Shown: positions 1 through 64,000 of the stretch, one piece after another
Position numbering within the stretch: the stretch's first letter is position 1
How the letters are laid out: the number at the start of each line of letters is the position of its first letter
Origin: Acidimicrobiales bacterium
GTDB lineage: Bacteria > Actinomycetota > Acidimicrobiia > Acidimicrobiales > Aldehydirespiratoraceae
Assembly (NCBI GenBank): GCA_029263195.1
Contig: JAJCXX010000003.1
Location: 50,325 to 114,324, forward strand
Reading direction: 5' to 3'
Length of the DNA stretch: 64,000 bases
Notes under the pieces: model-generated
Told to the model about the DNA's origin: nothing
Databases searched by the model: none
What the model saw: the letters and a program-made list of their open reading frames with translations, nothing else
Program-made: the position numbers and the translations under genes

Positions 1-255
1 GGGTTCGAGATCGAGAACACCGCGAACATCGGAGTGGAGTCGCAGCATCGTCTCCTCGTCGACGGCGGCGGTGCCCAACTCGGGCCAGTCGTAGAGGTAG
101 TTGTCCGGGGCTTCGATACCAAGCATTTCCTTGATCGCCTGATATGGCTTCATCTTGATTCCGGTGGCGTTGCTGACTCCGAGCAGAATCGGCACCCGAT
201 CGGGTACCTCGTGGTCGATCGCCATCAATACGCGTTCGCGGGGAGTGATCGTCAT
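1..255 (-). CDS. Uroporphyrinogen decarboxylase (URO-D) family protein, N-terminal part, truncated by window edge
   Basis: Manual reverse-strand translation from ATG (253-255): MTITPRERVLMAIDHEVPDRVPILLGVSNATGIKMKPYQAIKEML...; RERVLxAIDHxxPDRVP is typical of URO-D/MtaA-type proteins. Absent from ORF track because no stop lies in the window. Confidence 0.75.
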   Translation of the reverse strand, partial: MTITPRERVLMAIDHEVPDRVPILLGVSNATGIKMKPYQAIKEMLGIEAPDNYLYDWPELGTAAVDEETMLRLHSDVRGVLDLEP

Positions 256-319
256 GTCGTAACTCCGGATTGTCGACCCCATGATCATGCCGCGTGGACC
301 AGCACGGAAGAGGCCAAGG

Positions 320-1666
320 TCACCCCGAGGTTCCGCAGGTGCTGTCGAGTTGAGACTGAACAGAATCGGTGAGTCTCGCCAACTCATCACTGTCGGGGAA
401 TTCGGCTGGGTTCCAGATCTCCGCGTCGACCAGTCCTTGGTATGCGCTGGCGTAGGCGATCAAATCCCGATCGGGGTTCGGTCCCGAGACGGTCACGAGC
501 TGCTGTATGAGGTCGTTGACTGTGGTCACGTAGGTGCGGATGTCGTTCTCCTGAGCCGAAACTGGCCCGGGTGACGATGTTTCGTGGAGCAGATCCGCCG
601 CCTCGCAGAAGGACACGCCGGCCAGCGATGTGGTCGATGCCGTGACAGACGTGGAGCTCGGAGTGATCGTCGATGTCGCGGAGGGAACCGTGGTCGTTGC
701 CGCGATGAGGTTTTCTGCGGCCGAATCGTCGTCACCGTCCGCCATCGACCACAGACCAACACCTGACGCCGCGACGAGGGCGGCTGCGGCCACCATGGCG
801 GCGACTTTGGACGCCGCGAATCCACCGACGCTGACAGCGGTTGATCCGGTGCCTGCGCCCGCTGCTTCCATGGCGGCCGCTCTGGATTGATCGACCGCGA
901 GGGTCGACATGGCGACCACGGGAAGCAGACCGGCGAGCACCGCCGGACTCACCCGGAGGCGCTTGGTCTCACCGCACGTTGGGCAGGTTCGGACGTGGCG
1001 GGCCACCCGCTTACGCAGCAATGGCGTCAGATCGCCGTCCCACCCCTCGAGGAGCGTGTCGAGATCACTGCATTCGGCTCGACCGTGTCTGGCCACCATC
1101 AGCGAGGTGACCGACGAAGCGAAACGATCCTTGGCGTTGTGGATCATGGCGTAGGCGTTGTCGCGCGTGACCCCGAGAGATTCGGCCAGCTCGTCTCCAC
1201 CGAGGCCCTGCCTCTCGGAGAGTTCGAGAGCGGCACGATCCTTCGGTTCGAGGCCGTCGAACGCCGCCACCACGAGTTGGATCATCTCCTCGCGATGGAG
1301 TCCGGAGATCATCTCGTCGGGGTCGGTGGTCGAGCCCACCGCCTCTTCGATCTCATCGTGGGCGACCTCACGGCCGCGACTGACGGAATCGAGGGCCAGT
1401 CGTCTCGCTATCGCCAGAAGCCACGGACGTAGCTTCGTCGGATCGCGAAGCTGGGAGATCGACTCGACGGCCTTCAGGAAGGTTGACTGGACGACGTCCT
1501 CGGCGTCGGTCTGGCGGCGGGTGATCGAGTAGGCCACCTGCCAGACCCGATCGCGGTAGCGGTCGAACACGTCGCCCCACGACCGAGGGTCGCCACCAAC
1601 AATGGCGGCGACCAACTCGGAGTCTTCGGTATTCTCGGTCACTGTTCCGACCTCATCTCCATCCAT
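320..1666 (-). CDS. ECF-type RNA polymerase sigma factor with C-terminal zinc-finger-like motif, TM segment and extracytoplasmic domain
   Basis: Region 2 (WQVAYSITRRQTDAEDVVQSTFLKA) and region 4 (LEPKDRAALELSERQGLGGDELAESLGVTRDNAYAMIHNAKDRF), then HVRTCPTCGETKR, hydrophobic stretch AAMVAAAALVAASGVGLW, then Thr/Ser linker. Confidence 0.85.
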   Translation of the reverse strand: MDGDEVGTVTENTEDSELVAAIVGGDPRSWGDVFDRYRDRVWQVAYSITRRQTDAEDVVQSTFLKAVESISQLRDPTKLRPWLLAIARRLALDSVSRGREVAHDEIEEAVGSTTDPDEMISGLHREEMIQLVVAAFDGLEPKDRAALELSERQGLGGDELAESLGVTRDNAYAMIHNAKDRFASSVTSLMVARHGRAECSDLDTLLEGWDGDLTPLLRKRVARHVRTCPTCGETKRLRVSPAVLAGLLPVVAMSTLAVDQSRAAAMEAAGAGTGSTAVSVGGFAASKVAAMVAAAALVAASGVGLWSMADGDDDSAAENLIAATTTVPSATSTITPSSTSVTASTTSLAGVSFCEAADLLHETSSPGPVSAQENDIRTYVTTVNDLIQQLVTVSGPNPDRDLIAYASAYQGLVDAEIWNPAEFPDSDELARLTDSVQSQLDSTCGTSG

Positions 1667-1732
1667 CGGCCGACAGAGTGCCGATCCGAGGATCTCCGAT
1701 CGAGACGACCGAGATCACAGGGAGTACTTGCG

Positions 1733-3040
1733 TCATGATTCCAGCTCGGTGCCGGCAATGACATCGGCATATCCGGCGTCGGCGATCAACTGCTGCATGG
1801 CCTGAGATCCCTGGCATCCGAGTTCCTCGAATGCGATCATCGGGGAGAGATCGCCGACGTCGAAGCCGGCTCCGGGATCGACGCCAGCCAGCACGTCGTC
1901 CATCGCTTGCAGGTACGGCCCGGACACCGCGGCATGGTCGATGCCGAGTCCGCCGGCGACTTCGATCAGGAGCCAGAACTGCATGCTTCCGCAGTTGCCG
2001 GTGGTCGTGTCGGTCGGGTCGGTGGTGTCGGTCGGGTCGGTCGGATCGGACGAGTGAGTCGGATCGACCGGGTCCTTGGTATCGATGACGACGTTGTCGC
2101 AGTACGACGACAGGAAGTCTTCGACTCGGTCGCGAAGAGCGGTGTCGCCGGGGCCAGGAACGACCTCGCTGTCGGCGGCGACCACGAGAGCATCTCGGTA
2201 GTCCTGAAGATCGGTGAGGGCCTCGGCTGGGAACCCAGCAGTGGCCTCAGCGGCCGTCACCAACTGGTTGAAGCCGTCGACCATCCGGTCGAGATACTCC
2301 AGAACTCCGGGGAGCCCGGGTTCGGTGGGTCCGCCCATGATCGTCGGGGCCACGTTCGCCCACACGGCACAGAACCGGGTTGCGGGTGTGACCTCGGCGG
2401 GAATCGTGGAAGTGGTCGATGTGGTGGTGTTCGGAGCCTGAGTGGTGGGGGTCGAATGACTGATCGGTGCCGTCGGGCCGGGTTCGGCCAACGGATTGCC
2501 GCAGGCGCAGCGGACCCGAGGAACGCCGCTGTCGTCGATGAGCACGGCGGTTCCGGATGCGAGAGTCGCTTGGAAGCCTCGGGCGACACCGCCGCGATAG
2601 GCATGGTTGGTGACGCGGGTCGGCTGATTGAGCACGGCGGGCTCCAGCGAACGGATCGTGTCGGAGATCTCGCCGACTTCGACATCGGCTGCCTCGGCCC
2701 ATGCCGCCGCGATCGTCGGGTTGTCGTCGAGGAACCCGATCAGGGCCTCTGGTCGGCACTCAGCGATCTCGGCATCAGGCACGAACGGGTCGGATCCCCG
2801 CTGATCGGCCGCCTCGAAGACCACATCCTCGGTCTGGAAGACCACATCCTCGGTCTGACCGAGTGCGGCTGCTGCGTTTTCCAATGTCGACTTTGAGCCG
2901 CATGCGGCGAGTATCAGCACCAAGAGCACGAGGTAGACGAGGGAGGTCAGCACACTGATGTGGCGTGAGCCTGCTTGGAAGGGGGTGGTGTCGGGAGTGG
3001 GAGGGATTTCCAGTGTCTTGACAGTTGCGATGCGGGCCAT
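1733..3040 (-). CDS. Putative secreted lipoprotein, function unknown
   Basis: 435 aa; N-terminal hydrophobic signal with lipobox-like LILAAC; Thr/Pro/Asp-rich linkers. GGAG ribosome binding site before ATG. Confidence 0.7.
   Translation of the reverse strand: MARIATVKTLEIPPTPDTTPFQAGSRHISVLTSLVYLVLLVLILAACGSKSTLENAAAALGQTEDVVFQTEDVVFEAADQRGSDPFVPDAEIAECRPEALIGFLDDNPTIAAAWAEAADVEVGEISDTIRSLEPAVLNQPTRVTNHAYRGGVARGFQATLASGTAVLIDDSGVPRVRCACGNPLAEPGPTAPISHSTPTTQAPNTTTSTTSTIPAEVTPATRFCAVWANVAPTIMGGPTEPGLPGVLEYLDRMVDGFNQLVTAAEATAGFPAEALTDLQDYRDALVVAADSEVVPGPGDTALRDRVEDFLSSYCDNVVIDTKDPVDPTHSSDPTDPTDTTDPTDTTTGNCGSMQFWLLIEVAGGLGIDHAAVSGPYLQAMDDVLAGVDPGAGFDVGDLSPMIAFEELGCQGSQAMQQLIADAGYADVIAGTELES
2816..2857. 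repeat. 21-bp perfect tandem duplication (gaagaccacatcctcggtctg x2)
   Basis: Direct reading: 2816-2836 and 2837-2857 identical; encodes duplicated QTEDVVF/TEDVVF peptide. Confidence 0.95.
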
Positions 3041-3309
3041 TGGCTCGTCTCCTTGTTGTGGGGGTACAAGGGAGACGCTCCACCAGGGACGATCTGAAAG
3101 TTTTCGCGGAGACTATTGTTTCGGCGAACTCGTGGCCGGAATGTCACACCCCCACACCACAGTGGTGACATGTCACTCGCACCGGTAGCCTTGCCGAGTC
3201 CCAATTGGGCCAGCCAAATATTTGTCGGTGTTCATCGACGAATCACAACCAATAACCCCTGCCCCGGGAATGGGGCCCCGGCCGTGCCGGGTCCACAGGA
3301 GGTCAGCTC

Positions 3310-3654
3310 GTGAAGCGAGCATACGAATTGATGATCATCATTGATCGCGATGTGGCGGACGCCGACATCGCCGAGGTGATGACACGAACCGAAGGTCAGG
3401 CCACCGAAGAGGGTGCCACCATTGCCTCGACCGACAATTGGGGTCGGCGTCGGTTCGCTTACGAGATCGACCACAAGCTCGAGGGAACCTACGTGGTGTG
3501 GGAGGTCGTCACCGAAACGGCCGGGCTCCCCGTCACCGAACGCCAGCTACGTCTCGCAGACGACATCGTCCGCCACAAGCTGTTCCGCCTTCCCGAGAAG
3601 GAGGCCACACGACGCGGCCTCCTCGGTGAAGCAACGCCGGCCGCGGCCGGCTGA
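3310..3654 (+). CDS. rpsF: 30S ribosomal protein S6
   Basis: MKRAYELMIIIDRDVADADIAEV...WGRRRFAYEIDHKLEGTYVVWE; synteny with ssb, rpsR, rplI. Confidence 0.96.
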   Translation: MKRAYELMIIIDRDVADADIAEVMTRTEGQATEEGATIASTDNWGRRRFAYEIDHKLEGTYVVWEVVTETAGLPVTERQLRLADDIVRHKLFRLPEKEATRRGLLGEATPAAAG

Positions 3655-3669
3655 TCCGGAGGTATCGAA

Positions 3670-4134
3670 ATGGGATACGACAACACCGTTACCGTCGTCG
3701 GGAATGTCACCCGCGACCCAGAACTTCGCTTCACCCAGGGCCAGATGGCGATTGCCACCTTTGGTGTGGCCTGGAACAAGAAGAAGCAAGACGCTGAGGA
3801 TGAGGTGTCGTTCTTCGACGTCACCTGCTTTCGTCAGCTCGCCGAGAACGTGGCCGAGTCGATCACCAAGGGCACTCGTGTGGTGATCTACGGCACCTTG
3901 CAGCAGCGCAGCTGGGAAAACAACGAAGGTCAGCGCCGTTCCAAGGTCGAGATTCTCGCCGACGATGTCGCCCCGAGCCTCAAGTGGGCTTCGGCTCAGA
4001 TAACTCGCAACGAATTCAAGGGCGGTGGAGCCCAGGGCGGTTCTGCCCCCCAAGGAGGAGGAGATCGCACGGTCTCCAACCAGAACCAGGGCGCAAGTGC
4101 CCCGGCTTACGACGTCGACGAAGAACCATTCTGA
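3670..4134 (+). CDS. ssb: Single-stranded DNA-binding protein
   Basis: MGYDNTVTVVGNVTRDPELRFTQGQMAIATFGVAWNKK; acidic tail ending DVDEEPF. Confidence 0.96.
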   Translation: MGYDNTVTVVGNVTRDPELRFTQGQMAIATFGVAWNKKKQDAEDEVSFFDVTCFRQLAENVAESITKGTRVVIYGTLQQRSWENNEGQRRSKVEILADDVAPSLKWASAQITRNEFKGGGAQGGSAPQGGGDRTVSNQNQGASAPAYDVDEEPF

Positions 4135-4209
4135 AGCTCGCTTCCGCGAGCCAACAATCAAATTCGAAAGATCTGACTGGCCGGACGTGTCCGGCCGAAA
4201 GGGAAAACC

Positions 4210-4644
4210 ATGGCCAAGGTCAAGAAGCGGGGTAAGTCGAAGGACAACCTCCGCAGGGGTAAGAAGAAGATCAGCATTCTCAAGACCGAGAAGATCGACT
4301 ATGTCGATTGGAAGGATGCGAATCTCCTTCGACGGTTCATGTCGGAACGGGCCAAGATCCGGGCCCGCCGCGTAACCGGTAACACTGTTCAGCAACAGAA
4401 GATGTGTGCCGACGCCGTCAAGGTGGCTCGCGAGATGGCTCTGGTGCCCTATGCCAGCAGGGTCACCACCCAACGCAGCAATCGCGGCGATCGCGGCGAT
4501 CGCAATCAGCGAGCCGACGGACCGGCCCCGCGTCCGAGCGCTCCGCCTCCTCCTCCGCGCGAGGGTGAAGAAGACGCCGCGGCCGAGTCGGTCGACACCG
4601 TCGAAGCGAGCGTCGAGCAGACTGCCGAGGTCAGCGAATCGTGA
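4210..4644 (+). CDS. rpsR: 30S ribosomal protein S18 with extended C-terminal low-complexity tail
   Basis: [53 protein letters not shown]; 144 aa, longer than a canonical S18. Confidence 0.93.
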
Positions 4645-5087
4645 AGATCGTACTTCGAGACGACGTGAGCGGTCTGGGCAACAAGGGCGATGTTTGCGAT
4701 GTGGCCGACGGCTACTTCCGCAACTACCTCGATCCCAACAAGCTCGCCTTCAGGGCAACGGCAGGCAACCAGGATCAGGCCGAGGCCATGCGTCGGGCTG
4801 CGGCTCTGCGCAATGCAGCGAGTCGTGCCGATGCCGAAGAGGTCGCCACCGTCGTGGTGTCCTCCTCGATCACCATCGCCGCCAAGGCGGGCGAGGGTGG
4901 ACGGCTGTTCGGATCGGTCACTGCTTCCGATATTGCCGAAGCCGTAGCCGAACAGACCGGCGCTGTCATCGATCGTCACGCCATCCTGTTCGATGGTCAC
5001 ATCAAGGACCTGGGGCAGACCATCGTGACATGCAAGCTTCACCCCGAGGTGGAGTTTCCGATCACCGTTGAGGTTGTCGAGGCCTGA
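4641..5087 (+). CDS. rplI: 50S ribosomal protein L9
   Basis: [40 protein letters not shown] overlap with rpsR. Confidence 0.96.
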
Positions 5088-5114
5088 TGTCGCACCGGCG
5101 CACTCTTGTGCCGG

Positions 5115-5123
5115 TTATCCACA
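5115..5123 (+). promoter_or_regulatory. DnaA-box consensus 9-mer (TTATCCACA)
   Basis: Exact match TTATCCACA in rplI-dnaB intergenic region. Confidence 0.4.
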
Positions 5124-5299
5124 GATCATCCCTGAGAAATCCCCGTGTTTGCGCGGGCTTTCCACTGGTATCCCACAGGGCACTAGGGGCAAGATCAAAG
5201 CCAAGATTGGGTGAGTGGGCGACAACGGATGTACTGGAACGATCAAACGATGAACGGTGACCATGAGTTGGCCCATGCCACTCTGAATGTAGGAGTGGA

Positions 5300-6658
5300 A
5301 TGGTCGCTTACGATCTGACCGACAATCGCACCACCCGGGTGCCGCCGCACAATCTCGAGGCCGAGGAGTCGCTTCTGGGAGCGATGTTGCTGTCGCGCGA
5401 CGCTATTGCCGACGCGGTCGAAACGGCTCGCAGCGAACACTTCTACCGGCCGGCCAACGCTCATGTATTCGACGCCATATCGACGCTCTACGCGGCTGGC
5501 GATCCGGCTGATCCGGTGACCGTTGCCGAAGAGCTCGATCACGCCGGCGTGTTGGATGTGGTTGGAGGCATCGACGCGCTGTTGGCACTGCAGGTCAACA
5601 CGCCCGCTACCTCCAATGCCTCCAAGTACGCCCAGATTGTGTCCGAACGTTTCACCCTTCGCCGGCTGATCGGCGTGGGTAGCGAGATCGCCGAACTCGG
5701 CTACAGCCTCCCCGACGACGTGACAAGGGCGGTCGACGAGGCCGAGAACATGATGTTCCAGGTGGGACAGGGCCGTGTGGCCGACACCATGGCCGAAATA
5801 CGCGATCTGCTCGACGCCACCCTCGACCGTCTGGAGCGGCTCTACGAACAAGGCCAGGGAATCACCGGCACACCCACCGGATTCATCGACCTCGATGATC
5901 TCTTGTCGGGGCTTCAGCCCAGCTCGCTGGTGATCGTCGGGGCGCGCCCTGCCATGGGCAAGACCGCCTTCGCTCTCAACATTGCCGCTCATGCCGCGGT
6001 GAGGGAGTCTCGCTCCGTACTCGTCTTCAGCTTGGAGATGGGCCACCTCGAGCTCAGTCAGAGACTGCTGTGTTCCGAAGCTAGCGTCGACGCCAAGAAC
6101 ATGCGCGACGGCAAGCTCAGCGAAGACGACTGGACTCGTATCTCCAACGGCATCGGTCGTCTGGCCGAATCGAAGATTTGGATCGACGACAATCCCAACA
6201 TGACGATCATGGAGATCAGATCGAAGGCCCGCCGTCTCAAGAGCCGGGTCGGCGACCTCGGAATGATCGTGGTCGACTATCTCCAGCTGATGTCCGGTCG
6301 AGCGAGCGCCGAGAATCGACAGGTGGAGGTTGCCGAAATCTCGCGAGGTCTGAAGATTCTGGCTCGCGAACTCGAGTGTCCGGTGGTCGGCTTGTCTCAG
6401 CTCTCGAGGAACCTGGAGATGCGAGCCGACAAGCGACCCATGCTGGCTGATCTTCGCGAATCGGGTTCGATCGAACAGGACGCCGACGTGGTGATGTTTC
6501 TCTATCGCGATGAGGTCTACAACCCGGGCAGCGACAGCGAGGGAATCGCCGAGGTCATCGTCGCCAAGCATCGAAACGGGCCAACCGGAACCGTCCAGCT
6601 CGGGTTTGTTCCACGCTTCACGTCGTTCCGAAACTTGACTCGCCGCGGCGAAGTCTGA
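5300..6658 (+). CDS. dnaB: Replicative DNA helicase DnaB
   Basis: RVPPHNLEAEESLLGAMLL; Walker A GARPAMGKTAFALN; no intein interruption. Confidence 0.96.
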   Translation: MVAYDLTDNRTTRVPPHNLEAEESLLGAMLLSRDAIADAVETARSEHFYRPANAHVFDAISTLYAAGDPADPVTVAEELDHAGVLDVVGGIDALLALQVNTPATSNASKYAQIVSERFTLRRLIGVGSEIAELGYSLPDDVTRAVDEAENMMFQVGQGRVADTMAEIRDLLDATLDRLERLYEQGQGITGTPTGFIDLDDLLSGLQPSSLVIVGARPAMGKTAFALNIAAHAAVRESRSVLVFSLEMGHLELSQRLLCSEASVDAKNMRDGKLSEDDWTRISNGIGRLAESKIWIDDNPNMTIMEIRSKARRLKSRVGDLGMIVVDYLQLMSGRASAENRQVEVAEISRGLKILARELECPVVGLSQLSRNLEMRADKRPMLADLRESGSIEQDADVVMFLYRDEVYNPGSDSEGIAEVIVAKHRNGPTGTVQLGFVPRFTSFRNLTRRGEV

Positions 6659-6706
6659 TCCCACGCGCCACGGCCCGGAGCTCGGGGATGGCTAGCGTCG
6701 ACCGGG

Positions 6707-7423
6707 ATGGATCGGGCTCCGAAGTTGATCGCAGCGTCATTGGTCGGATTTCTGGCTGTAGTGGCGATCGGTTGGTTGGTGTGGTCCGACGGCGAATCGC
6801 ACTCGCCCGCTGGGATCCCGGCGGCCACGTCGTTTCCGGCGATCGACCACGACCCGGCCGCGGCCGGCGATCTCGAGGTCGCATGGCGGGCTTGGCGAAA
6901 CGGAACATTTGTCGTGCAAGGCACCTGGACACGAACCCTTGACTCCGGTGGTTCACCCCTAACCGGTCCGACCCTTGTGGTCCAGGATCCGCCGCGTCGG
7001 GTCGTGCAGCGACTCGGCGCAACCGCTGAACTCTTCGACGATCGGGTCGCGGCATGTGAACCCGTGACCGGCAACGGCCCGGATGAAGTCGATGCAGTCG
7101 GTGTGGCACCGTGCGTGAGTGGTCAGGCGGGTCTCAGCTACGACGATCGGGTAACGATAGAATTGGCCACCGTCGCGGACTATGTCACCGGTGTGAACCG
7201 GATCTACGACATTGATCGCGGACCGATTGAGGGATGCTTTCGTGCGGAGTTATCCGTGTCGGCGCTGGCCTCACCGTGGGGTAGATGGGCCCAATTCTGT
7301 TTCGATTCCGACACCGGAGCCATGATCTCGAGTCGGATTCGTCGTCAGTCGGCGGTCGACGTGGAGGCCGCTTCGGTCGTGTCCACCGACGTCAGCGATT
7401 CCGACTTCCCCGAATCGTCGTAG
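6707..7423 (+). CDS. Hypothetical membrane-anchored/secreted protein
   Basis: N-terminal hydrophobic segment LIAASLVGFLAVVAIGWLVW; no family recognised. Confidence 0.6.
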   Translation: MDRAPKLIAASLVGFLAVVAIGWLVWSDGESHSPAGIPAATSFPAIDHDPAAAGDLEVAWRAWRNGTFVVQGTWTRTLDSGGSPLTGPTLVVQDPPRRVVQRLGATAELFDDRVAACEPVTGNGPDEVDAVGVAPCVSGQAGLSYDDRVTIELATVADYVTGVNRIYDIDRGPIEGCFRAELSVSALASPWGRWAQFCFDSDTGAMISSRIRRQSAVDVEAASVVSTDVSDSDFPESS

Positions 7424-7459
7424 TCATCGATCGACCGGCTTGTTCGGAGAAGTTGAGAG

Positions 7460-7590
7460 GGGGCGGAGGCTGAATGAGTGCGCCAGCACCCTGGAAAAGC
7501 GCTGGTGGCGATGCATTGGAGGGAGTATTCAACCCCCACCCTTCTCTCTGCGACCAGCGGGGGCGATACCGCTGGCCAGTATCTCTATCG
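7460..7590 (+). repeat. Tandem structured repeat, copy 1 (candidate ncRNA/cis-regulatory RNA)
   Basis: Imperfect copy of 7663-7790; shares a 28-nt identical block (7499-7526 = 7701-7728) and 13-nt tcaacccccaccc; hairpin CCAGCGG-N8-CCGCTGG (7554-7575). Strand assumed. Confidence 0.75.
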
Positions 7591-7662
7591 GCGCGGGAAT
7601 GGCCGTCCATGAGCAGAATTCCGTAGTTCTGCGAACAGATCATTCTTGCCGGGGGGTGAAAT

Positions 7663-7790
7663 GGGGTGGAGGTTGAATGACAGCGCTAGCACCCTGGAAG
7701 GCGCTGGTGGCGATGCATTGGAGGGAGTTCTCAACCCCCACCCGATCTCTTGGCAAACGGGGGCGAATCCGTTGGCCGCCACCCCTATCG
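7663..7790 (+). repeat. Tandem structured repeat, copy 2 (candidate ncRNA/cis-regulatory RNA)
   Basis: 12-bp (one mismatch) outer stem 7664-7676/7731-7743; inner stem CGCTAGC/GCTGGTG (7684-7690/7703-7709); hairpin CAAACGG-N8-CCGTTGG (7754-7775) with a compensatory change relative to copy 1. Strand assumed. Confidence 0.75.
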
Positions 7791-7943
7791 GACCACAGGT
7801 GCCGACTTTGAGACGAAGTCCTCAGAACATGCCGAAGGTCCCGGTTGGACGATGAGGTTGGTAATCAGTGAGACTGCGACGGCTCAGATCGGCTCGGACA
7901 AATGGAGTCGACTGCAAGCTGAAATTTCCTACGGAGGTCTCGG

Positions 7944-8153
7944 GTGTTCTTGGGTGACAATTTGTTGGCGTGGTTGGTTCTGGCGATCGGTGGTGCCATG
8001 GCGGCCGGAAACCTCATGGCGATCGTGCGCCCGCCCGAAACAAAGAACGACGACAGCGATCTCGAACGGGCGCCACTCATCCGAAGCATCGTGTTCATAG
8101 CGGTCGGCCTCGTGGCTTCGGTATGGGCAATTGCGAGCTTGATCAACTCCTGA
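7944..8153 (+). CDS. Small two-TM membrane protein, unknown
   Basis: GTG start preceded by GGAGG; 69 aa with two hydrophobic segments (LLAWLVLAIGGAMAAGNLM; SIVFIAVGLVASVWAIASL). Confidence 0.6.
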   Translation: MFLGDNLLAWLVLAIGGAMAAGNLMAIVRPPETKNDDSDLERAPLIRSIVFIAVGLVASVWAIASLINS

Positions 8154-8186
8154 CCCAGTCGGCGCCCCGAGCTCGGTCCTGACTCC

Positions 8187-9014
8187 TCAGTCCTTCCAGC
8201 GGGGTTGGCGTTTTTCGACGAAGGCGCGAGCGGCCTCGCGGTAGTCGTCCTCAACCATCATCTCCCTGAGCCTGAGGTTCGAGTCTTCGACCGAGGCTGC
8301 CGGGTTGATGTTGATGGTGTCGACCGCGATTTGCCGCTTGGTCGCCCGCAACGAGTGAGGGCTGACGTCGTTGATGATGTCGCCGGCGTAGAGGAGGGTC
8401 GCCTTGAGAACCTGATCGGGCGGCTCGACTCGATTGACCAGTCCCATTCGCTGAGCTTCCTCGGATGTGAACGTTCGGCTCGACAACAAGATGTCGTTGG
8501 CATTGCCGAGTCCGATCAGACGGGGCAGCAACCACGACAGACCGAATTCGGCCGGGAGATTGAGCTTCCCGTGTGCGGTGGTGAACTTGGCACCGGCGGC
8601 CGCGAACCGAAGGTCGCACCAACAGGCGAGGGCGAGGCCGACTCCGGCAACCGCGCCGTTGATGGCGGCTATTGACACGGTTTCGAGCCCCAAGAAGTAG
8701 CTGAAGTCGGCATCGAACTCCGGACGCACACCGAAGCCGGGATTGGCGATGTCGGCGGGTGTTCCCGGGTCGTATCCACCACGATCGGCGTGTCCCTGCA
8801 AGGCCTGGCCATCGGCCCCAGGGCAGAATGTTCGGCCCTCGGGGTCGCCGGTGATCACGACGACTCGCACGTCAGAATCGTTCTCGACTTCATGGAGGCA
8901 GTAGCGGAGTTCGGTGTGCATTCTCCCGGTCCAGGAGTTGTGACGGTCGGGCCTCGACAGGGTGATGGTGGCGATCTCTCCGAACGTATCGAGCCTCGTG
9001 GTGTGCAATTCCAT
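8187..9014 (-). CDS. Enoyl-CoA hydratase/isomerase family protein
   Basis: ITGDPEGRTFCPGADGQAL; AAINGAVAGVGLALACWCDLRFAAAGAKF; crotonase fold motifs. Confidence 0.9.
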   Translation of the reverse strand: MELHTTRLDTFGEIATITLSRPDRHNSWTGRMHTELRYCLHEVENDSDVRVVVITGDPEGRTFCPGADGQALQGHADRGGYDPGTPADIANPGFGVRPEFDADFSYFLGLETVSIAAINGAVAGVGLALACWCDLRFAAAGAKFTTAHGKLNLPAEFGLSWLLPRLIGLGNANDILLSSRTFTSEEAQRMGLVNRVEPPDQVLKATLLYAGDIINDVSPHSLRATKRQIAVDTININPAASVEDSNLRLREMMVEDDYREAARAFVEKRQPRWKD

Positions 9015-9085
9015 GTCGCCCCCTGGGTCGGCTTGGCTGATGCTGCCCGCAAGCTAGAGCATGCGAGCCGTTATCGTGCCCGACG

Positions 9086-11071
9086 ATGTCGGTTTGTGGT
9101 ACTCACAGCACTCTTGGTACTCGTGGTTCAGCAATTCACGCGGTCGGGGCAATCTTGATCTCAGCGACGATTCTGGCGCTGACGCTCAGCGCGGAATCGA
9201 CACCGGCCTTGGCGCAGGAAGTGGCGGTCCCTGCCAATGAGTCGCTATCGGTCGACGCTTCGATTCGATTCGAAGTGGATCCCGATGCCGGCAGCGTCGT
9301 GGTGGAAGTGGACTATGTGCTCACCAACACCAGCGACGATCAGAATGTGTCCGAGTTCAACGAGCATCTGCCCGAGGATGCCACCGGCATCGAGGCATCG
9401 AGTCGGGGAGGGTCTCTCGACAGTTTCCTGGTGGCGTTGATCGACGATCGAGATGTGTGGCGAATCTCATTGGCTTCGCCCCTCCGACCCGGTCGTTCCA
9501 CCGAACTCTTCCTGACTTGGGTTGTGTCTGGTGACGATCCATCCAACTCATCGGCTCGGTACCTGGTCAACCCGGCGTATGTATCGCTTCCGATCTTCGG
9601 GGTCGGTGGTGTCGGAGATCTGACATCGGTCGAAGTGAGCCTTCCCTCCGACTTCCAGCTGGTTGAACCGGTCGGGTTCCAGCTCTCGAATGAGCCCGAA
9701 GCCGACTCCGATGACGGCCGGCTGCGTCTCACCGACGGGGGGCGGATGATCCCCTACGAGTCCGCCACTGTGATGGCGGTCAACGACGGTGGTTTCATGA
9801 TGAGATTGATCGGCGACACCGATATCGAAGCGGTCATCATGGGGTGGCCCGGACACAACGCCTGGTCAACCGCGATGGCCTTGGGCGTACGTTCCATGGT
9901 CCCCCAGCTCGAGAATTGGTTGGGGCTCCCCGTGCTCGATGTCTTCGAAATTCGTGAGGGACCCGAATCGGCATTCCCTGACTTGGTGGCGGGATCTGTT
10001 GTCGATGGCCGGTTGCTGGCCATCGTTGCCCCGGGCGCCGATTCCGCATCCTTGGGCCGACAGTTGTCCGCGGCTTGGTTTGATGCGGTGCTGTCTGATG
10101 TCGAGTGGTTTCGGGTGGCTGCCGCCGAGGTATACGGGACGCAAGCGGCTCAACTGATGGATCCGTCCCCCACAGCTCTTTCTGCCGATCCGTCAGACGA
10201 GAGTCAGCTCGAATACTCGGTGGTCGACTCTCTTTACGCTGAGATCGGTCCCACGGCAATGGCCGATGTGATTGCCCAGGTGATCGACGGCGGTTTCACC
10301 TATCCCGGCCCTGGTGCTGATCAGGCGGACGCCCTGCCGGGCGACTGGAGAACGCTTCTCGATGCCTTTGAGGGGATCGGGGGGAGTTCCCAGGCGGCGG
10401 AGCTGTTCAAACTGATCGATGTCGACTCCGAAGGCCTGAGTGGTTCGGTGAACATCGACGAACGGGCTGCAGCACGGGCGGTGCTCGGTGATCTCGAGGA
10501 TCTGGCAGCGGGCTGGGAGCTCCCCATCTGGGTGAGACTCCCCATGGCGCAATGGGAGTTCGACATTTTCGCCTCGCGGCGGATCGAAGTCGAGACCACC
10601 CTGGCGGCTCGAAATGTTCTTCGTGAGTCCGCGGTCGAGTCGGACCTCGATCTCGGCGAGTTTGTCAGGGAGTCGTTTGAGACCGCTTCGGACGGAATGG
10701 CCGCCGTCGACGCTCTGATCGAGTCGCAGTCTGAAGCGCTCGAAGCGGTCTTGGAGGTGACCGAGGTCGTCGAATCGAACAGTGGCCTGATCTCGAGGAT
10801 CGGCCTTATCGGCACTGACGTCGATGCCGAACTCGACCGGATCCGTTCCATGTTCGAATCGGGCGAATTCACTGAGGCGATCGAGCGCTCCCATGCGCTG
10901 ACCGACACGATCGAGGGTTCGAACGCCGTCGGAATACTGAGGGTCGTGATACCGGCGGTCGTGGTGATCGCGATCGTTGCTGGGATGATCGAGATCTTTC
11001 GCCGGCGACGTTCGTTGGGGGGACTAGCTTCTCGACTCCGACGTGAAAAGGCGCCCGAGGCCGAGGCGTAG
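9086..11071 (+). CDS. Hypothetical secreted/membrane protein with C-terminal TM
   Basis: 661 aa; signal-like N-terminus; C-terminal TM IPAVVVIAIVAGMIEIFRRRR. Start position uncertain. Confidence 0.65.
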   Translation: MSVCGTHSTLGTRGSAIHAVGAILISATILALTLSAESTPALAQEVAVPANESLSVDASIRFEVDPDAGSVVVEVDYVLTNTSDDQNVSEFNEHLPEDATGIEASSRGGSLDSFLVALIDDRDVWRISLASPLRPGRSTELFLTWVVSGDDPSNSSARYLVNPAYVSLPIFGVGGVGDLTSVEVSLPSDFQLVEPVGFQLSNEPEADSDDGRLRLTDGGRMIPYESATVMAVNDGGFMMRLIGDTDIEAVIMGWPGHNAWSTAMALGVRSMVPQLENWLGLPVLDVFEIREGPESAFPDLVAGSVVDGRLLAIVAPGADSASLGRQLSAAWFDAVLSDVEWFRVAAAEVYGTQAAQLMDPSPTALSADPSDESQLEYSVVDSLYAEIGPTAMADVIAQVIDGGFTYPGPGADQADALPGDWRTLLDAFEGIGGSSQAAELFKLIDVDSEGLSGSVNIDERAAARAVLGDLEDLAAGWELPIWVRLPMAQWEFDIFASRRIEVETTLAARNVLRESAVESDLDLGEFVRESFETASDGMAAVDALIESQSEALEAVLEVTEVVESNSGLISRIGLIGTDVDAELDRIRSMFESGEFTEAIERSHALTDTIEGSNAVGILRVVIPAVVVIAIVAGMIEIFRRRRSLGGLASRLRREKAPEAEA

Positions 11072-12604
11072 TTCGTTCTTCTGGATCTTCCCCATGGCAT
11101 TGCGAGGTAGTTGTTCCATCACCTCGAATGTTTTCGGGTGCTTGAACCGAGCGAGGGACTCGTCCAGGCACATGTCGACCTCGGCTCGATCAATCGTCGT
11201 GGCTGAGGCATCGAGCACCACCACCGCCACAACGGCCTCGCCGAGATCAGGATGGGGCACACCAACCACCGCCGACTCGGCGATGCAATCGGCACGAACG
11301 AGCACCGCCTCGATCTCTCCGGGGTGGATGTTCTCGCCTCCGCTGATAATCATGTCGTGGGCTCGGCCCTCGAGTGTCAGTCGGCCGCGCTCCGACAGTC
11401 TCCCGATATCGCCGGTGGAGAACCATCCGCCGGCCCGGTGAGATTCGGCGGTGGCACGGCTGTTTCGCCAGTATCCGGCGAACAAATGGAGTCCGGTGAT
11501 CTCGACCATCCCGTTGGTGTCATTGGGTGAGGGATTTCCGGAGTCGTCCACCACTCTGACCCGATACCCCGGCAGTGGATAGCCGACGGTGCCGGCGATC
11601 TGCCCCTCAGTGATGGGATTGGATGTGATGATGCCGGCCTCGCTCATGCCGTATCGCTCGCAGAGCCGGTGTCCGGTGCGGTTGGCGAAGGCTTCGAACG
11701 AGGCCGCAGGCAAAGGTGCCGAACCGGAAGTGAATAACCGGATATCGGCACACAGTTCGGCGTTGAACCTGGGGTCGGCCATGAGACGCGAGTAGTGAGT
11801 CGGGACTCCCATCATCACCGTCGATCTCGGAATCAGCGAGATCACGGTGTCGACATCGAAGCGAGGCAGAAGGTGAATCGGAATTCCGCTGAGCATTGCG
11901 CAGTGCAGTGCCACGAAGAGCCCGTGGACGTGAAAAATCGGCAGGGAGTGCAGCAGTACGTCGTTGGGGTTGAATCCCCACGATCGGCGCAGAGCCTCAG
12001 CGTTGTGGCGAAGGTTGGCGTGGGTGACCATCGCGCCCTTGGGCTTGCCAGTCGTGCCGGATGTGTAGACGAGGGCGGCCAGGTCTCCGTCGTCGCGTGA
12101 TCTGATAGGGGAGGGGATACAACCCAGGGCCAGTTCGGTGAGTGTTCCACCTTCGTCGGCGTCGAGGGTGAGCACCTGGGCTTCGGGAGCCATCATTCCT
12201 GCGGCCTCGGAACGCGCTGATGACGTCACCACTACTGATGGCTCGGCGTCGACCACGAAGTGCTGGAGCTCACCGAGGGTAAACGTCGGGTTGAGTGGAA
12301 CATGAACGACGCCGGCTCGAAGGCACGCGAGGTAGAGCGCAACTGCCGCTGCACTCTTGTCGACTTGTACCAGCACGCGGTCGCCGGGGTGAGCTCCTGA
12401 CTCGTCGAGGACGGTGGCCATGCGTGCCGCCCACTGGTCGATCTCGGAATAGGTGAGAGCGGTGCCGCCGGGTACGTCGAGGCAGAGGTGATCCTCACGG
12501 TGGCCGGCCCGGTCGTGCAGGTCGGCGGCGAAGTTTCCTCCGAGGTTGGCTGCGGGCATCGGATCAATCGTGCCTCGTCGGTCGTCGTTTCGTTGAAATG
12601 GCAC
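11024..12604 (-). CDS. Acyl-CoA synthetase (AMP-dependent synthetase/ligase, malonyl-CoA synthetase-like)
   Basis: AMP-binding motif LVYTSGTTGKPKGAMVTHANL; STGDIG; C-terminal LPRNAMGKIQKNELR. Confidence 0.9.
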   Translation of the reverse strand: MPFQRNDDRRGTIDPMPAANLGGNFAADLHDRAGHREDHLCLDVPGGTALTYSEIDQWAARMATVLDESGAHPGDRVLVQVDKSAAAVALYLACLRAGVVHVPLNPTFTLGELQHFVVDAEPSVVVTSSARSEAAGMMAPEAQVLTLDADEGGTLTELALGCIPSPIRSRDDGDLAALVYTSGTTGKPKGAMVTHANLRHNAEALRRSWGFNPNDVLLHSLPIFHVHGLFVALHCAMLSGIPIHLLPRFDVDTVISLIPRSTVMMGVPTHYSRLMADPRFNAELCADIRLFTSGSAPLPAASFEAFANRTGHRLCERYGMSEAGIITSNPITEGQIAGTVGYPLPGYRVRVVDDSGNPSPNDTNGMVEITGLHLFAGYWRNSRATAESHRAGGWFSTGDIGRLSERGRLTLEGRAHDMIISGGENIHPGEIEAVLVRADCIAESAVVGVPHPDLGEAVVAVVVLDASATTIDRAEVDMCLDESLARFKHPKTFEVMEQLPRNAMGKIQKNELRLGLGRLFTSESRS

Positions 12605-12669
12605 CCGTGAGGCGGCCGAGGCTAGCGTCAGCCGCTGATCAGCTCAGTAGCCAATCGGAGATCAGCCCA

Positions 12670-13347
12670 ATGAATCCTGCCTCGGACGGCTTGTCGCTCA
12701 CACGTTCGGACAATGTCTTCACGATCAATTTCGGAGACGGCGACAACATGACGACCGTCGCCTGGATCGATGAGATCAACGTCATGCTCGACGAGATCGA
12801 GGCAGCCGAAGGGCCCAAAGCTCTCATCACCACCGGAGGAGGAAAGCACTACTCCAACGGACTCGATGTGGCTCACATGACCGCTGATCCTGAAGGTGCA
12901 GGGGAGTATGTGTCGCGGGTCGAAGGTGTGCTGGGCCGCCTGCTCACGTTTCCTGCACCGACGATTGCCGCGGTCAACGGTCATGCGTTCGGGGCTGGTG
13001 CGTTCGTGGTTGCCGTCCACGATCAGGCAGTCATGCGTGACGACCGTGGATTCGTGTGCTGGCCCGAGGTGCTTCTTGGGATGCCGTTCACCCGTGGCTT
13101 GATGTCGATCGTGCGCGACATGCTCTCGACCAGAACCGCTCACGAAGCGGTGGTGACGGGTCGTCGCTACGGCGGAGCCGATGCCGTGGAGGCCGGATTC
13201 GTCGATGCCACAGCCTCACTCGATGACTTGATGGCGACCGCCGCGAGCATGGTCGAACCTCTGGCGACGACCGCCGGTCCGAATCTCGCGGGCATCAAGA
13301 AGTCGCTGCACTTCGAGACTTGGAGCGCCCTCGTCGGGAGTGACTGA
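12670..13347 (+). CDS. Enoyl-CoA hydratase/isomerase (delta3-delta2 enoyl-CoA isomerase-like)
   Basis: TTGGGKHYSNGLDVAHM, FPAPTIAAVNGHAFGAGAFVVAVHDQAVM; ATG at 12670 preceded by GGAG; ORF track start 12598 probably too long. Confidence 0.85.
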   Translation: MNPASDGLSLTRSDNVFTINFGDGDNMTTVAWIDEINVMLDEIEAAEGPKALITTGGGKHYSNGLDVAHMTADPEGAGEYVSRVEGVLGRLLTFPAPTIAAVNGHAFGAGAFVVAVHDQAVMRDDRGFVCWPEVLLGMPFTRGLMSIVRDMLSTRTAHEAVVTGRRYGGADAVEAGFVDATASLDDLMATAASMVEPLATTAGPNLAGIKKSLHFETWSALVGSD

Positions 13348-13349
13348 TC

Positions 13350-14570
13350 TCAGCTGCGGGCGACATCCTTCCATGGGATCGCCTTGTCGACCCGCGGCTC
13401 GCCGGGTAGTCCCAGCATCTGCTCACCGAGAATGTTTCGCATGATCTCGGTGGTTCCGCCTTCTATGGAGTTGGCCCTGGCTCTGAGGAAGGCGTAGCCG
13501 GTGGAGGCGCTGCTTCCGGTCAGGTCAATCGCACCGGGTCGCCGGTAGGTGTAGTCGAAACCAATCTGGCCGGCCATCCCCTGTAGTTCAATGCAGAACG
13601 AGAAAACATCTTTGTTTAGTTCGGAGCCGATCATCTTGCCCACCGACCCTTCAGGGCCGGGCTGGCCGATGCGGGCACTTTGTGCGGCCCGCATGGTGGT
13701 GAGTCGCAGTACCTCGGCCGTGACCCACAGCTTCATGAGTTCCTCACGCCGAGAGGCAGTCTGCTCCGATTCGGGGAGCTTGCTCCAGATGTCGACCGCC
13801 ACGGCGATCGGGCCGGCGCCTCGCTTGGGCCCGCCGCCACCTCCGCCACCGATGGCGGTGCGTTCGTTCATGAACGTGGTGAGCGAAGCTCTCCAACCTT
13901 CACCCCGGTCGCCGATGCGCTGGCTGTCGGGGATACGAGCATCGGTGAAGTAGACCTCGTTGAATTCGGCCTCACCGGTGATCTGACGCAAAGGCCGGAC
14001 CTCGACCCCGGGGCTGCGCATGTCGACCGCGAAGTAGGTCATGCCTTTGTGCTTTGGCATGTCGGGATCGGTACGGGTCACGAGCATGCCGAGATCGGCG
14101 ATGTGGGCGAGCGTGTTCCACACCTTTTGACCATTGATGATCCATTCGTCGCCGTCTTCGATCGCTTTGCAGGCCAGACCGGCGAAATCCGATCCGGCAC
14201 CGGGTTCCGAGAAGAGCTGGCACCACTTCTCTTCACCGGTGAACATCGGCTTGAGGTAGCGGACCTTCTGCTCGTCATCGCCGTGGGCGAGGATGGTAGG
14301 GCCGGCCAGCGCCATGAAGAAGCACGACGGGTCCATCGGAGGTGCGCCGGCCTCGCGCAGCCTCTGATCGACCACCTTCTGGAGTTGGGGACGAGCCCCG
14401 AGGCCGCCGTGACCGTCGGGGTACATCACCCAGGCCAGGCCATGATCGAACTGGTGGCCGCGAAACTCGGCGTAGTCCTGTGACTTGGGGTCGTGGGCGC
14501 CGAGAAGCGCGTCGAGAGCGGCTTCCACGTTCGCCAGTTCGGTGTCGGAAGAGGTTGATGTCGACGTCAT
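13350..14570 (-). CDS. Acyl-CoA dehydrogenase
   Basis: CQLFSEPGAGSDFAGLACKAIEDGDEWIINGQKVWNTLAHIADLGMLVTRTDPD; C-terminal EGGTTEIMRNILGEQMLGLP. Confidence 0.93.
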   Translation of the reverse strand: MTSTSTSSDTELANVEAALDALLGAHDPKSQDYAEFRGHQFDHGLAWVMYPDGHGGLGARPQLQKVVDQRLREAGAPPMDPSCFFMALAGPTILAHGDDEQKVRYLKPMFTGEEKWCQLFSEPGAGSDFAGLACKAIEDGDEWIINGQKVWNTLAHIADLGMLVTRTDPDMPKHKGMTYFAVDMRSPGVEVRPLRQITGEAEFNEVYFTDARIPDSQRIGDRGEGWRASLTTFMNERTAIGGGGGGGPKRGAGPIAVAVDIWSKLPESEQTASRREELMKLWVTAEVLRLTTMRAAQSARIGQPGPEGSVGKMIGSELNKDVFSFCIELQGMAGQIGFDYTYRRPGAIDLTGSSASTGYAFLRARANSIEGGTTEIMRNILGEQMLGLPGEPRVDKAIPWKDVARS

Positions 14571-14660
14571 GTGGTCAGTCTGCCCGTCGGATCCTCAACC
14601 GGTCCATACGGCCGACGGAACTATTCGGGTGGATCGACCCGATCGGGTGGAGATCCGTTG

Positions 14661-16955
14661 CTACTGGCGCGACATCTCCGATCGCATGGCGGCAGCCCGC
14701 GCCTCGAGGTCGGGCCGTGACACGAGTTGAATCTCGAGCTTGACGAGATCACCGGTGAACCGGAATGGGCCTTCGTATTGAAGGCTGACGGGGGAGCCGG
14801 CGTCGTAGCCGACGCTGGCCCCGACTGACGAAATCGTTCCCATCAACCAAGGGGCCGTACCGGATCCGGCGGGCTGGCCGTTGATCAGCAAGCCGATGGT
14901 GGCACTGCGGTCGTTGGCCCGGCGAACCTCCACTCCCAACTCGACGGCGTCCGCCGGTATCGGCTGATTTGATCTCACGATGGTGTGATCGTCGAAGGCG
15001 TTGTAGTCGAACACGAGATGGCCGTCCTTCACGAAGAACGTCAGCCCGGAGTTTTCGGTCCCGGTTGCATAGAGCACTCCTTCGTAACCACACTCGGTGT
15101 CGAGATCGGGGTGGTCGCTGTCGCCGGCGACTCGGCGCACCGAGGCTTTCATGTCGAAACTGCGTCCCCCCACCGGTGCGCCCGCCTGCATCGGCAGGGG
15201 TGCCATCGGGGGTCTGTAGACATACCGACGGTTCTGGGGGTGAGGTGAGTTGTCCCGGAATCTCGAACGAAACAACTCGATCAACCGGTCGTCGAGAGGC
15301 AGGACGCCATGTTGGTCGGCCTCCTGCCACCAGATCGCGATCAGCTCATCGAGCTTCTCGGGGTGTTGGGACGCCAGGTTGTTGCACTCCGAGGGGTCTT
15401 CGGCCACGTGGTACAACTCCCAATCGTCGTCCTCGAAGTCCGTACCGGCCTCATGGCGGGTCACCGCCTTCCAGCCGTCGTGCCAGATACCCCGGTGACC
15501 GACCATCTCGAAGTACTGAACTTCCTTTCGGGTGGGCTCGTCGGGCTCGTCGAACGAGTAGGCGAAGGACGTTCCGGTCACCGGCATCTGCTCGAGGCCT
15601 CGGAACATCGTCGGGGCCCTCACGTCGAGTGCTTCATAGATGGTGGCCACGACGTCGTTGACATGATGGAACTGGGTTCGAAGCGCCCCCGCGTCTGAGA
15701 TTCCGTCCGGCCAGTGCACGACCAGAGGCACATGGACACCACCCTCGTGGGTGTTCTGCTTGTACCACTTGAACGGAGTGTTCCCGGCCTGGGCCCAGCC
15801 CCACGGATAGTTGGAGTGGCTGTGAGGGCCACCGATCTCGTCGAGATGCTCAACGGCTTCGTCCGGGGTTTCGAGAATGCCGTTGAAGAACTTCATCTCG
15901 TGGAGCACCCCGAACGGGCCGCCCTCCTGACTGGCACCGTTGTCGCCGAGCACCGTGATGATCGTGTTGTCGAGTTGGCCCATGTCGCTCAGCGAATCGA
16001 CGAGTCGGCCGATCTGAGCGTCCGTGTGGTCAAGGAATGCTGCGAACGCCTCCTGCAGTCGGGCGGCCAGCAGCCTCTGGTTGTCCGGGAGTTCGTTCCA
16101 TTCGTCGACGCCGGGATTGCGCGGAGCGAGTGTGGTGTCGGGCGGGAGCAGGCCCATATCCAGCTGTTTGGCGAACCAGCGCTCGCGCACAACGTCCCAG
16201 CCATCGTCGAAGGCGCCACGGTACTTGTCGAGATACTTCTCAGGTGATTGATGAGGTGCATGGGTGGCGCCGAACGCGCAATACAAAAAGAAGGGCCGGT
16301 CGGGCCTCACGCCCTTGGAGTCGTGAACGAATTCGATCGCCTTGTCGATCAGGTCCTCGCTCACGTGATATCCCTCGCTGGGGGTGGCCGGCGGCTCGAT
16401 CATGTGGTTGTCGTAGGTGAGCGAGGGGCTGAACTGATCGGTCTCGCCGTCGAGAAATCCGTAGTAGCGGTCGAATCCCCGTTGTAGTGGCCACTGATCC
16501 ATCGGGCCGGCGGCGGAACACTGCTCCATTGGGGCGAGATGCCATTTGCCGACCGCGAGCGTGGCGTAGCCCTCGGAATGGAGCACCTCGGCGACGGTGG
16601 CCGCATGGTTCGAGATGTGGCCGGTCATGTGGGGAAAGCCGGTGTTGAAGTTCGAGATGGCTCGCATGCCGACGGCGTGGTGGTTGCGGCCGGTGAGCAG
16701 AGCAGCGCGGGTTGGCGAGCACAACGGGGTGACGTGGAAATTGGTGTATCGCAGTCCTTTGTCGGCCAAGCCATCGATGTTGGGCGTGGCGATGGTGGAT
16801 CCGTAACAGCCGAGTTGTGCGAAGCCCAGATCGTCGAGCAGAACGATCACCACATTCGGCTTGTCGGTGCCGGGATGGGGTGGTTCCTCGAACCAGGGAT
16901 CAGAATCGGCCAGCGTGCGTCCGACCTTGCCCTCGTAGCGTCCGTAGCTCTTCAT
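14661..16955 (-). CDS. Arylsulfatase (type I sulfatase)
   Basis: Formylglycine signature CSPTRAALLTGRN; NVVIVLLDDLGFAQLGCYG; 764 aa. Confidence 0.94.
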   Translation of the reverse strand: MKSYGRYEGKVGRTLADSDPWFEEPPHPGTDKPNVVIVLLDDLGFAQLGCYGSTIATPNIDGLADKGLRYTNFHVTPLCSPTRAALLTGRNHHAVGMRAISNFNTGFPHMTGHISNHAATVAEVLHSEGYATLAVGKWHLAPMEQCSAAGPMDQWPLQRGFDRYYGFLDGETDQFSPSLTYDNHMIEPPATPSEGYHVSEDLIDKAIEFVHDSKGVRPDRPFFLYCAFGATHAPHQSPEKYLDKYRGAFDDGWDVVRERWFAKQLDMGLLPPDTTLAPRNPGVDEWNELPDNQRLLAARLQEAFAAFLDHTDAQIGRLVDSLSDMGQLDNTIITVLGDNGASQEGGPFGVLHEMKFFNGILETPDEAVEHLDEIGGPHSHSNYPWGWAQAGNTPFKWYKQNTHEGGVHVPLVVHWPDGISDAGALRTQFHHVNDVVATIYEALDVRAPTMFRGLEQMPVTGTSFAYSFDEPDEPTRKEVQYFEMVGHRGIWHDGWKAVTRHEAGTDFEDDDWELYHVAEDPSECNNLASQHPEKLDELIAIWWQEADQHGVLPLDDRLIELFRSRFRDNSPHPQNRRYVYRPPMAPLPMQAGAPVGGRSFDMKASVRRVAGDSDHPDLDTECGYEGVLYATGTENSGLTFFVKDGHLVFDYNAFDDHTIVRSNQPIPADAVELGVEVRRANDRSATIGLLINGQPAGSGTAPWLMGTISSVGASVGYDAGSPVSLQYEGPFRFTGDLVKLEIQLVSRPDLEARAAAMRSEMSRQ

Positions 16956-17027
16956 GGGTCCTCCGTTGCCGACTGGCCGAAATTCCTACGGCCGGGCATG
17001 CTGAATCTACGCACCCCCGATGATTAG

Positions 17028-18074
17028 GTGAAACCGATGAAGCTCTCGATGGCGCTCAACTACTCCGGTGACCCCCGCGCGGCCGCCGCGGAGGCCCAGG
17101 ATCTCGAGAGGGCAGGGATCGATGTCGGGTGGGTGGCCGAGCTCTACAGCTTCGATGCGGTGAGCATCCTCGGGTATCTGGCTGCCAAGACCGAGACGAT
17201 GGAGCTGGGCTCCGGCATCTTCCCCGTGTACTCACGTACCCCCACACTCACCGCGATGACCGCGGCCGGCCTCGATGCCGTGTCGGGCGGCCGGTTCATT
17301 CTGGGCCTCGGGGCCTCGGGCCCTCAGGTGATAGAGGGTTGGCATGGCGTGGTCTACGACCGTCCTCTGGGCCGCCAGCGCGAGATCATCGACATTTGTC
17401 GCAAGGTGTGGCGACGGGAGAGGTTGGAGCACCATGGCCCGAGCTACGACCTTCCCCTTCCGGCCGATCAGGGCACCGGTCTCGGCAAGCCACTGAAGCT
17501 CATCAACCATCCGGTACGTGAGTCGATTCCGATCTATATCGCTTCGCTGGGACCCAAGAACGTGGAGATGACCGCCGAGTTGGCCAACGGCTGGCTGCCG
17601 GTCTTCTTTCACCCCGGCAAGGCCGACTCGGTGTGGGGAGAGGCTCTGGCCGCCGGCGACGCGCTACGCGACCCCGAGCTGCCGCAACTCGAGGTCGTGG
17701 CTGGTGGAACCCTGTCGATCTGTGATGAGGAGACCGCCAAACAGATTCGTGACGGCGGCCGGTTCATGACTGCGTTGTACGTGGGCGGAATGGGCGCCAA
17801 GGGTAAGAACTTCTACAACAATATTTTTTGCAAGTACGGATACGAGGACGCTGCCCAGAAGATTCAGGATCTCTACCTCGACGGCAAGAAGGAGGAGGCC
17901 ATGGCCGAGGTCCCCCAGGAGTTCCTCGATGCCACCGCGATGGTCGGTGACGTTGGCTGGGTTCGCGAGCGTGTGGAGGCTTACGCCGCGGCGGGGGTGA
18001 CTCAGCTTCAGCTCCAGCCGATCGGTCCGGACCCGTTGGCTCTCATCGAAAAGGTGAAGGGCTGGATCAGCTGA
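17028..18074 (+). CDS. LLM class F420-dependent oxidoreductase
   Basis: SRTPTLTAMTAAGLDAVSGGRFILGLGASGPQVIEGWHG; typical F420-dependent LLM motifs. Start may be ATG 17037. Confidence 0.88.
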   Translation: MKPMKLSMALNYSGDPRAAAAEAQDLERAGIDVGWVAELYSFDAVSILGYLAAKTETMELGSGIFPVYSRTPTLTAMTAAGLDAVSGGRFILGLGASGPQVIEGWHGVVYDRPLGRQREIIDICRKVWRRERLEHHGPSYDLPLPADQGTGLGKPLKLINHPVRESIPIYIASLGPKNVEMTAELANGWLPVFFHPGKADSVWGEALAAGDALRDPELPQLEVVAGGTLSICDEETAKQIRDGGRFMTALYVGGMGAKGKNFYNNIFCKYGYEDAAQKIQDLYLDGKKEEAMAEVPQEFLDATAMVGDVGWVRERVEAYAAAGVTQLQLQPIGPDPLALIEKVKGWIS

Positions 18075-18089
18075 TCGGCCCGGCGCCGG

Positions 18090-18587
18090 TCAGCTTCGAC
18101 GAGAGTTGATGTGGTCACCGAGGCTTTCGAGGGCCTTGCCGAGGCTTCTCTTGACCGGGACCTTCGCGCCGGCCTTCAGCAACGCTCCCACCACCGGATT
18201 GGGGTCGAATCCCATCGTGTAGGTGACCCTGGTGCGATCGTCGGAGATGGCTTGGAGCTGTACGAGCTCGTTGAGAGTTCGGAACGCGCCGATTGAAGCT
18301 TCATAGACCGTGAACCCCCAGGCCTTCCCGGGTTCCCAGACGATGAACTCCTCGTCGACGACCACACGTTTGTTGATGGTGACGCGGCGGCGCGAACCGA
18401 CTCCTTCGCGTTGGTCCCCCAGACGCTCGACCTTCTTCAAGCTGCTGAACCATTCAGGCCATGATTCGTGATCGCAGAGTGCTTCGAACACCTCGTCGGG
18501 TGTCGCCGTCAGCTCGCGGGCGGCCTGAATCCTCACCGGCGCGCCAGCTATCCATTCAGGGGGTTGGGTCTGGAGCTTTTTGGCCAC
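18090..18587 (-). CDS. SRPBCC family protein (polyketide cyclase/START-like)
   Basis: IQAARELTATPDEVFEALCDHESWPEWFSSLKKVE; GTG start 18585-18587 with GGGAGG upstream (ORF track start 18833 too long). Confidence 0.8.
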   Translation of the reverse strand: MAKKLQTQPPEWIAGAPVRIQAARELTATPDEVFEALCDHESWPEWFSSLKKVERLGDQREGVGSRRRVTINKRVVVDEEFIVWEPGKAWGFTVYEASIGAFRTLNELVQLQAISDDRTRVTYTMGFDPNPVVGALLKAGAKVPVKRSLGKALESLGDHINSRRS

Positions 18588-18616
18588 GATGGGGCCTCCC
18601 TGGTTGGGAAAGGCGA

Positions 18617-19201
18617 TCAGCCGGCGAAGTTGCCGGCAACGAACTCCCAGTTGATGAGCTTCTCGATGAAGGTGTCGACGTAAGCGGGTCGGGCGTTCTG
18701 GTAGTCGAGGTAGTAGGCGTGCTCCCAGACGTCGATCGTGAGCAACGGGGTTTGTCCGTGCTTGATCGGCGTGTCGGCGTCGTCGGTCTTGACGATGGCC
18801 AGACCACTGCCGTCCTTGACCAGCCAGGTCCACCCAGAGCCGAAGTTACCGACCGCTCCGGCCTTGAACTGGCTCTTGAACTCGTCGGCCGAACCGAAGC
18901 TGGCGTCGATTGCCGCGGCGAGATCACCGGACGGGTTGCCCCCGCCACCGGGGGTCATGCAGTTCCAGTAGAAGGTGTGGTTCCACACCTGGGCGGCGTT
19001 GTTGTAGAGCCCTCCAGGTGAGGCCACGGCGATGATGTCCTCGAGCGAGGAGTCGGCCTGATCGGTGCCCTCGATGAGGCCGTTGAGGTTCTTGACGTAG
19101 GCGGCATGGTGCTTGCCGTAGTGGAAGCTGATGGTGCGAGCGCTGATATGGGGGTCGAGCGCGTTGTCGGCGTACGGAAGGGCGGGAAGTTCGATGGCCA
19201 T
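18617..19201 (-). CDS. Superoxide dismutase (Fe/Mn family)
   Basis: MAIELPALPYADNALDPHISARTISFHYGKHHAAYVKNLN; WNHTFYWNCM; DVWEHAYYLDYQNARPAYVD. Confidence 0.95.
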   Translation of the reverse strand: MAIELPALPYADNALDPHISARTISFHYGKHHAAYVKNLNGLIEGTDQADSSLEDIIAVASPGGLYNNAAQVWNHTFYWNCMTPGGGGNPSGDLAAAIDASFGSADEFKSQFKAGAVGNFGSGWTWLVKDGSGLAIVKTDDADTPIKHGQTPLLTIDVWEHAYYLDYQNARPAYVDTFIEKLINWEFVAGNFAG

Positions 19202-19301
19202 GACTACTCCTGAAGGGGACTCTGCAGCGCCGCCCAACTTAACGGGCGCGGGAATGCACTGCACCGCCCCCAGACCCAGCGGACCGGCGACCGGTGGGAG
19301 G

Positions 19302-20102
19302 TCAGCCGGCTGGTGAGCCGCGCCACTCGATCAGGAGTCGCATGATTTCCTGGTGGCTGATCTCCGGGGGAGTGGAGATCAGGAGCACAGCGTTCCTCGA
19401 TAGCGACGCGAACCAGAAGACATCGGTGTCGGCCGGATCCGGGGCGACTGTCGGTGTGAGTACGAGTTGGTTGGTCTGACCGAGATGGTCGGCGGTCGAG
19501 TCCGGGTTCCATCGATCACGCGCCTGCTGGAGAAACTCGAGCCCGGCCTCGCTTCGTCCGACGAACAACCACACATCGGCCACCCGGCCGGTGTCGCTGA
19601 AGAGCCGTCGCGCTCGAAACGGCTGGCTGCTCTCGGCCAGAACGATGAGGGTGTCGCCGGTGGGTGTGGAGATGTCGTCGACAATCGGCGCCGGTGACCA
19701 TGGCTCCGGAAAGCCTCCCAGAATCTGGTCGGCGAGTTGCATGTCATCGGAGAAGTCGGTGTCCGCGATCAAATCTCCGGTGATCACATTCACCGGCTGG
19801 CTCTCCCACGGAGTAAGGCCCTGCCGAACGGAGCGTTCGACTCCGGCGCCGCCGGCGTCGGCCGATCCCAGCGGCGCGAGCGGGTCGGAAGCCCCCGGCT
19901 GAGGATCGGGTCGATCGACAGAGTGGGGGAGCTCGACGGGAACCGAGGGAACTGTGGGGGCAGGGAGCGTCGGGGCCGCTACCGGACCGGGCGCGGGATT
20001 GAGAAGACTCCACACCATCCAACCCCCGACCGCAGTGGCGATCACGGCGAGGGTGATCAGGAACGTGTCCCGTCTCGCAGTTGACTTCTTCTCGAATTCC
20101 AT
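19302..20102 (-). CDS. Hypothetical single-TM protein
   Basis: N-terminal TM FLITLAVIATAVGGWMVWSLL followed by Pro-rich linker. Confidence 0.55.
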   Translation of the reverse strand: MEFEKKSTARRDTFLITLAVIATAVGGWMVWSLLNPAPGPVAAPTLPAPTVPSVPVELPHSVDRPDPQPGASDPLAPLGSADAGGAGVERSVRQGLTPWESQPVNVITGDLIADTDFSDDMQLADQILGGFPEPWSPAPIVDDISTPTGDTLIVLAESSQPFRARRLFSDTGRVADVWLFVGRSEAGLEFLQQARDRWNPDSTADHLGQTNQLVLTPTVAPDPADTDVFWFASLSRNAVLLISTPPEISHQEIMRLLIEWRGSPAG

Positions 20103-20156
20103 CCCTTACTGGTCGGCACACCGGGGGACACAGATGAGGTCGGTGAGGAAACCAGC

Positions 20157-20915
20157 TCAGAGCGTGGTGCTGCGATCCAGTAGGAAATCGACAAGCCACA
20201 CGCCCACGGTCGGTCCGTCGGTCGGGACGTCTTCCAGTCGTCGCCGGGCCGACTCGACGGTGTCGGGGTCGATCCGATCGACTCGGGCATCGATCAACGA
20301 CCGTACGTAGTCGACATCGAACTCTGGGTGGTCCTGCACGCACACGATGTTGTCGCCGAGAAGATAGGCGGGGTGGTCGGCGGTGGTACCGGTGGCAATT
20401 GAGCGGCCACCCGGAGGAAGCTCGGTGACAACGTCTTTGTGCATGGCGTTGAGCCTGACTTCGCCCCCCGCGAACCATCGGGTTGGCTCAACGACCGTGT
20501 CCTGGGGTCCGACCTTCCAAGTCTCGGCCTGCTCGACCGACCCGCCAAGCGCTACGGCTACCAGTTGGTGCCCGAAACACACACCTGCGATCCGTGCACC
20601 GGCGGTAGCGGCGGAAGCAATCCAGTCGCGAAATGCCACGATCCAGGACGCGTCGGAGAAGGCACTCTCATGTGAGCCGGTGATTATCCAGCCATCGCAT
20701 TCGTGGGGCGACGCCGGCAGCTCGCCGTCGACCACCGCGTAGGTGATCATCTCGAGGCGGGGCTCGGCGGCCAGCAGGAGGCGGCGGTAGACGTGGTCGT
20801 AGTCACCGCCCGACAATTCCTGTAGATCGGCAGGCACATGGTCGCACATCAATACCCCGATGCGAGCAAGAGGTTCGGCTGCCGCAGACCTGGATCCGGC
20901 GAGGTTGTTGCTCAT
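20157..20915 (-). CDS. Class I glutamine amidotransferase (GATase1) family protein
   Basis: MSNNLAGS...IAGVCFGHQLVAVALGGSVEQAETWKVG; catalytic Cys in GVCFGHQ; start at 20915, next to the glutamine-synthetase stop. Confidence 0.85.
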   Translation of the reverse strand: MSNNLAGSRSAAAEPLARIGVLMCDHVPADLQELSGGDYDHVYRRLLLAAEPRLEMITYAVVDGELPASPHECDGWIITGSHESAFSDASWIVAFRDWIASAATAGARIAGVCFGHQLVAVALGGSVEQAETWKVGPQDTVVEPTRWFAGGEVRLNAMHKDVVTELPPGGRSIATGTTADHPAYLLGDNIVCVQDHPEFDVDYVRSLIDARVDRIDPDTVESARRRLEDVPTDGPTVGVWLVDFLLDRSTTL

Positions 20916-20916
20916 G

Positions 20917-22284
20917 TCAGATCCGTTCGAAGTATCGACGAAGCTCCCAATCGGTGACGGCCTGGTCGTAGGCCTCACACTCCTGGGAGAAGAACCAGCT
21001 GTAATGGTCGATGACGTCGTCTCCGAGCAGTCGCCTGGCATCAGCGCTCGACTTGAAGCGGTCGTTGGCTTCGCGCAGGGTTGTCGGCACGGTGGCGATG
21101 TCGGCAGCGGAGTAGACGTCGCCGGAGAATTCCTCGGGCGGCTCGATCTGGTTGGCGATGCCGTCGAGGCCGCTGGCGAGTGCCGCCGCGTAGGCCAGAT
21201 AGGGGTTGACGTCGGCACCGGGTATGCGGCACTCGATTCGCAGGCTCGGACCCGACCCGACGATACGGAATCCTGCCGTGCGATTGTCGGTGGACCATGC
21301 CAAGCGGGTGGGAGCCCACGATTGTTCTTGGTAGCGCTTGTAGGAATTGACCGTCGGGGCGTAACAGGGCATCAGCGTCGGGGTGTGCTGCATCCATCCA
21401 CCTAGGAACCAGCGGAATACGTCGCTGCGCTCGGCCTGCTCAGCCGTACCCGAAAAGGCGTTGTGACCGTCCTTCCAGAGGCTCAGGTGAATGTGGCAGC
21501 TGCTGCCCGGTTGCCCGGCGTGGGGCTTGGCCATGAAGGTGACGCTGACTCCCTGCGAGTCGGCGAGTTCTTTCATGGCCTGCTTCATGAGAACGTGCCG
21601 GTCGGCCATGTCGAGCACTTCGGAATAGCGAATGTTGAGCTCGTGCTGACCAATGGCGGCTTCGCCCTTGGAGTTCTCGACCGGGATCCCAGAATCGCGC
21701 AAGACCCGTCGGGCGGCACCGACGTAGTCCTCGACGCGCGCCCCTTGAAGCAGGTGGTAGTCCTCGACGTACCAGCCTGCGGCGGTGAGATCGACGTAGC
21801 CCTTCTCGTGAGCCTCCCGGTAGGTGTCTCGGTAGAGAAAGAACTCGAGTTCGGAGGCGGCCTTGGCGGTGTAGCCCGATTCGGCTGCCACATCGAGTTG
21901 TCGTCGCAGAATCGACCGGGGCGCAACCCCGACGTTGGTGTGGGTGCTGTCGTCGACCACATCGCAGAGCACCATCACGGTGCGCTCGGTCCAAGCACAG
22001 CGACGCATGGTGGAGAAGTCGGGCACCATGTGGAAGTCGCCGTATCCACCTTCCCAGTTGGTGTAGGTGTAGCCGTCGACCGGTTCCATCTCCATGTCGA
22101 CGGCCAACAGGTAGTCACAGGCGTGGGTGCCGTCGTCGATGGTGTCGAGAAAGAAGTCGGCATCGGAGCGTTTGCCGAGAAGCCTCCCGTAGTGATCGGT
22201 GAAGGCGAGGATCACCGTGTCGATGTCGTCGGTCTCGACGAGTTGACGAAGGTCTTCCTGGGTCAAGGGCTCTCTGGAGGTCAC
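20917..22284 (-). CDS. Glutamine synthetase family protein (gamma-glutamylpolyamine synthetase-like)
   Basis: KPHAGQPGSSCHIHLSLWKDG; CYAPTVNSYKRYQEQSWAPTRLAWSTDNRTAGFRIVG. Confidence 0.88.
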   Translation of the reverse strand: MTSREPLTQEDLRQLVETDDIDTVILAFTDHYGRLLGKRSDADFFLDTIDDGTHACDYLLAVDMEMEPVDGYTYTNWEGGYGDFHMVPDFSTMRRCAWTERTVMVLCDVVDDSTHTNVGVAPRSILRRQLDVAAESGYTAKAASELEFFLYRDTYREAHEKGYVDLTAAGWYVEDYHLLQGARVEDYVGAARRVLRDSGIPVENSKGEAAIGQHELNIRYSEVLDMADRHVLMKQAMKELADSQGVSVTFMAKPHAGQPGSSCHIHLSLWKDGHNAFSGTAEQAERSDVFRWFLGGWMQHTPTLMPCYAPTVNSYKRYQEQSWAPTRLAWSTDNRTAGFRIVGSGPSLRIECRIPGADVNPYLAYAAALASGLDGIANQIEPPEEFSGDVYSAADIATVPTTLREANDRFKSSADARRLLGDDVIDHYSWFFSQECEAYDQAVTDWELRRYFERI

Positions 22285-23465
22285 GTGATCATCCTTTCAG
22301 CCGCACCGTCGACATCGCCGGTACATGCTGCATTGAATATCAGGGTGGCGAACTCTCGCGTGAACTCGATCGGATTTCCGCCGGCTGATGGATCGGCTAT
22401 GGCACCGGCCGCGATGATGTCGCCGGAATCGGTGTCGACGCCGAGCTCCACCAGGGTGTGGGGCACGTCCATCGCCGAGCGCATCTCGAGAATCCGATCA
22501 AGAAAGCCGTCGAATCCGCCCTCGATCCCGGTGTAGTTGGCCAACGACTCGATCACCGTCTCGATGGCGGGACGGTTGGCGGCCAGAACGTAGGGCATCA
22601 CAACGGCGTTGGTCATGCCGTGGTGAGTGTTGAAGACCGCGCCGATGGGATGGGCCAGAGCGTGCATTGCGCCGAGCCCTTTCTGGAACGCGACCGCACC
22701 CATGGCGGCGGCGGTCATCATGTGGCCGCGGGCCTCGATGTTGCCGGGGTCGGACACGACCCTGGGGAGATTGTCGAGAACAAGTCGCACTCCCTCCAAC
22801 CCGATTCCGTGCGACATCGGGTGGTAGCTCGGGGCACAGAGAGCTTCGAGCGAATGCGAAAGGGCATCGATGCCGGTGCCTACGGTGAGGTCCCGGGGCA
22901 GCCCCACCGTGAGTTCTGGATCGCAGATGACTTCAGCCGGAAGCATCTTGGGATGAAAGACGATGACTTTTCTGTGGGTGTCCTCGTCGATGACAACCCC
23001 GGCTCGTCCCACCTCGGAACCGGTTCCGGCGGTGGTGGGCACGGCGATCACCGGAGCGATGGTCGTCGGGTCGGCGCGGGTCCAGTTGTCGCCGATGTCC
23101 TCGAAGTCCCACACCGGCCGGTGCTGTCCGGCCATCAGCGCAACGATCTTTCCGACATCGAGAGCGGATCCACCTCCGAGAGCGATTACGCCGTCGTGGC
23201 CACGGGACCGAAAGTGGTCGACTCCAGCCTCGATGTTGCTACCAACCGGATTGGGTTGCACTTCGCTGAAGAATCCGACGTAGAGGCCGGCTCGCTTGCA
23301 GATCTCGTCGACGGCTTCCGCCACCGGTAGTTTCATCATCCCGGGATCGGTGACCACCAGAGGGCTCTTGATACCGGCTCCCGCACACACTTCGGCCAGT
23401 TCGGTGATGCGTCCCGGGCCGAATCGCATGGAGGTGGGGTAGCTCCAGTTGGCGTTGGCCATCAC
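22281..23465 (-). CDS. Iron-containing alcohol dehydrogenase
   Basis: GGGSALDVGKIVALM; IAVPTTAGTGSEVGRAGVV; AMHALAHPIGAVFNTHHGMTNAVVMPYV. Confidence 0.92.
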   Translation of the reverse strand: MMANANWSYPTSMRFGPGRITELAEVCAGAGIKSPLVVTDPGMMKLPVAEAVDEICKRAGLYVGFFSEVQPNPVGSNIEAGVDHFRSRGHDGVIALGGGSALDVGKIVALMAGQHRPVWDFEDIGDNWTRADPTTIAPVIAVPTTAGTGSEVGRAGVVIDEDTHRKVIVFHPKMLPAEVICDPELTVGLPRDLTVGTGIDALSHSLEALCAPSYHPMSHGIGLEGVRLVLDNLPRVVSDPGNIEARGHMMTAAAMGAVAFQKGLGAMHALAHPIGAVFNTHHGMTNAVVMPYVLAANRPAIETVIESLANYTGIEGGFDGFLDRILEMRSAMDVPHTLVELGVDTDSGDIIAAGAIADPSAGGNPIEFTREFATLIFNAACTGDVDGAAERMIT

Positions 23466-24865
23466 AAACCTCCAGGTGGGGTGAGACGAAGATGGTATGA
23501 CTTGGCGCGGGTCAGCATGGTGTAACCGAGTCGAGAAAGAGTGATTCCCCTGCCGGTGTCCTTTACGCCGGTCCAGGCCAACGACGGATCGAGATAGTCG
23601 GCTCGGTTCATGAACACCGTTCCGGTCTGCAGCCGACTGCCGATCGAGCGGGCGGCTTCGGGGTCGGCGGTCCAGATGGATGCCGAGAGGCCGTAGTTGC
23701 TGTCGTTCATCTTCTCGATGGCTTCATCGTCGGAGTCGACCGGCATGACACCAACGATCGGGCCGAAGCTCTCGCGTGTCATGACAGGCATGGAATGATC
23801 GACGTCGACCAGAATCTCCGGAGCGAGGTAGGGAGAGCCGGTGTTGTCGTTCCACGCGCCAGCCGTCTTGGCGACAAGAGGGCGCGCGCCGTCTGAAACA
23901 GCTTCGGAGAGTTGGAGACGAACGGCATCAGCGGCCCGGGCCGTGACCATCGGTCCGAGTGTGGTTTCAGGCTTGGTCGGATCGCCGAGATCGAGAGCAC
24001 CGGCTTCCGCGACCATGGCGTCGACGAACTCGTGATAGATCGATCGCTCGACGTAGACCCGCTCGATTCCACAACACGACTGTCCGGAGTTGAAGAACGC
24101 ACCATCGGCAACGTTGGCGGCGGCGAACTCCAGATCGGTGTCGGCCCGCACATAGGCAGGATCCTTGCCTCCGAGCTCCAGCCCGACCTCGGTGAACGTG
24201 CCGGCGGCGGCCCGTTCAATGCTGCGGCCGCCTTCGACCGATCCGGTGAAGTTCACCCGGTCGACGCGATTGTCGGCCAGAGTCCGCCCAACCTGTTCGT
24301 GGCTGAGCACGAGGTTGGTGAACACCCCGCCGGGGATGCCGGCCTCGTCGGCGGCCCGCTGGAGTCGTTCGCCGACCAGCAGTGTCTGACTGGCGTGCTT
24401 CAGCACGACCACGTTTCCGGCCATGAGTGCCGGCATGATCGAGTTGACAGCGGTGAGCAGCGGATAGTTCCAGGGCGCGATCACCAGAACCAGACCGAGT
24501 GGTTCCAGGGCGATGTAGCGGTCGAATCCGTCGAGTGGCTCGCTCGCGATGGGAGCGAGGCATGACTCGGCGATCGAGATCATGTGTTGAGCGCGCTCGG
24601 TGAATCCTTGTATCTCGCCAGGGCCGAACCTGATCGGGCGGCCCATCTGCCAAGCCAACTCGTCGACAATCAGATCGGTCATGGCCACAACTCGATCGAC
24701 GAACGCCGTGCACACCGCAGCCCGCTCGGCGACAGTAGAAGTGCCCCATGGCAGTCGCGCGGCCCGAGCGGCCTGCAGCGCATCCTCGAGTTGGGTGTCG
24801 GTGCTGCGGGCCCTGATGGCGTAGGTCGAGCCGTCGACCGGCGTGATGATGGATACTTCCTGCAT
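23462..24865 (-). CDS. Aldehyde dehydrogenase family protein
   Basis: APWNYPLLTAVNSIMPALMAGNVVVLKHASQT; LELGGKDPAYV; NSGQSCCGIERVYV. Start taken at ATG 24865; ORF track start 24898 is TTG. Confidence 0.92.
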   Translation of the reverse strand: MQEVSIITPVDGSTYAIRARSTDTQLEDALQAARAARLPWGTSTVAERAAVCTAFVDRVVAMTDLIVDELAWQMGRPIRFGPGEIQGFTERAQHMISIAESCLAPIASEPLDGFDRYIALEPLGLVLVIAPWNYPLLTAVNSIMPALMAGNVVVLKHASQTLLVGERLQRAADEAGIPGGVFTNLVLSHEQVGRTLADNRVDRVNFTGSVEGGRSIERAAAGTFTEVGLELGGKDPAYVRADTDLEFAAANVADGAFFNSGQSCCGIERVYVERSIYHEFVDAMVAEAGALDLGDPTKPETTLGPMVTARAADAVRLQLSEAVSDGARPLVAKTAGAWNDNTGSPYLAPEILVDVDHSMPVMTRESFGPIVGVMPVDSDDEAIEKMNDSNYGLSASIWTADPEAARSIGSRLQTGTVFMNRADYLDPSLAWTGVKDTGRGITLSRLGYTMLTRAKSYHLRLTPPGGL

Positions 24866-25000
24866 GGGCGTCGCTTCCGAGTCGGAGGTGCTGGGCAATG
24901 ACTACCGCGAAATTACCGTCGGTGCGGTTGGATGCCGATACGGGAGCTGAGTTGGTGGCCACGACCCGAGAAAGTCGCCGACATTTCTGGAGGTCTTCAA

Positions 25001-25957
25001 TTGCCTGGTGACGACAATCCGCAGCCCCTTGGCGGAAACGAGATGCCGAGGTTCGCGGGCCCGGCCAGCTTCATGCGGCTACCGAGTCGATCGGCGCCGG
25101 CCGACCTCGACGTGGCGGTGGTGGGGGTTCCGCTCGACATCGGTACCTCGAATCGGCCGGGCGCCAGATACGGCCCGAGGTCGATTCGGGCCGAATCGGT
25201 GTTGATTCGTCCGTACAACATGGCCACCGGCGCTGCGCCGTTCGACAGTCTCCGTATCGACGACTCTGGCGACGTGGCGGTCAACCCGTACAACCTCGAT
25301 GATTCGATCTCGCGAATCGAGTCCCACTACGAAGAGCTTCTCTCCGACGATGTCATCACCGTGTCGATCGGTGGCGATCACACGATCGCGTTGCCGATCT
25401 TGCGGGCGATGGCAGCCAAGCATGGTCCGGTCGGGGTGGTACACGTCGATGCTCACACCGACATCAACGATTCGATGTTCGGCGAACAGATCGCCCACGG
25501 AACTCCGTTTCGTAGGGCGGTCGAAGAGGGATTGCTCGATTGCGAACGGGTCGTTCAGATCGGCGTGCGAGGCACCGGCTACGCGGCCGACGACTTCAAC
25601 TGGTCGCGCCAACAGGGTTTCCGGGTCGTGCAGGCCGAGGAGTGCTGGCACCGGTCGCTGGATCCTCTGATGGCCGAGGTCCGCGACCAGGTTGGGGGCG
25701 GGCCCGTCTATCTGAGCTTCGACATCGATGGCCTCGATCCGGCGTTCGCCGCAGGAACCGGCACTCCTGAAATCGGTGGCCTCACCACAATTCAGGGACT
25801 GGAGATCATCCGAGGTTGTCGAGGGCTCGACCTCGTGGGGGTCGATCTCGTGGAGGTGTCACCCGCGTACGACACGTCGGGAAACACGGCGTTGCTGGGT
25901 GCCAACCTTCTCTACGAGATGCTGTGCGTGCTGCCCGGAGTCGAACCTCGCGGCTGA
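25001..25957 (+). CDS. Agmatinase/guanidinobutyrase-family ureohydrolase
   Basis: SIGGDHTIALPILRAM; VHVDAHTDIND; YLSFDIDGLDPAFAAGTGTPEIGGLT; TTG start 25001 with GGAGG upstream. Confidence 0.9.
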   Translation: MPGDDNPQPLGGNEMPRFAGPASFMRLPSRSAPADLDVAVVGVPLDIGTSNRPGARYGPRSIRAESVLIRPYNMATGAAPFDSLRIDDSGDVAVNPYNLDDSISRIESHYEELLSDDVITVSIGGDHTIALPILRAMAAKHGPVGVVHVDAHTDINDSMFGEQIAHGTPFRRAVEEGLLDCERVVQIGVRGTGYAADDFNWSRQQGFRVVQAEECWHRSLDPLMAEVRDQVGGGPVYLSFDIDGLDPAFAAGTGTPEIGGLTTIQGLEIIRGCRGLDLVGVDLVEVSPAYDTSGNTALLGANLLYEMLCVLPGVEPRG

Positions 25958-25968
25958 GGCAGCGTCGT

Positions 25969-26784
25969 TCAGCCCCAGCGGATCGTGAACGGTAGAGCGA
26001 GGGTTTCTCCTGGCTGCAGCACCAGACAATCGGGATGATTGAAGGCGTTGGCTGGCCCGGTCTGAGGTTCCACACAGATCGCGTAGGGGGTCTCGTCGTA
26101 GACGACCCAGGTGTCGGTTGCTGATTCGAGGGTGACCGCCAGGTCGTCTCCCCAGGAGATGGACGGGTTGGAGGACACGCCCACGAAGCAGTCGTCCCAG
26201 GGGCCCGGAGGCACGGACACGTGGTCACCGGTCGGGATACCGTCGGAATCGCGCAGCCACATGCGCCGTGGCTCGAAGGTGAGAGCGGCCGACGCCGACC
26301 CGATGTGCTTGCGGAACACCGGATGCCATCCGACGACGGCCGGCATCGCTTGATGTCCGGCGGTCACCGAGATGGTGATCGTGAGGGAATCGGAATGCAG
26401 TTCGGCGTGTGTTCGTGCCACACCGCCGAAGGGCCACGGATCGGAGAGATCGAGTCGTAGTGTCCCGGGTGCTTCTTCGGTCCATTCGTTGGTCAGACCG
26501 GTGCCGTGAATGGAGTGAGGCGGGAGGTTGATCGGCATCTGGTGTGACCGGCCGTCGAACTCGAAAATGCCACGGTCGACACGACCGACCCAGGGCACCA
26601 TCGGGTAGCAGCCCCACATAAGGGTCGAGTCGATCTCGCCGGTGTCGGCAACGAGAAGTTCGTTCCCGCCGACCCGTATCGACCTCAGACGGGCCCCGAA
26701 ATGGTCGATCAAGACGACCGCATTGGCCGACTCGAGAGTGGTCCGGCCCGGCCCGGCGTGATTGGGATCGAATTGCTCGGTCAC
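25969..26784 (-). CDS. Aldose 1-epimerase family protein
   Basis: MWGCYPMVPWVGRVDRGIFEFDGRSHQMPINLPPHSIHGTGL; PYAICVEPQTGPANAFNHPDCLVLQPGETL. Confidence 0.85.
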   Translation of the reverse strand: MTEQFDPNHAGPGRTTLESANAVVLIDHFGARLRSIRVGGNELLVADTGEIDSTLMWGCYPMVPWVGRVDRGIFEFDGRSHQMPINLPPHSIHGTGLTNEWTEEAPGTLRLDLSDPWPFGGVARTHAELHSDSLTITISVTAGHQAMPAVVGWHPVFRKHIGSASAALTFEPRRMWLRDSDGIPTGDHVSVPPGPWDDCFVGVSSNPSISWGDDLAVTLESATDTWVVYDETPYAICVEPQTGPANAFNHPDCLVLQPGETLALPFTIRWG

Positions 26785-26843
26785 CTGAAAACACCCATGC
26801 CAATGGTCTAGCTTCCAGAGATCCGAGCGAGAGGGACGACAAA

Positions 26844-27827
26844 GTGGACAAGTTGCGGTGGGGGGTGCTGTCGACGGCGAAGATCGCCCGTGAGCATGTG
26901 GTCCCGGGAATCCGAAGCGCGACGAATGCCGAGTTGGTGGCGATCGCCTCTCGCGACCCTGCCTTGGCTCGATCGGTGGCGGACGACTTGGGAATTCCCA
27001 AGGCCCATGGCAGCTACGACGACCTGATCAACGACCCGACGGTCGATGCCATCTACATACCTCTGCCGAACCATCTTCACCTGGAATGGACCGAACGGGC
27101 TGCTGCTGCCGGCAAGCATGTGTTGTGTGAGAAGCCTCTAGGCCTCGATGCCGGAGAGGCGAGGCGCATGGTCGAAACCTGCGAGTCGGCCGGGGTCGTA
27201 CTCCTCGAGGCATTCATGTATCGGTTCCACCCGCAGTGGGTGGCGGTCCGTGAGATCGTCGAGTCGGGCGGTATCGGCGAACTGTTGTCGATCCAGTCGT
27301 GGTTCTCGTACTACAACGACGATCCCGACAACATTCGCAACGTTGCCGAATGGGGTGGTGGGGCGCTGATGGACATCGGTTGCTACTGCATCCATCTCTC
27401 ACGGACGCTCTTCGGACGTGAACCCGAGGGGGCGTCGGGTCTGATGAAGCGTGATCCCGATAGTGGGGTCGACATCCTCACGTCGGCGACCCTCGACTTT
27501 GGTGTCGGCACCGCTGGGTTCACAGTCGCCACACGAGTGGAGCCCGACCAACGGATTCACATCTTCGGGTCGCGGGGCCGTATCGACATCGAGATTCCCT
27601 TCAATACCCCGGCCGACCATGAGCCGCGAGTGATGCTCACGACGGGTCGGGGCTCACCCATTTCGCCGCAGGTTGAGACGATTCCTGTGGCTGCCGCCGA
27701 CCAATACGGCCTCGAGGTCGAGGCCATTGGTCGCGCGGTGCTCGATGGTCAGCCGCTTGTTGGAACAGGCGCCGACAGCGTTGCCAACATGGCGGTTATC
27801 GATGCCTTGGTGGCCGCTGCCGGTTAG
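26844..27827 (+). CDS. Gfo/Idh/MocA family oxidoreductase
   Basis: LRWGVLSTAKIAREHVVPGIRSATNAELVAIASRD; AAAAGKHVLCEKPLGLDAGEARRM. Confidence 0.9.
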   Translation: MDKLRWGVLSTAKIAREHVVPGIRSATNAELVAIASRDPALARSVADDLGIPKAHGSYDDLINDPTVDAIYIPLPNHLHLEWTERAAAAGKHVLCEKPLGLDAGEARRMVETCESAGVVLLEAFMYRFHPQWVAVREIVESGGIGELLSIQSWFSYYNDDPDNIRNVAEWGGGALMDIGCYCIHLSRTLFGREPEGASGLMKRDPDSGVDILTSATLDFGVGTAGFTVATRVEPDQRIHIFGSRGRIDIEIPFNTPADHEPRVMLTTGRGSPISPQVETIPVAAADQYGLEVEAIGRAVLDGQPLVGTGADSVANMAVIDALVAAAG

Positions 27828-30800
27828 CAGGGCCCGGCCTGGAATTTGCCCATGAACGTGACCATTTCCTGACTTGAAGTCTGGACTTGGCGAGCGATTG
27901 TGCGGCCCAGCCCGTCGACCCGGGGCTGCCACCGCTCGCGGGGCTGGAAGGTCTCCGTGCGAACCGATCCGGTTGTTCTGATGGCACCCATGTCGATCTC
28001 GAGAACCCGCTCAGCGCATTTCTTGACGCCGTTTTCGCATTTCCACATCTCGACCCAGGTCATCTTCACGTGCTTCACCTGGAACCCGAACTCGGCGATC
28101 ATTTCCACGTGGTTGTTTGCGATCCATTCGCCCCACTTGTCGACGAGCGCCGCTGAGGTCGCGGCCAGACCTTCGAGGACCACAACCGGCACCTGCGGGA
28201 GCGACGTCGGGATGTCGATGCCGAGAGCGTCCTCATCGCCGGCGAGCACCGTTGCTCCCGAGGCGGCAGCGCCAACGGCATCGCCCACTGTGCGGGTGGT
28301 GAGCCCCTTGACGGCTCCGGCCACGTTGATCGCTGACGATGCGCCGGCGAACACGTCTCGCCACCACCGCAGTTCGCCGGCGATACGTCTCGCCTCCTGG
28401 GGGCCGGAGGAACTCGGACGAACAGTGACCCACCAGTTGACTTTCACGTCCTTTTCGAACGAGTCGAGAACCCGTCGTTCGACGTTGTCGTCGGGGTAGC
28501 AGGCTCCGTCGGAGTCCTCGGCCAGACCGATCGGTCCGCCCCATCGTGTCGGTGAGCCGGTGCTGAGTCCGAGGCACTCGTCGAGCATGCGTTTCAGTTC
28601 GTCGGCCCTGTCTTCGGCGTCGTCGGCTTCCTTGTCGAGACGGTCGGCTTCCTCCCGGGCATCCTTGGCCTTCTGTTCAGCGGCGTCGCGCGCCTCGTCG
28701 GCCTCGCGCTTGGCATCGTTGGCCGTCTCCTCGGCGTCTTGTGCCTCTTCGAGGGCCTTGGCCCGAGCGGCCTGATCGGCCTCCCATGCTTCTCGACGGG
28801 CAGCGCGTGCTCCTTCGGCGTCGAGTGCCTCCCAATCGCTCTCGGTCTGTTCGGCCGACTCTTGGGACGGGTCGGACTGGTATTGGTCCCATGCCTCACC
28901 GGCGGCTTCACGACGTAGCCGGAGGTCCGTGCCGGTGATTCGTTCGCCGGTTTCGGAGTCCTCTATCCACGACTCTTCCTCGCTAGGCGGCGGTGCGTCG
29001 CGATTTCGTTCGGCCTTCTGACGAGCGTCCTTGGCGTCGTTGGCAGTGCCGTCGGCATCGTCAGCGTCGGAGCCGGCGTCGTCGGCCTCGGATTCGGCAT
29101 CTTCGGCGCTGGTCTCGGCGTCGTCGGCCGAAGAGCGTTTGGACTCGGCGTCGGCCTTGGCTTCTTCGTACTTGCGGCGAAGACGATCGCACGGCCCCTC
29201 TGTCGCGGCGCCCGTCGTGGTTGCGACGGGCGATCCCGTCGTGGTCGACTTGGTGGTTGTGGTCGTCTCGGTGGTGCCATCGTCGTTGCGGGTGCGGCTG
29301 AAGAAGTATCCACCGACAATGAGAGCCAAGCCGCCGAGCAGTGCGGTGAGTCCCCATGGGAAGCCGCCGTCGTCGCTGGACTCGGGACGAGTCGTGGAGT
29401 CGTCCTTGGTTGTGGAGCCCTTCGACGTGGACTCATCGATGGTGGATGTTGGTGCGGTCGTGGAGGGGGCACTGGTTGATGACGATGGTGCGACCTCAGT
29501 GGGGGCGAGGTCGTCGAGTGCGGTCATGAACTCCGACATTCCCGAACCTGCCGACACGGCGTAGGAGCAGGACAGCTCACCCGGATTGAATCTGTACTCT
29601 CCGCCGGAACCTTCGAGAGCGAAGTTCTCGGTGAAATTGTCGCCGCCTCCGCTGGTCGTCATCATGAAGTCGGGTCCGGAGTAGGTGATCTTCCCCCAGG
29701 TGACCTGACCCGATGTGAACTGATAAAGGGCAACATCCATCACATCGGGGGTGCTGCCTTCAAACACGTAAGCCTCGAACAGAGCCGACCAGTCGGCGCC
29801 GCATGCAGATGCCTCGTCGGATCCCTCCGCGTAGGTCGAGGCGGTCATGTTGAGCTGGATCGGGAACGGCCCGTGCTCGATATTCGGGAATGGGTTTCCA
29901 ACCAAGACCCGCGGGAGAGGCGGCATCAACGCCGGGAAGGTCGGGTAGGTCGTGGCGAATGTATTGCCGGCCTGGTAGCCCCCGCTGGCCGGTGTTTTGA
30001 ACGCAAAGGACCGGTAGCCGATATCGCGTCCAAACTCGCCCGAGGGCGTGAAGGCAATGAATCCGTTGTTGAAGACCAGCGCGGTGGTGTTGGTGGTGGT
30101 CGACTGGAAGCTAGAACCGTTGTTGCTCAACGCGTCGACATACCAGTTGCTGCCGGTGCATCGAACGACAATTGCATCAGAGGTATCGGTGAACAGGTCG
30201 TATGGGGCGAAGCTAGGGGCCACCCAGGAAGGGCTACCCGCCCTCAGGAACGCCCGGCCGAACTCGTAGATGTACATCGAGTTCCTGCAGGGAGCGCCAT
30301 CGCCGTAACTACCGGCGGTATGGGCACCCCAGATCGTGATGCCCCCGCCGAATGGAACGGATCCGGGGTTCATCGGCCGGGCGACCGTCACATGGGTGCC
30401 CAGCGCCTCTTGGGGTTCGTCGCTCGCCACATCGATACCGAGTCCGGTGATCAGATCATCGACAGAATCAGCGATCGTGCCGCCAAACGTCGGAACCTGG
30501 GACTTTTCGTAGACCAGCCAGTAGTCCCCCCACAGTTGGTTGGCGGTACCGGGGTCGCCGTCGGCTGGAGTGACCCTGACCAGGGTCGGTGACTCGGCGT
30601 TTCGTTCCCCGTTCTCCGTGGTGATGTCGTCGGTTCCATCGAAGTCGAGGTCGGTCGAGATTGCGAAGGGCTGCGGGTTGATGATCGCCTCGAACTCGTC
30701 GACGATCGAGATGTCGCCGGTTTCGTCGACCACCTCGGCTCCGAACGGTGAGATGGGCTGGCGGGGTGGCACCCCGGTGATGAGAGGACTGTCTCCGCTC

Positions 30801-30988
30801 ACCAATGAGCGCAATACGTCCTCGAGGCCGGCTCCCTCGAACAGGGGAGCCCCCTTGCCGGTCGCGACCCCGGCGGTCGGCAAGGCCGCGTTGCGTACGT
30901 CTGCGGTTGCTGGTCCGACGGCCAGCGCGGCCGACGCGGCCAAGGCTGTGATCAGGACCGCGATGATGATGAGCCGACGACGCATCAC
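27824..30988 (-). CDS. Large membrane protein: secreted N-terminal region, one central TM, long Ala/Asp/Glu coiled-coil C-terminal half
   Basis: 1054 aa; signal LIIIAVLITALAASAALAVGP; TM WGLTALLGGLALIVGGYFF; then heptad-like EDAESEADDAGSDADDADGTANDAKDARQKAE. Confidence 0.75.
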   Translation of the reverse strand: MMRRRLIIIAVLITALAASAALAVGPATADVRNAALPTAGVATGKGAPLFEGAGLEDVLRSLVSGDSPLITGVPPRQPISPFGAEVVDETGDISIVDEFEAIINPQPFAISTDLDFDGTDDITTENGERNAESPTLVRVTPADGDPGTANQLWGDYWLVYEKSQVPTFGGTIADSVDDLITGLGIDVASDEPQEALGTHVTVARPMNPGSVPFGGGITIWGAHTAGSYGDGAPCRNSMYIYEFGRAFLRAGSPSWVAPSFAPYDLFTDTSDAIVVRCTGSNWYVDALSNNGSSFQSTTTNTTALVFNNGFIAFTPSGEFGRDIGYRSFAFKTPASGGYQAGNTFATTYPTFPALMPPLPRVLVGNPFPNIEHGPFPIQLNMTASTYAEGSDEASACGADWSALFEAYVFEGSTPDVMDVALYQFTSGQVTWGKITYSGPDFMMTTSGGGDNFTENFALEGSGGEYRFNPGELSCSYAVSAGSGMSEFMTALDDLAPTEVAPSSSTSAPSTTAPTSTIDESTSKGSTTKDDSTTRPESSDDGGFPWGLTALLGGLALIVGGYFFSRTRNDDGTTETTTTTKSTTTGSPVATTTGAATEGPCDRLRRKYEEAKADAESKRSSADDAETSAEDAESEADDAGSDADDADGTANDAKDARQKAERNRDAPPPSEEESWIEDSETGERITGTDLRLRREAAGEAWDQYQSDPSQESAEQTESDWEALDAEGARAARREAWEADQAARAKALEEAQDAEETANDAKREADEARDAAEQKAKDAREEADRLDKEADDAEDRADELKRMLDECLGLSTGSPTRWGGPIGLAEDSDGACYPDDNVERRVLDSFEKDVKVNWWVTVRPSSSGPQEARRIAGELRWWRDVFAGASSAINVAGAVKGLTTRTVGDAVGAAASGATVLAGDEDALGIDIPTSLPQVPVVVLEGLAATSAALVDKWGEWIANNHVEMIAEFGFQVKHVKMTWVEMWKCENGVKKCAERVLEIDMGAIRTTGSVRTETFQPRERWQPRVDGLGRTIARQVQTSSQEMVTFMGKFQAGPC

Positions 30989-31110
30989 TACCCCCTTCAG
31001 TTGCGATGTGCGGCACCATTGTTGTCGATCGTTCGATGCTTTGCCCGTGGAACGGCAACAGTCGTCGGAATGGGTCAGAATGCAGGTGCTTGCTCAATCG
31101 GGGAGAATTC

Positions 31111-31719
31111 ATGGATCGCACGATCGCTGGCCGGGTGATGATGGCGGCCGGTGCTGTCCTTGCGGTCGTCGGACTGGTGGGATTGGTGACCGGCGGTGAC
31201 GACGAGACCAATGTCGCGCCGGCCGCGACCACAACGGTTGGTCCGACCACCACCACGACAACCGTCCAGGCCACTACCACCACTGTTGTGGCCGAGACGA
31301 CCACCGAGGCGCCCACCACATCCACGACCACTACGTCGACGACGACCACGACCTTGGCTCCGGAAACTGTCGAGGGCTTCCTGGCGGTGTTCAACGAAGC
31401 GTTCGATACTGGCGATGTGGATGTGCTGGCCGATCGACTCAGCGAGGCGACCATCGAGCGGTACGGAATCGATCAGTGCACCACCCACCTGATGGGCATA
31501 TTGCCCCAGCCCCAGGGACTATCGCTGCGTAGAACCGTTGGAGTCGGACCGTGGGACTACGTGACCGACGACGTCACCACCTCACTTGGTGACGTCACCG
31601 CTCTTGAGGTGGATCGTGTCGTCAACGGCGAGACGATCATCCAGGAACTCCATTGGCAACTCGCCGACGGGTTCTACACCTGGTTCACCGACTGCGGCGA
31701 ACCCCCGATCATCGACTAG
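31111..31719 (+). CDS. Single-TM protein with Thr-rich linker and small extracytoplasmic domain
   Basis: MDRTIAGRVMMAAGAVLAVVGLVGLVTGG then TTTVGPTTTTTTVQATTTTVV; RBS GGGGAG before ATG 31111. Confidence 0.6.
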   Translation: MDRTIAGRVMMAAGAVLAVVGLVGLVTGGDDETNVAPAATTTVGPTTTTTTVQATTTTVVAETTTEAPTTSTTTTSTTTTTLAPETVEGFLAVFNEAFDTGDVDVLADRLSEATIERYGIDQCTTHLMGILPQPQGLSLRRTVGVGPWDYVTDDVTTSLGDVTALEVDRVVNGETIIQELHWQLADGFYTWFTDCGEPPIID

Positions 31720-32636
31720 TTGGAGACTCCCGACAGCCAGGAGATCAGGTCGGTGACCACCTCGTCGCGGTTGATCTCGTTGAGCATTTCGTGCCGGCCA
31801 TCGGGATAGAGATTTGCGGTGACGCGCTCGACACCCAGAACCGCGAAGTTGGTGGCCAGAGCGCTCACGCTCTCACCGAATCCGCCCACCGGATCCTGCA
31901 TTCCCGACATCACGAGCACGGGCACGTTCTTTGGAATCTTCGCCTCGGCCTCGTCGTCCCAGGCGTCGACCATTCCGCGGAGCATGTCGGCGACGAATCC
32001 GTTCGACAATGGAGTCCCGCACCATGGATCGTCGATGTAGTTGCGGACCTCGTCGGTGTCGCAGCTCAACCATTCGAATCCGTTGGTGTTGTCGCTGGTG
32101 AACGGTTCGTTGAAACCCGCGAACATGGCGGCGAAGAGATCGCTCGGAGCGTCGGGATCGGCGTCGGCCATGGAGTCGAGCAACGGAAGGAGTTCGTCGG
32201 ATCCTTCGAGGCCGCGTGAACTCCCACTGAGAATCACACCGGAGAGGTCGTTGCCCCAGCGTTCGATGTATCCCTGGGCCACGAACGAGCCCATGCTGTG
32301 ACCGAACAGCACGATCTCGGACTCGGGATGGTCGGTACGAATGCGGTCACTCACGACGGAGGCATCGTCGAGCATGGCGGCCCACCCGCCAGGGCGAGCG
32401 ATTCCGTGCTCTCCGTGCCGGTCGGCGGTGCGACCGTGTCCCCGATGGTCGTGGGCATAGACCCCGAACCCGGCTTCGGTGAGCGCTATGGCCGCTCGGG
32501 CGTAGCGCTCGAGGTGTTCGCTGGCTCCGTGCATCATCTGCACGATCAGTGTGGGCTCGGTGTCGGGCAACCAACTGGTGGCTTCGAATAGCACGCCGTC
32601 GCGGCCAGTCAGTGTGAGGTCGGTGCGATTTGCCAT
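31716..32636 (-). CDS. Alpha/beta hydrolase (monoacylglycerol lipase-like)
   Basis: VQMMHGASEHLERYARAAIALTEAGFGVYAHDHRGHGRT; LFGHSMGSFVAQGYIE. Confidence 0.9.
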   Translation of the reverse strand: MANRTDLTLTGRDGVLFEATSWLPDTEPTLIVQMMHGASEHLERYARAAIALTEAGFGVYAHDHRGHGRTADRHGEHGIARPGGWAAMLDDASVVSDRIRTDHPESEIVLFGHSMGSFVAQGYIERWGNDLSGVILSGSSRGLEGSDELLPLLDSMADADPDAPSDLFAAMFAGFNEPFTSDNTNGFEWLSCDTDEVRNYIDDPWCGTPLSNGFVADMLRGMVDAWDDEAEAKIPKNVPVLVMSGMQDPVGGFGESVSALATNFAVLGVERVTANLYPDGRHEMLNEINRDEVVTDLISWLSGVSN

Positions 32637-32673
32637 CAGCGTTCCCTTCGTGGAACTCGTTGTTGTGTCTGAA

Positions 32674-32724
32674 CTGTCTTGGTAAGTGGACTGTTTTGGT
32701 AAGTGGACTGTTTTGGTAAGTGGA
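32674..32724. repeat. Three tandem 17-bp units (ctgtYttggtaagtgga), candidate operator array
   Basis: 32674-32690, 32691-32707, 32708-32724; units 2 and 3 identical, unit 1 differs by one base; 38 bp upstream of the 31716-32636 start codon. Confidence 0.85.
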
Positions 32725-32744
32725 CTATGGAGCCAAATCGCCTA

Positions 32745-32831
32745 ATTCCCCTCCCCCCATCCGAAATCAGTGTCGGTGGGCTACAAGGATTGTGGCTCAG
32801 GACCACTGATTTCGGATGGGGGGAGGGGGAT
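32745..32831. repeat. 28-bp inverted repeat (one mismatch), 31-nt loop; candidate operon-end hairpin
   Basis: attcccctccccccatccgaaatcagtg (32745-32772) versus reverse complement of 32804-32831; spans the stop codon of the yqeC-like gene. Confidence 0.9.
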
Positions 32832-33530
32832 TGAGATGGCGATGGCTTCGATGTTTCTGGTGGCGAGTTCGGCGAGAAGTTGATGGGCCAGCTCATCGTC
32901 GGGTGAGACCTTTGTGACTACCACCACGAATCGTGCTGAATCGGGGACGTTCTTTCGACTGCCTCGGGGGCTGGTCAGGGCTCGGGCGGCCAGTTGGGGT
33001 GTGAGTCTCTCCCACGGGGAGCATTCGGCGGCGGCGGCCAAACGAAGAGGTCGGAAGCATCGATCATGAATGACTCTTCCGAGGGCGTCGGCGCCGATCA
33101 CCGCGATGGTGGTGGTGGTGAGCGACGGGATCGGTGGTTCGAACACTTTTGGGGCCTTGAAGGGGCGGCGGCGCGCTCCGTCGGCCTCCACCACGACATG
33201 GTCGGCCAGTCCGAACCAGCGGTCGACAAGGTCGGGGGACACGCCTACGGCTTTGTGTTCGAAGACGCTTCCCCACGCCTGCACCAGTTGGTGGGTGTCG
33301 AGAGCGTCGGTGAGATCGCCGTCGGATGGTTCGATCAGAACCGGACTGTCGCCTCGTTGCTCGCGGCCCATCTTGGTGGTGGTGGTGATGATTCTACGAC
33401 CGGTGAGTTGCCCCGAAATGGCAAAAAGCAGAGTCGTCTTGCCGCCGCCGCCCACCAACGAGATCAACTCGTGGTCGCCCAGGTCGAGGTGGGCCGCCAC
33501 CGTCGACAGTTCGATGGCTTCGGTGCTCAT
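32781..33530 (-). CDS. yqeC: YqeC family selenium-dependent hydroxylase accessory protein
   Basis: ISLVGGGGKTTLLFAIS; TTTTKMG; VVVEADGARRRPFKAPKVFEPPIP. Confidence 0.87.
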   Translation of the reverse strand: MSTEAIELSTVAAHLDLGDHELISLVGGGGKTTLLFAISGQLTGRRIITTTTKMGREQRGDSPVLIEPSDGDLTDALDTHQLVQAWGSVFEHKAVGVSPDLVDRWFGLADHVVVEADGARRRPFKAPKVFEPPIPSLTTTTIAVIGADALGRVIHDRCFRPLRLAAAAECSPWERLTPQLAARALTSPRGSRKNVPDSARFVVVVTKVSPDDELAHQLLAELATRNIEAIAISIPLPPSEISGPEPQSL

Positions 33531-34342
33531 TCGCTGCTTCCCGACGTGAGGTCGGAGCCGAGCCGGCTGAGCACCGCTTCAACCACACCGCCACCCACTG
33601 CCAATGCCTTGTCGGAAATTTCGTGACACGCTGAAGCGTCGGGCCGGGGGTCCACATCGCCGATCTTTACTCCAACACCGACCGTTGCCGCGCTCGTGAT
33701 CAAGCCGCGAATGGCACCATCGAACGGGGCCGATACCGCGACGCCGCCGATTGATCCGAGTCGGTCTCCCTCCGTGACGACGTCTCCAATGGAGCACTCC
33801 CACTCTGCTCGGCCCTCGACCGGTGCTCTCAGCACACGTTCAGATCCGCGACCGCCGATGATGCCCGGTGTGCCGGTGTTGACAGCCGGTGAGCCTTCCC
33901 AGATCACACGGCCCAAGTGATGGCCGCGCTTGGTTTCAACCGCGGCATGACAATCGATACCGGCCGTGAATCCGGGACCGAGACCGATCACTGTCTCGGC
34001 GTCGTCGATGGTGGTGTCGATGTTCACTTTCGCGAGTCGTGCATCCACCACGACCGATGCGTCGATCGGCGGTAGTCCTGGCGAGACGACCACTGGTATG
34101 ACTCCGGCAAGCGCGGTCGCGATCAGTTCGTCGAGGTTGTCGATACGTCTTCCGACCAGTCCTTCGATCGTTACTGATTCATCGAGGACCGCTGAGGACA
34201 ACGCGACGGTTCGGCGGACGGTCAGGGGCTCGGCGAGTTCGCACACGACCACCGGAAATCCAGCCCGATTGAGACGCCAGGCAACCCCCGTCGCGAGATC
34301 ACCACCGCCTCGAATAACGACGGGATGCCGGCCGAACATCAT
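33527..34342 (-). CDS. yqeB: YqeB family selenium-dependent molybdenum hydroxylase system protein
   Basis: VVIRGGGDLATGVAWRLNRAGFPVVVCELAEPLTVRRTVALSSAV; VIGLGPGFTAGIDCHAAVETKRGHHLGRVIW. Confidence 0.87.
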   Translation of the reverse strand: MMFGRHPVVIRGGGDLATGVAWRLNRAGFPVVVCELAEPLTVRRTVALSSAVLDESVTIEGLVGRRIDNLDELIATALAGVIPVVVSPGLPPIDASVVVDARLAKVNIDTTIDDAETVIGLGPGFTAGIDCHAAVETKRGHHLGRVIWEGSPAVNTGTPGIIGGRGSERVLRAPVEGRAEWECSIGDVVTEGDRLGSIGGVAVSAPFDGAIRGLITSAATVGVGVKIGDVDPRPDASACHEISDKALAVGGGVVEAVLSRLGSDLTSGSSE

Positions 34343-35166
34343 CAGTCGGGGAGAGGGGTGCGTCTGTCGGCGATTATCTGGCCCATGATCGAGAGAGCAA
34401 TCTCCTCCGGGGTCTCGGCATGTATCTCGACACCGATCGGCGCGGTGACACGTTCCAGATCCTCGTCACTTGTTCCAGCGTCACGCAGCTTCCCTGATGT
34501 CGTGTCCCAGCGGCGGACACTCCCCATCACACCGATCGAACGAACCGGAGATGCCAGCAACGGCGGAATCGTCTCGAGGTCGAGGGTGACGCTGCGGGTG
34601 ACGAGCACGGCGTGGGTCTGATCGTTGACCGGTTCGGCCTGGAGTGCGTCGGCGATCGATCCCATGATCACGGCGTCGGCATTGGGCACTGCGGATGCGT
34701 CGGCCAGTTCGGCGCGGTCGTCGACCGCCACCACGCGGTAGCCCAGCCAGTGGGCGAGGTCGATGACGGCACGGCCTACATGGCCGCAGCCGACGACGAG
34801 AACGGTTGGACGGCTCATGAAGGGCTCCATGTGGATCGTGACGGTGCCGCCGCAGACGCCGGGATCGCCGGTGCTGGGGTCGATGAGGTCGTAGTCGAGC
34901 ACTCGGCTGAGCCCGTCGGTTAGGGCAACAGCGGCTTCGGCCACGACCCGAGATTCCATTTCGCCACCGCCGACCGTGCCGATCTGGCGACCATCGGCCC
35001 AGATGAGCATCTTCGATCCGGCCCGCCTCGGAACCGACCGGTCGGTGCGGATGACGGTGGCGAGGACCACGGGGTGTCCGACTTCGATCGAATCGGCCAG
35101 TGTCCGCATGATGATGTGATCGGTAATGGCGGCTGTGCTCGTCTTGTCGTTTCCGGACTGGGGCAT
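34342..35166 (-). CDS. XdhC family protein (molybdenum hydroxylase maturation)
   Basis: GHPVVLATVIRTDRSVPRRAGSKMLIWADGRQIGTVGGGEMESRV; VVGCGHVGRAVIDLAHWLGYRVVAVDDR. Start ATG 35166. Confidence 0.9.
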   Translation of the reverse strand: MPQSGNDKTSTAAITDHIIMRTLADSIEVGHPVVLATVIRTDRSVPRRAGSKMLIWADGRQIGTVGGGEMESRVVAEAAVALTDGLSRVLDYDLIDPSTGDPGVCGGTVTIHMEPFMSRPTVLVVGCGHVGRAVIDLAHWLGYRVVAVDDRAELADASAVPNADAVIMGSIADALQAEPVNDQTHAVLVTRSVTLDLETIPPLLASPVRSIGVMGSVRRWDTTSGKLRDAGTSDEDLERVTAPIGVEIHAETPEEIALSIMGQIIADRRTPLPD

Positions 35167-35222
35167 GTGTCTCGGTTTCTCGGCGGGGTTTGCTGGGCTG
35201 ACGCTAGTCGGGCGTCTTGGTT

Positions 35223-36257
35223 CTAGACGATGCGGTCCTGAAGCGGACGGCCTTCGACGAAATTCACGATGTTGAGGTAGTCGCCGGCTCGAAACTCGAC
35301 GCCCAGAACCATGTTTCCGAGGGCGCAGTGTGGAGTGAGGATCACGTTGGCTCGCCGATCGTCGGCCAGTTCCAGCAACGGGTTGTCGGCCCTCACCGGC
35401 TCCCATCGGTATCCGTCGGTGGCGACACCGGCGAGGTGACCACTCTTGTAAGCGGCGGCCACAGCGTCTTCATCGAGGGTGGTGGAAGCTCCGGTACTCA
35501 CCAGGATCGAACCCGGTTTCATCGCTGCCAGGAATTCGCGGCCGGTGATTCCGTCGGTTTGGTCGGAGCTGGGTACGAGCATGCAGATGACGTCGCTCTC
35601 GCCCAGCAGACCGTCGAACGATGCGTACCGGATGCCCTGTTCCCGCTCGAGCGACTCGGGTAGGCGATTGGGATTGTGGTACACGACATCGGATCCGAAG
35701 GCCCTGAGACGCAGCGCCAATTGAGTGCCGATCTCGCCGAAACCCATGATTCCGACCGTCGCCCCGCTCAGCATCGTGATGCCCTGGCGTTGGCTCCAGT
35801 TGATGACGAAGTTGTTGGCGTCGGTGAGGGCCGGATCGCCCCAGTCGTGACCGCTCGCCGTCTCTTCGGTGCCGTCACGCAGGCGTTTCACCAGGGACAA
35901 CACAAGAGCCATCGTGTGTTCGGCGACCGCCATCGATGTGGCCAGGGGACGACAACAAACGGCCACCCCGGCCTGTTCGGCGGCCGGCAGGTCGATGTCG
36001 TGGCTTCTGGTGCCCAGTCGCTGGATGAGCTCCAGACCGATTGCCCCTCGGATCATCTCGGCATCGATCACCCCGGACCTTTCCGAGATCATGAAGTCGG
36101 CTCCGTCGAGTGCCGCCACGATCGTTTCCCGATCCGGCGATTCGAGCATGTTGATGTCGAGCCAGTCGGGTGCCGCTTTCAGAGCGAGCTGTTGGTGAAC
36201 GAGCGGTCTCTCGGTGATGAAGACCGCCCGGTGCGAATGACTTCCGGATGAACTCAT
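35223..36257 (-). CDS. D-isomer-specific 2-hydroxyacid dehydrogenase
   Basis: GATVGIMGFGEIGTQLALRLRAFGSDVVYHNPNRLP; NAD-binding C-terminal domain. Confidence 0.88.
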   Translation of the reverse strand: MSSSGSHSHRAVFITERPLVHQQLALKAAPDWLDINMLESPDRETIVAALDGADFMISERSGVIDAEMIRGAIGLELIQRLGTRSHDIDLPAAEQAGVAVCCRPLATSMAVAEHTMALVLSLVKRLRDGTEETASGHDWGDPALTDANNFVINWSQRQGITMLSGATVGIMGFGEIGTQLALRLRAFGSDVVYHNPNRLPESLEREQGIRYASFDGLLGESDVICMLVPSSDQTDGITGREFLAAMKPGSILVSTGASTTLDEDAVAAAYKSGHLAGVATDGYRWEPVRADNPLLELADDRRANVILTPHCALGNMVLGVEFRAGDYLNIVNFVEGRPLQDRIV

Positions 36258-36261
36258 CTCG

Positions 36262-37656
36262 TCAGATCACCTGCCATGACGACCCGAGATCATCGATCCC
36301 GCACCGTTGGGCCACAGCCCGCTGGGTCGTGCGGGCCTTCGCCACGATCGCGGACTCGTCCATGGTCTTGACCTCGCGTCGGTGCATCACCAGAGTGCCG
36401 TCAACTACGACCGTGTCGACGTCGCTTCCTTGCGCTGCGAACACCACCGATGCCACCGGGTTCCAAATGGGCTGAAGGTGTGGGGCATCAACATCGATCA
36501 CAATGAAGTCAGCGGCCTTGCCGACTTCGAGCGAGCCGATCCTCGATTCGAGGCCGAGGGCCTTGGCCCCGTTGAGTGTCGCCATCTCCAGAATTGTCTC
36601 GGGAGTGATGGCCGCCCGGCGGTGTTCTCGCATCCGGGCCACATGGGCGGTGACCCGCAGGTCGCGCAACAGATCCATGTTGGCGTTGGTGGGTGCACCA
36701 TCGCAGCCGAGAGTGACGTTGACTCCGGCATCGAGCATGTCGGTCACGCGTGCCGGGCCCCAACCAGTGGCCGAGTTGTTCCCGGGACAGTGAGCGACCG
36801 TCGTGCCGGTGGCGGCCAGAACGGCGATGTCTTCGTCGTCGGCGATCGTGCAGTGGGCGAGCACGGTACGAGGACCGAGCAGACCGAGGTGCTCGGCGAG
36901 AGCGACATGGCTTCGGTGGCCAAGCGACCGGGCGTAGTCGTTGTCGGAGGGAAGTTCGGCCAGATGGATGGTGATGCCGATTCCGTGCTCTCGAGCGAGA
37001 GACGCCACCTCTGGAAACAGCGAAAGGTCGTTGACTGGCTCGACCGATCTCGAACCGAACCAGATCTGCAGCCGTCCGTCCGGGTCGGTCCAGCGTTGGT
37101 GTCCGGCAATGGTTCCGGCCATGCCCGACTCGCGGTCCTGCCACATGCTCAGCGGCCAGCCGGCTTCGTCGCGCTTCTCCGGCGACACGTCCATCACGAG
37201 GTTTCCCAGCGCGGCACGAATTCCGGAATCGAGACACATCTGGGCAATACCGTCGAGCCCGTAGTGGTCGGCCAGAAGGCACTCGACAAACCCGGTGGTT
37301 CCCGACTTGAGCATCTCGAGTACGCACAGCGAGGCGCTCGCCAGAGCATCCTCGTGGGTGTAGGTGCCCTGCAGTGGGAAGATTCGTCCGAACAGCCAAG
37401 TGTGGAAATCGCCGGGACCGCTCGCCTCGCTGACCCCGCGCAGCATGCATTGCGAAGTGTGAACGTGAGTGTCGATCAGCCCCGGCAACATGATGCCCCC
37501 GCGGCAGTCGATCAATTCGTCGTCGGGATGGGCGGCCAAGAGTTCGTCGGCCTTGCCCACCGATTCGATGTCGCTGCCGACCACCCTGATGGCGCCTTCG
37601 GAGATGATCCGACGGTCGTTGTCCAGGGTCAGGATCGTGGCGTTCGAGTAGATCAA
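36262..37656 (-). CDS. Amidohydrolase/deaminase (chlorohydrolase-like)
   Basis: MLPGLIDTHVHTSQCMLRG; LAHCTIADDEDIAVLAATGTTVAHCPGNNSATGWG; LGCDGAPTNANMD. Confidence 0.9.
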   Translation of the reverse strand: MIYSNATILTLDNDRRIISEGAIRVVGSDIESVGKADELLAAHPDDELIDCRGGIMLPGLIDTHVHTSQCMLRGVSEASGPGDFHTWLFGRIFPLQGTYTHEDALASASLCVLEMLKSGTTGFVECLLADHYGLDGIAQMCLDSGIRAALGNLVMDVSPEKRDEAGWPLSMWQDRESGMAGTIAGHQRWTDPDGRLQIWFGSRSVEPVNDLSLFPEVASLAREHGIGITIHLAELPSDNDYARSLGHRSHVALAEHLGLLGPRTVLAHCTIADDEDIAVLAATGTTVAHCPGNNSATGWGPARVTDMLDAGVNVTLGCDGAPTNANMDLLRDLRVTAHVARMREHRRAAITPETILEMATLNGAKALGLESRIGSLEVGKAADFIVIDVDAPHLQPIWNPVASVVFAAQGSDVDTVVVDGTLVMHRREVKTMDESAIVAKARTTQRAVAQRCGIDDLGSSWQVI

Positions 37657-37714
37657 GTCGGACCTGATTCGTAGTAGTGGTTGGGGTAGTGCAAGGGGGA
37701 GTGGGGACGCCCGG

Positions 37715-38866
37715 TCAGGCCATGGCTGCTATCAACGAGCGGCAATCGCTGGTCTCGACCAGGCGAGGATTGTTGTGGACCATCACCATCCGCATTGACT
37801 CTTCGGCTATGGAATCGATGACGTCGGCGTCGAGAGATTCGCGGTGCTCCGATAGGTCGGTCGGGAGGCCGAGCAACCGAACGAACTCGGTCATGGAGAC
37901 GACGAGGGCCTCGTCCGGGGCATCGGAGGGAAGCCCGACTATCCGGCTCAGCGTGTGGCGCCGCTCGGCGGATATGTGGCCCACGTTGAATTCGAACACG
38001 GTCGGCAACAAGGCGGCATTGGCGAGACCGTGGTGGAGGTGAAGGCGGCTGCACACACCCCCCGACAGGGCGTGGACGAGGCCGAGGCCGGACTGGTCCA
38101 TGGCCATCCCTCCGTATAGGGCGGCGAGCATCATCTGCGATCGCGCCTCGATGTCTGACCCGGTGGTCGTCGCAATCGGCAGATGCTGCCAACAGAGTCG
38201 TAGCGATTCGATGGCGAGCATGTCGGTGATGGGACTGGTGCGCTTCCCGGTGAATGCCTCCAGAGCGTGAATGAAGGCGTCGATTCCGGTTGCGGCGGTG
38301 AGGCCGGAGGGGAGTCCAATGGTCACCTCAGGGTCGAGGATCGCTACTCGGGCATACATGAGGGGGCTCAGCACCCCCTTCTTGAATGGTTCGCTCTCGT
38401 CGGAGATCACCGCCACCTTCGAGATCTCGCTTCCAGTTCCTGCAGTGGTTGGAACGGTGATCAGGGGATGGCTTTGTTGGGTGATCGGCCTTCCGTCCCA
38501 CTGATAATCGGAGTATTCGCCGCCGTTGGCCACCAGCATCGCGGCGGCCTTGGCGGTGTCGATCGGGGATCCTCCCCCAACCGCGACGATGACGTCTGCG
38601 TTGGTGTCCTGTGCCATTTCGCGGGCCGAGGCGACGTGGCGAGTGGTCGGATTCGAGCCGACGTCGGTGAACGTGGAGGTGGTGCAACCGGCCCCCGTGA
38701 GAGCATTGTCGATTCGATCGATGAGCCCGGTGCCGACGATTCCGGGATCGGTCACGATCATCACGCGTCGGCTGTCCAGATCGGCCACAGCGTCGGGCAG
38801 CGCCTCGCTCACGGGCATGCGCCAGGAGATGCGAGTCGGGAGTTGGAAGTCGAATGGCTGGATCAT
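37715..38866 (-). CDS. Iron-containing alcohol dehydrogenase
   Basis: GGGSPIDTAKAAAML; ITVPTTAGTGSEISKVAVI; start at ATG 38866 (ORF track start 39862 is a shadow extension). Confidence 0.92.
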   Translation of the reverse strand: MIQPFDFQLPTRISWRMPVSEALPDAVADLDSRRVMIVTDPGIVGTGLIDRIDNALTGAGCTTSTFTDVGSNPTTRHVASAREMAQDTNADVIVAVGGGSPIDTAKAAAMLVANGGEYSDYQWDGRPITQQSHPLITVPTTAGTGSEISKVAVISDESEPFKKGVLSPLMYARVAILDPEVTIGLPSGLTAATGIDAFIHALEAFTGKRTSPITDMLAIESLRLCWQHLPIATTTGSDIEARSQMMLAALYGGMAMDQSGLGLVHALSGGVCSRLHLHHGLANAALLPTVFEFNVGHISAERRHTLSRIVGLPSDAPDEALVVSMTEFVRLLGLPTDLSEHRESLDADVIDSIAEESMRMVMVHNNPRLVETSDCRSLIAAMA

Positions 38867-40380
38867 TTGGTGCCTACCCACACTGCCTTCGACTCGGTGT
38901 ACATGTCGATCACCTCGCGTCCGTTGTCTCGACCAAAGCCGCTGCCCTTCATTCCGCCGAATGGAACGGTGGGGTCGAACATGTCGAATGTGTTGACCCA
39001 GACGACCCCTGTCTCGAGTTGCGCCGCCACTCGGTGGGCCCGGCCGACCGATTGGGTCCACACTGCCGACGCAAGTCCGTATGGCGTGTGGTTGGCGCGG
39101 GCTATGACTTCTTCCTCGGTGTCGAAACGGTGAACCGTGACCACCGGACCGAAGATCTCCTCGCACGCGACGGTCGCCGAGTCGTCGACATCGGTGAAGA
39201 TTGTCGGCGGCATGAAGAAGCCCGACGCGAGGTCGCCGTTGGTGATTCGTCCGCCGCCGCATTGCATGTTGGCTCCTTCGGCGACCGCGGCGTCGATGAA
39301 TCCGGTGATCCGATCGAGTTGTACCTGGTCGATGATCGGTCCGATCGTCGTGGCTGGATCGAGTGCGTGGCCGATTCGGGCTTCTGTGGCCAACTTGGTG
39401 AGTTGATCGACGACCAGTGAGTAGACGTCGCTTTGGACGAACAGGCGCGAACCGGCGACACAACTCTGGCCGGTGTTGCCGAACGCAGCCACGAAGCTTC
39501 GATTCACCGCGGCTTCGAGATCGGCGTCGGAGAAGATGATGTTGGCACCCTTGTTGCCGAGCTCGAGACTGAGTCGCTTGGTCGTGTCGGCGGCGGCTCG
39601 CATCACGGCTTGTCCCGACGCGACCGATCCGGTGAACGCGACCTTGTCGACTCCCGGATGTCGGGAGAGCGAGCTTCCCGTTGTGGGGCCGTCGCCGCTG
39701 ATGATGTTGACCGTTCCCGGTGGGAGGTCGGCCTCGGCGAACAACTCGGCCATGCGCAGGCTCACGAGTGATGCCTTCTCCGAGGGTTTGAGGACGATGG
39801 TGTTGCCGCAGGCGAGCGCCGGCATGATCTTCTGAGCGGTGTGAACGAGTGGGTAGTTCCACGGAATGATGGCGCCGACCACACCCACCGGCTGGCGCAG
39901 TGTGTAGACGAAATGGCCGGGAATCGACACCGCTGGAGTGTCACCGGAGATCTTGGTGGGCCAGCCCGCGAAGTTGGCGGCGAGACGGGTCGCTACCGGA
40001 CCATCGATCGGCTTGGTGTGGCCGATCGGTTTGCCGTTGTCGATCGATTCGATCTCGGCCAGTTGGTCGGAGTCTCGTTCGATCAGGTCGGTGACCCGTC
40101 GCAACAGTTGTTCTCGCTGGGCGGGCATCATCTGGCGCCACCGGCTGTCGTATGCGGCACGGGCCGCGGCGACGGCCGAATCGACATCGGCCCCGGTTGC
40201 CAGCGGGATGTGCCCGAGATCGCTCCCATCAGATGGGTTGGTCACGGAGAGCTGCTCGCCCGAGGATGAAACGGTGAGCTTCCCGTCGATGAGCATTGGG
40301 TGGGTGTCGGCGCCGACGAACCCGCTCACGGCTGAGCTCGGCCCGTGTGAGCCTGCTTTCGAGGACAGTTCGGTTGACAT
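38863..40380 (-). CDS. Aldehyde dehydrogenase
   Basis: IIPWNYPLVHTAQKIMPALACGNTIVLKPSEK; LELGNKGANIIF; NTGQSCVAGSRLFV; start ATG 40380. Confidence 0.92.
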   Translation of the reverse strand: MSTELSSKAGSHGPSSAVSGFVGADTHPMLIDGKLTVSSSGEQLSVTNPSDGSDLGHIPLATGADVDSAVAAARAAYDSRWRQMMPAQREQLLRRVTDLIERDSDQLAEIESIDNGKPIGHTKPIDGPVATRLAANFAGWPTKISGDTPAVSIPGHFVYTLRQPVGVVGAIIPWNYPLVHTAQKIMPALACGNTIVLKPSEKASLVSLRMAELFAEADLPPGTVNIISGDGPTTGSSLSRHPGVDKVAFTGSVASGQAVMRAAADTTKRLSLELGNKGANIIFSDADLEAAVNRSFVAAFGNTGQSCVAGSRLFVQSDVYSLVVDQLTKLATEARIGHALDPATTIGPIIDQVQLDRITGFIDAAVAEGANMQCGGGRITNGDLASGFFMPPTIFTDVDDSATVACEEIFGPVVTVHRFDTEEEVIARANHTPYGLASAVWTQSVGRAHRVAAQLETGVVWVNTFDMFDPTVPFGGMKGSGFGRDNGREVIDMYTESKAVWVGTK

Positions 40381-40394
40381 GTCGGTATCCGATC

Positions 40395-41363
40395 TCAGAG
40401 TTCGAGCACCCTGGCGACAGTGGCCATGAGCGGTACTGCACTTTGGTCGTCGAGGAGCGGCAGGAGAAACTCGGCGAGGTCGAATTGTTCGACGAGGTCG
40501 GCGATCTCCGTCTTGCACTCCTCTTCGTTTCCGGCGATCACGAAGTGGTGGACCCATTCCTCGCGCACGAACTCGGCGGCGGCTTCGAGCCCGTCGTTCA
40601 TGGCGTTTCGGATGGCTTTCTCGTCGGTCTCACTGAGGCCGATCTCGGCCTTCACGTCGGCCGGCGAGTCGACCAGTCGATAGGTCATGTGTGGCTTGAC
40701 TCTGGCCATCGCCTGTTCGTCGGTGATCACCGCGGTTGAGTAGCTGAGCCGCGGTTGGTTGCCCACGGCGGCCGCGGCACCTCTTACATGCTCAACCGAG
40801 CCGGCCAGTCGGGGCTTGTAGATGAAGTCGAGCATCACGCCATCGCAGGCCTTGCCGCCGAGCGCCAGCATCTTCGGACCTCGTCCGGCCAACCAGATCT
40901 CCGTTGAAGTGCGGGCGTAGCCGATCGACGCTTGGTTCAACGCCACCTCCCGGCCTTCGCAGGTGACGGTTTCGCCCTGGAACAGGCGTCGACAGGCGTC
41001 GATGGTTTCTCGAACAGAGGCCAGTGGGTGTTGCCACGTGTAGCCCATCGGGTGGAGGGTGAGAGATCCGCCGGCGCCCATGCCGAGCAGTGCCCGTCCG
41101 TCCGAGAGTTCGTCGAGTGTCGCGATTGCTGCGGCGGTGGACCCGGCATGTCTGGTGTAGGGGTTGGTGATCCCAGGTCCGATCACCAACTCGTTCGTGG
41201 CGAGGGCTATGGCGGTGAGGGTGACATAGACATCACGCGAGGCCAGGCCCTCGTCGTAGACCCAGCATCGGCTGTAGCCGAGATCCTCGGCGGCGGCGGC
41301 CAGGTCGACCGCTCTCGATACCGACTCCTCCGGCATGATGTTGATAGCGCCGTTGACGATCAC
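40395..41363 (-). CDS. LLM class oxidoreductase (F420-type)
   Basis: YSRCWVYDEGLASRDVYVTLTAIALATNELVIGPGITNPYTRH; GTG start overlaps the upstream TGA (GTGA). Confidence 0.87.
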   Translation of the reverse strand: MIVNGAINIMPEESVSRAVDLAAAAEDLGYSRCWVYDEGLASRDVYVTLTAIALATNELVIGPGITNPYTRHAGSTAAAIATLDELSDGRALLGMGAGGSLTLHPMGYTWQHPLASVRETIDACRRLFQGETVTCEGREVALNQASIGYARTSTEIWLAGRGPKMLALGGKACDGVMLDFIYKPRLAGSVEHVRGAAAAVGNQPRLSYSTAVITDEQAMARVKPHMTYRLVDSPADVKAEIGLSETDEKAIRNAMNDGLEAAAEFVREEWVHHFVIAGNEEECKTEIADLVEQFDLAEFLLPLLDDQSAVPLMATVARVLEL

Positions 41364-42682
41364 GACCACAGCCTCAGAGCTTGTTGCCGCGTGGCCGAGC
41401 GAAGGGCCGCCGGATCGGCACCGATCACTTCGCCGCCGCTGACTCGCCAGTGGCCGTCGACCATCACGGCGTCGACATGGGTGCCGTTGCGCCACAGCAC
41501 CAGTTGGTCGGTCAGGTTGTCGGCTGTGACGGGGGTGGGGAACTCGGCGTCGATCAGTTGCAGATCGGCGCGGTATCCGGGCTCGAGTCGCCCGATCCGA
41601 TCGAGACCAAGAGCCCGGGCCCCTCCTTCAGTTGCCATGTGCAGGACAACCTCGGCCGGCATGGCACCGGGATCGAGGGTGCGAGCCTTGTGGATCAGGA
41701 ACGCGCCGCGCATCACCTCGAACATGTCGTTGATATAGCCGTCGCTACCCAGCCCCATGGTCACCCCGCGGTCGAGGAGCTCAGGCACAGGTGCGATTCC
41801 TCCGCCGACCTCGCAGTTGGAGAGAGGCATGTGGGAGACCTTCACCCCGCGAGCCGCGATGATGTCGATCTCGTTCGGCGAGAGCTGGACGCACTGACTG
41901 GCCAGAAAGCCGGGGCCGGCGACGCCGATCTTGTCGTAGAACTCGAATGTCCGCAGACCCAGATTCTCTTCACACCAGAGGCCCTCGTGGATCCCCTCGT
42001 TGCTGTGGGCGTGGCAGAACACGTCGTGGTGTTCGGCCAACTCGAAGGCCTCGCGAATGAACGCCTCGCCACAAGTGAAGGTGGTGTGGAAACACATCGC
42101 GCCACTGACCAGGTTGTCGGGGTCGGCTCGGCAGGATTCGATCAGAGACACGTTCTCGTCGAGTCCGGCCCGGCCGTTTTCGGGCCCCATTCGTTCGGTT
42201 GCTTCGAAGCTCAGGATGCCACGTAGTCCGTATCGGTCGACGATCGACTTCTCGGTGAGAAGCGCATCGGGCATCGAATTGGGCGCTTCGAGGATGTCGT
42301 AGAACGTGGTCGTGCCGGATCGCAGCATGTCGTGGCAGACCAGATCCGTGGCGGCTTCGATCATCGGGTGGTCGAGCACGTCTTCGACCTTCGGCCACCA
42401 GTAGTCGTCGAGGAAGCTCCAGAAGTCGGCCGGAGCCTCGGTCATGGGGATGCCATGGGCGAGGGTGCCGTACATGTGCACGTGGGAGTTGACGAAGCCC
42501 GCCATCAATACCTGGCCGTGTCCCCGATGGACCGGATCGTCGGGGTATTGGGCGGTGAGCTGGTCGACCGGGGCCACATCGGTGATCAGCCCGTCGAGTA
42601 CGCGGATGGCGTGATTGGCCAATGGTGGATCCAGCGCCGAGCCGATAACCCAGTCGGCGCCGACTATTGAAGGGGTTGCCAT
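41360..42682 (-). CDS. ssnA: SsnA-like amidohydrolase
   Basis: GFVNSHVHMYGTLAHGI; VKVSHMPLSNCEVGGG; LGSDGYINDMFEVMRGAFLIHK; FPTPVTADNLTDQLVLW; adjacent to XdhD-like subunit. Symbol by similarity and context. Confidence 0.78.
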   Translation of the reverse strand: MATPSIVGADWVIGSALDPPLANHAIRVLDGLITDVAPVDQLTAQYPDDPVHRGHGQVLMAGFVNSHVHMYGTLAHGIPMTEAPADFWSFLDDYWWPKVEDVLDHPMIEAATDLVCHDMLRSGTTTFYDILEAPNSMPDALLTEKSIVDRYGLRGILSFEATERMGPENGRAGLDENVSLIESCRADPDNLVSGAMCFHTTFTCGEAFIREAFELAEHHDVFCHAHSNEGIHEGLWCEENLGLRTFEFYDKIGVAGPGFLASQCVQLSPNEIDIIAARGVKVSHMPLSNCEVGGGIAPVPELLDRGVTMGLGSDGYINDMFEVMRGAFLIHKARTLDPGAMPAEVVLHMATEGGARALGLDRIGRLEPGYRADLQLIDAEFPTPVTADNLTDQLVLWRNGTHVDAVMVDGHWRVSGGEVIGADPAALRSATRQQALRLWS

Positions 42683-42688
42683 GGCGGC

Positions 42689-45613
42689 TCAGCTATCGGC
42701 TCGTAGGGCCTGCCAGACTCGTTCGGGGGTGAATGGCAGGTCGTTGATGGCCACGCCGGTTGCGTTGAGGATCGCGTTTCGGATGGCCGGAGCCACACCG
42801 TCTTTCGGGATTTCGGCGACGGCCTTGGCTCCGAATGGACCGCTGTCCTCCATGGTCTGCACCAGGTAGACCTCGAGTTCGGGCATCTCATCGGCCCGAT
42901 AGATCTTGTAGGGACCCAGTTCGGCGTTAACCATCCGGCCGTCGGCATCGAATGCGTATTCCTCGCAGTGGGCGTATCCCAGCGCTTGGGTCATGCCTCC
43001 CTCGACCTGTCCCGAGGCGGTCATCGGGTTGATGGCAACGCCGCAGTCGACGGCCATCACCAACTTGACGACGGTGATCTGTCCGGTTTCGATATCGATC
43101 TCGATCTCGGCGAACTGCGCGCCGAACGGGGGAGGGCAGTCGGGCGAGACATAGGAACCAGTACCCATGATCTGTTCTTGGTCTTCGAGGTGAAGCGAAT
43201 CGAGAGCGATGTCCTCGAGCGACACGGATCGGCCGTCGGCGGTCCAAGCCGTGTTGTCGCGTAGTTCGATCGTGCAGGGCTCGTCGACTCCGAGCATCTT
43301 GGCGGCACGTTCTTTGATTCGGGCACGAATCGCCTCGGCGGCCACCTTGGCTGCGGTGCCGGAAATGAACGTCGTGGACGACGCGTAGGCGCCGGTGTCG
43401 AACGGTGTGATGTCGGTGTCGGAGGAATAGACCTTGATGTCGTCGAGCTTGACTCCCAGGACCTCGGCGGCGATCTGGCCGATCACCGTGTCGGCGCCCG
43501 TTCCGAGATCAGTGGCGCCGATGAGCATGTTGAACGAGCCGTCGTCGTTCAGTTTCATGCTGCATCCGCCCATGTCGAGGAACGGGATGGCCGTTCCGTG
43601 CATACAGAATGCGAACCCGATTCCGCGACGAATGTTGGGTCGGTCGGCGGGCTGACGCCAGGCGGGATCGGCGTGGCGGTGCCAGCGGATCGCACGCGAC
43701 GCCTGAGCCATGCACTCCTCGACCCCGCAGGACGAGACCCGCGGATACTCATCGAGTTCGTCCTCGGCGACGGCACGTTCCCCGAGGTGAGGGGCGATGT
43801 CGAGCTCGTCGCCCAACTTCACCCAGTTCCTGCGCTTGAACTCGATCGGATCGAGGCCCAGCTGGTGGGCGATGTCCTCCATGTGGGCTTCGAGAGCGAA
43901 CTCGGCCTGAGGCGCTCCGTAACCGCGGTAGGCACCAGCCACCGGAATATTGGTGTAGACGACATCGCAGTTGAAGCGTTTGTTGGGGCAGTTGTAGGAG
44001 CTGAGGCCGCGGAGTCCGGTGACGGTCTGCACGGTGTAGGCGTGGGATCCATAGGGGCCGGTGTTGCCGATCACGTACAGATCCTGAGCAACCAACATGC
44101 CGTCGGAATTGACGCCGGTCTTGAAGGTGAGGGTTTGCGGGTGCCGGGTGCGGGATGAGACGAATTCCTCTTCGCGGGTCAGCTCGAGCTTGACGGGACG
44201 ACGGGTCGCAATGGCGAGATGAGCCGCGATGTCCTCGATGAGCATCTCCTGCTTGGCTCCGAAACCACCCCCGATACGAGGCTTGATGATCCGGACGTCC
44301 TTCACGGCCCTTCCGATGAGTGGCGCCAGCATGCGCCGGGTGTGGAACGGCACCTGAGTGGCTGTCCGAACGACCATTCGTTCGTCGGCGTCGAGCCAGG
44401 CGACCGAGATGTGGGGTTCGATCGGGGTCGGCTGAACCTGGTGAACACGGAAGGTGTGTTCGAAGACGTGGTCGGCGCCGGCCAGGGCCCGGTCGACGTC
44501 GCCTCGGTTGGCACCGATGTGATGAACGATGTTTCGTTCGCGATCGAAGATCTCCTCGGTGTCGGGCTCGTCGTGGATGACCGGCGCCCCCGGCAGCAGG
44601 GCGTCGCGTTCGTCGAAGATCGCCGGCAGTGGCTCGTAGGTCACCTCGATGAGACGAATCGCCTCCTCGGCTATCTCGGCGGTATCGGCGGCGACGGCGG
44701 CCACCCGATCGCCGACGTGACGAACCTTGTCGTCGAAGCTCACCTGATCGTGGGGATGAGGGTTGGGATAGCTTTGTCCGCCGGAGGCGTACTTCACGCG
44801 CGGGGTGTTCTTGTAGTGCAGCACGGCGTGCACGCCCGGCAGAGCGCGGGCCTTGGAGTCGTCGATGTCGAGGATGTTGGCGTGGGCGTGGGGGCTGCGC
44901 AGGACCTTGGCGGTCAGCAGGTTGCGGTCCTCGAAATCATCAACAAACGCGGGGTTGCCCTTCACCAACCTGACGGCGTCGACCTTGATCTCGGGCTTTC
45001 CGACGACCGACATCTCGGGTACGTCCGGAGACGGCACGACCCGCGGGACGGCGTAGGACACGTCGGGTGGCTGGTCGGACGGGTCGACGTCTACGGGGTT
45101 GGATCCGTCGGTCATCGGTTCGAGAATCGCAGGTTCGAACGGCTCGGTCTGATCTCCTCGCATCACTGCCGCGGCCCGCATGATTGCCTCAACCGGCTTC
45201 ACGTATCCGGTCTCCCGGTCGAGAATGCCCGACAGCATGTCGCGCACGTCGGCCTCGGACGGGTCGGGATTGCGATCGATGAGTGCGCGGGTGCCGAGGA
45301 TCATCGCTGGCGTCGAGTATCCCGACTGAATCGCACCGGTGACCATGAATGACGTCTGGATCGGATCAAGATCCGGAGTGTTGAAGGCCTCGACAGTCGT
45401 CACCTCGTGCCCGTCGACTTGAGCAGCGAGCATGACATCGGTGTTGACCAGTCGGCCATCGACCAGCACTGCTGACGAGCCGGTCTCTCCGGTGTCGGAT
45501 CCGAATCGCACACTGACCAGGCCGAGTCGGCGAAGAACGATGAGCAGTGTTTCGTGAGGCTCGACCGACGTAGCGGTCTGGGTTCCGTTGAGCAGAATTG
45601 AGATCTCCATCAT
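42689..45613 (-). CDS. xdhD: XdhD-like molybdenum hydroxylase, Mo-binding subunit with Cys-less N-terminal ferredoxin-like domain
   Basis: TATQVPFHTRRMLAPLIGRAVKDVRIIKPRIGGGFGAKQEMLIEDIAAHLA; AGAYRGYGAPQAEFALE; DCGVAINPMTASGQVEGG; FGAKAVAEI. Confidence 0.9.
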   Translation of the reverse strand: MMEISILLNGTQTATSVEPHETLLIVLRRLGLVSVRFGSDTGETGSSAVLVDGRLVNTDVMLAAQVDGHEVTTVEAFNTPDLDPIQTSFMVTGAIQSGYSTPAMILGTRALIDRNPDPSEADVRDMLSGILDRETGYVKPVEAIMRAAAVMRGDQTEPFEPAILEPMTDGSNPVDVDPSDQPPDVSYAVPRVVPSPDVPEMSVVGKPEIKVDAVRLVKGNPAFVDDFEDRNLLTAKVLRSPHAHANILDIDDSKARALPGVHAVLHYKNTPRVKYASGGQSYPNPHPHDQVSFDDKVRHVGDRVAAVAADTAEIAEEAIRLIEVTYEPLPAIFDERDALLPGAPVIHDEPDTEEIFDRERNIVHHIGANRGDVDRALAGADHVFEHTFRVHQVQPTPIEPHISVAWLDADERMVVRTATQVPFHTRRMLAPLIGRAVKDVRIIKPRIGGGFGAKQEMLIEDIAAHLAIATRRPVKLELTREEEFVSSRTRHPQTLTFKTGVNSDGMLVAQDLYVIGNTGPYGSHAYTVQTVTGLRGLSSYNCPNKRFNCDVVYTNIPVAGAYRGYGAPQAEFALEAHMEDIAHQLGLDPIEFKRRNWVKLGDELDIAPHLGERAVAEDELDEYPRVSSCGVEECMAQASRAIRWHRHADPAWRQPADRPNIRRGIGFAFCMHGTAIPFLDMGGCSMKLNDDGSFNMLIGATDLGTGADTVIGQIAAEVLGVKLDDIKVYSSDTDITPFDTGAYASSTTFISGTAAKVAAEAIRARIKERAAKMLGVDEPCTIELRDNTAWTADGRSVSLEDIALDSLHLEDQEQIMGTGSYVSPDCPPPFGAQFAEIEIDIETGQITVVKLVMAVDCGVAINPMTASGQVEGGMTQALGYAHCEEYAFDADGRMVNAELGPYKIYRADEMPELEVYLVQTMEDSGPFGAKAVAEIPKDGVAPAIRNAILNATGVAINDLPFTPERVWQALRADS

Positions 45614-46335
45614 GAAACCGCCTTGAGAACTCGCTGGGAAAGGGTGTCGGCGAGTTCGAGTCGGTAGCCGCTCGATCCTCTGAAGTCGGAGGGTGGCTCG
45701 AGTCCGGCGGTGGGCTCGGACGGGTCGACCTCCACGACAGTCGCGGAGGCGCCTGTGATGGCGAGACGAGGACCCCCGTCGGTCGAACGTGCCACCGCCG
45801 CGACGATCGGCAGGTCGGCCGGCGTTCGTCCGGTGGCCACGATCGAGCCCGACCCGGTCGGGTCGATGCTCACCGCGACGATGATCGCGCCATTGGTTCC
45901 GTCGGACAGCACCCGTGAAAGAGACGATGTTCGGCCGTCGTGGAACTCGACTTGGGCATCGTGCACGAGAAGTCCGGCGATGAGGACGCTGTCGGGGGAC
46001 GCCGAAGCGACGGTGCCACCGACGGTCGCCTGATTCCTCATGGCGCTCGGCAACTCTCGCCGAGCCAGATCGTTGATCAACTCCCCAGCGCGGTCATCGG
46101 TTGCCAGATCTCCCAACCTGACCATGGCCCCCAAGGTGAGTCGCCCTTCGGTTTCGGAGATGCCGTCGAGTTGGAGGGCTTGAAGGTCGATCAGCTCGAC
46201 ACCGTCGGCTCGTCGGGATCGCGCCTCGGGAACGATCGCGGTGCCCCCAGCCAGGATCGAACGACCGGATTGGGCCAACAACTCGACGGCTTCGCCGAGG
46301 CTGTTTGGGCGGTGATATGCCACGATGCTGGACAT
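45610..46335 (-). CDS. FAD-binding subunit of molybdenum hydroxylase (YgfM/CoxM-like)
   Basis: YHRPNSLGEAVELLAQSGRSILAGGTAIVPEARSR; RNQATVGGTVASASPDSVL; start ATG 46335 with GGAG upstream. Confidence 0.9.
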   Translation of the reverse strand: MSSIVAYHRPNSLGEAVELLAQSGRSILAGGTAIVPEARSRRADGVELIDLQALQLDGISETEGRLTLGAMVRLGDLATDDRAGELINDLARRELPSAMRNQATVGGTVASASPDSVLIAGLLVHDAQVEFHDGRTSSLSRVLSDGTNGAIIVAVSIDPTGSGSIVATGRTPADLPIVAAVARSTDGGPRLAITGASATVVEVDPSEPTAGLEPPSDFRGSSGYRLELADTLSQRVLKAVS

Positions 46336-46399
46336 GACCAGATCTCCTTGAATCGGCTCTACCGAGGATGCGCCATCGGCCAAGCACAGCTCATCTGTG

Positions 46400-46416
46400 G
46401 TTGTTCCTGAGACAAC
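46400..46416. promoter_or_regulatory. Dyad GTTGT-N7-ACAAC upstream of the molybdenum hydroxylase genes; candidate operator
   Basis: gttgttcctgagacaac, perfect 5-bp half sites. Confidence 0.35.
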
Positions 46417-46454
46417 ATAGACGATCGGATTCGGGAATGGTCGCCCGGCTCGGG

Positions 46455-47837
46455 TCAGCGGGTGATTCGGCTCGAGATTCCCGCTCGTTTGAAAACCTTG
46501 CGTGCTGATTGGGTGGCTTTCGCCAGTAGTTCTTGCTCGTCGACCATTGTGAGCTGTCGATCGTCGATGAGGATCCGGCCGTCGACCACGACCTCGGTGA
46601 CGTCGAACGGTGTGGCGCAGAAGACCAGTGCGCTGGCTACACGATGCACGGGCGCGGTGAACACCGACTCGAGGTCCACCACCACCAGATCGGCTTTACG
46701 CCCTGAGGCGAGTACCCCGATTTCGTCGGGCAAGCCGAACGCCGCGGCCCCGCCGTTGCAGGCCATACGGATCGAGTCCTCAGGTTGCAGAGACATGGCA
46801 TCGAGGGTGTGTACCTTCTGCAGGAGCACCGTGGCCTTGAGAACCTCGAACATGTCCTGGCGGTTGTTGCTTCCGGGTCCGTCGCTGGCAAGGGCAATGG
46901 TGATGCCGCGCTGCTTCATTTCGACGATGCGTGACACGCCTGAGGCGAGGTACATGTTGCTCACCGGGCAGTGGACCACGACAGCCCCACGTTGGGCGAT
47001 GGTGTCTAGTTCGCCGTCGTCGAGCCAGATGCTGTGGGCCAGTTGTGTGTCGGGTCCGAGGACACCGAGGCTGTCGAGCCATTCGACGTGACGAACCCCT
47101 CGCTCGTCGAGGTTCATGTCGACCTCGATCTTTGTCTCGGCGCAGTGAATGTGGGTTCCGGCTCCCCATGATCTCGATTCGGCGACGGTCGAGATCAGGG
47201 TCTCGTCGGAGCATCCCCAAGGAATGAGCGGGGCGAGCTCGACACGGATTCGGCCCGAGTCGTGCTGATGCCATTTCCCGGTCACTCGTCGGACCCGTTC
47301 GAGAATCTGATCGCCCGACTCCATGAGGTCGGGCTGGTAGTTGCGATCCGACCATCCTCGGGCCAGTACGAATCGCACACCGAGTTGGTCGGCGGCCGAG
47401 CAAACCCCGTCGTCGATTCCCTCGTCGATGTGGATGTACTGGTGGTCGATCACCGAAGTGGCACCTGAGCGGAGGTTTTCGATCAGACCGACCATCGCGG
47501 CCAGGTGGGCCGATTCGCGATCGAGGTGCACGGCGGCAGGAAAGATGCAGTCCTTGAGCCACTCGAGAAGTGGCTTGTCGTCGGCGAGTCCGCGAAAGAA
47601 GGTCTGGAACAAGTGGGTGTGGCCGTTGACCATGCCGGGCATGACGGCTTTGCCGGTGGTGTCAATGACACGGCCGACTCCTGCGGCGATGTCGGGTGGG
47701 GGTTCGCCGGCACCCAAACCGACGATCCGATCGTCGATCACATGAACCCAACCGGGATCATGGATCGTGAAGTCGTCGTCGACGGTGACGACCGCTCCGC
47801 CGGTGATGAGCAACCCGCCGGCGGGCCGTTGAATCAT
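46455..47837 (-). CDS. Amidohydrolase/deaminase
   Basis: [69 protein letters not shown]. Confidence 0.9.
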
Positions 47838-48871
47838 GGCTGCCAGTTGGAGAATGCATCGACGACGGGTTTGATGTCGTCGAGCATCGGGAAGAGGATC
47901 GGGCAGGTCACGCCGGCTTCGATGTATTCGGCAACCTGTTGCCGGCATTCTTCCGACGTTCCGACGGCCATCAAACTGCGGACGAGGTCGTCGGGTATCA
48001 GCTTGGCGGCTTTGCGGTAGTCGGCTTCGGTGGCCGGCCAGCCGACGATCTCCTGCACCCGATCGACCAGACCCGGATCAGCTCCGGACGCCTTCATGAT
48101 GTGAGGTTCGGTGCCGAGGTAGTAAGCCACGAGAGACTTGCCGGTGAGCATCGCCTCCTCGGGGTCATCGTCGGAGAGCGAACAGACGAGCAGTTCGGGG
48201 CGATCGATGTCGTCGATCGTGCGTCCTGATTTCTCAGCGCCGCGGCCGACTGTTGCAACCGCGTCACGTATGTAGTCGGGTGACACGATGTAGTTGAGTA
48301 CGACCCCGTCGCAAATCTCGCCGGTGAGTTCCAGCATTTTCGGTCCGGTGGCTCCGATGTAGATCGGGATGTCGCGCGGTGACTTGTCGCCGTATGCCAC
48401 GTCGAGACTGATCCGGTCGAGGTGAACGAACTCACCTTCGTAGGTGACCTCTTCCATTGTGAACAGTTGTCGAATCGCCTCGACATTTTCGCGAACCGCG
48501 GTCAGAGGTTTGCGCCGATCGACGCCGACCCGTCCGGCGATCGGCTCCCACCAGGCGCCGAGCCCCAGCATGACCCGACTCTCGCCTTCAGGGGTGAGCC
48601 CTCCCAACTCCCACATGGTGCTCCAGGTGGCGGCGATCACAGCTGGGTTTCGCGTGTAGATGGGAAGCACGCCGCTACCGATCTTCAGTGTCCTCGTCTC
48701 GGTGAGAAGCGCGCTCATGAGCACCACGCAGTCGCGGGCGAGCCTGGTGTCGGCCTGCCAGATCTCGGTGAAACCCTTTTCTTCTGCGTATTTCGCGACT
48801 TCGAGTTCGTATCGAATGTCGTGCTTGTCTTGGAGGTAGAGAGCCATGCGCTGGGTCATGTGGGCCGACAC
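47834..48871 (-). CDS. LLM class F420-dependent oxidoreductase
   Basis: [68 protein letters not shown] overlap with downstream amidohydrolase. Confidence 0.87.
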
Positions 48872-48895
48872 TAGTCGCGCGCCGCTCCGGCCCTG

Positions 48896-49666
48896 TCAGC
48901 GACGTCTGGGTCCGAACTCCCGAATCTCGCGAAGCGCCCCGGCGAGCATTTCCACAGCGGCATCGAGCGCGGCCTTGCCCTCGGCGGCGGTGGCCGAGGT
49001 CGGATCGCCAATGTGGCCGTCGGGTCCGAAGTCGTCGGAGAGCCACCCGAAGCCAGAGACTCCTCCGAACCGGACGAACTCGTTGGTCTGCAGTTGCTCG
49101 GGAAGATTGGGGGAGGCCTTTGACATGTCGACGGTGTCCGGACGGAGGTGCAACATGAGCGATGTCTCGAGATGGCCGCCGTGAATACCGAGGCCCTGTT
49201 CAGTGTCGGCTGACTCACCGCCTTGATCGGGTGGGATGAACGGATGAAGCAGAAACGTCGACAGCCCATGGACTCGTCGAAGGTCTCGGCAGGCCACGTT
49301 GAGGAGTGACGAGTTGCCTCCGTGGGCGTTGAGGAACACGAGGCGAGCCGACGGCAGCCGGGCGAGGCAACGACCCAGGTCGTCGAGCATGGCGAGCATC
49401 GTGGTCGACGAAAACCAGATGGTGCCGTCCGACCACGAGTGCTCGTCAGACTTGCTGTAGGCAATCGTCGGAAGCAGCCAAAGGTCGAGTTCCTCGCCGT
49501 GGTGTTCGACCAGTGATCGAGCCGATTCGTCGGCGATCACCTGATCGGTGTTGAAGGGGAGGTGGGGGCCGTGTTGCTCGATGGCCCCGATGGGCTGGAT
49601 GAGAATCGACTCACCACTGACCAGTTCGGAGACCTGTGGAGATCGAAGGGAAGCAAAGTCGCGCAC
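48896..49666 (-). CDS. Creatininase family amidohydrolase
   Basis: ILIQPIGAIEQHGPHLPFNTDQVIADE; LVFLNAHGGNSSLL; GIHGGHLETSLML. Start proposed at GTG 49666. Confidence 0.9.
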   Translation of the reverse strand: MRDFASLRSPQVSELVSGESILIQPIGAIEQHGPHLPFNTDQVIADESARSLVEHHGEELDLWLLPTIAYSKSDEHSWSDGTIWFSSTTMLAMLDDLGRCLARLPSARLVFLNAHGGNSSLLNVACRDLRRVHGLSTFLLHPFIPPDQGGESADTEQGLGIHGGHLETSLMLHLRPDTVDMSKASPNLPEQLQTNEFVRFGGVSGFGWLSDDFGPDGHIGDPTSATAAEGKAALDAAVEMLAGALREIREFGPRRR

Positions 49667-49689
49667 AACACGACAGTAACGTCGATGGC

Positions 49690-50076
49690 ATGACCAACAC
49701 TCGCATCGAGCCCACTGGCATCGCTCCACCGGCGGCCAACTACGTTCATGCCGTGAAGTCCACCGCGACCGAACACATCCTTCATTCGTCGGGGGTCGTA
49801 CCAGCGAGCGCCGACGGCACCGTGCCTTCCGATGTGGTCGAGCAGGCCCGAACCGTGTGGTCCAACATCTCTGCGATTCTCACCGAGGCCGCGATGGAGG
49901 TCTCCGACATCGTGTCTGTCACCACCTACGTGACTCCCGGCAACGACTTGGCTGCGATTATGGCGGAGAGAGACGTTGCTCTGTCGGGCCATGTGGCCGC
50001 CTCGACGTTGGTGATCGTCCCGGAACTGGCGCAGGCGGCTTGGAAGATGGAGATATCGGTGGTGGCAGCGCGATGA
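49690..50076 (+). CDS. RidA/YjgF/UK114 family protein
   Basis: YVHAVKSTATEHILHSSGVVPASADGTVPSDVVEQARTVWSNISAILTEAAMEVSDIVSVTTYVT. Confidence 0.88.
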   Translation: MTNTRIEPTGIAPPAANYVHAVKSTATEHILHSSGVVPASADGTVPSDVVEQARTVWSNISAILTEAAMEVSDIVSVTTYVTPGNDLAAIMAERDVALSGHVAASTLVIVPELAQAAWKMEISVVAAR

Positions 50077-50639
50077 CCATGCGAGTTCTCGTAGTCGATT
50101 CGTTTGATCCGGATGGTCCCGGAGCCCATACCGCGGACGCGGCCGTGGAGGTGCTCGCCGAAGCCGGGCACGACGTGCGCAGGATCTCTCTTGTCACCGA
50201 CGAATTCACACCGTTCATGTCGACGGCCGAACGACTCGTCTACCACGACGAGGGCTCAAACATTCTCACCGACGAGGTCCGGCGATCGGTTGAGGCGCTT
50301 GCTTGGGCCGAGGGATTGTTGTTCGCCTACCCGACCGTGTGCTTCAATCCGCCGGCTCGGCTCAAGGCGTGGATGGATCGTGTACTGCTACCGGGGGTCG
50401 CCTTTGGTTTCGATGACGCCGGTCGGGTCGCACCCGGCCTCACTCACATCCGTCGCCTAGGGGTGGTCACGTCGGGTCCCCATGGCCGCATTGCCACCGC
50501 TCGGGCTCGCGATGGTGGCCGCCGCATGATCATGCGAGCGCTCCGGATGAACTGTGCCAAGACATGTCGTCGAACGTTTGTTTCGGTCGGCGGGCCCGGC
50601 GAGCACAAGGCCCTTTCCAGAAAGCTCAGCCGTTGGTGA
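50073..50639 (+). CDS. NAD(P)H dehydrogenase (quinone)/flavodoxin-like fold protein
   Basis: MRVLVVDSFDPDGPGAHTADAAVEVLAEAGHDVRRISL; AEGLLFAYPTVCFNPPARLKAWMDRVLLPGVAFGF. Confidence 0.85.
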   Translation: MTMRVLVVDSFDPDGPGAHTADAAVEVLAEAGHDVRRISLVTDEFTPFMSTAERLVYHDEGSNILTDEVRRSVEALAWAEGLLFAYPTVCFNPPARLKAWMDRVLLPGVAFGFDDAGRVAPGLTHIRRLGVVTSGPHGRIATARARDGGRRMIMRALRMNCAKTCRRTFVSVGGPGEHKALSRKLSRW

Positions 50640-51144
50640 TCGCCACGACCTCAGCCGCTGCGCTCTCGATGAAGTTCTCGAGGTCGATGCGTGACAGACG
50701 GTCGAGTTTGTAGAGCGAAACCCAATCGAACGTGGCTTCGTCGGCGCACAGCGGGAGCATGCTTCGCTTCAGGAGTTGGCGGGCCGGCTCACCTTCGAGT
50801 TGGTTGATCAGCCGCGACGAACCGTGGGTGACCACTGCGGCGAGATGCTGAATAGTTGAGAGCGGTGACGGCTGACCGGCGGTCTCCGTGCGGTCGATGG
50901 ATGGCCCGAGCACGCGCTGTATCCAGGCCAACAGCTGAGCCGGCAGTCCTCCCCACCAGATGGGAGCAACGACAACGAGCATCTGATAGTCGTCGAGATC
51001 GTCGGGACCGTGTTCGCTTCCGTCGCCGAGGCGACTCAGTTCGACTTCGTGTCCGGCCTCCATGAGTGCCTGGACGGTGCGGTCCCGAACAGCAGCGCTG
51101 TAGCTCTCCTCGACCGGATGGGCGTGAATCACGAAGATGCGCAC
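50626..51144 (-). CDS. NAD(P)H-dependent oxidoreductase, flavodoxin-like fold
   Basis: VRIFVIHAHPVEESYSAAVRDRTVQALMEAGHEVELSRL; APIWWGGLPAQLLAWIQRVLGP; start at GTG 51144 (see leaderless finding). Confidence 0.85.
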   Translation of the reverse strand: MRIFVIHAHPVEESYSAAVRDRTVQALMEAGHEVELSRLGDGSEHGPDDLDDYQMLVVVAPIWWGGLPAQLLAWIQRVLGPSIDRTETAGQPSPLSTIQHLAAVVTHGSSRLINQLEGEPARQLLKRSMLPLCADEATFDWVSLYKLDRLSRIDLENFIESAAAEVVAITNG

Positions 51145-51171
51145 GTCGCCGACCATACCTACGATGCACGG

Positions 51172-51738
51172 ATGGACCTACGAACCTGGATCAGCGCCGA
51201 CCTCGAGTCACTCGGAAATCGACTCTCCAACGGAATTCTCTCGGTCATCCCCGTCGAGCGGATGACCGAGCGTGTCGACGGTGGCGGAATCGCGCCGGTC
51301 TACATGGCCTGGCACACCGCACGTCATCACGATCTGGCCGTCAATGGTGTGCTGCGCGGTGCGGCACCGGTGCTCGACCTGTGGGCCGATCGCGTCGGTG
51401 TGACCGGTGATTCATGGCGAGGCCTGGCCGAGGCGGAGGATCTCGAACTCGTGCCCGATCTCGACGCGGGGTCGGTCAACGGCTACTTGCTGGCGGTCAT
51501 CGAGTCGACCAAGAATTGGGTATCCGACGGTGATCTGTCGGTGCTGGACTCGGTCCCCGACAGTGCGTCCGTTCTGGATTCGATCGGAACCCCGCCGGAT
51601 CGTTTCGACTGGCTCTACGGGATGTGGTCGGGTAAGCCCGGACTCTTCTACTTGGCGTGGGAAGCCATCGGTCATGGCTACAACCACCTCGGTGAACTGA
51701 CCGCCGCGAGGAACCGCATGGGGCTGAGCCCGTTCTGA
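51172..51738 (+). CDS. DinB-superfamily/maleylpyruvate isomerase-like protein
   Basis: Four-helix pattern with conserved His: YMAWHTARHHDLAVNGVLRG...AWEAIGHGYNHLGELTAARNRMG. Confidence 0.65.
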   Translation: MDLRTWISADLESLGNRLSNGILSVIPVERMTERVDGGGIAPVYMAWHTARHHDLAVNGVLRGAAPVLDLWADRVGVTGDSWRGLAEAEDLELVPDLDAGSVNGYLLAVIESTKNWVSDGDLSVLDSVPDSASVLDSIGTPPDRFDWLYGMWSGKPGLFYLAWEAIGHGYNHLGELTAARNRMGLSPF

Positions 51739-51755
51739 CACAGCCGGCCCGGGCT

Positions 51756-52637
51756 CTACCCGGTGATGCTGATGAGAGTTCCTCCGGCCAATACGAGTGA
51801 TAGGGCAACGATGAGACGGGGCGAGCGCTCGCGGGCGCCGTAGACCCATGTCGACACCACGACCACGGAAACGATCTGGGCCGCATTGGCGAGCGGGGAG
51901 ACGATCCCGACGTCGCCTTCCGAGAGAGCCCAGATCAATACCGGTAGAGCGAATCCGACCAGTGCTCCCGATACTGCCAGGTGAGGGAAAGCCCGTTTGC
52001 TGGATTGGATCAATTGCTCGCCGCGGATCAGCGCAATCAGTGCGATGAACAGTGCCCCTGACCCCAGAACAATGGTGGATGCCCACCAAACCTCGATGTC
52101 GACATCGACGGTGAACTGACGTGCCGCCACATCGCGAATTCCAAAAGCGAGGGCGGTGGTGAGTGCGAGCACGGAGCCGCCGCGAAGGAATCCACGAAGA
52201 TTTACCGGACCTCCTTCGAGGCTGACGATGACTCCGCCGGCCACGGTGAGCAGCGTCCCGACTATCACCGCCGCTCGCCACGGTTCATTTATGAACGCGA
52301 TCGCGAGGATTACCGAGAACATCGGCGCGGCACCAACGAACAACCCGGTTCGAGCGGGACCAATCGAATTGATTGCCGCCAGGAAGATTCCTTGGGAGGC
52401 GCCGGGTGCGATCGCTCCGATGAGGGCGTACCGACCAATCGACCCGGCATCGAGTCCGGCTGTGTCGACTCCCGCGATCAGGGCCGTGGTCGCGGCCACG
52501 AGTGTGGCGACCGCGATCGAGACGAAGGCTCCAATGTCGCTCGAAACCTTCGTGGCATCGAGGGCCCACCTGGAGGCCACCATGTTGAGTCCCCACAACA
52601 ACCCGGCGGCGAGGGCGAGCAGTGTCGGGAGGCTCAC
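51756..52637 (-). CDS. DMT/EamA family transporter
   Basis: Multiple TM helices; LLWGLNMVASRWAL; duplicated EamA pattern. Confidence 0.85.
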   Translation of the reverse strand: MSLPTLLALAAGLLWGLNMVASRWALDATKVSSDIGAFVSIAVATLVAATTALIAGVDTAGLDAGSIGRYALIGAIAPGASQGIFLAAINSIGPARTGLFVGAAPMFSVILAIAFINEPWRAAVIVGTLLTVAGGVIVSLEGGPVNLRGFLRGGSVLALTTALAFGIRDVAARQFTVDVDIEVWWASTIVLGSGALFIALIALIRGEQLIQSSKRAFPHLAVSGALVGFALPVLIWALSEGDVGIVSPLANAAQIVSVVVVSTWVYGARERSPRLIVALSLVLAGGTLISITG

Positions 52638-52646
52638 GGTTGGGCC

Positions 52647-53801
52647 TCAGCCAATCTGGGGGAGTACATCTTCCGCCAGTCGTGAAATCTGTTCGGAGAC
52701 TTTCGAATAGGCGTCGCCGGGCATGGCCGGGAAGAGAACCAGATTCTCGAGGCCGTCGAGATGTTCGGCGTACCAGTTGATCTGTTCGGCCACTTCGTCG
52801 GCGGTGCCGATCAGCCACGTGCGGTTCTCGAGTGATTCATCGAGTGTGGGAATCAATCCGGCCGGGGCGGGACCTCCATCGGGACCCATGTAGCCGCGAC
52901 TCCAGCCATACGGGCCGAGGAACTTCCAGAACTCGTCGTGACCCGGCTTCACCGATTCCACGGCCGCCTCATGGGAGTCCTCGACGCAAGTGTTGAGCAC
53001 GAGCATGCGCTTCTCACCCGGAGCGAGTTCGGCGCCGTGGGTCTCGGCATACACCTCGCCGAATCGCTCCCAGAAGTCGCGCATCATCTTGTAGTGCCGA
53101 TTCCACATGACCCCACCCCACCCGTTGCGCGGAACGGCCTCGAGAGTCGGGGGTGAGGTGATGGCCTGCCAGATCTCATAGGGGTGGAGTGGTCTGGGAA
53201 CGAGGCTCAACTCTTCGACGAAGCCGCCACGGTCGGGGATGCCGGAGACCGGATAGTCATAGATCTCTCCGTGGAACGAGAATGACTCGTTGTCGAGAGC
53301 GAGACGAATCACCTCCATCGACTCGTCGAATTGTCGACGGTTGAAGCGATCATCGGCAGCGGAATCGGGATTGTCGAAGGATCCGATTCGTGTTCCGAGA
53401 TTCTCGGCTTCGCGTGGAACTGTTCCCCGGCCGACACCGAGAACTCCTCGGCCTCCGGAGATGTTGTGGAGGGTGGCGAAGTCCTCGGCGAGCTTGAGTG
53501 GATGCCACTGTCCGAGAATGTTGAAGAGCATGCCGATACGAATCGCTTCGGTTCGCTCGGCGAGAATTGATCCGAGAAGCACCCCGTTTGGAACGACCTC
53601 ATAGCCCTCGAACTGGAAGTGATGTTCGGTGAGCCAGAAGGAATCGAAGCCGAGTCGATCAGCTTGGACTCCGATGTCGAGAATCTGCTCGGTGGCCCGC
53701 CAGATCTCGGCTGCGCTGTAGCGACGGTCGGTCGGCGCCGGTGGGCCGGCGCCGGCGTCGGACATCTCGACGCCGCCGAACAGAAATATGCCGGTTCTCA
53801 T
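52647..53801 (-). CDS. Luciferase-like (LLM class) monooxygenase
   Basis: DRLGFDSFWLTEHHFQFEGYEVVPNGVLLGSILAERTEAIRIGMLFNILGQWHPLKLAEDFATLHNISGGRGVLGVGRGT; start ATG 53801. Confidence 0.9.
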   Translation of the reverse strand: MRTGIFLFGGVEMSDAGAGPPAPTDRRYSAAEIWRATEQILDIGVQADRLGFDSFWLTEHHFQFEGYEVVPNGVLLGSILAERTEAIRIGMLFNILGQWHPLKLAEDFATLHNISGGRGVLGVGRGTVPREAENLGTRIGSFDNPDSAADDRFNRRQFDESMEVIRLALDNESFSFHGEIYDYPVSGIPDRGGFVEELSLVPRPLHPYEIWQAITSPPTLEAVPRNGWGGVMWNRHYKMMRDFWERFGEVYAETHGAELAPGEKRMLVLNTCVEDSHEAAVESVKPGHDEFWKFLGPYGWSRGYMGPDGGPAPAGLIPTLDESLENRTWLIGTADEVAEQINWYAEHLDGLENLVLFPAMPGDAYSKVSEQISRLAEDVLPQIG

Positions 53802-54046
53802 CCTGTGTCCTCGATTCGGGTTTGGTTCGGGTCGGGGCTCGAACGTACACCCCCCTCCCGGAAGGGCCGCGATTGTTGGTGATCGATTGAGCGAGATCAA
53901 TGACGGTGGCTGCGGGCATACCGGTCCATGATCTCAGCCTTGAAAATATTTAGTCCGCACAAACATTCATCTGTAGTGGAAAAGAGTTTCGGCATGGGGC
54001 TACTCTTCCGCCTTCGCACGATCTCCCATTTGGAGGACCAATCAAC

Positions 54047-54802
54047 ATGGCAGATCCTGGGGCCACGCCGAGTCCCACCTTGTCGTTCAATTCAATCTCG
54101 ATGGTCTTCCCTGATGGCACCGAAGCGGTGCAGGATGTGAGCTTCAGTGTCGACCGTGGGGAATTCGTCACGGTCGTCGGGCCCTCGGGTTGTGGCAAAT
54201 CAACACTTCTCAAGATCGCCTCAGGTCTCTTGGAACCAACCGGAGGCTCGGTCGGCATCGATCGCGAGAATCTCGGCTACGTCTTTCAGGATGCCACCCT
54301 GCTCCAGTGGCGAACAGTGAAACAGAACGTCGAGTTGTTGGCCGAACTTCATTCCGTCGACAAGGCCGAGCGCGGCAGGATGAGCAAGGAAGCCATCGAC
54401 CTGGTCGGACTGACCGGATTCGAGAATCACTATCCCAAGTCGCTCTCGGGTGGAATGAAGATGAGGGTGTCGCTGGCCCGGTCACTCACACGAAAGCCAC
54501 CGGTGTTTCTGTTCGACGAGCCGTTCGGTGCGGTCGACGAGATCACCCGCGAGCATCTCAACGAAGAGACGTTGGCGCTGTTCCAAAGGGAAGGCTTCGC
54601 CGGACTCTTCATCACCCACTCGATCAGCGAGGCCGTATTCATGTCGACGCGTGTGCTGGTGATGTCGGCTCGACCTGGCAAGATCATCGCCGAATTCGAA
54701 GTGCCATTCGAGTATCCGCGATCGCCGGATCTGCGCTTCGACGCCGATTTCGCCCACCTGAGTGGTGAGATCTCGGCCTCCCTGCGAGGGGCCCACGTAT
54801 GA
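54047..54802 (+). CDS. ABC transporter ATP-binding protein (NitT/TauT family)
   Basis: Walker A VVGPSGCGKSTLL; YPKSLSGGMKMRVSLARSLTRKPPVFLFDEPFGAVDEITRE. Confidence 0.95.
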   Translation: MADPGATPSPTLSFNSISMVFPDGTEAVQDVSFSVDRGEFVTVVGPSGCGKSTLLKIASGLLEPTGGSVGIDRENLGYVFQDATLLQWRTVKQNVELLAELHSVDKAERGRMSKEAIDLVGLTGFENHYPKSLSGGMKMRVSLARSLTRKPPVFLFDEPFGAVDEITREHLNEETLALFQREGFAGLFITHSISEAVFMSTRVLVMSARPGKIIAEFEVPFEYPRSPDLRFDADFAHLSGEISASLRGAHV

Positions 54803-55647
54803 GCACCGACACGGTCTCGCCGGACTCGGAGGTCCGAGTTCAGGGCCGCTCTCGTTTGAGCACGCTCCTGGCGACAGTGCTGCCGCCGATCATCTTCGGG
54901 TTCTTCATCATCGGGTTCTGGTACGCCGTCTCGTACGGCGTGCTGGACGCGGACCGAAGATTCCTGCTGGAGCCGCCCCACAAGGTCTGGCAGAAGGGCT
55001 TCGCCGACTGGGACAATTTCAGCGAGCTACTCGACGGCTTGAAATCGAGTGCCAGGGTGGCGATCCTCGGATTATCAATTTCTATCGTTCTCGGAATGAC
55101 CTTGGCCGTGGTCATGAGTCAGGCCAAGTCGATCGAACGTGCACTGTTCCCCTACATGGTCACACTGCAGGCCATACCGGTTCTGGCCATCGTGCCCTTG
55201 ATCGGGTTCTGGTTCGGATTCGGATTCAAGTCGAGGGTCGTGGTCGCAGTGATCATCTCGCTGTTTCCGATCATCGTGAACACGCTGTTCGGTCTGCAGT
55301 CTGCCGAGCGCGGCATTCACGACTTGTTCACTCTTCACCATGCGAGCCGGCTTACGCGACTTCGAAAGCTGACGTTTCCGAATGCCCTGCCGGCAATCTT
55401 CGCGGGTCTGAGAATCTCGGCGGGTCTGTCCGTGATCGGTGCCATCGTCGGAGACTTCTTCTTCGGCCAGGGCGACATCGGTGTCGGTCAGCTGCTACGG
55501 CGCTACGCCAACTTCCTTCAGGGTGAGCAGTTGCTTGCTGCGGTGATCATGTCGTCGTTGATGGGCGTGGTGGTATTTCTCGCATTCGGTTGGCTTCAGG
55601 ACAAGGTCACCGGCAAATGGTACGAACATGGCGGCCAGGATGTCTGA
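54799..55647 (+). CDS. ABC transporter permease (NitT/TauT family)
   Basis: Multi-TM; FALKLTF-type EAA region (LTRLRKLTFPNALPAIFAGLRISAGLSVIGAIVGDFF); ATGA-coupled to the ATPase gene. Confidence 0.94.
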   Translation: MSTDTVSPDSEVRVQGRSRLSTLLATVLPPIIFGFFIIGFWYAVSYGVLDADRRFLLEPPHKVWQKGFADWDNFSELLDGLKSSARVAILGLSISIVLGMTLAVVMSQAKSIERALFPYMVTLQAIPVLAIVPLIGFWFGFGFKSRVVVAVIISLFPIIVNTLFGLQSAERGIHDLFTLHHASRLTRLRKLTFPNALPAIFAGLRISAGLSVIGAIVGDFFFGQGDIGVGQLLRRYANFLQGEQLLAAVIMSSLMGVVVFLAFGWLQDKVTGKWYEHGGQDV

Positions 55648-55695
55648 GCAAGGCATCCACACGAAAACAGACCAACGAATACCCAAGGAGGGCAA

Positions 55696-56868
55696 GTGAA
55701 TCACCAAAGGAAGCGAAGGTGGCTGTCGGCCGCTGCATTGCTATTGACGCTCGGACTCGTGGCTGCGGCCTGCGGTGACGACGGAGAAACCACTGCAGCA
55801 CCAACGACCACCGCAGCGCCGGCAACCACAGAGGCGCCCGCCAGCGTCTTGTCGAACTGCGACTCACCACTCGTGATCCAGTCTGATTGGTTCCCCGAAT
55901 CGGAGCACGGAGCCTCGTACAACCTGCTCGGCGACGACTACACCGTCGACATCGAGAAGAAGATCGTCAGCGGCAGCCTTGTGGCCTCTGGTGTCGACAC
56001 CGGAATCGAGCTGGAGGTCCGCACCGGTGGACCGGCAATCGGGTTCACCCCGGTTTCGTCCCAGATGTACACCGACAAGTCGATCGATATCGGGTTCGTA
56101 TCAACCGATCAGGTCATCCTTCTCCGCGAGGCCACTCCCACCATCTCGGTGATGGCACCGCTCGATAAGAATCCCCAGATCCTCATGTGGGATCCCGAGA
56201 CTTATCCCGATGTGGAGACAATTGCCGATCTGAAGGACACCGGCGCCACGATCAATGTGTTCGGTGGTGGAACCTTCATCAGCGTGTTCACCAACGAGGG
56301 CATCTTGTCCGAGGATCAGGTTGATCCGTCCTACGACGGCTCGCCGGCTCGGTTCATTGCCGAAGGTGGAGCAATCGCTCAGCAGGGCTTTGCCTCGGCC
56401 GAGCCTTACAACTACGAGAACGTCTTCACCGACTGGGGCAAGCCAGTTGCCTTCCAGCTGGTTCACGATGCCGGTCTCGAGCTCTACTCGCAGACCCTCG
56501 CTATTCGTGAAGCGGATCTCGCTGACATGACTCCGTGTCTCGAGCAGTTCATCCCGGTGGCCCAGCAGGCTGCAGTCGACTTCTACGCATCGCCCGACCG
56601 GGCCAACGCGATCATCGTCGACGCAGTATTGCAGTACGCCGATTTCTGGCAGTACGACGATGCTCTGGCGGCCTTCTCGGTGGCGACTCAGAACGAATTG
56701 GGTCTCGCCTCCAATGGTCCCGACAGCACATTGGGCGACATGGTGACCGAGAGAGTTCAGGGTGTGATCGACAAGATCGCCGCAGCTGACCCGGCCGCTC
56801 CGGAGGGACTCACGGTCGACGACATCATGACCAACCAGTTCATCGATCCGAGCATCGGCTTGCCGTAA
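55696..56868 (+). CDS. ABC transporter substrate-binding lipoprotein (NMT1/THI5-like)
   Basis: GTG start with AAGGAGG; lipobox LVAAACG; PLVIQSDWFPESEHGASYNLLGDDY. Confidence 0.9.
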   Translation: MNHQRKRRWLSAAALLLTLGLVAAACGDDGETTAAPTTTAAPATTEAPASVLSNCDSPLVIQSDWFPESEHGASYNLLGDDYTVDIEKKIVSGSLVASGVDTGIELEVRTGGPAIGFTPVSSQMYTDKSIDIGFVSTDQVILLREATPTISVMAPLDKNPQILMWDPETYPDVETIADLKDTGATINVFGGGTFISVFTNEGILSEDQVDPSYDGSPARFIAEGGAIAQQGFASAEPYNYENVFTDWGKPVAFQLVHDAGLELYSQTLAIREADLADMTPCLEQFIPVAQQAAVDFYASPDRANAIIVDAVLQYADFWQYDDALAAFSVATQNELGLASNGPDSTLGDMVTERVQGVIDKIAAADPAAPEGLTVDDIMTNQFIDPSIGLP

Positions 56869-56880
56869 CGCTCAGTGAAT

Positions 56881-56922
56881 AGGGCCGGCGCCGTTCCCGA
56901 CGGAATGGCGCCGGCCCTTTTC
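56881..56922. terminator. Rho-independent terminator, 12-bp perfect stem, likely bidirectional between convergent genes
   Basis: AGGGCCGGCGCC-N14-GGCGCCGGCCCT followed by TTT on plus strand. Confidence 0.9.
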
Positions 56923-56948
56923 GCGCACTGAGGTCAGTGACGAGCCGA

Positions 56949-58178
56949 TCAGCTCCGGTGTACCACGACCGTTTGATCGGCTGATGCCACCAGACGGCCG
57001 GCTCGGTAGGTGCGCCTCGACATGGGGGCGTCAGCAATGGCGGCGCGAATCGAAGAAGTGTCGATGGCCACGAAGTCAGCGGGATCTCCAATGCTGACAG
57101 TGACTGTGGGCAGACCCATGACCCGACGCACGTTGTTGCTCACGAGGTCGTAGGCCTCGTCGGGCAGCCGATGTCCGGCCATGATCATGAGAGCGGCGGT
57201 TTCGAGTGGGTCGCTGCGGCCGACCGGGTTGAACGGGTCCTGGACGTTGTCGGCACCGGCCGCCACAGTCACCCCGGCGTTGAGGAGTGCTTCCACGGCA
57301 GTGAGCCCGCGAGGAGTGGCTGTCGGGTGAGACCGGCCCTGCAGAAACAGGTTGGTCTGGGGAAGAGTGACGATGGAGATCCCGGCTTCTGCCACTTCGG
57401 CCGACACTTCGGCCTGCGTCTCCTTCGAGTGCATTCCCAACGAAACGCAGTGGCTTGCGGTCACCGGGTACTCGAAGCCCGTGTCAATGACCTGCCGGGC
57501 GAGATACCGCAGAAGCTGCACGGAAGGATCAAGTGTCTCATCGGTGTGCAAGTCGATTCCGATGCCGGCCTCGGCGGCGAAGGCCAGCGCCTGCCGTGTC
57601 ATCGTCTGGCCGTCGGGATCGAGGTGGGGTGCGCCACCCACCAGATCGACACCAATCTCGAGTGCTTCGGTCAGAGCAGCACGATTCACCGCACCGTCGG
57701 CTCCGGTCATCGGGCTGTGGGTCAGGGCCACGATCTGAACATCGAGCAGGCCCTCGAACCGCTCACGGGCCTCGCGGACCGCGAGAACGCTGCTAACCCC
57801 GGTATCGGATCCGACGTTCACATGGGTTCTCACCGCGGTGACTCCGTGAATCAACAGGAGATCCATGGCTCGGGTGGCGCGCTCGACGGTGTTTTCGTAG
57901 GTGAACTCACCGGCATCGGATGCCGTTACCCAGGCCTCGATGGCCCCCGTGAGGTCGCCAGTCGGATTCGGGACCCGTTCGGCGGTGAGGGCCTTGTCGA
58001 TGTGGGCGTGGGGCTCCGCCATCGCGCCCAGCAGGAGCCAGTCGGATAGTTCATCGATCGGCACGTCGGGGGAGTAGCTGCCACCGGCCGGGTTGATCGC
58101 ACTGATGGCGCCATCGGTGATCTCGATGTCGATCGGTCGACCGTCTGCTGTTGTGGCGTTCCGAAGAACCTTGTCCAT
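56949..58178 (-). CDS. Cytosine deaminase-like amidohydrolase
   Basis: LLGAMAEPHAHIDKALT; GIDLHTDETLDPSVQLLRYLA; TASHCVSLGM; VTVAAGADNVQDPFNPVGRSDPLETAALM. Confidence 0.88.
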   Translation of the reverse strand: MDKVLRNATTADGRPIDIEITDGAISAINPAGGSYSPDVPIDELSDWLLLGAMAEPHAHIDKALTAERVPNPTGDLTGAIEAWVTASDAGEFTYENTVERATRAMDLLLIHGVTAVRTHVNVGSDTGVSSVLAVREARERFEGLLDVQIVALTHSPMTGADGAVNRAALTEALEIGVDLVGGAPHLDPDGQTMTRQALAFAAEAGIGIDLHTDETLDPSVQLLRYLARQVIDTGFEYPVTASHCVSLGMHSKETQAEVSAEVAEAGISIVTLPQTNLFLQGRSHPTATPRGLTAVEALLNAGVTVAAGADNVQDPFNPVGRSDPLETAALMIMAGHRLPDEAYDLVSNNVRRVMGLPTVTVSIGDPADFVAIDTSSIRAAIADAPMSRRTYRAGRLVASADQTVVVHRS

Positions 58179-58324
58179 GGTGTCTCCTTGGTCTGACATT
58201 GCAATCCAGGCACGCGCTGCGCTCACCCCGGCAGATGCCGCTTCGAGTCGAAGGGGACAGACGCGAAAGTAGTCGATCCTGTCTGTGGCGTAGTAGCTCG
58301 CTCGGTGTCTCTTAGGATCGAGCC

Positions 58325-59674
58325 ATGACCGATCACAAGATTTTTGACCTGCGGAGCCACATTGAAGCTCTGCAGCAGTCGGGGGCGGTGTCGCGAATCT
58401 CTCGTCGGGTGGAACTAGATCACGAGCTGTCCGACGTAGGGGCCGCCATGCAGCGGGCCGATGCCGGTGCGGCCTTGTTCGAGGACGTCTCGGGTTCGCC
58501 CTGGAAGATCTTCACGGGCGGCGTGGCCAGCCAGAGGTTGGCAGCCGCCGCTCTCGGGTGCCCGGTAGACGAGATGGTCGATCGGATGGGAGAGGCGCTC
58601 GAACCGAACAACGGTGTCCCGACTCGCCGAGTCGAAACCGCGCCGTGGCAGGCCAACACGGCGCGAGGCGACGACGTCGACCTGTCGGTGATCCCGATTC
58701 CCGTGCACTCGCGTGGTGACGGCGGCGCGTTCATCACCGGTGCCGTGACCGTAACGAAGGACCCGATCGGTGGGCGCGGAAATCTCTCCTACAACCGGAT
58801 GCTCCGCACGGGCCGAAACTCTCTGGGTTTCAATCTGAACGAATGGCGCGACGTCGGTACCTTCATGAAGAGCCGCCCTGATCCCGACGCCCCGTTTCCG
58901 GTGGCGCTGGCGATAGGGCTCGATCCGGCGATCATGATCGCCGCTGGGGTTCGAACGCCCGACGACGAACTGTTGATTGCCGGAGCCATTCGGGGCGAGG
59001 GCGTCGAGGTCTGTCGAGGTGTTGATGTCGACATCGACATCCCGGCCCACGCCGAGATCGTGCTCGAGGGATTGATTCACCCGTCCAGGCGGGAGCCTGA
59101 AGGTCCTCTGGCCGAGTTCCACGGCTACTTGGGTGAGATGTGGAACAGCCCCACCGTAGAGATCACGGCCATCTCGTGGCGTGACGATCCGATCTATCAG
59201 ACGATCGTTCCCGGCTGGTACGAACACATCTACATCGGCAACGTCTTGCCACGTGAGCCGCTGCTGCGTCGTTTCATCCGACACGTCGACCCCACCGCCG
59301 ATGTCCACATTCCTCCCTACGGAAACGGATTCCTGGCGGTGATCTCGATCGATCGCGACAACCCGGGAACGCCTCGAAATCTGGCGATGGCGGCGATGAC
59401 CGCACACATCAACATCCGCAACGTGGTGGTCGTCGATCGCGATGTCGACGTCTCGCAGCCGTCGGATGTTCTCTGGGCCATCACCAATCGGGTGCACTGG
59501 CATGACGACATCTTCACCGCTCCCCATGCCCAAGGCCACGAGATGGATCCTGTGGCCGATCAGCGCGGCGTCGGCGTGAAGGTTGGAATCGACGCCACCT
59601 ACAAGAGAGAACGTCGCGAATACGGCGAACGGGTTGCCTACGCGCCGATTGATCTCTCGGAGTACCTCCGGTGA
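58325..59674 (+). CDS. UbiD family decarboxylase
   Basis: PVHSRGDGGAFITGAVTVTKDPIGGRGNLSYNRMLRTGRNSLGFNL; VDIDIPAHAEIVLEGLI; EGPLAEFHGYLGEM. Confidence 0.94.
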   Translation: MTDHKIFDLRSHIEALQQSGAVSRISRRVELDHELSDVGAAMQRADAGAALFEDVSGSPWKIFTGGVASQRLAAAALGCPVDEMVDRMGEALEPNNGVPTRRVETAPWQANTARGDDVDLSVIPIPVHSRGDGGAFITGAVTVTKDPIGGRGNLSYNRMLRTGRNSLGFNLNEWRDVGTFMKSRPDPDAPFPVALAIGLDPAIMIAAGVRTPDDELLIAGAIRGEGVEVCRGVDVDIDIPAHAEIVLEGLIHPSRREPEGPLAEFHGYLGEMWNSPTVEITAISWRDDPIYQTIVPGWYEHIYIGNVLPREPLLRRFIRHVDPTADVHIPPYGNGFLAVISIDRDNPGTPRNLAMAAMTAHINIRNVVVVDRDVDVSQPSDVLWAITNRVHWHDDIFTAPHAQGHEMDPVADQRGVGVKVGIDATYKRERREYGERVAYAPIDLSEYLR

Positions 59675-60243
59675 AACCCACCCGCGTGGTGGTCGGAATC
59701 AGCGGCGCCAGCGGGGCGATCTACGGGGTACGGACCCTCGAGTTGTTGTCGGCGATCGATGACGTGGAAACCCACCTTGTGATCACTCCCTCGGCCCGTC
59801 AGACGTTGTTGATCGAGACCGATCTGTCGGTGGCCGATGTCGAGGCCCGGGCCGACTTCGCTCACGGCTCACGTGACGTTGCCGCTTCGATTGCATCGGG
59901 ATCATTCGAGTCGTCGGGGATGATCATCGCCCCGTGCTCGATCAAGACTCTGTCGGGCGTGGCCCATTCCTTCAGTGCCGATCTGTTGGTTCGGGCCGCC
60001 GATGTGATGTTGAAGGAACGTCGGCCGTTGGTGCTGATGGTTCGTGAGACACCATTTCATCTCGGTCATATTCGGCTGATGGAGCGAGTCACCGAGATGG
60101 GGGCGATTGTTCAGCCCCCCGTGCCGGCGTTCTACAACCACCCGGCGACCATCGACGACATTGTCACTCATTCCGTGGGCCGGGCCCTCGAGCATCTCGG
60201 CATCGAGGTGTCGGGACTCCAGCGGTGGTCAGGTCCCGGCTGA
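59671..60243 (+). CDS. UbiX family flavin prenyltransferase
   Basis: VVVGISGASGAIYGVRTLELL; MIIAPCSIKTLSGVAHSFSADLLVRAADVMLKERRPLVLMVRETPFHLGHIRLM; GTGA-coupled to UbiD gene. Confidence 0.95.
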   Translation: MKPTRVVVGISGASGAIYGVRTLELLSAIDDVETHLVITPSARQTLLIETDLSVADVEARADFAHGSRDVAASIASGSFESSGMIIAPCSIKTLSGVAHSFSADLLVRAADVMLKERRPLVLMVRETPFHLGHIRLMERVTEMGAIVQPPVPAFYNHPATIDDIVTHSVGRALEHLGIEVSGLQRWSGPG

Positions 60244-61209
60244 GACAATCGCCATGGTGTCGGACAGGAGGTCGGGCGCCTTGTCGAGGTCGTCGATGGG
60301 AAGCAGGAACTCGTCGAGGCCGTTGGTGGCCGCGAGATCAGCCAACTCCTGTGCGCATTCTTGGCGACTGCCGGCGATGACGAATTGGGTGACCCATTCG
60401 TCGCGAATCAGATGAGCGGCGGCTGGTGGTCCGCCCTCGACCAACGCCGCTCGCAGGGCGGCGATGTCGTCGGGACCGATGTCCAGTCGTTCGTGGATGT
60501 CGGCAGGGGAGTCGGGAATGCGGAAGGTGAGGTCTCGGCGGGCCGCCTCGAAGTCGTCGTCGTCGACCACGATTCTCGTGGAGTAGGTGACCGTCATCGG
60601 TCGGGTGCCGGCCGAGCGCAGCTTCTCGACGGTGGGACCGATGAAGTCCTTGTGGATGTAGCTCATGTAGAAACCGTCGGCCACCCGTCCGGCCAACTCG
60701 ATCATCCGGGGACCCCGCCCTGCCAGATGGATCTCGATGTCGGCGCGCGGTGAGGTGAGGGAGGCGGCGTTGAATCCCACGGTGTCGCCGTGGGTGTCGA
60801 TCGTCGAGCCACGCCACAGGCTGCGCGTGGCATCGACCATTTCGGCAACAGCTGTGAACGGTCGCCGTCGGTCGACGGCGAGCGGTGCGAGAGTGAGTCC
60901 GCCGCCGGCACCGAGGCCGAGGAACGCCCGCCCTTTGCTGAATTCGTCGAGTGACGCTATTGCGTTGGCCGTGACCCCCGGGTGACGGGTGAAGGGGTTG
61001 GTGATTCCGGGACCGATCCGGATCGATTCGGTGGCCGCGGCCACGGCGGTGAGGGTCACGTAGACATCGCGTGTGACCAGTCCTTCGTCGTAGATCCAAC
61101 AGCGTCGATACCCGAGGCGTTCGGCTTCGACTGCCAGCTCAGCTACCCGGGCGGCCGGGCCGGTCGGCATGAGATTGACTGATCCCGCCAGTTGGTTGGT
61201 GTGGGTCAC
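60229..61209 (-). CDS. LLM class oxidoreductase (F420-type), paralog of 40395-41363
   Basis: YRRCWIYDEGLVTRDVYVTLTAVAAATESIRIGPGITNPFTRHPGVTANAIASLDEFSKGRAFLGLGAGG. Confidence 0.88.
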   Translation of the reverse strand: MTHTNQLAGSVNLMPTGPAARVAELAVEAERLGYRRCWIYDEGLVTRDVYVTLTAVAAATESIRIGPGITNPFTRHPGVTANAIASLDEFSKGRAFLGLGAGGGLTLAPLAVDRRRPFTAVAEMVDATRSLWRGSTIDTHGDTVGFNAASLTSPRADIEIHLAGRGPRMIELAGRVADGFYMSYIHKDFIGPTVEKLRSAGTRPMTVTYSTRIVVDDDDFEAARRDLTFRIPDSPADIHERLDIGPDDIAALRAALVEGGPPAAAHLIRDEWVTQFVIAGSRQECAQELADLAATNGLDEFLLPIDDLDKAPDLLSDTMAIVSAGT

Positions 61210-61269
61210 ATCGCCGATGGTAGTTGGCCCCGGGTCGGTGTAGAAATGTTTGGTGTCACAAAGAATTTC

Positions 61270-61299
61270 TTGACCCAGAGAAACATGCCAGCCTATATT
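61270..61299 (+). promoter_or_regulatory. Sigma70-like promoter TTGACC-N18-TATATT upstream of E1alpha
   Basis: TTGACC 61270-61275, TATATT 61294-61299, 27 bp upstream of ATG 61326. Confidence 0.45.
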
Positions 61300-61325
61300 T
61301 CTACCACGTCCTGAATGGAGGCGCC

Positions 61326-62303
61326 ATGGACGAGACCACGTTTGCTTCGCTGTATCACGACATGTGGTTGATTCGAGCTTTCGAACAGGGCCTCGAATCG
61401 GAGTTCGAGAAGGGCAACGTTCCTGGAATGCTCCACACCGGCCTCGGCCAGGAGGCCACTCAGGCCGCGCTCGCCGCCCACCTGGAAGCCACCGACGCCT
61501 ACTTCCCCGATCATCGGGGTCACGGCATCAACGCCCTCGCCCAACAACGCCACCGCGGCGACGGCAGGCGAATCATGGCCGAACTGTTCGGTCGATCAAC
61601 CGGGGTGTGCAGCGGCAAGGGGGGAAGCCTCCACTCGGCCGATCCGTTGGCAGGAAACTTCGGCGACAACGCCATCGAAGGCTCCTACATGGCCACCGTG
61701 CTGGGAGTGGCGTTGGCCTCCAAGATGCGCGGCGAGTCCAAGGTCGCGTGCGCTATCATCGGCGATGGCACCGTCGGGCGAGGCGAGTTCCACGAGAGCC
61801 TCAACATGGCAGCCATTTGGGAGCTGCCGGTTCTTTACGCGTGCGTCAACAACGGCTACGCCATCCACACGCCGGTGGGCAAGGGCCACGCCTCAGCCGA
61901 CATCGTCGACTTGGCGCGCGGCTACGGATTCCCCTGCGAACAGGTCGACGGAAACGACATCGATGCGTCCTACGACCTCGTCGAAAGGGCTGTTCGACAC
62001 ATCCGCGACGGCAACGGGCCATTCTTCGTCGAGTTCATGACCTGGCGGTGGCAGGGGGTCTTCACGGGCGAGTTCCGGCCGGCCGATGAGGTCAAGTACT
62101 GGCGTGAGGATCACGATCCGATTCTCATGGCCGCCGACCGCCTGCGCGAGATGGGCTGGACCGACGAACATCTGGACCAGGTCGAGCGAGAGGCCCACGA
62201 CACGATCTCCTACTGGATCGATTTCGCCAAGGAGAGCCCGCCGCCCGATCCGGCGAAGGCCACCGCCGATGTCTACGTAGGATTCGAGGTGGCGGGATCA
62301 TGA
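61326..62303 (+). CDS. Thiamine-diphosphate-dependent dehydrogenase E1 alpha subunit (pyruvate/acetoin/branched-chain type)
   Basis: GLGQEATQAALAAHLEATDAYFPDHRGHG; CSGKGGSLHSAD; CAIIGDGTVGRGEFHESLNMAAIWELPVLYACVNNGYAI. Start ATG 61326. Confidence 0.93.
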   Translation: MDETTFASLYHDMWLIRAFEQGLESEFEKGNVPGMLHTGLGQEATQAALAAHLEATDAYFPDHRGHGINALAQQRHRGDGRRIMAELFGRSTGVCSGKGGSLHSADPLAGNFGDNAIEGSYMATVLGVALASKMRGESKVACAIIGDGTVGRGEFHESLNMAAIWELPVLYACVNNGYAIHTPVGKGHASADIVDLARGYGFPCEQVDGNDIDASYDLVERAVRHIRDGNGPFFVEFMTWRWQGVFTGEFRPADEVKYWREDHDPILMAADRLREMGWTDEHLDQVEREAHDTISYWIDFAKESPPPDPAKATADVYVGFEVAGS

Positions 62304-63313
62304 CTGGTGATTCCAAGGTCAAGAAGCGCACGATGGTGAAGGCACTCAACGAGGCACTCGACCTCGGCATGGAGGCCTTTCCCGAGATGTTTCTCATCGG
62401 TGAGGACATCGGCGAAATGGGGGGCGACTTCGGCGTCACCCGCAAGCTCTGGGCCAAGTACGGCGAAGACCGCGTGCGCGATACGCCACTTTCGGAAGCG
62501 GCAATCATCGGCGCGTGTGTGGGCAGCGCCATGGTCGGCATGCGCCCCGTTGCCGAAATCATGTTCGCCGACTTTCTGGGCGAGTGCTACGACCAGATCG
62601 TCAACAACGCGGCCAAGCTCCACTACATGTTCGACGGCCAGTTCAAGGCCTCGCTGGTCATACGTACGGCATGTGGCGGGGGGTTCGGCGGCGGACCACA
62701 CCACTCACAGTCGGTCGAGGGATGGTTTCTCAACGTTCCGGGCCTGGTGATCGTCGCTCCGTCAAACCCAGTCGATGCCAAGGGCCTGCTGCTGGCGTCG
62801 ATCGAATCTGACGATCCTGTGCTGTTCCTCGAACACAAGGCGCTCTACCGAGCCAAGGGCGAAGTTCCCGAGGGTTACTACACCACTCCTCTGGGCACAG
62901 CGGCGGTGGCCCGACAAGGAACCGATGTAACGGTTGTGGCCACGATGAGAATGGTGCCGATGGCGCTCGAGGCCGCCGAAGTGTTGGCCGAGGAGGGAGT
63001 CTCGGTGGAGGTGATCGACCTCCGAACGATCAGGCCTTACGACGCCGACACGGTCGTCGACTCCGTGCGCCGCACCGGCCGGGCTGTTGTTGCCAACGAG
63101 GCTCCTGCGGTGGGAGGTCTCGGGTCAGAGCTGAGCGCCCGCATCAGCCAGGACTGCTTCCATGAATTGCTGGGCCCGGTGGTACGGGTCGACGGTCTCG
63201 ACACTCCGATTCCGTTCTCGGTCGAACTCGAACTCCTGGTGCTTCCCGAAGCCGACCGGGTGATCGCCGCGATCAGGCAGGCAATGACACAACCAACGAG
63301 AGGTAGGCAGTAG
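62300..63313 (+). CDS. 2-oxoacid dehydrogenase E1 beta subunit
   Basis: ALNEALDLGMEAFPEMFLIGEDIGEMGGDFGVTRKLWAKYGEDRVRDTPLSEAAIIGACVGSAMVGMRPVAEIMFADF. Confidence 0.95.
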   Translation: MTGDSKVKKRTMVKALNEALDLGMEAFPEMFLIGEDIGEMGGDFGVTRKLWAKYGEDRVRDTPLSEAAIIGACVGSAMVGMRPVAEIMFADFLGECYDQIVNNAAKLHYMFDGQFKASLVIRTACGGGFGGGPHHSQSVEGWFLNVPGLVIVAPSNPVDAKGLLLASIESDDPVLFLEHKALYRAKGEVPEGYYTTPLGTAAVARQGTDVTVVATMRMVPMALEAAEVLAEEGVSVEVIDLRTIRPYDADTVVDSVRRTGRAVVANEAPAVGGLGSELSARISQDCFHELLGPVVRVDGLDTPIPFSVELELLVLPEADRVIAAIRQAMTQPTRGRQ

Positions 63314-63576
63314 TGGCGGTTGATGTGATTCTGCCCAAGTGGGGGCTCACCATGGAGGACGGAACCGTCGTTGCGTGGCACAAATCCGTCGGCGACACCG
63401 TCGCCGAGGGTGAGGTGCTCGCAGAGATCGAGACCGAGAAGGTCGAGACCGATCTCGAATCGCCGTGTGCTGGCATACTCGCCCGCATACTCGTGGAGGA
63501 AGACGACACGGTCGATGTCGGCACGGTGCTGGCGGTCATCGCTGCCGACGAGGCCGAAGCAGCGAGCCTCGCGTAG
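63313..63576 (+). CDS. Stand-alone lipoyl (biotinyl-type) domain protein
   Basis: 87 aa: VILPKWGLTMEDGTVVAWHKSVGDTVAEGEVLAEIETEKVETDLESPCAG; predicted lipoyl-Lys in ETEKVET. Confidence 0.92.
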   Translation: MAVDVILPKWGLTMEDGTVVAWHKSVGDTVAEGEVLAEIETEKVETDLESPCAGILARILVEEDDTVDVGTVLAVIAADEAEAASLA

Positions 63577-63590
63577 CGAGGACCCGTTTG

Positions 63591-64000
63591 ATGTCCGACG
63601 AACCCGCGCCCCAGACAAGTGAAGTTGCCGGTGAGCCACTGGGTCGTCTCGGCCGGGTGATGGCCCGCAACATGGCGGCGAGTGTCGCCGAGAACGCGCT
63701 GAGCCGGATCGGTCGCGATATCGACCTCACCGACGTCGTCATCGATCGGGGAGCGTCTCCGATTCGCTACTCGATCAACACCTACGTTCTGGCGGCGGTC
63801 GCAAGAAGCCTCCCGGCTCACCCTCGTATCAACGGTCACCTCGACGGCAAGACAATCGTCGTGCCCAAGACCGTCAATCTTGGAGTGGCTGTTTCGGTCG
63901 ACGATGGTCTGATCGTGCCGGTTGTTCAGGATGCCCAACGCCTCTCCGTCGGTGATCTCGACGCTGCGGTCGCAGATCTCGCAGCAAAGGCCCGGGCCGG
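63591..64000 (+). CDS. 2-oxoacid dehydrogenase acyltransferase (E2) catalytic core, truncated by window edge
   Basis: Manual translation from ATG 63591: MSDEPAPQTSEVAGEPLGRLGRVMARNMAAS...YSINTYVLAAVARSLPAHPRINGHLDGKTIVVPKTVNLGVAVSVDDGLIVPVVQDAQRLSVGDLDAAVADLAAKARA; absent from ORF track (no stop in window). Confidence 0.87.
   Translation, partial: MSDEPAPQTSEVAGEPLGRLGRVMARNMAASVAENALSRIGRDIDLTDVVIDRGASPIRYSINTYVLAAVARSLPAHPRINGHLDGKTIVVPKTVNLGVAVSVDDGLIVPVVQDAQRLSVGDLDAAVADLAAKARA

Follow-up and report, generated by a model that had tools for sequence, protein, structure and literature searches.

An undescribed family of structured small RNAs with predicted sigma-28-type promoters in the Acidimicrobiales

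Small RNAs dependent on sigma-28 (FliA) have been described in Escherichia coli (UhpU, MotR, FliX and FlgO; PMC10578931) and in Campylobacter (CjNC1/CjNC4; PMC4626219), and a FliA promoter also precedes APsRNA3, APsRNA6 and APsRNA7 of Bdellovibrio (PMC3627812). Within the same sigma family, WhiG is associated with sporulation in Streptomyces and, as reported for Rubrobacter, with control of type IV pili (PMC8325347). A search of the open-access literature returned no sigma-28-type small RNA linked to WhiG or to the Acidimicrobiales, which falls short of proving that none has been reported. Here we describe a new RNA family of this already known functional kind, found outside a flagellar context. 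Like the FliA-dependent RNAs, its members are small RNAs under a sigma-28-family promoter and probably constitute a post-transcriptional arm of a regulon. Unlike the UTR-derived E. coli set, they are intergenic genes with promoters of their own, and unlike the FliA-dependent RNAs in general they have actinobacterial hosts, most of them lacking FlhA, and no flagellar link; no relation of sequence or structure to these RNAs emerged from Rfam scans. With WhiG regulons the family shares promoter type, sigma family and pilus genes as plausible co-regulated genes, the differences being that the associated sigma factor is a second family member, here termed W2, and that the conserved promoter-bearing element is a small RNA.

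Two further groups of RNAs invite comparison. The 6C and B11 RNAs resemble the present family in being structured and in exposing C-rich loops suited to Shine-Dalgarno pairing. Unlike 6C and B11, the latter a small RNA of high-GC Gram-positives (PMC10470900), the RNAs described here combine a hairpin with a long stem bearing an asymmetric C-rich internal loop and use a different promoter class; 6C gave no match in our Rfam scans, in which its model is taken to be included. A long stem broken by an internal loop is also a feature of 6S-type RNAs, such as the 6S-like scr3559 of Streptomyces (PMC8539372), from which the family differs in its asymmetric C-rich loop, its alternative-sigma promoter, the lack of an Rfam 6S match and its absence from most genomes of the order.

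The window (the whole 64,000-nucleotide stretch of an Acidimicrobiales genome analysed here) contains an element in two imperfect copies, about 200 bp apart, in the positions where a sequence-only reading had first placed them. Their similarity is far beyond chance, and homologues were recovered from other genomes by both blastn and a covariance model. Details which that reading had described were likewise seen: the copies share a 28-nt block and TCAACCCCCACCC, and they differ by a 1-nt indel and, in the 3' hairpin, by the exchange of a G-C pair for A-T. Its proposal of a structured non-coding RNA with covarying stems was sound in substance and mistaken as to strand, since the RNA genes are encoded on the minus strand, as follows.

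7458..7578, minus strand: RNA copy A, 121 nt, 132.5 bits to covariance model R1, minimum free energy -61.1, z -4.55; composed of hairpin 1, a long closing stem (P1), a C-rich internal loop and an inner hairpin (P2)
7551..7578, minus strand: hairpin 1 of copy A, whose loop contains UCGCCCC
7506..7526, minus strand: C-rich internal-loop strand of copy A (ACUCCCUCCAAUGCAUCGCCA), conserved; proposed pairing or recognition surface
7483..7505, minus strand: copy A, inner hairpin P2, whose sequence is almost invariant
7661..7778, minus strand: RNA copy B, 118 nt, 115.6 bits to R1, minimum free energy -54.5, z -4.26; upstream of copy A on this strand
7708..7728, minus strand: C-rich internal-loop strand of copy B, the counterpart of that in copy A

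Fold z-scores of the single copies A and B were -4.55 and -4.26 on the minus strand versus -1.18 and -0.95 on the plus strand, and the consensus fold energy of 35 copies was -33.9 kcal/mol on the minus strand versus -10.7 on the plus. Furthermore, P1 is fully paired on the minus strand, with G-U wobbles where the plus strand shows A-C mismatches; the extra C-A mismatches previously noted in the outer stem of copy A are thus real in the plus-strand letters, while representing only the reverse-complement shadow of minus-strand G-U pairs. Together with the other strand tests, these values led us to reject a plus-strand RNA. Covariation was examined in an alignment of the 35 copies that had not been fitted to the structure: both sides had changed in 16 of 31 pairs, double-change cells numbered 92 compared with 24.5 in shuffles, 92.9% of cells paired, and the signal was lost when partner columns were slid by 1-3 positions. 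The RNA interpretation therefore withstood the covariation check suggested for it. A conserved protein-coding ORF is ruled out, as had been argued from the indel, since no frame is open in all copies and copy lengths are spread over all three phases. Within the resulting structure, hairpin 1 presents a conserved loop (AUUCGCCCC/UAUCGCCCC) on a freely covarying stem, P1 comprises 12-15 bp, one strand of the internal loop is C-rich and conserved (CUCCCUCC..GCAUCGCCACC), and P2 hardly varies in sequence; across families, P1 and hairpin 1 covary strongly, with P2 and the internal loop remaining nearly invariant.

A scan of the window against Rfam 15 (4227 families) gave no match at or above a gathering cut-off, the best being ar7 with 12.5 bits against a cut-off of 60 (E = 5), and six divergent loci returned nothing at E<=1, bearing out the earlier statement that no known riboswitch consensus could be recognised. 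A covariance-model search, also suggested earlier, covered 299 genomes drawn from the order and identified homologues in 57 of them; E-values of the model used (R1) are rough, and among its matches in families f24 and f30 those weaker than about 45 bits may be false. Contigs matching R1 are named Acidimicrobiales or Microthrixaceae, and in a draw of 398 genomes from the phylum matches were confined to genomes of this order. Sampled genomes carry one to three copies in the family of the window and one copy per matching genome elsewhere in the order. The two copies of the window were placed in different clades of the copy tree, which dates their duplication to before the genus and rules out a recent tandem duplication; they are old paralogs of one undescribed structured small RNA. 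A third candidate copy in the same genome (C95:23236-23350, 38.9 bits) has no promoter and was judged spurious, and a Sandarakinorhabdus contig (L062) found by pattern scan scored 10.6 bits with the model and was rejected as a coincidental match. A contig labelled Acidobacteria bacterium ATN2 (L063), probably a mislabelled actinobacterial MAG, was also seen to contain a complete copy of the RNA (77.6 bits) with a sigma-28 promoter and the adjoining two-TM gene described below.

Upstream of about 58 of 65 copies we identified the motif CTCAAG (or TAAAG)-N14/15-GCCGATA, which ends approximately 7 nt before hairpin 1 and falls outside the covariance model. Judged by its sequence, this is a promoter of FliA/WhiG (sigma-28) type, in agreement with the published flagellar/WhiG consensus of TAAA at -35 and GCCGATAA at -10 (PMC8325347). 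Both copies of the window are preceded by it.

7608..7613, minus strand: predicted -35 element of copy A, CTCATG (consensus CTCAAG), spacer 15
7586..7592, minus strand: predicted -10 element of copy A, GCCGATA, sigma-28/FliA/WhiG type
7807..7812, minus strand: predicted -35 element of copy B, CTCAAA, spacer 14
7786..7792, minus strand: predicted -10 element of copy B, TCCGATA

Seven f20 copies (L038, L039, L044, L046, L053, L054 and L056) possess instead, equally far from the RNA, a sigma-70-like promoter consisting of TTGGCA or TTTACT followed, mostly after 17 nt, by GATAAT or GATACT. This apparent switch of promoter class from sigma-28-type to sigma-70-like implies that W2 cannot drive all members of the family, and also that the RNA itself has been kept, not the promoter alone. 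Strong intrinsic terminators were found behind 9 of 64 copies, compared with 0.3 expected; the scan found none behind the two copies of the window.

The genome of the window encodes two sigma factors of the FliA/WhiG family: WhiG, which meets its NCBIfam equivalog with 371.7 bits, and W2, which scores 200.9 bits to the subfamily model and falls below every WhiG/FliA NCBIfam equivalog cut-off.

L110:5026-5976, minus strand: W2 gene, on contig C3 of the same genome, outside the window; the product has a C-terminal extension

In the window's family, represented by 51 genomes, W2 is present in 20, of which 17 have the RNA, and absent from 31, none of which has it (Fisher p 8e-11, relatedness not corrected). 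Concordant loss of W2 and RNA recurs within genera g1, g3 and g9. Among genomes possessing only one of the two sigma factors, the RNA is lacking in WhiG-only genomes (G003, G028 and G039) and present in W2-only genomes (G025 and G036). Across the order, all 57 RNA-bearing genomes encode a FliA/WhiG-family sigma factor and none of the 89 genomes without one carries the RNA; in our interpretive reading, six of the RNA-bearing genomes have a WhiG-type paralog only, accompanied by weak RNA matches. The association with W2 is correlative and comes from a sample of genomes that includes many fragmented assemblies. In contrast, the flagellar marker FlhA, absent from the window's own genome, is unassociated with the RNA (10 of 57 genomes with it versus 55 of 242 without, p = 0.48), a distribution across the 299 genomes that led us to reject a flagellar link; the hosts are mostly non-flagellate Acidimicrobiales. 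In six genomes W2 was also observed on the same contig as the RNA, 40-60 kb away.

We propose that every copy constitutes an independent gene whose product is a structured small RNA some 120-170 nt long; RNA polymerase with a FliA/WhiG-family sigma factor, most likely W2, would transcribe it from the minus strand. The transcript would fold into a 5' hairpin that exposes UCGCCCC in its loop and a long, GC-rich stem displaying the conserved C-rich strand and the invariant inner hairpin. On direct inspection, the exposed C-rich loops are complementary to Shine-Dalgarno-type sequence; these surfaces would most likely pair with the G-rich Shine-Dalgarno and start regions of mRNAs of the same programme, probably those of pilus or surface genes and perhaps of the sigma factor itself, and would lower their translation. 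We favour this reading, a small RNA dependent on a sigma-28-family factor and pairing with mRNA starts, with modest confidence. If true, it would define an undescribed RNA family that tracks one sigma-28-family factor, and not flagella, in mostly uncultured bacteria, where the RNA could serve as a marker for the W2 regulon; it would also suggest that non-flagellar sigma-28 programmes, too, have a small-RNA arm. The covariance model is ready for use in annotating these genomes.

Possible members and targets of such a programme were sought in the same genome. The promoter pattern was matched in front of an Flp pilin gene (L102) and of the genes at L101, which we take to be DUF1800-like, and L103, presumably an ECF-like sigma factor. 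All three matches are intergenic, and the L102 gene is a second Flp pilin gene. The Flp pilin leader contains two blocks complementary to the RNA, both in this genome, where the pairing ranks at approximately 1% of random windows, and in G001. This leader is at most a candidate target: swapping of partners did not worsen the pairing (p = 0.75), and G003, which has no RNA, retains the same leader. The start region of W2, which carries GGGGCGAUG with the Shine-Dalgarno sequence GAGGGAG, is likewise no more than a candidate, its pairing statistics being weak (median p about 0.1-0.2 across genomes). The Flp pilin 5' leaders (L135, L129, L128, L131, L134, L136, L118 and L125) also possess a conserved hairpin of their own (TTCGCCACC..GGTGGCGA), in which compensatory changes seem to have occurred; GGGAGTCCACCC-ATG follows it, a promoter-like CATAAG-N16-GCCGAAG site precedes it, and these leaders may possibly be regulated in their own right.

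The near-invariance of P2 and the internal loop could reflect a protein or ligand partner instead of mRNA pairing. The RNA might thus be a protein-binding or decoy RNA, 6S-like or CsrB-like, or a sponge for an anti-sigma factor or RNA-binding protein, in which the invariant internal loop and P2 form the binding site and the covarying stems merely present it. The conservation pattern is what such a model would predict, and the UCGCCACC motif is common to the RNA and the hairpin of the Flp pilin leaders; however, neither 6S nor any other Rfam family matches, and C-rich loops complementary to Shine-Dalgarno sequence are those of base-pairing RNAs, such that we regard a decoy as unlikely, if worth keeping in view. 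More speculatively, and with somewhat less conviction still, the invariant core may be the binding site for a protein, such as RNA polymerase or an anti-sigma factor, or for a second messenger such as c-di-GMP, and the RNA may thereby form a feedback switch acting on a sigma-28-family programme that is non-flagellar and controls Flp pili.

A free-standing aptamer that buffers a small molecule, such as c-di-GMP, which controls WhiG via RsiG, would also accommodate a compact, highly conserved core without a gene downstream. Known aptamers seldom have C-rich loops of this kind, which counts against it. Switching of WhiG under c-di-GMP control (PMC8325347) and the proposal of ligand buffering by merRNA in Bdellovibrio (PMC3627812) lend this idea precedent, yet the RNA is not a leader and matches no Rfam riboswitch model; we consider an aptamer improbable.

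Several of the remaining alternatives involve the genes around the RNA.

7944..8153, plus strand: gene for a 69-aa protein with two TM segments, a conserved neighbour, divergent from the RNA in most loci
6707..7423, plus strand: gene for a 238-aa protein, a conserved convergent neighbour on the 3' side of copy A

Neither protein has a Pfam or NCBIfam match. The two-TM gene adjoins the RNA in about 51 of 54 loci and is codirectional with it in three (L012, L034 and L068), and the 238-aa gene and dnaB often occupy the other side, dnaB being nearby in about 20 loci. The two-TM gene is also present in 199 of the 299 genomes of the order, many of them RNA-less, and sampled two-TM loci from RNA-less genomes hold no RNA remnant above 16 bits; being widespread without the RNA, the gene marks the locus and is not an obligate partner. 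With the RNA on the minus strand, the earlier description of this gene as lying downstream of the element was wrong as well, the two being divergent. Cis-antisense action on the convergent 238-aa gene or on the 5' leader of the two-TM gene could be envisaged from the RNA 3' end, which in many loci is directed towards the convergent gene, and from the distance of only about 50 nt to the two-TM start in L032, L033, L035 and L049. Cis-complementarity would nevertheless leave the conserved structure and loops unexplained, distances and gene orders vary, and in some loci the neighbour is missing or codirectional, making this scenario about as improbable as the aptamer.

Both options raised by the sequence-only reading fare worst, since an RNA confined to one locus per genome and usually divergent from the two-TM gene fits neither a leader riboswitch nor a mobile element. 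Control of the two-TM gene by a riboswitch or tandem leader on the plus strand has that gene's frequent adjacency in its favour and is very improbable given that structure and covariation fit the minus strand, that the copies have their own promoters, on the other side, and that the gene is codirectional only in the three loci named above and often occurs RNA-less. A mobile or palindromic (MITE/REP-like) element, or a replication site near dnaB, would suit stem-rich repeats present in one to three copies and is equally remote, as there is a single syntenic locus with no dispersed copies, single-copy in the other families sampled, and the fixed promoter spacing and G-U-asymmetric covariation of the stems favour an RNA.
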